From positions 1 through 33,051 of the forward strand of contig CAMDPX010000061.1 in assembly GCA_945905295.1 (NCBI GenBank): a stretch of DNA of 33,051 nucleotides, written 5' to 3'. The translations under genes were made by a program, and so were the position numbers. Under the pieces are notes generated by a model, which was given only the letters and a program-made list of their open reading frames with translations, ran no database searches and was not told the DNA's origin. Every line of letters starts with the position of its first letter. Position 1 is the stretch's first letter. Of this stretch, positions 1 to 33,051 are shown piece by piece. This stretch comes from Planctomyces sp. SH-PL62. Lineage in GTDB: Bacteria; Planctomycetota; Planctomycetia; Planctomycetales; Planctomycetaceae.

Positions 1-3
1 TGT

Positions 4-32
4 ACCGGGGGGCTGACGCCGCCCCGCTCGCC
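4..32. repeat. Half copy of GC-rich palindromic repeat (family C, copy 1)
   Basis: The segment reads as the right arm of the inverted-repeat element seen whole at 28160-28236 and 29543-29636, and cut off at the window end (32997-33051). It contains GGGGC..GCCCC pairing around a GACGCC-type loop and ends in CTCGCC. The left arm would lie outside the window. It sits about 55 bases upstream of the first gene. Confidence 0.8.
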
Positions 33-87
33 TGTCTTATTCAGGGCCGAGCGAATTGAAAGTCTCTTCTCAAAAGGACGATCCCAG

Positions 88-846
88 ATGGCGAACGACT
101 TTGCGGGCAAAACGATTTTGGTGACCGGTGGATCGCGAGGAATCGGCCGCGCCGCCGCGTTGAGATTGGCCAGCGAAGGGGCTCGCGTCGGAGTCAACTA
201 TGTGACTCGCCGAGACAAAGCCGACGAAGTCGTGAGCGAGATCGCGGCGGCGGGCGGTGTGGCAGTCGCCGTGCAAGGGGATGTGACTTCGCCGGAACAA
301 GTGCAACGCATGGTGCAGGAGACTCGCGCCGCCTTCGGGCCGATCGACATGCTCGTGCATTCGGCCGGGCTGAGCATTCTCGAAAAAGCGGAGGACGTCA
401 CATTTGAAACGTGGCGGCAAGTCATGAGCGTGAATCTCGACGGCACGTTTCATGTGATCCATGCGCTGCAGGACGAGATGATCGCTCGCAAGTTCGGTCG
501 GATCGTGCTGCTGTCGTCCATCGCGGCGTTGCGTGAGCGGAAGAACCAAGTCCATTACTCGGCCGCCAAGGCGGGAGTCATCGCAATGGCTCGCTGTCTG
601 GCGGAAGCTTGGGCGGAGCACAACATCCGCATCAACACCATCTGCCCCGGATTGATCGCGACCGACATGGGCAAATTGATGTCTCCAGAAGCAACGCAGT
701 ACGTCATCGCCAACACACCGATGAGGCGATTGGGGACTCCCGAAGAGATCGCCGCGGCAATTCGCTTTCTGCTCAGCGACGAATCGAGCTTCATGACCGG
801 CCAATCGCTCGTCGTCAGCGGCGGCCGAGTCATGCTGCCGGGCTAA
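88..846 (+). CDS. SDR family NAD(P)-dependent oxidoreductase (FabG-like)
   Basis: This 252-residue protein has the length and motifs of a classical short-chain dehydrogenase/reductase. TGGSRGIG near residues 14-21 is the Rossmann cofactor motif, HSAG replaces the usual NNAG, and a serine (LLSSIAA) and YSAAK supply the catalytic Ser-Tyr-Lys. The C-terminal FLLSDESSFMTGQ..VSGG segment is typical of FabG-like 3-oxoacyl-ACP reductases and sugar or alcohol dehydrogenases. AAAGGA at 72-77 is a suitable ribosome binding site for the ATG at 88. It is cytoplasmic, with no signal peptide. The next gene starts 181 bases downstream on the same strand, so co-transcription is possible but not shown. The substrate cannot be told from sequence; a fabG name is not justified without the fatty-acid gene context. 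Confidence 0.9.
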   Translation: MANDFAGKTILVTGGSRGIGRAAALRLASEGARVGVNYVTRRDKADEVVSEIAAAGGVAVAVQGDVTSPEQVQRMVQETRAAFGPIDMLVHSAGLSILEKAEDVTFETWRQVMSVNLDGTFHVIHALQDEMIARKFGRIVLLSSIAALRERKNQVHYSAAKAGVIAMARCLAEAWAEHNIRINTICPGLIATDMGKLMSPEATQYVIANTPMRRLGTPEEIAAAIRFLLSDESSFMTGQSLVVSGGRVMLPG

Positions 847-1027
847 ATGGACATGCCAGTAAGTTTTGTCGCTCTCTTCGGCGGCCCCGCCGTGATCTAA
901 GTTGCTGGGAAGGAGGTTGGCAGGACATACTGTCGCCGCTTCAACGCGCGGTCGGCCTGCCGATTCGACGAGATGAAGCCTGCCTCGGCTCGTTTTCCCG
1001 CCCCCTTTCCTCCCGCCTGAGTTCGTC

Positions 1028-4000
1028 ATGATGCGACCTGCTCTTCGCTGTACAGCGTTCGTCATCTTCTGCGCCTTCGCCCTGACGAATGCTGGTCTGA
1101 ATGCTGCGGAACCGAGCCTCGCGCCGACCGCCGAGCAGCTTGAATTCTTCGAGGCGAAGATTCGCCCGGTCCTCGTGAAGCACTGCTACGAGTGCCACTC
1201 AACGAAGCTGGCCGCACCGCGTGGCGGGTTGCGACTCGATGATCGCGAGGCCGTTCTGAAAGGTGGCGATTCGGGACCGGTGATCGTCGCAGGAGATCTC
1301 AAGAAGAGTCCGCTGCTCACAGCTTTGAGGTATGAAGACGTCGAGATGCCTCCCAAGGGGAAGCTGCCGGCCGCCGTCATCGCGGACTTCGAGCAGTGGG
1401 TGAAGATGGGTGCCCCTGACCCGCGAGTCACTGCTTCCGCGGCGAAGGCTTCCGGACCTCAACCCTCAACTCCCATCCAGCCCCCCTCCGCTCATTGGTC
1501 CTTTCAAAAGCTGACGAAAACTCCGCCGCCGAGCGTCAAGAATGCCCAGTGGCCGCACAGCGAAATTGATCGTTTTGTGTTGGCGAAGCTGGAAGAGGCA
1601 GGTTTGCAACCGGTCGCCGCTGCCGATCGCCGCACGCTCATTCGTCGTGCGTTCTTTGATCTGATCGGCCTGCCGCCTGAACCGGAGCAGGTCGCTGCGT
1701 TTCTCAATGACTCGGCATCGGACACCGACGCGTTTGCGAAGGTGATTGATGACCTGCTGCGGTCTCCGCATTACGGAGAACGCTGGGGACGGTATTGGCT
1801 CGACATTGCGCGGTATGGCGAGGATCAGGCGCATACCTTCAAGGCTCGCAATTATCCGCAGGGGTATCTCTATCGCGACTGGGTCGTGAAGGCGTTCAAC
1901 GACGATTTGCCTTACGACCAGTTCTTAGTCGAGCAGATTGCGGGCGATCTCGTGGAGCACGTTTCCAACGTGCTCGGAGAGAAGCACGTTGGAAACGTGC
2001 TCCACGAACGACCGCTCCACGAGCGTATCCCCGCTCTGGGCCTGTTCGCGCTCGGCCCGGTCTATTACCAGGACAACGGCGAGAAGGACAAAGCCCTCGC
2101 CGACGAATGGGACGACCGTGTCGACACGCTCATTCGAGGCACGCAAGCGCTGACGATCTCGTGTGCTCGCTGTCACGATCACAAGTTCGATCCGCTGACG
2201 ATGGCCGACTACTACGGACTGCTCGGCATCTTCGCGAGCACACAATACCAAGAGCGACCCGCCGTCCCGCAAGAGGTCGTCCTCGCCAAGCAACAAGCCG
2301 AAGCGGCCTTGAAAGAACAGCAGCTTCAAGTTGATCGGTTCCTCGCGACGCAAGCTCGCAGCGTGCGGGAGAAATTGATTCCAGAGATTCCGCAGTACGT
2401 CGTCGGTGCTTGGCGTGTGATGAACCTGCTCAAGAAGAAGGGCAACGAAAAGAAGGTTGTCACCGACGTCGCGAAGCAGTGGAAACTCAACGAAGATTTG
2501 TTGCGGCGTTGGGTCGCGTATCTCGAAGAGAAGCCGGAATCGGGAGCCGTGAAGTCCGAGCGACCATATCTCAACGGCTGGCGCGAACTCAAAAAGCAAC
2601 AAGACGCGAACGTCGATCTCTCCAACGACAAAGCCGCGCTCGCGGCGGTGACTGCGGTTGGTGAAACGCTACGTCAGCAGGCGGAGTCTCTTTTGCCGCA
2701 ACGCACCACGTTGCTGCAACACTTCGGCGAAGAGGTCGCCTTCATCGCGGAGACCGATCGAGCGACCGTCGTGCCGGGAATCATTCCGCTCGGCAACTTG
2801 TTTGACGATGCGCCCGGTTCACAACTTTCGACGGCGCTCACCTCGGACGTTTTCAAGGCGACGGCCAAAGAGGGAAATCTTGGAGTTGCGCGAGTCGCTC
2901 AGGGATGGGGTCATCAGACTTCGATCGCGGCCGGGATCTCGTTCAATTTTCGATCGCTCGGCAGCGATGACGCCAAGCATGGCGATGTGGTCAACGACGG
3001 CTGGGACGTCAGCGGCGGCATCAGCACGACCGGCAAACGAACGCCGGCGAACCTGCCGCGCACCGAGCAAGGGATCGGCATGCACGCCAATGCTCTGATC
3101 ACGTTCGATCTGGAAGAGATCCGCCGTGCGGGACTAATCCCGGCCGATCATCCGCTGACCTTCCGAGTCGATCGAGCCGGCTTGAACGACGACGCCTTCG
3201 GCAGCGGCAGCGTGCATCTGGCCGTCATTGTCAGCCAGCCGCCTCAAGAGAAAAGTGAATTCGATGCGATCCTCGTCGCGTCCGTGAATGGTCAACCTGC
3301 GAAGGTCGAAAAGGGTGACGATGCCTATTACTTCGCCGGCGAACTACCACCGCCGTTGCGAGGCGACGGCAAGTTTGCGGAGATCGACATCAAACTACCG
3401 CTCGGCGCGCGGTATCTGACGCTCGTCGCAACTGGTGCGGGCAAGGCCGGTGAAGAGAACTCGATCAGCAGCGATCACGCCGTGTTCTCCGGCGCGAGGT
3501 TGGAGTATGAGCCAACCCGTAGCTCAGGCGGCTCGCCTGAGTCCGTTGCATCAAACACCGGCGAGACGCCGGTGCTACGAGACGCGCTGCTGTATTCGGA
3601 ACTGTTCTCCGACAAAGGGGTGCTGGCGATCGCCTCCAAAGACGTTGCCAATTACCTGACTGACGAACCGGCCAAGCAACTCGCGTCGCTCAACAAAACA
3701 CGCGACGAACGCAAACAGGCGGCCGATGCGATTAAGGTCTTGATGGCTCATACAGTGTCCGACGGACAAGGAGCCGACATGCCCGTCTATCTTGCCGGCG
3801 ATCCACGCAAGAAAGGACCGCTCGCCCCGCGATCGTTCCCGGCCATCCTCCGCAACGGCGACTCGACTCCCTTCAAATCGTCGGGGAGTGGCCGGCTCGA
3901 ACTCGCGCGAGCAATCGCGTCCTCCGACAACCCGCTGACCGCGCGGGTCTTCGTGAATCGCATCTGGGCCGGTCATTTCGGAGCCGGGCTCGTGCGCACG

Positions 4001-4702
4001 CCGAGCAATTTCGGCACGCTCGGCGAACGACCGACGCATCCGGAGTTGCTCGATTGGCTGGCGGCGCGATTCATCGAATCCGGCTGGTCAATGAAATCGC
4101 TGCATCGCGAGATCATGCTTTCGGCAACGTATCGACTCAGCAGTTCGCCATCAGAAACCTCAAAGCCCCAAGCGACTGATCCTGACAATCACTTGCTGTG
4201 GCGGATGAATCGCCGCCGTCTCGAAGTCGAGCCGTGGCGAGATTCCGTGCTGGCAGTCGTCGGAAAGCTCGACCGCACGCTGGGCGGGCCGTCGAGCAAT
4301 CTGAGCAACGGCAACAACCAGCGTCGCACGCTGTATGGATTCGTGAGCCGGCATCAACTCGATGACCTCTTGCGTCTGTTCGACTTCCCCGATCCGAACA
4401 TCACCGCCGGGCAACGCACCGTCACGACGGTTCCGCTGCAACAACTCTTCGTGCTCAACAGCGAGTTCATGGTCGCGCAATCCCGCGCCTTGGCCACACG
4501 ACTGACTCGCGAAGCCAGCACGGACGATCTCCGCGTTCACCGCGCCTACGCATTGCTTTTCAATCGTTCTCCGAGTCCCAGTGAATTAGAACTGGGACTC
4601 GAGTTTCTCACCGCAAGCAAGTCCGACGGGACGAAGCTCTCAGTCTTGGAGCAGTACGCCTTGGCGTTGCTTGGTTCCAATGAGTTCGCCTTCGTGGATT
4701 AG
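1028..4702 (+). CDS. PSCyt1 / DUF1549 / DUF1553 domain protein (planctomycete-type cytochrome)
   Basis: This 1224-residue exported protein begins with a signal peptide (hydrophobic stretch about residues 8-26, ending NAAEP). A PSCyt1 (planctomycete cytochrome c) domain follows, with the haem-binding motif CYECH at residues 53-57. DUF1549 starts near residue 177 (SEIDRFVLAKLEEAGL) and carries a second CxxCH (CARCHDH, about 379-385). A long middle region follows, then DUF1553 from about residue 950 (GRLELARAIASSDNPLTARV). This architecture is typical of Planctomycetes and is normally paired with a DUF1501 gene, as here (4760). The biochemical role is not established; envelope-located redox or polysaccharide-related functions have been proposed. 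Two palindromic repeats are inserted in frame (1952-2005 and 3519-3578), adding residues that look foreign to the family. Start: ATGATG at 1028; the second ATG (1031) is equally possible. Confidence 0.93.
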   Translation: MMRPALRCTAFVIFCAFALTNAGLNAAEPSLAPTAEQLEFFEAKIRPVLVKHCYECHSTKLAAPRGGLRLDDREAVLKGGDSGPVIVAGDLKKSPLLTALRYEDVEMPPKGKLPAAVIADFEQWVKMGAPDPRVTASAAKASGPQPSTPIQPPSAHWSFQKLTKTPPPSVKNAQWPHSEIDRFVLAKLEEAGLQPVAAADRRTLIRRAFFDLIGLPPEPEQVAAFLNDSASDTDAFAKVIDDLLRSPHYGERWGRYWLDIARYGEDQAHTFKARNYPQGYLYRDWVVKAFNDDLPYDQFLVEQIAGDLVEHVSNVLGEKHVGNVLHERPLHERIPALGLFALGPVYYQDNGEKDKALADEWDDRVDTLIRGTQALTISCARCHDHKFDPLTMADYYGLLGIFASTQYQERPAVPQEVVLAKQQAEAALKEQQLQVDRFLATQARSVREKLIPEIPQYVVGAWRVMNLLKKKGNEKKVVTDVAKQWKLNEDLLRRWVAYLEEKPESGAVKSERPYLNGWRELKKQQDANVDLSNDKAALAAVTAVGETLRQQAESLLPQRTTLLQHFGEEVAFIAETDRATVVPGIIPLGNLFDDAPGSQLSTALTSDVFKATAKEGNLGVARVAQGWGHQTSIAAGISFNFRSLGSDDAKHGDVVNDGWDVSGGISTTGKRTPANLPRTEQGIGMHANALITFDLEEIRRAGLIPADHPLTFRVDRAGLNDDAFGSGSVHLAVIVSQPPQEKSEFDAILVASVNGQPAKVEKGDDAYYFAGELPPPLRGDGKFAEIDIKLPLGARYLTLVATGAGKAGEENSISSDHAVFSGARLEYEPTRSSGGSPESVASNTGETPVLRDALLYSELFSDKGVLAIASKDVANYLTDEPAKQLASLNKTRDERKQAADAIKVLMAHTVSDGQGADMPVYLAGDPRKKGPLAPRSFPAILRNGDSTPFKSSGSGRLELARAIASSDNPLTARVFVNRIWAGHFGAGLVRTPSNFGTLGERPTHPELLDWLAARFIESGWSMKSLHREIMLSATYRLSSSPSETSKPQATDPDNHLLWRMNRRRLEVEPWRDSVLAVVGKLDRTLGGPSSNLSNGNNQRRTLYGFVSRHQLDDLLRLFDFPDPNITAGQRTVTTVPLQQLFVLNSEFMVAQSRALATRLTREASTDDLRVHRAYALLFNRSPSPSELELGLEFLTASKSDGTKLSVLEQYALALLGSNEFAFVD
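1952..2005. repeat. REP-like inverted pair inside the PSCyt1 gene (GTGG type)
   Basis: Reading inward from each end, GTGG is followed directly by the hairpin AGCACGTT-TCC-AACGTGCT (8-bp perfect stem, 3-base loop). The two units (1952-1974 and 1983-2005) are exact inverted copies separated by 8 bases. The whole is 54 bp, or 18 codons, so the reading frame is kept. The protein reads through it as VEHVSNVLGEKHVGNVLH, an internally repetitive peptide. A GCTCCACGA duplication lies just downstream (about 1999-2007 and 2015-2023). Confidence 0.85.
3519..3578. repeat. REP-like inverted pair inside the PSCyt1 gene (GTAG type)
   Basis: The left unit is GTAG followed by CTCAGGCG-GCT-CGCCTGAG (3519-3541). 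The right unit, on the other strand, is GTAG followed by CACCGGCG-TCT-CGCCGGTG (3556-3578). Both 8-bp stems are perfect although their outer bases differ, and the inner GGCG/CGCC is shared. The pair with its 14-base spacer is 60 bp, 20 codons, and leaves the frame open; the protein segment reads RSSGGSPESVASNTGETPVL. Confidence 0.85.
4572..4601. repeat. 11-bp inverted repeat near the 3' end of the PSCyt1 gene
   Basis: CGAGTCCCAGT at 4572-4582 is exactly complementary to ACTGGGACTCG at 4591-4601, with an 8-base loop. It lacks the GTAG/GTGG foot of the other repeats, and the encoded PSELELGLEFL fits the normal end of a DUF1553 protein. It may therefore be coincidental or only partly repeat-derived. 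Confidence 0.45.
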
Positions 4703-4714
4703 ACCCCGACCCCT

Positions 4715-4748
4715 GTTTTGAAATTTGAAATCTGAGATTTGAAATTCG
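4715..4748. repeat. AT-rich TTTGAAAT direct repeats before the DUF1501 gene
   Basis: The short gap between the PSCyt1 and DUF1501 genes holds three near copies of TTTGAAAT, with a central AAATCT-G-AGATTT palindrome. It is strikingly AT-rich against its GC-rich surroundings. A TTG inside it (4739) could extend the next gene by seven codons, which looks like chance. Confidence 0.6.
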
Positions 4749-4759
4749 GAGCTTCGCAG

Positions 4760-6127
4760 ATGACTCAATCCATGATCTCTCGCCGCGACATGCTGACTCG
4801 TTCGGCCGCCGGCTTCGGCATGTTGGGACTGGCGTCGGTGCTCTCTGACGAACGCCGAGCCAACGCGGAATCGACGCTGAGCAGCGATCCGCTGGCTCCG
4901 AAGGTTCCGCACTTTGCGGCCAAGGCCAAGCATCTCATTTTTCTGTTTATGAACGGAGGGCCTTCGCACGTCGACACGTTTGATCCAAAAACGGAACTCG
5001 TGAAACAAGCGGGGAAGCCGGGGCCGGGCGGGAACTACATGCCCTCGCCCTTCAAGTTCCAGCAGCGCGGCGAATGCGGTCTGCCAATCAGCGAGATCTA
5101 TCCGCATCTCGGCGAGTACATGGACGACCTCTGCGTGATCCGCTCGATGTATACGAGCACGCCGAATCATGAGCCGGGTCTCTTCATGATGAACTCCGGC
5201 ACGCAGCAGCCGACGCGCCCCTGCATGGGTTCGTGGCTGAACTACGGGCTGGGGACTGAGAATCAAAACCTGCCGGGCTTCGTCGTGCTGTGCCCCGGCA
5301 AGCCGGTCGTTGGGCCAGCGTTGTGGTCGAACAGTTTTCTGCCGGGGATCTATCAAGGGACGCACATCAACAACGGACAACTCGATCCCAAGAAGATCAT
5401 CAGCCACATCAACAACCAACACCTGCCGCCGACCGAGCAACGCCGGTTGCTCGACCTGATGCAGAAGATGAATAAAGAGCATCTCGCCACCCGCGGCGCG
5501 GACAATCAACTCGAAGCCCGGATCGGCTCGCTGGAGATGGCGTACCGCATGCAGTTCGAGGCTCAAGATGCCTTCGACATCACGCGCGAAACCGAAGAGA
5601 CGCGCAAGCTCTACGGTCCCGGCCAATTCGCGGACGGCTGCTTGATCGCTCGCCGACTGGTTGAGCGTGGCGTGCGAACGGTGCAACTCTTCTATGGCAG
5701 CGGTCAGCCGTGGGATGCTCACGGCGATATCAAGGACCATGTCCGCGATGCAAAGAACAGCGATCAAGCGATTGCCGCGCTGATCCGCGATCTGAAGTCG
5801 CGCGGTCTCTTCGACGAGACATTGATCCTGTGGGGTGGCGAGTTCGGCCGCACGCCGACCGCTCAAGGAGCAACCGGCCGCAACCATCACGCCACCGGCT
5901 TCAGCATGTGGCTGGCCGGCGGCGGAGTGAAAGGGGGCATGGCCTACGGCGCGACCGACGAACTCGGAGTCAAAGCGGTCGAGAATCGCATGAGCGTGCA
6001 TGACCTGCATGCGACGATGCTGCATCTGCTGGGGATCGATCACACAAAGCTGACCTATCGTTACTCCGGCCGCGATTTTCGTTTGACCGACGTGCATGGC
6101 GAAGTGGCGCACGCGATCGTGGCGTGA
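4760..6127 (+). CDS. DUF1501 domain-containing protein, Tat-exported
   Basis: This 455-residue protein matches the DUF1501 family over its full length. It has FLFMNGGPSHVDTFDPK near residues 55-71, a WGGEFGRTP motif in the C-terminal third, and a GRDFRLTDVHG ending. DUF1501 is distantly related to the alkaline phosphatase/sulfatase fold and its reaction is unknown. The N-terminus carries a twin-arginine signal (SRRDMLTRSAAGFGMLGL), so the folded protein is probably exported by Tat. The ATG at 4760 was chosen because the upstream TTG at 4739 lies inside an AT-rich repeat and would only add seven residues before the Tat motif. It follows the PSCyt1 gene by 57 bases on the same strand; this pairing is standard in planctomycetes and suggests one operon and a joint envelope function. 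Confidence 0.93.
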   Translation: MTQSMISRRDMLTRSAAGFGMLGLASVLSDERRANAESTLSSDPLAPKVPHFAAKAKHLIFLFMNGGPSHVDTFDPKTELVKQAGKPGPGGNYMPSPFKFQQRGECGLPISEIYPHLGEYMDDLCVIRSMYTSTPNHEPGLFMMNSGTQQPTRPCMGSWLNYGLGTENQNLPGFVVLCPGKPVVGPALWSNSFLPGIYQGTHINNGQLDPKKIISHINNQHLPPTEQRRLLDLMQKMNKEHLATRGADNQLEARIGSLEMAYRMQFEAQDAFDITRETEETRKLYGPGQFADGCLIARRLVERGVRTVQLFYGSGQPWDAHGDIKDHVRDAKNSDQAIAALIRDLKSRGLFDETLILWGGEFGRTPTAQGATGRNHHATGFSMWLAGGGVKGGMAYGATDELGVKAVENRMSVHDLHATMLHLLGIDHTKLTYRYSGRDFRLTDVHGEVAHAIVA

Positions 6128-6129
6128 GA

Positions 6130-6188
6130 TGAGCCGGAGAGCGCTAGCTCCCGGTTTCCGGCAATTCGCAGCGAACCGGACGCTAGTG
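6130..6188. repeat. GCTA-centred palindromes (family D)
   Basis: GCCGGAGAGC-GCTA-GCTCCCGGTT forms an imperfect hairpin right after the DUF1501 stop. A second half-site (GAACCGGACGCTAG) follows at about 6172-6186. Related hairpins occur at about 14013-14040 and, degraded, at 11063-11088; the one at 19686-19713 is similar. Confidence 0.6.
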
Positions 6189-6225
6189 CCACAGATCGCA
6201 ATTGAACTTTCATGGAGCCTGAAAC

Positions 6226-6308
6226 TTCCCACGGATGGCATGGCAATACCACGGATGAAAAACGAGAAGCCCTGTTTTATCCGTGGTATCGCCATGCCAT
6301 CCGTGGGG
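6226..6308. repeat. Long inverted repeat with 34-bp arms
   Basis: The left arm (about 6227-6261) and right arm (about 6275-6308) are complementary over some 34 bp with about three mismatches, around a short loop. Each arm contains CCACGGAT twice in the same orientation, so the element has internal direct repeats as well. No open frame of note lies here. It could be a small non-autonomous mobile element or a strong transcript hairpin after the DUF1501 gene; it lacks a U-run. Confidence 0.75.
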
Positions 6309-6424
6309 TTCATCGGCCTAAAGACTCAAATTTTGGGTGAGCCCTGACTGGTCGCCAAATTCGCAAAGTGCGTCGTACGCCCCCGACGACTCGCTCATCG
6401 AACTCGGCGTCCTACAATCGGGCA

Positions 6425-8426
6425 ATGCAACCACACTCGCCAGAATCGCGCGCCGGCAGATCACACCCACAAGTCACCTCGCCATCGGACAGCCCAGAAT
6501 CGCGGGCCAGCCGTTTGAGGTTTGAGCGGTATCGGCAAAAGCTCAAACGGAGCGAACTCCCCAAGGGGAGCTTTCATGGCACCGGCGAGTCGCGCAGTTC
6601 GAAGGATCGGGTCCGTTCTTCGACGCAACTCATCGGGCAATTCTTGAGGCTGCTGATTCCGTTTCGGCGGCAGGTCATTTGGATTCTTGTGTCGGTCACG
6701 GCATCGACATTGATTGGCCTACTGCCACCGGCCGGCACCAAGTTCATCATCGACTATGGACTGAGCGGTCGGCCGGTGCCGAAGTTGTGGTTGCAACGTC
6801 TGCCGTCGCTCGCCGATCCCAAGCAGCTTTTGCTGTTCACGGTGATTGCGGTTTCGATCCTCTCGCTGTTGAAGATCGGCGTGCATGTTTGGGGACGCTG
6901 GTACGCCACCAAGATCACGAAACAAATTCAGTTGGATCTGCGGCGGCGAGTCTTCGAGCACGCCGTCCGACTGCCGCTGCATCGAGTGCAAGCGCTGCGG
7001 TCCGGCGGCGTGGCCTCGATCCTTCGCGAAGACGGCGGCAGTGTGGGCGAGCTGGTCTTCGGGATGTTGTTCAATCCCTGGCGAGCCGTCATTCAGTTGA
7101 TCGGCAGCCTCGCGATTCTGGCCTGGGTCGATTGGCAGTTGCTGATTGGCGGGCTGTTGCTCTTGCCGACGGTGTTCTTCACACATCGAGCTTGGATCAA
7201 CGGCATCCGGCCGCAGTTTCGAGTCATCCGCAAACAGCGCGAACTAATCGACGCCTCCGCCACCGAAGCGTTCGCGGGGATGCGAATCGTCCGCGCCTTC
7301 AGCCGTCAGAAACGTGAGGCGGCTCGCTTTACCACCGAGAACAACTTGATGGCTCGGCAAGAACTCTATGCCTGGTGCTGGATGCGCGTGGTCGAGATGG
7401 TCTGGGAAGCGTTGATCCCGATCGCGACGGCCGGGCTGTTGTTCTACGGCGGTTGGCGAGTGCTCGACGGACACATGACCGTCGGCGATCTGATGATGTT
7501 TCTGGTTTACCTGCTGATGCTGCTGGAACCGCTGGCGACGCTCGCCCAGAGCGCCACTCAGTTTCAGAATAGCCTCAGCGGACTGGATCGTGTCCTCGAT
7601 CTCTTGGAAGAGCCGCGTGAGATGCTCTCGACGCCCACGTCGTTGTACGTCGATCGTCACTCGGTGGCCGGAGCCATCGCGTTCGAGCAGGTCACCTTCA
7701 CGTATCCGGGCACAAGCAGTCCGGCACCAAGAATTGGCGAGCGGGGCGGGCAAGACGACGCTCAGCAACTTGGTCGCTCGCTTCTATGACCCGACCTCCG
7801 GGCGCGTGACGTTGGATGGCCGAGACCTGCGCGATTACGACGTCGAGTCATTCCGCTCACTGCTGGGGGTCGTCGAACAGGATGTGTTCTTATTCGACGG
7901 GACGATCGCCCAGAACATCAGCTACGCGCGGCGCGACGCCACCGCCGCCGAGATCCGCGCGGCCGCCGAAGCCGCGAACGCGACTGAGTTCATCGACCGC
8001 ATGACCGACGGCCTGCAAACGCTCATCGGCGAGCGCGGCGTGCGGCTCAGCGGCGGTCAGCGTCAGCGACTGGCGATCGCGCGAGCCATCTTGGCCGATC
8101 CGAAATTGCTGATCTTGGATGAAGCGACTAGCAACCTCGACACCGACAGCGAGCGGCTCATTCAACAAAGCTTGGCTAAGCTCATGCGCGGCCGCACCAG
8201 CTTCGTGATCGCGCATCGGCTGAGTACGATCGCCAACGCCGACTTGATCGTCGTCGTCGAGCACGGCCGCATCAGCCAGACCGGCACTCACGCCCAACTC
8301 ATGGCCGAAGGGGGCAAGTATCGGACAATGGTCGAACAACAAATCCACATGACACTCGGAGGCATGACCCCCGCTGCCTCTGCGGAGGCGAGTTCACCGC
8401 ATCCGTCACGAAAGGGCGACTCATGA
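6425..8426 (+). pseudogene. ABC exporter (membrane + ATPase domains), frameshifted at the Walker A region
   Basis: Two open frames together give one ABC exporter half-molecule. The first (to the TGA at 7787-7789) carries a roughly 110-residue N-terminus and the six-helix membrane domain, ending in FEQVTFTYPG at the start of the ATPase. The second resumes at SGAGKTTLSNLVARFYD and contains the Q-loop (VVEQDVFLFDGT), signature LSGGQRQRLAIARA, Walker B LLILDEA and H-loop IAHRLS. Between YPG and GKT only about 13 residues remain where the family has about 27, and the frame changes. A deletion of about 40-47 bp with length 2 mod 3 would explain both. As read, no intact ATPase can be made without frameshifting. 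An assembly error is possible. The ATG at 6425 is provisional since no clear ribosome binding site precedes it. The last four bases overlap the next gene (ATGA). Confidence 0.8.
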
Positions 8427-9553
8427 AACTGCGAAGCTGTTGGTTGTTGCTGATTCTGCTCGTCACTCAGCCGATCTTGGCTCAGGACCAATCTTCTGCG
8501 GACGGTAAGTCGCGGCCTTATCGGCTCACGCTGCCGCCGGCGGTTTATGCCGTGCCGGGCGTGGAGATGAGCCTGTACTTCGAGAACACCGTGCTCGTCG
8601 CCGCGGACCAGAAGGTCGGCTTTGATGTCGAGTGCTCTTTGGGAACCGTCGAGGCTCGACGCTGGCGGTTGAAGGCAGAGTCCTCGCAAGTTGGCCGTGT
8701 GCCGCTCAAGCTCAAGGTGAAAGACGAATCGGGTATGGTCGTCGCCGAGGCGGTGACTCAAGTGCATGTCGTCGCCGCTGATGCTGGCCAGGACAAAGAC
8801 ATCGCGCTGCTGATTGTTGGCGACAGCCTGACTCACGCTTCGATCTATCCCAACGAGATCGCTCGGCTGCTGTCGTTGCCGGGGAATCCGAAGTGGCAAA
8901 TGCTGGGAACTCACAAGCCGGCCGGTGCGGCTGCGGGGGTCGCTCATGAGGGCTACGGAGGCTGGACCTGGGCCGCGTTCAATAGCCGCTTTGATCCGAA
9001 GCCTCCGCCGCCGGGCAAGGTGACGAGCAGTCCGTTCGTCTTTGGAGTCGGTGAGAAGCCAGAGCCGAAGCTCGATGTGGCGCGGTACATCGCCGAACGT
9101 GCGGGAGGACGAAAGCCGGACTTCATCATCGTCATGCTGGGGATCAACGACTGCTTCAGCTTCAATCCGGATGACGCCGCTCAGTTGGATGCGCAGATCG
9201 ACGGTGTCTTCAAAGAGGCGGACAAACTCATCGCCGAGTTCCGCCGCGCGATCCCACAAGCTCAGATCGGAGTCTGCCTCACCACGCCCGGCAACAGTCG
9301 CGATGCCGCCTTCTACGCGAACTACAAGGACCGCTATCCGCGCTGGGGTTGGCGGCGGATTCAGCATCGGCTGGTCGAGAGAGAGCTGGAGCACTTCGGC
9401 AATCGCGAAGCCAATCAGCTCTTCATCGTGCCGACGGAGTTGAACTTGGACGTTGTCGATGGCTATCCCGAAAACAACGGCGTGCATCCGAACGCGACGG
9501 GCTATCAACAGATTGGCGCGACGATCTATTCGTGGTTGAAGTCGCGACTGTAA
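8423..9553 (+). CDS. Secreted SGNH/GDSL-family hydrolase
   Basis: The 376-residue product begins with a signal peptide (CWLLLILLVTQPILAQ). It has about 110 residues of beta-rich N-terminal region and then an SGNH hydrolase domain. The block I nucleophile motif is GDSLTHAS at about residue 133. Block III GINDCF is near residue 239, and block V HPNATGYQ near 353 supplies the catalytic His, though the usual DxxH spacing is altered to GVH. Such enzymes are esterases or acetyl-esterases acting on lipids or carbohydrates; the substrate here is unknown. It overlaps the broken ABC exporter gene by ATGA, indicating translational coupling when that gene was intact. Confidence 0.85.
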   Translation: MKLRSCWLLLILLVTQPILAQDQSSADGKSRPYRLTLPPAVYAVPGVEMSLYFENTVLVAADQKVGFDVECSLGTVEARRWRLKAESSQVGRVPLKLKVKDESGMVVAEAVTQVHVVAADAGQDKDIALLIVGDSLTHASIYPNEIARLLSLPGNPKWQMLGTHKPAGAAAGVAHEGYGGWTWAAFNSRFDPKPPPPGKVTSSPFVFGVGEKPEPKLDVARYIAERAGGRKPDFIIVMLGINDCFSFNPDDAAQLDAQIDGVFKEADKLIAEFRRAIPQAQIGVCLTTPGNSRDAAFYANYKDRYPRWGWRRIQHRLVERELEHFGNREANQLFIVPTELNLDVVDGYPENNGVHPNATGYQQIGATIYSWLKSRL

Positions 9554-9597
9554 ACCCAGAACGGGTTCGGACCGGAGAGAGACCGCTGCCTCGGGGT

Positions 9598-9719
9598 TAA
9601 GTCGACCCGCACAGTTGAGTGGGTGGTAGCCGCACTCGCCAGAGTGCGGGACATGGGCAAAAGACCCCGCGTTCTGGCGAACGCGGCTACTCAACTTTTT
9701 CTGCGGGTCCACTTAGGCT
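9598..9719. repeat. REP-like inverted pair (GTAG type) within a longer inverted repeat
   Basis: The core is GTAG + CCGCAC-TCGCCAGA-GTGCGG (9626-9649) and, inverted, GTAG + CCGCGT-TCGCCAGA-ACGCGG (9668-9691). Both 6-bp stems are perfect although three pairs differ between them, and the 8-base loop TCGCCAGA is identical. Outside the core a further imperfect inverted repeat (TAAGTCGACCCGCA on the left, TAAGTGGACCCGCA as read inward from the right) extends to both ends. It lies between two convergent genes and could end both transcripts. Confidence 0.85.
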
Positions 9720-11010
9720 ATCGCAGTGACGATGACTCGGAGGCGATGCAGAACAGATGCTTTTCGCCGCGGATGAGGATGCGGTTCGAGGCCGGGACAG
9801 GTGAGCCGATGACCGACTCGGCCATGTCGTTCTCGGACAACAATTCCCATTTGTCGTTGGCGACGCTCGCGACAAACACGGTTCCATCCTCGCGCGGCGC
9901 GAACAGCTTGTCTCCGGCGATCAGCGGCGAGGCGTAGAAGTTCGCCCGGCTCTTGGGAAATGCACCTTTCCAAATCGTCTTGCCGGTGACGGGGTCGATG
10001 CTCTCGATTTCACCTTTGTCACCCACCAGGATGACTCGGCCTTTGTAAGCGACCGGAGTTGGGACGAACGTCCCCACATCGTCTCGCTTCCACACATGAT
10101 TGGTCTGCGTGACGTCGCCACTGCCCGTCAGCCGAATCCCATGCAGTCGCGGAATGCCTCGATCGTTGCGACCGTAGGCGATCACCACCATGTCCCCCAC
10201 GATCACCGGCGTCGCGATCGCGGGCCACAACTTGTTCGAGTCCGGATTAAAGTTGCCACACGACCAGGAAACTTTCCCATCGGTCGTGTTGTGAATCGTG
10301 AGATGCTCGGCTCCCCACACCAGGATCGACTCTTTGCCCTGATGTTGAATGACCAAGGGGGTTGCGTAGCCGTGATCGCACTCTTGGGGAGTCTTGAAGT
10401 TGCGAGCGACCTTCCAAGCCATGTCGCCGGTGACTTTGTCAAACGCGGCGAGCCACGACTCCCCTTCGTGCATTCGAACCATGATCACGTACTTCTCCGT
10501 CAGCACGGGGGAGGTGCCATGATCCCAGTACAATGTGTCCTTCCCGAATCGCTCCACGAGGTCGGTCTTCCAACGGACCTTTCCATCGAGCTCCACCGCC
10601 GCGAACGTGCCGCTCTTGAAGAAGACGAAGACAGACTTGCCATCGGTGACCGGCGACGCATTGCTTCCCGATCCGTTGCGATGCTTACCAGTGTTCTCCT
10701 TGCCGAAAACCGTCCGCCATTTCTCGGCACCTTGGAAGTCGTAGCAGAGCAGCGCGTCATTCCCATCGGCTGGAGACGTCAGATAGATCTTCTCGTTGAG
10801 CAAGATCGGCGTTGAGCAACCCTTCCCCGGTAACTGAGTTCGCCAGAGATACTTCTCCGCGCCGAAGGAGACGGGATAGCTCCCCTGTTCAACGCTCCCA
10901 TTCCCCAGCGGCCCGCGCCACGAGCGCCAGTCCGCCGCATCCGCAGCAAACCCCAATCGTGCCACGAAGAAAACCAACCCAGCCGTCGCGAACAAAACTT
11001 TGTTTGGCAT
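9718..11010 (-). CDS. Secreted PQQ-like beta-propeller repeat protein
   Basis: The 430-residue product begins with a signal peptide (MPNKVLFATAGLVFFVARLGFA) followed by DWRSWRGPLGNG, the usual opening of planctomycete PQQ-like beta-propeller proteins. Repeated blade sequences with G-x-V-x-W/A patterns follow (GAEKWRTVFGKE, GKVRWKTDL, TGDMAWKVARN, DGKVSWSCG, TGKTIWKGAF). It lacks obvious quinoprotein dehydrogenase catalytic features, so it is more likely a binding or scaffold protein in the periplasm than an alcohol dehydrogenase. The ATG at 11010 was preferred over an upstream in-frame start because it gives an immediate signal peptide. The gene for a Tat-exported Gfo/Idh/MocA protein lies 91 bases upstream on the same strand. 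Confidence 0.88.
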   Translation of the reverse strand: MPNKVLFATAGLVFFVARLGFAADAADWRSWRGPLGNGSVEQGSYPVSFGAEKYLWRTQLPGKGCSTPILLNEKIYLTSPADGNDALLCYDFQGAEKWRTVFGKENTGKHRNGSGSNASPVTDGKSVFVFFKSGTFAAVELDGKVRWKTDLVERFGKDTLYWDHGTSPVLTEKYVIMVRMHEGESWLAAFDKVTGDMAWKVARNFKTPQECDHGYATPLVIQHQGKESILVWGAEHLTIHNTTDGKVSWSCGNFNPDSNKLWPAIATPVIVGDMVVIAYGRNDRGIPRLHGIRLTGSGDVTQTNHVWKRDDVGTFVPTPVAYKGRVILVGDKGEIESIDPVTGKTIWKGAFPKSRANFYASPLIAGDKLFAPREDGTVFVASVANDKWELLSENDMAESVIGSPVPASNRILIRGEKHLFCIASESSSLR

Positions 11011-11062
11011 CGTTGTCGAATCCTTTGAAATGCGTGTGAGGCGGTGAGTGAACTCGCTCGAA

Positions 11063-11088
11063 TCAGCCGGAACGCGCTCGCTTCTGAT
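11063..11088. repeat. Degraded family D palindrome
   Basis: AATCAGCCGGAACGCGCT followed by a diverged right half. It shares its left 18 bases with the element at 14012-14040. Confidence 0.5.
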
Positions 11089-11101
11089 TTTGGCAGGAAC
11101 C

Positions 11102-12526
11102 TTAGCGCGGCAGGTACTTGTCGGTCGATGGCTTGGGATCGATGATCGCATCCGCTTCGGGAAGGCCGACGGCTTGACGTTTCTCCGCGTCCCAGACGAT
11201 TGGCTTTTGCATCCGTAGAGCCAGCACGCCGAGCATTCCGACTTCGGTGATGCGGGCTCCGATTTCAAACGGCGAGTACGACTTCGCGTCTCCCGCGCAG
11301 GCCAGCACCCACTCGAACATGTGCGAGTTATTCACTTGGCTCCAGCGAGGACGCTCCCCTTTGGCCGCGCGCTTCGGATCCCACTTGAGCACTTCGGTAT
11401 CAATCCGCGGTTGAGTCTTCGCGATCTTGGCGACCTCGGGTTGATTGGCTCCCTGGAAGTCACTGGCACCTTTCAGGCGGATGTTGCAGTCGGTGTTCCA
11501 CAGTCCGGCCGAGAGAGTGCCTTCGCTGCCCACGACCAGACAACCCGTCGAGCCGACTGGGCCTTTGGTGATGTGATCCGGTGGAACGTGTTTGTCCCCG
11601 GAGTAGAAGAAGAGTTTGACCGGCCCGCGTTTCCCATTGGCGGCGAAGTCGAACGTCACGGTGCAGCGAGTCGGATACGACTCGTGTCCCAGGTCATCCC
11701 CCGTCGCTTCGATGCGCGTGGGAGCATCGAGTTCGAGTGCTCGATACGCCAACTGAAAACCGTGGCAGCAGAAGTCGGCCATCGAACCACCGCCGAAGTC
11801 GTACCAGCCGCGCCATTTGCCGGGGTGATAGATCTCTTTGTGGTAGGGACGTGCCGGAGCCTTCCCCAACCAGAAGTTCCAATCGAGACCTTCGGGGATC
11901 GGGTCGCTCGTGGCCGGACGATCGACGCCGTTGGGCCAACCATGAGCCGGATGCCAAACATGGACCTCGGTGATCGTGCCGAGCAGTCCCGATTGGATGA
12001 CTTCAAAGCTCCGCCGAAAGCCCTCGGTCGAGCAGCCTTGATTCCCCGTCTGAGTCGCCAGCTTGGGGTGACTCTTCGCGAGCTTCTCCAACGTGCGACA
12101 TTCGGCGATGGAATGAGCGAGCGGCTTTTCGCAGTAAACATGCTTGCCGGCCTGCAACGCCGCTTGGCAAATCGGGACGTGCCAATGATCCGGCGTGGCG
12201 ATGATCACGGCATCCACGCCGGTCTCCTTGTCGAGCAGTTCGCGATAATCGTGATACGCCTTGGCGTTGGTCAGCCCCTTCACTTGCAGAGCACTCTCAC
12301 GCTGCCGTTTATCGACATCGCAAATGGCGACGATCTGCTGTTCGATCTTGCCAAGCTCCGGGATCAAGTAGCCCCGCATCTGGCCCCCCATACCAATGCA
12401 CGCAAACGACAATCGCTCATTGGGTGATGGGCCTGCCAGGATTCCCGATGGCAAGATCGTGGGAAGGCCAATGCCGGCCGCCGCGGCTGCTTGAACAAAC
12501 CGACGACGAGAAAGTTTGTGGGACAT
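11102..12526 (-). CDS. Gfo/Idh/MocA family oxidoreductase, Tat-exported
   Basis: This 474-residue protein has a twin-arginine signal (SRRRFVQAAAAAGIGLP) and an N-terminal NAD(P)-binding Rossmann domain (FACIGMGGQMRGY). The conserved VIIATPDHWHVPI and EKPLAHS segments carry the Gfo/Idh/MocA signature, and a C-terminal substrate domain follows. Family members oxidise or reduce sugars and cyclitols, or act on glycosides. Exported members, abundant in planctomycetes, probably acquire NAD(P) before Tat transport. The ATG at 12526 was chosen because the 15 residues offered by the upstream in-frame start are translated from a palindromic repeat. Confidence 0.92.
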   Translation of the reverse strand: MSHKLSRRRFVQAAAAAGIGLPTILPSGILAGPSPNERLSFACIGMGGQMRGYLIPELGKIEQQIVAICDVDKRQRESALQVKGLTNAKAYHDYRELLDKETGVDAVIIATPDHWHVPICQAALQAGKHVYCEKPLAHSIAECRTLEKLAKSHPKLATQTGNQGCSTEGFRRSFEVIQSGLLGTITEVHVWHPAHGWPNGVDRPATSDPIPEGLDWNFWLGKAPARPYHKEIYHPGKWRGWYDFGGGSMADFCCHGFQLAYRALELDAPTRIEATGDDLGHESYPTRCTVTFDFAANGKRGPVKLFFYSGDKHVPPDHITKGPVGSTGCLVVGSEGTLSAGLWNTDCNIRLKGASDFQGANQPEVAKIAKTQPRIDTEVLKWDPKRAAKGERPRWSQVNNSHMFEWVLACAGDAKSYSPFEIGARITEVGMLGVLALRMQKPIVWDAEKRQAVGLPEADAIIDPKPSTDKYLPR

Positions 12527-12539
12527 GACAATTCCTTTT

Positions 12540-12704
12540 CTTGGACTGCGGCAGCCCGCTGCCGCTTTCAACTTCCGGCAGCCTGCTGCCGGAAGAGCGG
12601 CCGCTCGTAGGTGACAGTCTTACTTTTGTGAAGATCTTCCATCAACTCGTCCAACAGCAGGCTGTTGGACGGAAAGCGGCAGCAGGCTGCCGCAGTCCCA
12701 AGAG
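12540..12704. repeat. Composite palindrome cluster with constant AGCCTGCT core (family B)
   Basis: Four hairpins share the core AGCCTGCT (or AGCCCGCT) but have different stems. They are GCGGC..GCCGC at the left end, TTCCGGC..GCCGGAA, GTCCAAC..GTTGGAC (inverted) and GCGGC..GCCGC (inverted) at the right end. The first and last form a long inverted pair that encloses the other two. Each stem is internally complementary. Confidence 0.85.
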
Positions 12705-12725
12705 AACTCAAAACTTTGGCGAAGG

Positions 12726-13976
12726 TTATGGTTTGATGACGCTCAACGTCGTGGGCTCAGCCGTGAGCTTCAACGCCGGGATCGTGACGAGTCCCTGCGA
12801 GTCCGCCTGGCCTTCACTCTTCGCCGCACCGAAGGTCCAGCGAAATGTTTCACCGGGCTTGATCCGGAAACTCTGCAAGCGGCGCAGCGTGACGTCGGCA
12901 GTCGCTTCTTTCGGGATCTCGAACTGCGTCTTGAGGTCGGACGCATTCGTTAAGAAGAGGGACGTCTCAAACTTCTCGGCTGAGTCGCTGAGATTTTTCC
13001 AGCGGAAGAACGCGTTGACCTGACCGGCGGCCGTGCTTTTCAAATCATCCGGCCACGGGAGCGTGGAATTGCTGGTGGCATTCGTGAAGACCGCATACGC
13101 CTCGTTCTTCTTGAGGCTCAGCCAGTCGAACGAATCAATGAGATCGTTCACCTTCATGATCTGCGCCGAATTGTTGGCGTGTCCGAACGGCCCCCAATAA
13201 AGGACGAGCGAGTATCTGCGATCGTTCATCGATTTCACAAAACGATCGTGCCCCTCGGCCCAGCCGTCGTTCGGTGCGGAGTAGTCGACGCAGACCGGCG
13301 GTTCGGGGAGCGTGACGTTTTCCGGAACCGACTGCGGCGGGAAATACATCCGGTTGGCAACATGCTCGATCCCCGCCGGAACATTCGCCTTGATGGCGGC
13401 GAACACATCGCCGTGACGCATGCCGATGCCAAGCGTTCCGCTGCCGCCCATCGAATTGCCGCTCAGGTAAACGCGGTTCGAGTCGATCTCATATTTCTGG
13501 ATGACCCACTTCACGGTGTCGATCACACGCTTTTCCACGGGCACCGTGTCGCCGCCGGAATTCTTCTTGATCAATCCCTGATCTTTGCCGTGCATCCCGC
13601 CCCACCACCAATCGCGAGCCTGGTTCTTGCGGCAATCGACATACAGCGCGAAGTGGTCGTCGGGAGCACGATAGATGTCGTGATTGCCAATGGTGCGCGT
13701 GCAATTCACACACGACATCACATCGTGACCGGCCGAATGCAGCACCACATACAGCGGAGCCTGCTTGCGATCCTCTTTGGGATGAATGACGACGAACGTG
13801 TCCTGCTGCGGAGCCGCATAGCCCCATTCCGGCTTCGCACCCGCCTCGAATGTCTCCATCGCCCGCCTATTGATGACGGCGTCTTTGGACGCATCCTTGG
13901 CCGGAACCCACGCCGTGTCGTCAGCACGCAACGGGCACGAGACGAGCAGTAACAGAGAAAGCAAAACGATTTTCAT
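12726..13976 (-). CDS. Secreted alpha/beta-hydrolase-fold protein
   Basis: The 416-residue product begins MKIVLLSLLLLVSCPLRA, a clear signal peptide, which fixes the ATG at 13976. LYVVLHSAGHD is a likely oxyanion-hole strand, and GNSMGGSGT (about residue 195) is the nucleophile elbow with the catalytic serine. GPFGHANN probably provides the histidine. The sequence resembles prolyl-oligopeptidase or PHB-depolymerase-like esterases, but the substrate is unknown. The C-terminal 90 residues look beta-rich and may be an accessory domain. It is separated by 98 bases, containing a palindromic repeat, from the next hydrolase gene upstream on the same strand. Confidence 0.82.
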   Translation of the reverse strand: MKIVLLSLLLLVSCPLRADDTAWVPAKDASKDAVINRRAMETFEAGAKPEWGYAAPQQDTFVVIHPKEDRKQAPLYVVLHSAGHDVMSCVNCTRTIGNHDIYRAPDDHFALYVDCRKNQARDWWWGGMHGKDQGLIKKNSGGDTVPVEKRVIDTVKWVIQKYEIDSNRVYLSGNSMGGSGTLGIGMRHGDVFAAIKANVPAGIEHVANRMYFPPQSVPENVTLPEPPVCVDYSAPNDGWAEGHDRFVKSMNDRRYSLVLYWGPFGHANNSAQIMKVNDLIDSFDWLSLKKNEAYAVFTNATSNSTLPWPDDLKSTAAGQVNAFFRWKNLSDSAEKFETSLFLTNASDLKTQFEIPKEATADVTLRRLQSFRIKPGETFRWTFGAAKSEGQADSQGLVTIPALKLTAEPTTLSVIKP

Positions 13977-14012
13977 ATTCAGTCTCCAAGCAGGAATTAT
14001 TGAGGCACGAAT

Positions 14013-14040
14013 CAGCCGGAACGCGCTAGCGTCCGGTTCA
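14013..14040. repeat. Family D palindrome (GCTA centre)
   Basis: AGCCGGAACGC-GCTA-GCGTCCGGTT is an imperfect hairpin in the short gap between the two hydrolase genes. It lacks a T-run. Confidence 0.65.
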
Positions 14041-14074
14041 GTGATTTCGTGAACCAGGGCTGGCGTCGCGCGGC

Positions 14075-14953
14075 TCATGGCTGTTTTGTCTCCGATTCTT
14101 TCAGCAACCCGCTGTCGCTGAGCCATTCGGTGAAGCGTTCGGGCCAGCGAGCGGCCGCGCTGGGCTTGGCGTTGTGGCGATAACCGAAACCGTGACCGGC
14201 ATTGGCAAACAAGTGCAGCTCGGCGGGCACTTTCGCGGCTTTGTATTTGAGATAAAGACTGGCCATCCCCTCGGAGATGTCCGGTCGGTCGTTGATCCCG
14301 GCAACGATGAAGACCGGCGGCATCCCGGTTTCGACGGTGAAGCTGCCGGAACTCCCCGGATAAATGAGAGCCTGAAAATCAGGCCGGCAACTCTGCTGCT
14401 CGATGACATCCGCCGAGTCCTTCTGACCGAGATCGTGCTTCATGGCCGCATACGCCGCGAGTTCGCCTCCGGCCGAGAAACCGAGAATGCCCACTCGGTC
14501 GGACTGGATGTGCCACTCGGCAGCGCGACTGCGAACCAACCGCAGAGCACGTCGAGTGTCCGCCATCGCATGATCCTGAATCGTGTAAGCACTCCCCTTC
14601 TCGCGAGCGAGCCGGTACTTCAACACGAACGCCGCAATGCCTCGATCGCGGAACCATTCCGCCAGTGCGTAGCCCTCATGCCCCAAGCAGAGCTTCGAGT
14701 GCCCACCGCCGGGGCAAATGATGACCGCCGTACCCGTCGCTTTCTGTCGCTCCGGGACATACGGCGTGAGCGTGGGATTGTGAACGTTGCCGCAATTGTC
14801 TCCGACGAACTCTTCCGCTTCCTTCACGCGAGCCTCTGACCCCGGAGCCCCTTTGGCCCACAGCGGAATCGCCCCCGGCACATCCTTCGGCAGTTCCGCG
14901 AACGCGGCGACGGAGGACCACAAGACGATCATGGCAACCAGACAAGACTTCAT
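14075..14953 (-). CDS. Secreted alpha/beta hydrolase (BD-FAE/acetyl-xylan-esterase-like)
   Basis: The 292-residue product has a signal peptide (CLVAMIVLWSSVAAFA) starting at the ATG at 14953. VIICPGGGHSKL is the HGGG-like oxyanion segment, and GFSAGGELAAY is the nucleophile elbow. PPVFIVAGINDRPDI supplies the acid, and LHLFANAGHGFGYR the histidine. These features match the alpha/beta hydrolase group that includes endo-xylanase-annotated acetyl esterases and feruloyl esterases (BD-FAE). A role in removing ester groups from polysaccharide is a reasonable inference, supported only by the neighbouring secreted hydrolases. The longer in-frame start upstream would place the signal peptide internally. 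Confidence 0.87.
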   Translation of the reverse strand: MKSCLVAMIVLWSSVAAFAELPKDVPGAIPLWAKGAPGSEARVKEAEEFVGDNCGNVHNPTLTPYVPERQKATGTAVIICPGGGHSKLCLGHEGYALAEWFRDRGIAAFVLKYRLAREKGSAYTIQDHAMADTRRALRLVRSRAAEWHIQSDRVGILGFSAGGELAAYAAMKHDLGQKDSADVIEQQSCRPDFQALIYPGSSGSFTVETGMPPVFIVAGINDRPDISEGMASLYLKYKAAKVPAELHLFANAGHGFGYRHNAKPSAAARWPERFTEWLSDSGLLKESETKQP

Positions 14954-15429
14954 GGCAACTCCTGCGAAGTTGGAACGGGGACGTGGGTTCGCCGTCAGGA
15001 TACCAAGTCCATCCTCACGCCAACGAGGCAACCGCTGGCCGAAACGGGACATCAGCACCGATCCGAACACATCTCGCTGATCCCGACATTGCCTTCCAGA
15101 AACGTCCCCACCAACCTTGAGAAGTGTCGAATTAATCCATGCAATTGCTCGACACAGATGTGACCGATCGCCCCTCTTGGCGATCCCGTTGCTTGTTTCC
15201 GGCGAATGTGCGTCGATAGAGTCCCACCCGCGTTGAGGGTCACCCCTCGCTCAGGAGTCCCGCCCGTGAACTCGCGACGAAATCCCACCCGGTCGCTCGA
15301 TCGCTGCTTATTCGCGGCCGTCACTCTCCCTGGCCGGTTTGCCTCCAAGGGCCGGAACCCGCACCGCCTGATCCCTCCGGCGAGCCGATGTTCGGTTCGC
15401 TCCCAGATCCTTCCTCCGAGGAGAACGCT
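14954..15429. other. 476-base divergent intergenic region
   Basis: This gap separates the minus-strand hydrolase cluster from the plus-strand peroxiredoxin gene and must hold promoters for both directions. No convincing -35/-10 pair, gene or RNA was recognised. Its 3' end carries CCGAGGAGAA, the ribosome binding site for the gene at 15430. Confidence 0.5.
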
Positions 15430-15984
15430 ATGTCTTGGAAAACTTCCTTCGTCCCAGTTTTATCGGTGGCACTCATGATGACCGCTTCAATCGCTCAGTC
15501 CGAGGAATTGAAAGTCGGTGCCGATGCGCCTGACTTCGAGTTGAAAGCCAGCGACGGCAAGACCTACAAGTTGTCGAGCTTCAAAGGCAAACAAGCGGTC
15601 GTGGTCGCTTGGTTTCCGAAAGCCTTCACCGGCGGCTGCACCAAAGAGTGCAAGTCGATGCGCGAGCACGGCAAGTTGATCCGCGAGTACGATGTCGCCT
15701 ACTTCACCGCCTCGTGCGATGAAGTCGAAGGAGAAAAAGGAAACGCCGCGTTCGCCAAGTCGCTGGATCTCGATTATCCGATCCTCAGCGATCCGACCCG
15801 CAAGACCGCCAAAGAGTATGGGCTGGTCGCCGACGACAAAGGGAACGCCAAGCGAGTCACTTTCTACATCGGCAAGGACGGCAAGATTCTGTTCATCGAC
15901 AAGGAAGTGAAGACGGAGCTTCACGGCGAACACATCTCCGCGAAGCTGAAAGAACTGGGCGTCGCCAAAGCCCCGAAGAAATAA
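15430..15984 (+). CDS. Secreted peroxiredoxin (AhpC/TSA, Bcp-like)
   Basis: The 184-residue protein begins with a signal peptide (FVPVLSVALMMTASIAQSEE). A peroxiredoxin domain starting VGADAPDFELKASDGK follows. The peroxidatic cysteine is C70 in FPKAFTGGC, with a second cysteine four residues later (C74), as in Bcp-type enzymes where the resolving cysteine is nearby. The enzyme should reduce hydrogen peroxide or organic peroxides in the periplasm, using a thioredoxin-like partner. The redox protein at 16221 is a possible partner. The ATG at 15430 follows GAGGAG with proper spacing; an upstream GTG/ATG would displace the signal peptide. Confidence 0.9.
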   Translation: MSWKTSFVPVLSVALMMTASIAQSEELKVGADAPDFELKASDGKTYKLSSFKGKQAVVVAWFPKAFTGGCTKECKSMREHGKLIREYDVAYFTASCDEVEGEKGNAAFAKSLDLDYPILSDPTRKTAKEYGLVADDKGNAKRVTFYIGKDGKILFIDKEVKTELHGEHISAKLKELGVAKAPKK

Positions 15985-15993
15985 CCTGCCAAA

Positions 15994-16159
15994 GTAGCCC
16001 GGCTCTCTGAGTCGGGTGCCCGTCAGTGCTGACTCCCGACTCGGAGAGACTGTGAAGTTTTGGGTAGCTGAAGTCGCCAGACTTCAGAATTCGCCGAGAA
16101 AACTGAACTCTGGCGAGTTCAGCTACCAATTCTTTCACAGCCTCGGAGAGTCAGGCTAC
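15994..16159. repeat. REP-like inverted pair interrupted by a second element
   Basis: The outer element starts GTAG + CCCGGCTC-TCT-GAGTCGGG (15994-16016) and ends with the inverted unit ..CTCGGAGAGTCAGG + CTAC at 16159. Its intact relative is at 29718-29780. The right unit is split by a 93-bp insertion (16049-16141). The 9 bases CTCGGAGAG occur on both sides of the insertion (16040-16048 and 16142-16150). Confidence 0.85.
16049..16141. mobile_element. 93-bp REP-like inverted pair inserted into another, with 9-bp direct repeats
   Basis: The inserted element has ends CTGTGAA..TTCACAG. Its core is GTAG + CTGAAG-TCGCCAGA-CTTCAG (16064-16087) and the inverted unit GTAG + CTGAAC-TCGCCAGA-GTTCAG (16103-16126). 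The G/C change in one stem strand is compensated in the other. The loop TCGCCAGA equals that of the element at 9626-9691. It encodes no protein, so movement would need a transposase supplied elsewhere. Confidence 0.75.
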
Positions 16160-16220
16160 ACTCAGTCAGCCGCGCGTGCGGCTGGCGTTCTGTTGTTCCT
16201 CAATTGAAGGAGATGCTCAG

Positions 16221-16784
16221 ATGAGACGGTTCTTTGCCCCCACACTCGTGTTGCTGGTTGCAACGGCGAGCTTGTTGGCGGCAGAGCTGAAGTCCGGTCT
16301 GCAAGTCGGCGATGCCGCAGGCGTGTTCAACGTCCGCGATGTCACCGGCCCGAACAAGGACAAATCGCTCTGCTATCGCTGAAGATACGGTGCTCGTCCG
16401 GTGGTCGCGATCTTCACCAGATCCATCACGGACGAATTGACCAGTTTGGTCAAGCAAATCGACGAACAAGTCGCCCAGAACGCAGACAAAAAGATGGCCG
16501 CGTTTGTCATCCTGCTCAGCAATGATGCGGATGGAGACGAAGCCAAGCTGAACGCACTCGCGGAGAAGGCCGGCATCAAGACGGGCAAAGACGCCAACGT
16601 GCCGCTGACCATCTTCGACGGCGTAGCTGGACCTCCCAACTACAAGGTTGCCGAGGACGCGGAAGTCACGGTCCTCCACTGGAAGGAACGCAAGACGATC
16701 GTCAACCACGCGTTCGCCAAAGGCAAACTTGATAAAGAAGGCGTCAAGAAAGTCGTCGAAAGCACCGCTGAAATCCTGAAGTAG
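16221..16784 (+). CDS. Thioredoxin-like secreted protein with in-frame TGA (candidate selenoprotein)
   Basis: Read with the TGA at 16380-16382 as an amino acid, this gives 187 residues. There is a signal peptide (FFAPTLVLLVATASLLAAE), then VGDAAGVFNVRDVTG, then C51-Y-R-(TGA)54-R-Y-G-A-R-P-V-V-A-I-F and a thioredoxin-like C-terminal part. The frame stays open with normal composition for 134 codons after the TGA. That argues against an old pseudogene. Related planctomycete proteins, as I recall them, have CYxC here, so TGA would replace the second cysteine of a redox CxxC. CxxU is common in selenoproteins. A hairpin fitting a bacterial SECIS follows at once. The alternatives are a recent TGC-to-TGA nonsense change or a sequencing error. 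AAGGAGATG precedes the ATG at 16221. It lies 236 bases after a secreted peroxiredoxin, so an electron-donor role is conceivable. Without recoding, only a 53-residue fragment is made. Confidence 0.65.
16380..16416 (+). promoter_or_regulatory. Possible bacterial SECIS hairpin directly after the in-frame TGA
   Basis: TGAAGAT (16380-16386) pairs perfectly with ATCTTCA (16410-16416). Inside, CG (16388-16389) pairs with CG (16408-16409). An upper stem CG-T-CC/GG-T-CG closes a GGU loop (16400-16402), with a 5-base bulge on the 5' side. The loop begins with G and lies 17 bases after the TGA, within the range described for bacterial SECIS elements. Pairing was done by eye, so chance folding is not excluded. 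Confidence 0.45.
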
Positions 16785-16814
16785 CAGAGCGGAGCAATCC
16801 GTCTCTCAAAGCAC

Positions 16815-16855
16815 ACGGCCCGCCGAATCACACGATTCGGCGGGCCGTATTTTTT
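16815..16855. terminator. Strong intrinsic terminator, probably bidirectional
   Basis: A perfect 15-bp stem (ACGGCCCGCCGAATC at 16815-16829, complement at 16834-16848) with a 4-base loop is followed by ATTTTTT. It ends the plus-strand gene stopping at 16784. An A-rich run on the other side is short, so termination of the minus-strand transporter gene is less certain. Confidence 0.9.
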
Positions 16856-16875
16856 GGAAAAGCCGGACTTCTGGT

Positions 16876-18180
16876 TCAGGCAGTCTTGTCGCTGTTGATC
16901 TTCGGCGGATGGAAGAACACACCCAGCGCGATTGCGGCAGCGACTGCGGCGAAGAGCGGCACGAGGAACAGGCCGCGGAAGTCCGTGACGCCATCCTTGG
17001 TGAAGACCGTCTGAATCAGCGTCGGGCAAATCGTGTTGGCAACCAACGACCCGATGCCGAGAATCATCACATTGAACAAGCCTTGAGCGCTCGAACGCAT
17101 GTCCTTCGGAAAGAACTCATCCACGAAGATGTAGACCGTCGCGAAGAAGAAGGCGTAGCAGATGCCGTGCAGAACCTGGACGGCGATGATGAGCCAAGGA
17201 TGCTCCGGGAAGAACGAGTACACGCCGAACCGCACCGCGTGGCCGAGAATGCCGAAGATCATCGTCGTCCGCCAGCCGAGACTCTTCAGCGTCATGCCGA
17301 GGACAAACATGGTCAGGATCTCCGCGATCTGCCCGACGCTCATCACCGGCATGATCCAGTTGCCCGGAATGCCGACGCCACCCGCGGTCGTGGCTGCTCC
17401 GAGAAAGCTGCCGGTCCAATTGAAGTAGCAGTTGTGGACGAAGGCATCGACGAACGTGACCAGCCAAAGCACGAGCACGAAAGGATGCTTCAACAGCTTC
17501 AACGCTCCAAGCCACGCGAGGCTTCCCGATTCTCCCTCAGCGGCTTTCTTCGGTGGTGTGTGCGGCAGGCCGAGGCTGAACACCGCCAGCACGAGCGAAG
17601 CGACGCCGGCAACGATGTAGGTCCACTTCGTTCCCTCTTGCAAAGCGGCTCCCGTCAGACCGTTCTTGAGCGCTGCCTCGATCCAACTGACGAGACCTTC
17701 GGGGTTCGACGCTTTGACCGCTTGCCAATCGACGAGGATAAACGTGAACGGCCACGCGGCGGCAATCCAGCCAATCGTGCCACCCATGCGAACGATGCCG
17801 AATTCTTCCTGAGCATCCTTCATGCTGGCGAACGCGATCGAATTGGTGATCGAGATGGTCGGCACGTAAAAAACGCAGTGAACCAGCATCAGAGCAAAGA
17901 ACGACCAAAAGTCAGTCACGAAGGCACAGCCCAGAATCGACAGCCCGCCGATCAGATGGCTGACGGACAGGAATTTCTCGGCGGCGAAGTTGCGGTCGGC
18001 AAATTGGTTGCTGAAGAACATCGCCAGAATTGCGGCCGCCGGAAAGGCGTTGAGAATCAGCGTCTGCTGCCACGGCTCAAATTTCAAACTTGGCAAATAG
18101 CCGAAGATCATCGGCAGCCAAGCGCCCCAAATGAAGAACTCCAAAAACATCATCGCAAAGAGTTTCAGCCGAACGCTCAT
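16876..18180 (-). CDS. MFS nucleoside:H+ symporter-family transporter
   Basis: The 434-residue polytopic protein has about 12 hydrophobic segments. Its N-terminus ([22 protein letters not shown]) and the internal [12 protein letters not shown] motif match the nucleoside/H+ symporter family (NupG/XapB/YegT type) of the major facilitator superfamily. It would import nucleosides or related compounds by proton symport across the inner membrane. The divergent neighbour is purA, so a purine-related role is an attractive but unproven inference. Planctomycetes carry many such paralogs. The gene converges on the strong terminator at 16815-16855. Confidence 0.87.
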
Positions 18181-18383
18181 CGAGTTCCCTTTCGCGCTGT
18201 GAGCAAGTTGCCGAGTTCAAGAGGTGCGTCATCTTGTCGGTGGCCTCGCGAGGCCGCAAGCGTCGGGATTCGGCATTCGACGAGATCAGTTCTGTGTCTC
18301 CCGTTCCCTGTCTCTCATCCCCAGAGCCATTACACTCCCCGCGTTTGTGCGCAGCCATTTTTCATTTCGATCGAGGATTCATC

Positions 18384-19667
18384 GTGACGGCAACAGCAGT
18401 CGTAGGTTTGCAGTGGGGTGACGAGGCCAAAGGGAAGATCGTCGATTTACTGACGTCCGAGCATGACATCGTCGTCCGATATCAAGGTGGCAATAACGCC
18501 GGGCACACGGTGAAGTTCGACGGGCAGACCTACAAGCTGTCGTTGTTGCCGGCCGGCATTTTGCGAGATGGCATCACGTCAGTCGTGGCGACGGGCGTCG
18601 TGATCAACCCGAAAGCGTTTCTCGCCGAGCTAGACGGGATCGTCTCGCGCCGCGGACCGGTGGCTCCCGAACGATTCAAAGTCAGCGATCGAGCCCACGT
18701 CATTTTCCCGTATCACATGGTCGAGGAAGCGGTGCTGGAGAACTCGCGGCAGGCCGAGAAGATCGGCACGACGATGCGCGGCATCGGCACCTGCTATCGC
18801 GAGAAGGCTGGCCGAACACACGCGATTCGGATTGGTGACCTGCTTTATCCGGATCTGCTCCGCAGTCGGCTGCAGGAAATCGTGGCGTTCAAGAATCAAA
18901 TGCTGGCCGCGCTCGATCCGGCGTTCCAACCGTTTGACGCTGACGCGATCTTCGCCGAATACCTCACCTACACCGAGCGACTCAAACCGTACATCTGCGA
19001 CACGACTGCGTTCCTGCATCACGCGATTGCCGACAAGAAGCGGCTGTTGTTTGAAGGTGCTCAAGGCAGTCTGCTTGATCTCGATCACGGCACGTTCCCC
19101 TACGTGACCTCGTCGAGCAGTTCGGGCTGCGGCATTCACAGCGGTAGCGGTGTTCCGGAGCGGACAATCTCGCGGATGATCGGCATCGTGAAGGCCTACA
19201 CGACGCGCGTCGGCGGCGGCCCTTTCCCAACGGAGCTGAACAACGAAATCGGCCAACACATTCGCGATGTCGGCCACGAGTACGGCACGGTGACCGGTCG
19301 CCCGCGCCGTTGCGGTTGGTTCGACTCCGTCGCTGCCGGCTACGGAGCGCGTATCAGCGGCATCGACTGCCTGGCGGTCATGCTGCTCGATGTGCTCAGT
19401 GGTCTGGATGAATTGAAAGTGTGCGAGGCTTATGAGATCGACGGCGAACGGACGACCGACTTCCCCAGCCATGTCGAGCGGCTCGCTCAAGTCCAACCGG
19501 TGTATCGCACGTTGCCGGGTTGGAAGTGCGAGATCTCGCACATCCGCAAGGTCGCTGACCTCCCCGCCAACGCACGGCGTTACGTGGACACGATCGCCGA
19601 GTTGCTGAACTCACGAGTGGAAATCATCTCGGTCGGCCCGGACCGCGAGCAGACGATCCTCGGCTGA
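18384..19667 (+). CDS. purA: Adenylosuccinate synthase
   Basis: PurA joins IMP and aspartate using GTP to form adenylosuccinate, the first committed step of AMP synthesis. The 427-residue length is standard. [12 protein letters not shown] near residues 10-21 contains the catalytic Asp13, and NNAGHTV contains His41. [17 protein letters not shown] (IMP/GTP-contact region), [22 protein letters not shown] and the RPRRCGWFD segment are all present. The usual Gly in GDEGKGK is Ala here; this does not touch the catalytic residue. The GTG at 18384 was chosen as start because it gives the family N-terminus and follows GAGG by 7 bases. An upstream in-frame start would add about 50 residues absent from the family. 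It is cytoplasmic. Confidence 0.96.
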
Positions 19668-19685
19668 AGCTGCGAGGCGTTGGTG

Positions 19686-19713
19686 AGCCGCAAGGCGCTC
19701 GCGCCCTGCGGCT
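19686..19713. repeat. Palindrome after purA (family D-like)
   Basis: AGCCGCAAGGCG-CTCG-CGCCCTGCGGCT has a 12-bp stem with one mismatch and no T-run. It lies 18 bases after the purA stop and could stabilise or end the transcript. Confidence 0.65.
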
Positions 19714-19868
19714 GATTGAGTTGCCCAGAAAGTCTTGTCGCACCCGATGCTGATTGAGGACGACGGAGACTGGCAAACAACTTCAACAGGATTCCGCATG
19801 CTGTTTCCGTTTGAATGACGGAGACCGGCCCCCTGACCGGTTCTGCGACTGGAAACCCGGCATCTCCG

Positions 19869-20615
19869 TTACGCCGCGCCGCTTTGATCGAGGATCTCTG
19901 CGATGTGCAGCACGCGGATCGGTTTCTTCTGACGGCGGATCAGGCCGTCGAGGTGCATCAAGCAGGACATGTCGTTGGCAGTAAGTACTTCGGTGCCGGC
20001 TTGCTCGTGATCGTGCAGGCGGTCGAGGCCCATCATCGAGGAGATCGCTTCTTCGGCCACCGCGAATGTCCCTCCAAAGCCACAGCACTCGTCCGGGCGC
20101 GTCAGCTCGGAGAACGTGATCCCTTCCAATCCCTCCAGCAACTGCTTGGCCTTATTGAAGGCGGGACCAACACGCTCGCTGCAACTGCCGAGTCGCAGTT
20201 CGCGCAGGCCGTGACAACTTTGATGCAGGCCGACCTTGTGCGGAAAGCTCCCGCGCGGACGGCTGATCTTCAGCACGTCGGTCAGGAATTCGGTGAGCTC
20301 GAAAGTCTTGTGTTTGAACTGCTCGAAGCCGGGGCGGTCCGCGAGGTAATCGTCGTAGTGGTGCCGCACCATCGCCGTGCAACTCCCGGACGGGCAGACG
20401 ACGTACTCGTAGGGAGAGAAGATGTCGTAGAACCGCTCGGCCAACGGGCGCGTCTGCTCACACAGGCCAGTATTCGCCATCGGCTGACCGCAGCAGGTTT
20501 GAGCCTCCGGGAAATCCACTTCCACGCCGAAGCGTTCCAGCACGGACACGGTCGCCATGCCGACCTGCGGAAAGAATTGATCGACGTAGCACGGAATGAA
20601 CAAGCCGACGCGCAT
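19869..20615 (-). CDS. (Fe-S)-binding protein of the LutA/YkgE (CCG domain) family
   Basis: The 248-residue protein has two cysteine-rich CCG domains. The first has C9, C41-C42-G, C74 and C79; the second has C134, C177-C178-G and C218. This spacing is that of LutA/YkgE and of glycolate oxidase GlpC/HdrB-type subunits that bind iron-sulphur clusters and pass electrons. In the lactate utilisation system LutA works with LutB and LutC, but neither gene is in this window, so the partner must be elsewhere or the role differs. The ATG at 20615 gives the family N-terminus MRVGLFIPCYVDQ. No signal peptide is present, so it is cytoplasmic. Confidence 0.9.
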   Translation of the reverse strand: MRVGLFIPCYVDQFFPQVGMATVSVLERFGVEVDFPEAQTCCGQPMANTGLCEQTRPLAERFYDIFSPYEYVVCPSGSCTAMVRHHYDDYLADRPGFEQFKHKTFELTEFLTDVLKISRPRGSFPHKVGLHQSCHGLRELRLGSCSERVGPAFNKAKQLLEGLEGITFSELTRPDECCGFGGTFAVAEEAISSMMGLDRLHDHEQAGTEVLTANDMSCLMHLDGLIRRQKKPIRVLHIAEILDQSGAA

Positions 20616-20650
20616 GGGGACTCCTGAAATGTTGAGCGAGAATTGTAGTC

Positions 20651-20673
20651 GTGGGGCAGGTTTTCAATCTGCC
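20651..20673 (+). repeat. Single REP-like unit (GTGG type)
   Basis: GTGG is followed directly by GGCAGGTT-TTC-AATCTGCC, an 8-bp stem with one G-T pair and a 3-base loop. The layout equals that at 1952-1974 with a different stem. No inverted partner was seen nearby. It lies between the divergent LutA-like and PAP2 genes. Confidence 0.65.
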
Positions 20674-20849
20674 CGTCCCCTGTCAACGATTGGCGAGATT
20701 TGGCAAGTTCGAGATTCTGGGGTCTCAGCAACCATTTCAGAGTTGGCGTGATCAAGGCAATCCGACCGTCACCACTCCGACAGTTTCGTTTGTTCAACGG
20801 AAACGATCCGATGTTGAACGATGACCGGTTTCAGGGACGGAGCCACCCA

Positions 20850-21962
20850 ATGTCTGCGCAGAGGTCAGCGAATTCCAAACGTGTCGATGGTCTGCGCTGG
20901 GGGCTGCGCGTCGGGTTGCTCGGTCTGTTGTTGGCGGGGTGTCAGACGGTATCGCTCCGATCTGCGGCTGATCGACCGGCACCGACACCGCTGGCTTCCG
21001 AAACAACCTTCACCCTGCCGCAGCGCCAGCCCAACGGCACTCATCTTGTCTCCAAATTCGTGAGCGGCAAGACGCTCGCCGCCGGTTTTGTACCGAACCT
21101 CAACTCCGCGTCACCGGTGGCTAGCGCCATTCCACTCACGAATCGCGCCACCTTCTCGTTGGTGAACTGGCAGAGTGAAGAGCCGCCTCCGTTGCTCGGC
21201 GGCGAAACCGGGCAGAGTTCGGAAGCCCCGCTTCCAGAGATTCTCCCTGAAGTCGCATGCGATGAGATTTGTTTTCGCTGCGATCTCCGCAACGCATTTC
21301 CGACGCTCTGGTGCGACACGAAAGCCGTCGTGAATTGGAACAATGCCCTGATCCTGACAGCGGCAGGCGGGCTGGCGATTGGATTTCGTGAAAGCGACAT
21401 CGACCAGCGCGTGCGCGACGATGTGGCCGAGCACCCACAGCGCTGGGGTAAGGGCACTCGAATCCTTGGCGACATCGGCGACATCGCCTATCAAGCCCCA
21501 GTGATGCTGGGTGTCTACGGCTATTCGGTGTGGACGCAGGATGAAGAGCTGCACGACCTGATGGGATCGATCCTCAGTGCTTCGGTCATCACCGGCGTCA
21601 GCACGTCGGCGTTAAAGCTCATCACGAATACGGAGCGGCCATCGGACAAATGGAACGATGGCCAATATGGTTTCCCGTCGTACCACACGGCCAGCACCTT
21701 CGCGATCGCGGCGGTGTTGGACGAGTATTACGGCTGCCAGGTCGGCCTGCCGGCATACGCATTGGCGGCGGCGGTCGGCTTCAGCCGGATCGATGACCAG
21801 GACCATGACTTGTCAGACGTCGTCTTCGGCAGCGTGTTGGGTTTCGTAATTGGCAAGACCGTCGCCGGACGGCATCTGTGCGACGACTCGAATCTGCAAC
21901 TCAGCCCGTATGTGCATCCGACCGACGGCACCCCCGGGATCGCCATTGAAGCGAAGTTCTGA
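20850..21962 (+). CDS. PAP2-family phosphatase lipoprotein
   Basis: The 370-residue product has a lipoprotein signal ending LLLAGC (Cys31), so it is probably anchored by lipid. The C-terminal half contains the full phosphatidic-acid-phosphatase type 2 active site. KLITNTERP is near residue 255 (KxxxxxxRP), PSYH near 276 (PSxH), and SRIDDQDHDLSD near 310 (SRxxxxxHxxxD). The enzyme would remove phosphate from lipid phosphates or similar substrates; the substrate is unknown. The ATG at 20850 was chosen because it sits about 8 bases after GGACGGAG and gives a normal lipoprotein signal. An ATG at 20811 is possible. The last 235 bases overlap the antisense 3' end of the DUF218 gene. Confidence 0.85.
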   Translation: MSAQRSANSKRVDGLRWGLRVGLLGLLLAGCQTVSLRSAADRPAPTPLASETTFTLPQRQPNGTHLVSKFVSGKTLAAGFVPNLNSASPVASAIPLTNRATFSLVNWQSEEPPPLLGGETGQSSEAPLPEILPEVACDEICFRCDLRNAFPTLWCDTKAVVNWNNALILTAAGGLAIGFRESDIDQRVRDDVAEHPQRWGKGTRILGDIGDIAYQAPVMLGVYGYSVWTQDEELHDLMGSILSASVITGVSTSALKLITNTERPSDKWNDGQYGFPSYHTASTFAIAAVLDEYYGCQVGLPAYALAAAVGFSRIDDQDHDLSDVVFGSVLGFVIGKTVAGRHLCDDSNLQLSPYVHPTDGTPGIAIEAKF

Positions 21963-22999
21963 GGCGGCACCGCCGCCGGACGCATCGGCCGAGTCAACGC
22001 GTACCACAAGTATCCGACGCACTCGCGAAAGACGTAATACGCCTCCAGGACCAACCGGCGGCTCATCCGTGCTGGGACGGTCACGGCCGCGATTCCCTGC
22101 TCCTCGAACAGCAGCTTGCAGCGAGCCAGATGAAAGTAATGGCTGACGATCAGTGCCGAAGTCAGACGTTGCTCGTTCATCAATCGGCGTGTGTTTCTCG
22201 CGGTGGCCAGCGTGTTCACACCCTCTGGGTCGACCAGGATGCGTGCCTCGGGCAAACCAGCATCGAGCAGATAGCTCCGCATCGCACCCGCTTCGTTGAT
22301 CCCTTCCACGCCGGTCGCACCACTGACCAACACGAACCGCACGCGTCCGTCGCGAAAGAGTTCCGCCGCCGTGTCGAGCCGATCCGACAACGCCAGCGAC
22401 AGCGTGCCGTCGGGAGACACCCGCGCTCCAAGCACGACGGCGACGTCGGCGTCGCGACGGTAATCGGTCGAGCCGAACGTCAACACATGCAATCCAATCA
22501 TCACAACTTGTCCGATCACGACGCCGCCCACCGACAACAGCGTCGTCAACCAACTCCGCGTCTGAGCCGGCGGCGTCGCACGACGCAGCAACCAGACGTC
22601 AGCGAGGACCACGATCAGCACACCCAGACTGAGCGGCACCGGAAACGAAGACGCGATCTCGCCCTGGACGACCAGCCGGAAAAACAGCGCCACATCGAAC
22701 ACCGCTCGCAGCGCGACCGCCAGCAATCCAATCCGCACCGCTCGTGTCCGTCGGGCTGGTCGTTCTCGAACCAAGACGCCAGCGGCCGCAATCCCCAGCA
22801 AGACCGTCAGTGCAGAATTCCAAGCCACCGAGGCCCACTCGCCGCCACCCAGCGGATTGCTGATCCAAACACACGGCTCGGCCGCACGCTGCCAACGCAG
22901 AGCGGACAACGCGGACACGCCCGACGTCAGTGCCACGATCAAACTCGCCCCGGACAACAACGAGCGACCTCCGATCGTGATCAGACTCCGTGAGTTCAT
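21728..22999 (-). CDS. DUF218 (YdcF/SanA/ElyC-like) membrane protein with extended C-terminus
   Basis: The 423-residue product has about four membrane segments in its first 175 residues. A DUF218 domain follows: DVAVVLGARV near residue 185, LSDRLDTAAEL, FVLVSGATGVEG, NTLATARNTRRLM and ALIVSHYFHLARC. DUF218 proteins such as SanA, ElyC and YdcF act in envelope integrity, though their chemistry is not settled. The recognisable protein ends near residue 345. About 77 further residues are read through the antisense of the PAP2 gene and look like shadow translation (rich in R, P, S). This suggests a lost ancestral stop codon near the PAP2 stop. The gene diverges from the small lipoprotein gene at 23189. 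Confidence 0.8.
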   Translation of the reverse strand: MNSRSLITIGGRSLLSGASLIVALTSGVSALSALRWQRAAEPCVWISNPLGGGEWASVAWNSALTVLLGIAAAGVLVRERPARRTRAVRIGLLAVALRAVFDVALFFRLVVQGEIASSFPVPLSLGVLIVVLADVWLLRRATPPAQTRSWLTTLLSVGGVVIGQVVMIGLHVLTFGSTDYRRDADVAVVLGARVSPDGTLSLALSDRLDTAAELFRDGRVRFVLVSGATGVEGINEAGAMRSYLLDAGLPEARILVDPEGVNTLATARNTRRLMNEQRLTSALIVSHYFHLARCKLLFEEQGIAAVTVPARMSRRLVLEAYYVFRECVGYLWYALTRPMRPAAVPPQNFASMAIPGVPSVGCTYGLSCRFESSHRCRPATVLPITKPNTLPKTTSDKSWSWSSIRLKPTAAANAYAGRPTWQP

Positions 23000-23188
23000 C
23001 GCTCAAGTCCTTTCCGCGAGGGGTCAGCGACTGTCGTCATCGTTGGCCGTATTTGAACCAGCAGTTTCTGCCGCCCAAAATCCGAGCCGATTAGTGAACC
23101 TTGGCAAACTTTTCCGAAGTTTCCAGTCGTGACGGTCGATAACTCCATTGGGATTTTCGGAAGAACCTATTGGTTAAGAGGTCCGGCC

Positions 23189-23434
23189 ATGCCACGGAAT
23201 CGAATCGCTCTGAGTTTGGTCATCACGCTGTTGTGCCCGTTGATGTTCTCAGCGGTTGGCTGCCAGACCACGGTCGGCGGGCAAACGCTTCCGTCACCGA
23301 CTTACTTGTCGGATGACGTCCAGTACTTCCCGGCCGGACCGGAATTCAAACTGTCGAATCAGGTCCAGGCGATGGAAGAGTACAAGCTCGAACGCGAGAA
23401 GCTGCGTGCTGGCTTGGACGACGACGCACAATAA
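23189..23434 (+). CDS. Small lipoprotein, family with DDVQYFPAGPEFKL motif
   Basis: The 81-residue product has a lipoprotein signal (IALSLVITLLCPLMFSAVGC) and a short mature part with YLSDDVQYFPAGPEFKLSN and a charged helix EEYKLEREKLRAG. Function is unknown. The following gene encodes a related protein in the same order of motifs, indicating tandem duplication. AAGAGG at 23175-23180 supports the ATG at 23189. No enzyme motif is present. Confidence 0.75.
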   Translation: MPRNRIALSLVITLLCPLMFSAVGCQTTVGGQTLPSPTYLSDDVQYFPAGPEFKLSNQVQAMEEYKLEREKLRAGLDDDAQ

Positions 23435-23477
23435 TCGTCGCGAACCTCAGGCAAGTTGATCTCAGAGAGGTCGGGAC

Positions 23478-23720
23478 ATGTGGCGAATGGAATGCTCACG
23501 GAGAGTGACCACCGCGGTGCTGTGCCTGCCGATGTTGTTGTCACTTGGCTGCCAGTCAGGGTTTCGTAAACAGACCCACGCCTCGCAACGTTGCCTCAGC
23601 GAAGATCCCCGGTACGTCCCGACTGGCGCGCAGGTCAAGTTAGGGAAGAATCAGATCGAGGCACTCGAAGCTTACAAGCTCGAAAAGCAACGAGCCGCCT
23701 TGGCGAATATCGATCAGTGA
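23478..23720 (+). CDS. Small lipoprotein, paralog of the preceding gene
   Basis: The 80-residue product has a lipoprotein signal ending LLSLGC. It then has CLSEDPRYVPTGAQVKLGKNQ and a helical EALEAYKLEKQRAAL tail, matching the preceding protein position by position. A GAGAGGT ribosome binding site lies about 8 bases before the ATG. It is 43 bases downstream of its paralog and probably in the same operon. Function is unknown. Confidence 0.75.
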   Translation: MWRMECSRRVTTAVLCLPMLLSLGCQSGFRKQTHASQRCLSEDPRYVPTGAQVKLGKNQIEALEAYKLEKQRAALANIDQ

Positions 23721-23780
23721 ATTCGCCCGTCTCGAACACGACGCTGGCATCGCGCGGCAGCAAAGTTTCATGGCAACGGC

Positions 23781-23810
23781 TTGACCTTGCCGAAACTTGC
23801 TGGATAGATT
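23781..23810 (+). promoter_or_regulatory. Possible sigma70-type promoter for the leu leader
   Basis: TTGACC (23781-23786) and TAGATT (23805-23810) are spaced by 18 bases. They match the consensus at 5 of 6 and 4 of 6 positions. They lie just ahead of the leader peptide start at 23838. Confidence 0.5.
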
Positions 23811-23837
23811 GCCGCCCACTTTCCGACAGGAATCATC

Positions 23838-23885
23838 ATGCGATCCGATTTGCGACTCCTCGACCTTAGCCTTCTCCTGCGTTGA
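23838..23885 (+). CDS. Leucine-rich leader peptide of leuA
   Basis: The frame encodes MRSDLRLLDLSLLLR and stops at TGA. Seven of 15 residues are leucine, three of them consecutive near the end, and the codons used include CTC, CTT, CTG and TTG. AGGAA at 23828-23832 is a suitable ribosome binding site. The peptide is followed by an intrinsic terminator and then leuA. This is the classic arrangement of transcription attenuation, in which ribosomes stalling at leucine codons prevent termination. It is probably a regulatory leader with no function as a peptide. Confidence 0.8.
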   Translation: MRSDLRLLDLSLLLR

Positions 23886-23886
23886 C

Positions 23887-23957
23887 GCGGGGCTTTGGTG
23901 TCGTTGTCGCTTTCCGACCGTGCGAATACACCCTGAGCCTCCGCTGGAGGCTCAGGG
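23887..23957 (+). promoter_or_regulatory. Leucine attenuator: antiterminator and terminator region
   Basis: GCGGGGCTTTGG (23887-23898), right after the leader stop codon, can pair imperfectly with the 5' part of the terminator stem (CCTGAGCCTCCGC). That would make an alternative hairpin that disrupts the terminator. The pairing has one bulge, two G-U pairs and one mismatch by hand alignment. This fits an antiterminator formed when the ribosome stalls on the leader's leucine codons. Confidence 0.5.
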
Positions 23958-23964
23958 TTTTTTT
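23931..23964 (+). terminator. Attenuator terminator before leuA
   Basis: CCCTGAGCCTCC (23931-23942) and its exact complement (23946-23957) form a 12-bp stem with a GCT loop. TTTTTTT follows. It lies between the leader peptide and leuA, so it must be passed for leuA expression. Confidence 0.92.
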
Positions 23965-24000
23965 GTTTTGATTTCTTGAACTTCGCTGGCGCGGCAATCT

Positions 24001-24056
24001 AGCCCGACGCGCCGGCGAGAGAGGGCGAGGCAGACCCTCGCTCGCGCATCGGGCTT
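24001..24056. repeat. Long imperfect palindrome between attenuator and leuA
   Basis: AGCCCGACGCGC pairs with GCGCATCGGGCT with one mismatch. Inside, CGAGAGAGGG pairs with CCCTCGCTCG with one mismatch. The structure ends 20 bases before the leuA start codon, close to the ribosome binding site at 24065-24070. Confidence 0.75.
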
Positions 24057-24076
24057 GTATGACTGGAGAACCCGAA

Positions 24077-25669
24077 ATGTCCGCCACTCAGCCTGACACG
24101 ATCACGATCTTCGACACCACCTTGCGCGACGGCGAACAATCGCCCGGTTGCAGCATGAACTCGGCCGAGAAGCTGGAAATCGCGAAGGCGCTCGTGGAAC
24201 TCGGAGTGGACGTCATCGAGGCGGGCTTCCCGATCGCGTCGCCCGACGACTTCGAGGCGGTGCGGGCGATCGCTCGCGAGTTCGGCAGTCGCACGGTCAT
24301 CTGCGGATTGGCTCGCTGTCGTAAACCAGACATCGACCGCGCGTGGGAAGCGTTGAAGGAAGCCGAGAAGTGCCGCGTCCACGTCTTCCTGGCGACCAGT
24401 CCGATCCATCGCGAATTCAAACTGAAGATGGCCGAGGAGGAAATCCTCCGCACGACGGTTGAGATGGTGAAGTACACGCGCGACCTGATGTGCTCGCGGC
24501 CCGACATAACGACGCCGAACTTGGAGTTCTCGCCGGAAGACGCCGCACGCACGGAGCTCGACTTCCTGTGCCAAGTGGTCGAGAAAGCGATCGACGCCGG
24601 CGCGACGACGGTCAACATTCCGGACACCGTCGGCTATGCGACGCCGGAGCATTTCAAACGCTGCATCGAATATCTCATCGCCAACGTGACCAACATCGGC
24701 AAGGCGGTCATCAGTACGCACTGCCACAACGATCTGGGTTTGGCGGTCGCGAACAGCTTGGCCGGCGTCGAAGCGGGTGCTCGGCAAATCGAATGCACGA
24801 TCAACGGCTTGGGCGAGCGGGCTGGAAACGCGGCTCTCGAAGAAATCGTCATGGCGATCAAGACGCGCGGTGACTTCTATGGCGTGAAGACCAACATCAA
24901 CACGCCCAAGCTGTTCCCGATCAGCCGCCTGGTCAGCCGCATCACCGGCATGACGGTGCAGCGCAACAAAGCGATCGTCGGCCAGAATGCGTTCGCACAC
25001 GAGGCCGGCATCCATCAGCACGGGATGCTCCAGAACCGCGCGACTTACGAGATCATGAAGCCCGATGACGTCGGCTACGTCGGCACGAATCTTGTGTTGG
25101 GCAAGCACAGCGGACGACATGCGTTTCGCGATCGCGTCAACTCGCTGGGCTTCGTGTTGGAGCCGGATGTCTTTGAGCGCGTCTTCGACGAATTCATCGC
25201 GCTGTGCGACAAAAAGAAGGACGTCTATGACGCCGACATCGCCGCGCTCATCGAGAGTCATCTCGGCGAGAAGACCGACGTCCCCGATCGCTGGAAGCTG
25301 ATCAGCGTGCAGACGTTTGCCGGAGCCGCCACGATTCCGACCGCCACGGTCGAATTGCAATGCGAGAACGAACCGCCGTGCCGTGATGCCGCCACGGGCG
25401 ACGGACCGCTCGATGCGATCTTCCTGGCCATGAAGCGGATCACCGGCGTCGCGGGGACATTGCGAAACTTCCAAGTCCGCAGCGTCAGCGGTGGTGAGGA
25501 CGCGCAGGGCGAGGCGTTCGTGGAAATCTTTGTCAACGACAAGTCGTATCACGGCAAGGGCATCAGCACCGACATCATCCAGGCCAGCGCCGAGGCGTAT
25601 CTGAAAGCGCTCAACCGCGCGATGTCGGACAAGCAACCGACCAAGCGTGTGCTCGCGCAGCACGATTGA
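24077..25669 (+). CDS. leuA: 2-isopropylmalate synthase
   Basis: LeuA condenses acetyl-CoA with 2-oxoisovalerate to form 2-isopropylmalate, the first committed step of leucine synthesis. The 530-residue protein has [13 protein letters not shown] near residues 12-24 (HMGL-like TIM barrel, catalytic Arg and metal Asp) and the metal-binding [23 protein letters not shown] and the full C-terminal LeuA allosteric domain (from about residue 405) are also present; that domain normally gives leucine feedback inhibition. The ATG at 24077 has GGAGAA seven bases upstream and was preferred to an ATG six codons earlier. A leucine leader and terminator precede it, so expression is probably controlled by leucyl-tRNA level. 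No other leu genes follow directly. Confidence 0.96.
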
Positions 25670-25756
25670 TTTCTCTGGCCGACAGCCGTGAACCGATCGC
25701 TGATCGCCGTGATCCTTTTCAAAAATGGTAGATACCGAACACGGGGGACATTGACA

Positions 25757-25864
25757 CAAACCCCACCGAGCTTGCCTCGGTGGTTTTTGGGCTTTTGCAC
25801 TACGCATGCCTCGTACTCGTAGTGCAAATGCCCGTTTCCACCGAGGCAAGCTCGGTGGGGTTTG
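25757..25864. repeat. Inverted repeat with 27-bp perfect arms and a central hairpin
   Basis: The arms at 25757-25783 and 25838-25864 are exactly complementary. Each contains the hairpin CCACCGAG-CTTGC-CTCGGTGG. The spacer holds another palindrome, TTTGCACTACG (25794-25804) with CGTAGTGCAAA (25818-25828). It lies between leuA and the MFS gene and may act as a terminator for leuA. A longer start for the MFS gene would run through it. Confidence 0.85.
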
Positions 25865-25908
25865 CGTCACCCCCGCGCGCGCGGTATGGCGGCGATCGGC
25901 CAAGCTTT

Positions 25909-27114
25909 ATGGAATTGAAAGTCAACGTGACTTCGCTCGACACGACACTGCGTACTGAAGAAGCCGCCGAGGTGCGACGCGGAATGTTCGCGCTGATCGT
26001 GTTGACCGCTTTGCACTTCGTGGTGGACACGATCGCCAGCCAGATCACTCCGCTCTGGCCGACGCTGGAGCAGCATTACCACCTGCCGACGTTTTGGATG
26101 TTGTTCATCTGGACGTTGGCGGGATCGTTCAGCCAGCTCGGCTTTGCTTTGATCGGCGATCGCGCCGCCAGTCGTTGGCTGGTCTGGTGCGGCCCGGCGG
26201 TGAGCTGCGTCTGTTTGGGATGCCTCGGTTTGTTCGAGCACTTCCTCGCACTGGCCGTGTTGCTGTCGATTGCCGGCATGGGGATCGCATCGTTTCATCC
26301 AGAAGGGGCGACGTCGGCGGGCAACTGCTGGCCGAACGCGCGCAGCCGAGCACTTTCGATTTTTGCGATGGGTGGATTTCTCGGTCAGTCGGTCGGACCG
26401 CCCTGCGGTGGTTGGGTCGTGGATCACTTCGGCCTGAGCGCTTTGTCGCGCGGCATCGCGATTGGTTTGGCGCTGATCCTCGCGCTGCGGTTGGTGTATC
26501 GCCCGACGGTTGCTCCGGCGCGGAGTCACGCGAACGTGACCGCCGGAACCTGGACCGTCTTGAAGAAACGGCAATCGGTGCTGCTGATGTTGTTGACGGT
26601 GGGGACCGTCCGCGTGATCGCGACCGCCGGAGTGCCGATCACACTGGCGTACTGGTTGAAGTCTCTCGAATTCTCCGACGGAGAAATCGGAGCGGTGCAG
26701 TCGCCGTATCTGGCGGGCATCGGCTTGGGCGGATTGCTCGCCGCGATTTTCGTGCGCTCGCAACGGGAACGACTGACGTTGTGGCTGGTGCCGCTGTTCT
26801 GCGTCCCCTGCCTGCTGGCAATGCCGAGCTTGCAGGGATTCGCGCTCTCGGCGGCCGCGGGTGCGACGGGATTGTTCTTGGGAATCGCGCAGCCGGTTTT
26901 TATTAGTTACGGACAGCAGTTGTTTCCAGAGAGTCAGCGTGTCGCCAGTTCAATCACGATGGGGGTGAGTTGGGGTGCGGGGGGCGCGATCGTCGCCGCT
27001 CTGATCGACGTGTGCGGCCGGAGACAGTCCTACGACCTCGCGTTCGTGGTGTTCGCCGTGGCCGTGATGATTTCGAGCGTGCTGTGCGTGCTGCTGCCGC
27101 GCGTGCGCTCGTAG
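25909..27114 (+). CDS. Major facilitator superfamily transporter
   Basis: The 401-residue protein has about 12 membrane segments: FALIVLTALHFVVDTIASQI near residue 24, GIASFHPEGATSAG, GGFLGQSVGPPCGGWVVDHFG and others. The HFVVDT and FHPEG segments resemble the fosmidomycin-resistance (Fsr-like) group of MFS exporters. The substrate cannot be told from sequence. The ATG at 25909 was chosen because earlier in-frame starts are translated from the palindromic repeat 25757-25864. The stop codon TAG is the TAG of the GTAG foot of the repeat at 27111-27170. Confidence 0.85.
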   Translation: MELKVNVTSLDTTLRTEEAAEVRRGMFALIVLTALHFVVDTIASQITPLWPTLEQHYHLPTFWMLFIWTLAGSFSQLGFALIGDRAASRWLVWCGPAVSCVCLGCLGLFEHFLALAVLLSIAGMGIASFHPEGATSAGNCWPNARSRALSIFAMGGFLGQSVGPPCGGWVVDHFGLSALSRGIAIGLALILALRLVYRPTVAPARSHANVTAGTWTVLKKRQSVLLMLLTVGTVRVIATAGVPITLAYWLKSLEFSDGEIGAVQSPYLAGIGLGGLLAAIFVRSQRERLTLWLVPLFCVPCLLAMPSLQGFALSAAAGATGLFLGIAQPVFISYGQQLFPESQRVASSITMGVSWGAGGAIVAALIDVCGRRQSYDLAFVVFAVAVMISSVLCVLLPRVRS

Positions 27115-27170
27115 TGACCCGATTCATCGGGTCCAGGTCGTGCGTTCGACCCCATGAATGGGGTCACTAC
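27111..27170. repeat. REP-like inverted pair forming the ends of two convergent genes
   Basis: The left unit is GTAG + T + GACCCGA-TTCA-TCGGGTC. The right unit on the other strand is GTAG + T + GACCCCA-TTCA-TGGGGTC. One stem pair is C/G-swapped with its partner also changed, while the loop TTCA is constant. The TAG of the left foot (27112-27114) is the stop of the MFS gene, and the TAG of the right foot (27169-27167, minus strand) is the stop of the dehydrogenase gene. It probably also ends transcription both ways. Confidence 0.85.
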
Positions 27171-28117
27171 GAGCGCTGGCGTGCGTGAAACAGCCGCAGC
27201 AGCGACAAGTAGCGCTGATCTCGGTCGGAGCGAACCTGATCGGCGACTTCGGGTGGATACTCGTAAAAGCCACGTCCGGTTTTGAAGCCGTGATGTCCGG
27301 CGTCCACAATCGCTTGCACCTTGGGCGGGACTTCAGTTCCCGAGGCAATCTGCGGCGCGAGGTTGCGGAACACGGCCGTTTGAATGTCGAGCCCGCCGAA
27401 ATCGTGAATTCGCAGCGGGCCGAGCGCGGCCAGTCGAAAGCCCATGCTTCCTTGAATCGCCGCGTCGATGTCTTCGACCGACGCAACGCCGCGATCGAGC
27501 AAGTCCCAGACTTCACGCATCACGGCGATCTGCACGCGATTGACGAGGAAGCCGGGCAACTCTTGATTGATCCGAATCGCCAGCTTGCCGGAACGCCGCA
27601 GCAATTCGAGCGTCGCTTGAATCGTTCCTTCGTTTGTCTGTGGACTGCCGACAACCTCGACCGTCGGCACGATGTGCGGTGGATTGAACCAATGTGTGAC
27701 CACGGCGCGTTCTGGTCGTCTCAGCCGGGCACCGGATTGCGAGATCGGAAACGTCGACGAGTTGCTCGCGAGAATCGCATCGTCGCTCACGTCGCGTTCG
27801 ATCCGCTCGAACAGTTCCTGCTTGGCGGCCAAGTCCTCACGCACCGCTTCGGTCACGAACTCCGCGTGGCGAACGGCCTCCGCTTCGGTGCGGCAAACTC
27901 GCAGACGCTTCAGCACCGAGTCGATTTGGTCAGCCTCGAACAACTCTGCTTCGACGAAGTCGCGGAGGTTCTGCCGGACTCGGTCGTGCAGCGAGTCGCC
28001 CGCCGCGCTGATTTCATCGAAGCCCGTGACTTCGCAGCCGGCCATCGCGAATGTCTGAGCGATGCCGTGCCCCATTGTGCCGAGTCCAAGTACGGCGACT
28101 CGCTGAAGAACCTTCAT
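27167..28117 (-). CDS. 3-hydroxyacyl-CoA dehydrogenase family protein
   Basis: The 316-residue protein has the NAD-binding motif VAVLGLGTMGHGIA at residues 8-21 and the conserved ILASNSSTFPIS. THWFNPPHIVPTVEVV (about residue 145) holds the catalytic His, and a C-terminal dimer domain starts PGFLVNRVQIAVMRE. This is the layout of short 3-hydroxyacyl-CoA dehydrogenases (PaaH/Hbd) acting on 3-hydroxybutyryl-CoA. L-gulonate dehydrogenase-like relatives have the same fold, so the substrate remains open. It is cytoplasmic. It lies downstream of the PilT-like gene on the same strand, separated by a family C palindrome. Confidence 0.88.
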   Translation of the reverse strand: MKVLQRVAVLGLGTMGHGIAQTFAMAGCEVTGFDEISAAGDSLHDRVRQNLRDFVEAELFEADQIDSVLKRLRVCRTEAEAVRHAEFVTEAVREDLAAKQELFERIERDVSDDAILASNSSTFPISQSGARLRRPERAVVTHWFNPPHIVPTVEVVGSPQTNEGTIQATLELLRRSGKLAIRINQELPGFLVNRVQIAVMREVWDLLDRGVASVEDIDAAIQGSMGFRLAALGPLRIHDFGGLDIQTAVFRNLAPQIASGTEVPPKVQAIVDAGHHGFKTGRGFYEYPPEVADQVRSDRDQRYLSLLRLFHARQRS

Positions 28118-28159
28118 GAATGATTCCTAACCCGGCAGTGCCGCTACCAAAAAAGTTTA

Positions 28160-28236
28160 GGCGAGCGGGGCGGCGTCAGCCCCCCGGTCTGAGTTCGAAA
28201 CGCAACCACCGGGGGGCTGACGCCGCCCCGCTCGCC
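28160..28236. repeat. GC-rich palindromic repeat (family C, copy 2)
   Basis: The arm beginning GGCGAGCGGGGCGGCG is perfectly inverted at the right end (..CGCCGCCCCGCTCGCC), with about 20 bases between arms. Each arm has a small GGGGC-GGCGTCA-GCCCC hairpin. Other copies are at 4-32 (half), 29543-29636 and 32997-33051 (cut by the window end). Confidence 0.9.
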
Positions 28237-28273
28237 AAGACATGTGCGAATTGGCGATGCGAGACTTCTACGC

Positions 28274-29446
28274 TTACAGAATTCCCGCGCCACGAACATC
28301 GATGCCCTTCAAGGCCATCTTCAGCTCTTCGATGTTCGGGGAGATTTCGAAGGCGTCGGAGCGGCTGATCAATTCTTTGTCGATGAAGTGCTTCAGCGAG
28401 TCGTTGAACAACTGCATGCCGTCTTCTTTGCCGATGCGGATGGCGGCGGCCAGTTTGTTGTCTTGCTCTTCCAGGACCAGTTTGCGGACGACGCTGTTGA
28501 AGAGCATCAGTTCGATGATCGGCACGCGGCTGGGCTTGTCGACGATGGTCTTGATCAGCTTCTGAGCGACGATGGCCTTCATGTTGAATGCCATCGCACC
28601 GCGCAGAGCCTTGTGCATGTCTTGCGGAAAGAGGTCCAGAATACGGCCGATGCACGACGGAGCATTCGAGGCGTGAATCGTACCGTAGACCAAGTGCCCG
28701 GTTTCGGCGGCGTGGATCGCGGTGCCGAACGATTCCTGATCGCGCATTTCGCCCACCAGCATGATGTCCGGGTCTTGTCGCACGGCGTGCTTCATGGCGA
28801 TATGAAAATCCTTCACGTCCATGCCGACCTCACGCTGATTGATCAGCGCCTTGTCCGGCGTGTAGACGAACTCGATCGGGTCTTCGATCGTCAGGATGTG
28901 GACGCTCTTGCGATGATTGATCAGATCCAGCATCGAAGCGATCGTCGTTGACTTGCCGGAACCGGTGACGCCGGCGAGTAACACCATGCCTTGATCGTAT
29001 TCGGTCAGCCATTCCATCGACGGCGGCAGGTACAGGCCCTCGAAGTTGGGGATCGAGCGTTCGACTTTACGGCTGACCATGCCGGGAATTCCCATCTGCG
29101 TGAAGAGGTTCACGCGGAACCGCCATTTGTCCCCCTCCACATCCACGACATGTGAAAAGTCGGAGCCTCCTTCATCCCAGAAGATGTTGGTCAGCCGCTC
29201 GTCCATCATCGGCATCAGCAGCGCTTCCATCTTCTCTTTGGTGATCGGCTCCATGTCCAACGGCACCAGCGTCCCCTTGATGCGAAAGATCGGCGGCCGG
29301 CCCACCTGCATGTGCAAGTCCGAGCCTTTGTGCTTGACCATCGCACGGAAGATCTTGTCGACCTCCAGACTCTTGGTGGCTCCGAATTCGCGCTTGACGA
29401 TGGGCTTAGGTTGCGAAGCAGCGGCGGGAGCAGCATGACCGGACAT
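28274..29446 (-). CDS. PilT-like type IV pilus retraction/twitching ATPase
   Basis: The 390-residue protein has an N-terminal PAS-like region (SDLHMQVGRPPIFRIKG) and then the PilT ATPase core. GVTGSGKSTT at residues 159-168 is Walker A, ILTIEDPIE at 184-192 is the Asp box, IMLVGEMRD at 228-236 is Walker B, and TGHLVYGTIHA at 249-259 is the His box. PilT hexamers power type IV pilus retraction at the inner membrane. The AIRIGKEDGMQ segment replaces the more usual AIREGK/GxxQM end. No pilus structural genes are in the window, so it could also serve another secretion-type machine. The ATG at 29446 is preceded by GAGG at good spacing; longer starts read into repeat sequence. Confidence 0.9.
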   Translation of the reverse strand: MSGHAAPAAASQPKPIVKREFGATKSLEVDKIFRAMVKHKGSDLHMQVGRPPIFRIKGTLVPLDMEPITKEKMEALLMPMMDERLTNIFWDEGGSDFSHVVDVEGDKWRFRVNLFTQMGIPGMVSRKVERSIPNFEGLYLPPSMEWLTEYDQGMVLLAGVTGSGKSTTIASMLDLINHRKSVHILTIEDPIEFVYTPDKALINQREVGMDVKDFHIAMKHAVRQDPDIMLVGEMRDQESFGTAIHAAETGHLVYGTIHASNAPSCIGRILDLFPQDMHKALRGAMAFNMKAIVAQKLIKTIVDKPSRVPIIELMLFNSVVRKLVLEEQDNKLAAAIRIGKEDGMQLFNDSLKHFIDKELISRSDAFEISPNIEELKMALKGIDVRGAGIL

Positions 29447-29542
29447 GGCGAACACCTCACGAAAGGATGAAACAAAGACGAGCGAGCCGCCAATTTCGCG
29501 GCGGCAATTGCCAGTGAGTTGTAATCGAGCCTTTGATGCTCT

Positions 29543-29636
29543 GGCGAGCGGGGCGGCGTCAGCCCCCCGGTTTTTGGCGGCCAGCGTGACCACTGGGGAA
29601 TCGGGGAACCGGGGGGCTGACGCCGCCCCGCTCGCC
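29543..29636. repeat. GC-rich palindromic repeat (family C, copy 3)
   Basis: The arms match copy 2 exactly over about 30 bases (GGCGAGCGGGGCGGCG..). The spacer is longer (about 35 bases) and unrelated in sequence. Confidence 0.9.
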
Positions 29637-29717
29637 AATTTGTTCGCACACGTTGGCGAGTTCGACGTCTCGTGGCGACTTTGCTAGAAGGATCGCCCTT
29701 CGGGGTCACATACCACC

Positions 29718-29780
29718 GTAGCCTGACTCTCCGAGCCGGGACATCTGCGGAAGGATTCCCGACTCGGAGAGTCAGGCTAC
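29718..29780. repeat. REP-like inverted pair (GTAG type), intact relative of 15994-16159
   Basis: The left unit is GTAG + CCTGACTC-TCC-GAGCCGGG. The right unit, inverted, is GTAG + CCTGACTC-TCC-GAGTCGGG, an 8-bp stem with one G-T pair. The spacer is about 17 bases. It ends 16 bases before the MBL-fold gene start codon. Confidence 0.85.
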
Positions 29781-29796
29781 GTTGAAAAGGAAAACC

Positions 29797-30741
29797 ATGC
29801 CGCAGCGACATCGACGTGTGAGTTTGATTGGGTTCTCAGTCCTCGTGCTGGTCGGCCTGTCCGGCTGGGCGGTCGGTTGGTTCAAGCCGAATGAGACCAC
29901 CGTCACCGAGATCGCCCCCGGCGTCTTCGTCCGCAAGATGGAAACCGAACCGAAATTCCTCGGCAGCAATCAGGGCTGGGTCATCTTCAAGGACTTCGTG
30001 CTGGTCGTCGAAGCCAGCTTCCCGACTCAGGCCGAAGCGGTCATCAAGGAAATCCGCAAGACGACCGATAAGCCGATTCGCTACGTCTTCGACACGCACT
30101 ACCACGGCGATCACGCGGACGGCAATCCGGTCTTCGTCAACATCGGAGCGTCTCCGATCGCGTCCGAAAACAGCAAAGAACTCTTCGAGACCAAAGGCCG
30201 CGCCGGCTTCGAGAAGACGCAAAAGGATAATCCCACAGAGTTCGGCCACGGCTCGCTGAAGTTCGCCCCCGCCTCGTTGTACTTCCCAACGAAGCTGGTC
30301 ATCGACGACGGCACCCAGCGCGTCGAGCTATTGCACTTCGGCCACGCTCACACGGCGGGTGACGCCGTCGCCTGGCTGCCCAAGCACGGCATCGTCTTTA
30401 CCGGCGACGCCTGCGTGAACGGAGCCTTCAACTACGCCGGTGACTCGAACACCGAGAGCTGGATCGGCGTGCTCACCAAGCTGCAAGAACTTCCGATCAA
30501 AATGATCTGCCCCGGACACGGAGATGTGACCGGCAAGGAACTGCTGGCGACTCAGAAGCGCTGGTTCGTCGAGCTCCGCGAAGCAGTTCAGATGGCGATC
30601 GACAAAGGGAAGTCGCTCGATGAAATCAAGAAAGAACTTCAGGTGCCGTTCTACAAAGATTGGACCGGCGTCGATGCGAAGACCCGCGTTGAGAACATCG
30701 AGCATGTTTACGGCGAACTGACGAAGCGCAAGGCGGGATGA
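29797..30741 (+). CDS. Metallo-beta-lactamase-fold hydrolase, membrane-anchored or exported
   Basis: The 314-residue protein has a hydrophobic N-terminal segment (VSLIGFSVLVLVGLSGWAVGW) that acts as signal or anchor. The MBL metal site is complete: H101-Y-H103-G-D105-H106, H185 in HAHTAGD, D204 in FTGDACV and H241 in PGHGDVTG. This resembles subclass B3-like and quinoprotein relay MBL proteins. Hydrolysis of a thioester, lactone or similar substrate outside the cytoplasm is likely; antibiotic resistance cannot be inferred. The C-terminal tail (about 55 residues) is helical and charged. AAAAGG seven bases before the ATG at 29797 supports this start; a REP-like pair lies just upstream. Confidence 0.87.
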   Translation: MPQRHRRVSLIGFSVLVLVGLSGWAVGWFKPNETTVTEIAPGVFVRKMETEPKFLGSNQGWVIFKDFVLVVEASFPTQAEAVIKEIRKTTDKPIRYVFDTHYHGDHADGNPVFVNIGASPIASENSKELFETKGRAGFEKTQKDNPTEFGHGSLKFAPASLYFPTKLVIDDGTQRVELLHFGHAHTAGDAVAWLPKHGIVFTGDACVNGAFNYAGDSNTESWIGVLTKLQELPIKMICPGHGDVTGKELLATQKRWFVELREAVQMAIDKGKSLDEIKKELQVPFYKDWTGVDAKTRVENIEHVYGELTKRKAG

Positions 30742-30772
30742 AGCCGGTCGATTTTTTTTCGTGAAGCCAGAA

Positions 30773-30864
30773 GCTGACAGAAATATGGGGACAGAAAAAA
30801 CTGGGCGACCTTCGTTCGTTGGCATCCGCTCGCGTTAAGTATGGCTCGTGATTTTTCTGTCAGC
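30773..30864. repeat. 11-bp inverted repeat in the gap before the last gene
   Basis: GCTGACAGAAA (30773-30783) and its exact complement TTTCTGTCAGC (30854-30864) flank about 70 bases. ATGGGGACAGAAAAAAC in between repeats part of the left arm. It may be a decayed repeat element. Confidence 0.5.
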
Positions 30865-30943
30865 CACTTGAAGCCAACCACCATCGCTGTCGGCATCAGC
30901 GGAAAGTGTTCACAAAATGCAGCCGATCAACCGGAGCCGCGTC

Positions 30944-32971
30944 ATGATTTTCCGCCCTCCATTTTTCGCCAGTCTGTTCCTTTGCGTCTTACTGCCGAGC
31001 GTTCTCCCCGCCGCCGTCACACGGATCGAAATCAAAACGCGCGAGCCGTATCTCGAAGGCCGAATGTTCGACGGAGTCGGCTCCTACGAACGCCTGCGAG
31101 GCAAAGCGTTTTTTGCGGTCGATCCGAAGCACACCGCGAATCAAACGGTGATCGACTTGGAGTTGGCTCCCAAGAACGACGCCGGCTTGGTCGAGTTCTC
31201 AACCGATGTTGAGATCCTCACGCCGAAAGACTTGAGCAAAGCGAACGGCGCGATGCTGTACGACGTCAACAATCGCGGCGGCAAACTCGCACTCGGCATG
31301 TTTAACACCGGGGCGGACGAGTTCCTGATGCGGAAGGGTTACGTCGTCATCTGGAGCGGCTGGATCGCCGAGACTCAACCGGGAGGCGGCCGACTGCGGC
31401 TCACCGCGCCCGTCGCGACCGAGAACGGGAAGCCGCTCACCGGACCTGTGCGGGCGGAGTTCGTCATCGAAGCTCCAGCCGAACGGCACACGCTGGCGAT
31501 GTGGGCCAATCAAGGCAGCTACGAACCGACCGAACGGGGCGAGCGCGAAGCGGTGCTCACCTGGCGGTCGCGAGAAAAAGATGCGCGAGTCGTCATCCCG
31601 CGTAAACAGTGGCGACTCGAGAAACGCACGGTCGAAGACAACGGCGAGCGCGGACAGTTGCCGCTCATCGAACTGGTCGTCGCGGGTGGCTTGCAGCCGG
31701 GCTACATCTACGAGCTCGTTTACGAAGCTCAAGGCTCGATCGTGCAGGGACTCGGCTTAGCTGGGATTCGCGATCTGCTGTCGTTCCTCAAGCACGAGAC
31801 GTCCGCGAAGAATCCACTGTTCATGGCGGAACCCAAGAAGTCGTCGGTGAAGTTCACGTATGGCTTCGGCGTCTCGCAGTCAGGCCGCTGCTTGCGACAG
31901 TTCTTGTACGACGGCTTCAACGCGGATGAGTCCGGCCGGCAAGTCTTTGATGGCGTGATCCCACACGTCGCCGGCGGAGGGCTTGGATTCTTCAATCATC
32001 GGTTCGCCTCGCCGACTCGGCACAACGGCCAGCACGACAATCATCTCTTTCCGGCCGATCAGTTCCCGTTCACTTACGGCGACGAGATCGACTCTTTCAC
32101 CGGCCGCGAGGACGGCATTTTGCATCGCGACCGCGCTCGCGGCACGGTGCCGCGCGTCATGCACACGCAAAGCAGCAGCGAGTACTGGCATCGAGCCGGC
32201 TCGTTGGTACATACCGATCCGCTCGGAAAGCGGGACGCAAAGCTGCCGCCGGAGGTCCGCGTGTATTGCTTCGGCGGCACGCAGCACGGAGCCGGCGGTG
32301 GCTTCGCGGCGACGGCTCCGGGGAACGGACAACTCATCACGAACCCGGCCGACTATCGGCCGCTGTTGCGAGCATTACTCACGGCGCTCGACGGATGGGT
32401 TCGCACCGGGCAGGAACCGCCACCCAGCACGCACCCACGCATTGCCGACGGGACGCTCGTCGGCTGGCGCGAATCGGAGAGCGGCTGGCATGGAATCCCC
32501 GGTGTCCGTTATCCGGAAGTGATCCAACAGCCGGAGCATCTCGATCGCGGGCCGGAGTTCTATCGCTTCCGCCGTTCGACCATCGAACCGCCGATCAGCC
32601 GCGGGAATTACGTGGTCAACATTCCGAAGTGTGGCCCGGACAACAATGAACTCGGCACGCTGTTGCTGCCGGCCGTCGCGGTGCCGGTCGCGACCTACAC
32701 CAGTTGGAATACGCGCGGCCGCAGCGTCGGCGCGGAGAATGAAATGCTCGGCCTGCAAGGCGGATACATTCCGTTCGTGAAGACCAAGGCCGACCGCGAA
32801 AAGCTTGGCGATCCGCGTCCCGCGTTGCTGGAGCGGTATCGCGACTTCGCGGATTTCCAAACTCAGTACCGAAAAGTCGTCGACCGCATGGTCGAAGAAC
32901 GCACGTTGCTCTCCGAAGATGTTGCCGGCCTGATGAACTTGGCGGATCGCTGGCGTCCGCTGTTCGAGTGA
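30944..32971 (+). CDS. Alpha/beta hydrolase domain-containing protein (large, secreted)
   Basis: The 675-residue product has a signal peptide (PPFFASLFLCVLLPSVLPAAV). Its sequence then resembles the family called alpha/beta hydrolase domain-containing protein: REPYLEGRMFDGVGSYERLRGKA near residue 30, the YDVNNRGGK segment, and GVSQSGR near residue 310 as nucleophile elbow. The HNLFPADQFPFTYG-like stretch and GTQHGAG could hold acid and histidine residues. The reaction is not known. GGAG at 30932-30935 makes ATG 30944 the better start; the ATG at 30917 adds nine residues before the signal peptide and is possible. A family C repeat begins 25 bases after the stop. Confidence 0.82.
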   Translation: MIFRPPFFASLFLCVLLPSVLPAAVTRIEIKTREPYLEGRMFDGVGSYERLRGKAFFAVDPKHTANQTVIDLELAPKNDAGLVEFSTDVEILTPKDLSKANGAMLYDVNNRGGKLALGMFNTGADEFLMRKGYVVIWSGWIAETQPGGGRLRLTAPVATENGKPLTGPVRAEFVIEAPAERHTLAMWANQGSYEPTERGEREAVLTWRSREKDARVVIPRKQWRLEKRTVEDNGERGQLPLIELVVAGGLQPGYIYELVYEAQGSIVQGLGLAGIRDLLSFLKHETSAKNPLFMAEPKKSSVKFTYGFGVSQSGRCLRQFLYDGFNADESGRQVFDGVIPHVAGGGLGFFNHRFASPTRHNGQHDNHLFPADQFPFTYGDEIDSFTGREDGILHRDRARGTVPRVMHTQSSSEYWHRAGSLVHTDPLGKRDAKLPPEVRVYCFGGTQHGAGGGFAATAPGNGQLITNPADYRPLLRALLTALDGWVRTGQEPPPSTHPRIADGTLVGWRESESGWHGIPGVRYPEVIQQPEHLDRGPEFYRFRRSTIEPPISRGNYVVNIPKCGPDNNELGTLLLPAVAVPVATYTSWNTRGRSVGAENEMLGLQGGYIPFVKTKADREKLGDPRPALLERYRDFADFQTQYRKVVDRMVEERTLLSEDVAGLMNLADRWRPLFE

Positions 32972-32996
32972 GCGATTCTTCGCCCTCGAACACTTA

Positions 32997-33051
32997 GGCG
33001 AGCGGGGCGGCGTCAGCCCCCCGGTTGTCAGTGGGGATCGCGACCACCGGG
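32997..33051. repeat. GC-rich palindromic repeat (family C, copy 4), cut by the window end
   Basis: GGCGAGCGGGGCGGCGTCAG.. starts here as in copies 2 and 3. The inverted right arm begins at ACCACCGGG where the window ends. Confidence 0.88.

Follow-up and report, generated by a model that had tools for sequence, protein, structure and literature searches.

According to the available text of a 2026 catalogue of 119 selenoprotein families (PMC13188914), most bacterial SECIS elements place the apical loop 16 to 37 nt from the UGA, the bacterial SECIS (bSECIS) model comprises an apical loop of 3 to 9 nt, an upper stem of 4 to 16 bp, and a G at one of the first two positions of the loop with G or U after it, and some putative bacterial SECIS elements depart from this model. 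The same catalogue lists, in its Table 1, several families with the redox motif C-x-x-Sec (CxxU), including SelW-like, AhpD-like, Trx7/PDZ NF041199, Prx-SUH NF045827, and others, and the locus described here has this motif in common with them. In planctomycetes, the selenoproteins of two organisms have been reported, with FdhA and FmdB named in the accessible text (PMC4807772). Our reading is that the present locus represents a new family of selenoproteins, in which the SECIS is displaced and the gap is bridged by a helix.

The gene lies in the middle of the window, that is, the whole 33,051-nt stretch of DNA that was analyzed, and the features relevant to its protein product are as follows.

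15388 to 15984, forward strand: peroxiredoxin gene (AhpC-TSA) upstream of the selenoprotein gene, encoding the Cys form
16221 to 16784, forward strand: predicted selenoprotein gene for a putatively secreted thioredoxin-fold protein with C-x-x-Sec, 187 aa if the TGA is Sec
16221 to 16283, forward strand: signal-peptide-like N terminus, MRRFFAPTLVLLVATASLLAA, judged by eye, with low pLDDT at residues 1 to 20
16371 to 16373, forward strand: TGC, Cys51, the first CxxU residue, invariant in 37 alignment rows
16380 to 16382, forward strand: TGA, codon 54, read as selenocysteine on the basis of homolog comparison and selA association

An AAGGAG sequence at 16207 to 16212 lies 8 nt upstream of the ATG of this gene. 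The translation of 16221 to 16784 on the forward strand, MRRFFAPTLVLL...SLCYR*RYGARPVV...EILK*, contains a single internal TGA and terminates at TAG; the frame is thus open on either side of codon 54, as the original prediction had stated, and the signal peptide that it placed before the TGA is matched by a signal-peptide-like stretch when judged by eye. Read with Sec, the region becomes SLCYR-U-RYGARPVVAIFTR, with the motif CYR-U-RYG.

The homolog search covered the window's own genome together with 98 relatives (99 genomes in total), and a homolog was present in 80 of them. Among the matches listed, 27 rows from 26 of the 99 genomes, the window's own included, carried an internal TGA, with identity down to 37%. 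These 27 rows and 46 of the remaining listed matches formed a set of 73 aligned rows, in which the codon-54 column held U in 27, C in 46, and no other residue; the alignment proposed with the original prediction therefore returned Cys or TGA at this position in 73/73 rows. Within the genus, the same TGA was found in six complete homologs and one split homolog, and the window's own genome also encodes a CxxC paralog (L127). A scan with a TGA-specific motif across one genome per species (84,980 species) yielded 48 loci, 45 of which were homologs with the TGA and 3 of which were unrelated, several of the 48 representing the same organisms as in the 99-genome search. According to record titles, the 45 homologous loci comprised 41 planctomycetes, three labeled "bacterium," and one labeled "Actinomycetota" (L162), a distribution obtained with a motif derived from planctomycete sequences, which cannot show absence in other groups. 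When the U/C label was mapped on a 72-row tree, from which the truncated G003 row was left out, 9 changes were counted versus ∼21 after shuffling, and at least 4 of the 9 were forced by well-supported branches, suggesting several switches between the Sec form and the Cys form. The homolog rows are related and partly near-copies: some of the 72 TGA rows available are almost identical versions of one organism drawn from two collections, and 48 remain at <93% identity. Tandem copies were also observed, both of them Sec forms at G076:C8:141683-142947 and one Sec with one Cys form at G034:C57:234144-235581, G062:C94:21976-23162, and G089:C8:2511-3653.

Downstream of the TGA, two RNA helices were recognized in the coding sequence.

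16394 to 16404, forward strand: 5' arm of P1, putative spacer helix of the SECIS element (shuffle test, covariation)
16423 to 16435, forward strand: 3' arm of P1 (shuffle test, covariation)
16437 to 16453, forward strand: P2 hairpin, TTGACC-AGTTT-GGTCAA, putative SelB-binding SECIS hairpin, loop at 16443 to 16447

P2, with the consensus CUUGRCC-AGUYU-GGUCAAG, lies within the coding region and was present in 70/71 TGA rows versus 1/46 Cys rows, where 71 of the 72 TGA rows were used for this count and for the effective spacing, the truncated G003 row being left out. The one TGA homolog lacking P2 is L162, a MAG labeled Actinomycetota, which either uses another SECIS or is a mislabeled or diverged planctomycete. 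The one Cys homolog with P2, at G090:C2:22595-22611 (L228, L037; TTGACCGGTCTGGTCAA), possibly preserves a fossil SECIS after a recent loss of Sec. Codons +19 to +24 were near-fixed at synonymous sites in 42 TGA genes (TTG in 36/42, [GA]CC in 42/42, AGT in 39/42, GTC in 41/42, and AAG in 32/42) but not in 43 Cys genes, and the change of TTG to CTG was accompanied by a change of AAG to AGG, AGA, or AGT, by which the pair was regained (UA in 38 and CG in 6 of 44 sequences). In total, 98.1% of P2 cells were paired, and the covariation score was 0.193 versus 0.128 after shuffling, with 0/500 shuffles as high for either measure. When synonymous codons were shuffled (100 shuffles per gene, in 43 of the 48 nonredundant TGA genes and 42 of the 46 Cys genes, after removal of four Cys rows and five TGA rows, namely, L162, one that was short, and three that had a 9-nt insertion), the mean z for P2 was -2.39 in TGA genes versus -0.04 in Cys genes; the corresponding values were -0.26 versus -0.14 in the control region (nt 90 to 147) and -0.38 versus -0.31 in the region just after the UGA (nt 3 to 45). 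RNAalifold, applied to 44 TGA sequences, called P2 and nothing else.

P1 pairs nt 13 to 30 with nt 42 to 57, with a shuffle z of -2.35 in the 43 TGA genes versus -0.33 in the 42 Cys genes and a covariation score of 0.226 versus 0.152 after shuffling (0/500). It has no single register, the clades differ, and 76.5% of cells were paired in the structure tested; since RNAalifold found P2 alone in the 44 TGA sequences, the case for P1 comes from the shuffle tests together with counts made in a single selected register. Five covariation measures were computed per helix, and for both helices two of the five failed against shuffles, namely, pairs changed on both sides (138/500 shuffles for P2 and 373/500 for P1) and further pair types (97/500 and 308/500, respectively). 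Folding of the 42 nt after the TGA showed no difference between the TGA and Cys forms (P = 0.23), nor did a search with a generic bSECIS model over the first 60 nt after the UGA (15/48 TGA versus 15/46 Cys). Judged from these alignments, the predicted element is a TGA-specific RNA structure under selection.

Across the 99 genomes, the P2-like pattern occurred at 66 places versus 15 for a reversed control. The 30 loci retained held 31 motif occurrences, 17 of them within the selenoprotein family; the other 14 were taken as unrelated frames. Outside the family, a P2-like motif, CTGGCCAGTTTGGCCAG, was seen at G000:C91:21961-21977 and in the same-genus genomes G005, G006, G009 (two), and G011. Searching 12 genomes of the genus with the R1 covariance model gave 17 matches, which corresponded to 7 copies of the selenoprotein gene and 10 Cys paralogs of it.

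Compared with the bSECIS model, P2 is alike in being a hairpin 3' of the UGA within the coding region with an apical-loop G followed by U or G, and both its 5-nt loop (AGUYU or GGUCU) and its 6- to 7-bp stem fall within the loop and stem ranges of the model. In contrast, its raw spacing lies outside the range of 16 to 37 nt, the distance from the UGA to the P2 loop being 60 nt, or 69 nt where a 3-codon insertion intervenes, and, unlike in a canonical bSECIS, a separate long helix (P1) stands between the UGA and P2. P1 typically starts ∼12 nt after the UGA, a position that may be near the tunnel entrance, and ends 1 to 3 nt before P2. With P1 looped out, the effective UGA-P2 distance had a median of 20 nt and a range of 13 to 27 nt, with 93% of 70 rows within 16 to 37 nt; these values were obtained by letting two segments fold freely as a duplex, which may favor P1, and the Cys control for P1 is the shuffle test. 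Two other families offer a comparison. In FdhA from the same class, five TGA genes carried GUGCCC-GGUCU-GGGC[A/G]C, whose loop lies ∼18 nt downstream of the UGA, close to the effective median for P2, and the 45-nt minimum-energy fold reproduced this loop for four of these genes, with L212 folding differently; its GGUCU loop is identical to the P2 loop of some members of the present family. In the Sec-peroxiredoxin, a hairpin CGCUC-CGUGA-GAGCG could be drawn by eye with its loop 21 nt after the UGA, and the 90-nt minimum-energy fold showed it in one of five sequences (L158). Thus, among the three families compared, the distal SECIS position is peculiar to this CxxU family, and FdhA is the better comparison.

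From these covarying, TGA-specific helices we infer SelB binding to P2 and a spacer role for P1. In the mechanism proposed, SelB with Sec-tRNA-Sec would be recruited to a ribosome at the UGA by the P2 loop (AGUYU or GGUCU) 60 to 69 nt downstream, and the intervening ∼40 nt would fold as P1, so that P2 would in effect stand ∼20 nt from the UGA, as in a canonical SECIS. The full reading, a secreted thioredoxin-fold CxxU selenoprotein of Planctomycetota in which P2 recruits SelB across a folded P1 spacer, is in our judgment very probable, with the spacer model carrying most of the doubt; that planctomycetes possess a composite SECIS of this kind, in which P1 folds out ∼40 nt of coding sequence and brings P2 to the canonical distance in an uncatalogued CxxU family, appears likely. 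An arrangement in which Sec is inserted at the UGA but SelB binds to P1, or to the variable tip of this helix, with P2 as an accessory or expression element, seems unlikely. P1 is also TGA-specific, and its tip lies roughly at least 25 nt from the UGA, inside the 16 to 37 nt given in the available text of the published model (PMC13188914), but this tip is unconserved, whereas the P2 loop is near-invariant and in some members is that of FdhA. If the composite P1/P2 reading is true, a bacterial SECIS need not directly follow the UGA, and the family makes it testable how the ribosome and SelB gauge the UGA-SECIS distance. SECIS searches limited to 16 to 37 nt after the UGA would miss such a displaced architecture, and other selenoproteins may therefore be similarly hidden. 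Gene callers that take UGA as a stop would likewise truncate the CxxU family, which adds a selenoprotein family widespread in Planctomycetota; in the papers that could be searched, there is little description of the selenoproteomes of this phylum.

The window's genome encodes selA, selB, and selD at 518, 342, and 291 bits, respectively, all over cut-off. Of the Sec machinery named as a check on the original prediction, these three genes were accordingly found, whereas tRNA-Sec was not found in the genome's own assembly (476 contigs, 97% complete), though 9 of the 11 other genomes examined from its genus have it. Eight candidate tRNA-Sec loci in this assembly were checked, and all fell on tRNA-Ser, -Gly, -Cys, or -Phe genes. 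The tRNA-Sec gene was also not found in G002, G019, and G055, which carry the TGA gene; in G007, G050, and G062, it lies close to the end of a contig, and partial copies occur at G010:C23:65484-65554, G006:C125:681-752, and G009:C2:1124-1189. These partial copies are perhaps insertion sites of mobile elements, which could explain assembly breaks there. Considering the presence of the gene in 9 of 11 same-genus genomes, its contig-end positions, and its partial copies, we attribute the missing tRNA-Sec to the fragmented assembly. An Rfam search of the window and of the selA, selB, and selD stretches gave no match at the gathering score. Among the matches listed, selA was detected at E ≤ 1e-20 in 26/26 TGA genomes versus 35/73 others (Fisher P = 2.6e-7) and was over cut-off in 25 of the 26, being split in G061; tRNA-Sec was over cut-off in 22/26 TGA genomes versus 28/73 others (Fisher P = 6.5e-5), both tests counting related genomes as independent. 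The presence of selA, selB, and selD and the restriction of homologs to Cys or TGA support the Sec insertion originally predicted, and on this comparative evidence, Sec would almost certainly be inserted at the codon-54 UGA.

Three other readings of the UGA were weighed against Sec. Decoding as Cys or another standard residue by a near-cognate or suppressor tRNA could draw on Cys as the alternative at codon 54 and on the missing tRNA-Sec, but it is very improbable in view of the selA association (26/26 versus 35/73 among the matches listed), the presence of selB and selD, the SECIS-like loop motif, and the ordinary stop function of UGA in other ORFs of the window. TGA terminates 9 of 23 hand-picked window ORFs, so UGA is not reassigned genome-wide, and global reassignment was rejected as an explanation. 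A true stop, making the locus a pseudogene, a nonsense mutation, or two separate polypeptides, would agree with a GTG-start ORF of 127 aa that covers the downstream half alone, as well as with the missing tRNA-Sec; this is hardly credible, since the TGA is kept in 26 genomes among the matches listed, every one of which has selA, since intact coding sequence flanks the TGA on either side, and since the RNA element predicted to be under selection is TGA-specific. An error that turned TGC into TGA during sequencing or assembly, a general possibility in a fragmented assembly, or a chance TGA can be dismissed, as the same codon is TGA in 27 listed homolog rows from 26 genomes, including the six complete and one split same-genus homologs and many other genera.

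The thioredoxin-like character proposed for the protein was upheld by structure prediction. AlphaFold2, run on 37 rows with the TGA read as Cys, gave a pLDDT of 91.6 and a pTM of 0.85, and the predicted fold is thioredoxin-like (b-a-b-a-b-a-b-b-a). Foldseek returned 473 PDB matches at E ≤ 0.001, and the 50 listed were largely thioredoxin-fold thiol oxidoreductases and peroxiredoxins by title; among these, the best included SMc02350, a putative PDI, ResA, DsbE, and a 1-Cys Prx, with E values of ∼1e-7 to 1e-6 and TMq of 0.5 to 0.6. The fold is thus common to the window protein, the TlpA/ResA/DsbE-like oxidoreductases, and the AhpC/TSA peroxiredoxins. In thioredoxin and TlpA, CxxC follows the strand, whereas the CxxU of the window protein (residues 51 to 54) precedes the putatively equivalent strand (61 to 66); a pre-strand site would be unusual for a thioredoxin-fold active site. 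We infer secretion and redox chemistry, and the product would be an oxidoreductase, probably with a Cys51-Sec54 selenenylsulfide.

The original prediction did not recognize the family, and our searches agree. A Pfam scan of the window protein, AhpC/TSA, Redoxin, and TlpA included, gave no match over cut-off, the best score in the family being 13.8 bits to AhpC-TSA for one member (gathering cut-off of 26); NCBIfam release 20, selenoprotein models included, gave only matches far under cut-off, at noise level (E ≥ 0.016), for the window protein and four members, and a PDB profile search gave no convincing match. In the available text of the 119-family catalogue (PMC13188914), no family matched by name, motif, or tested NCBIfam model, the window protein being set apart from the families without a model by name, motif, and Pfam scan only. 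Nor was the family found in the accessible portions of the literature searched, in which few subscription journals are covered and which included the deep-Sep (PMC12013277) and GOS (PMC2398784) papers, PMC5029168, PMC1242214, and PMC8659212; it may have been listed earlier among the planctomycete candidates of PMC4807772.

The adjoining peroxiredoxin of the original prediction was confirmed as the AhpC-TSA gene upstream. Within the genus, the window and L184 encode a Cys form of it, whereas a Sec form (YPKAKTGGUTAEC) is present in L158, L168, L193, L198, and L199, resulting in two adjacent selenoprotein genes; the selenoprotein peroxiredoxin motif PxxxTxxU fits the adjacent gene at these five loci, which is distinct from the CxxU protein. 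The oxidoreductase would perhaps serve this peroxiredoxin as its partner, and a common pathway for the two proteins is conjectural; the CxxU gene has different neighbors in other genera. At 11 loci (L157, L164, L165, L170, L177, L179, L190, L191, L194, L195, and L201), a same-strand downstream neighbor, seemingly secreted, showed WD/YNCE-like repeats by eye. Elsewhere in the window, an ABC transporter at 6368 to 8426 occupies two overlapping frames (6368 to 7789 and 7590 to 8426), an apparent frameshift, with the overlap around the Walker A region as judged by eye.
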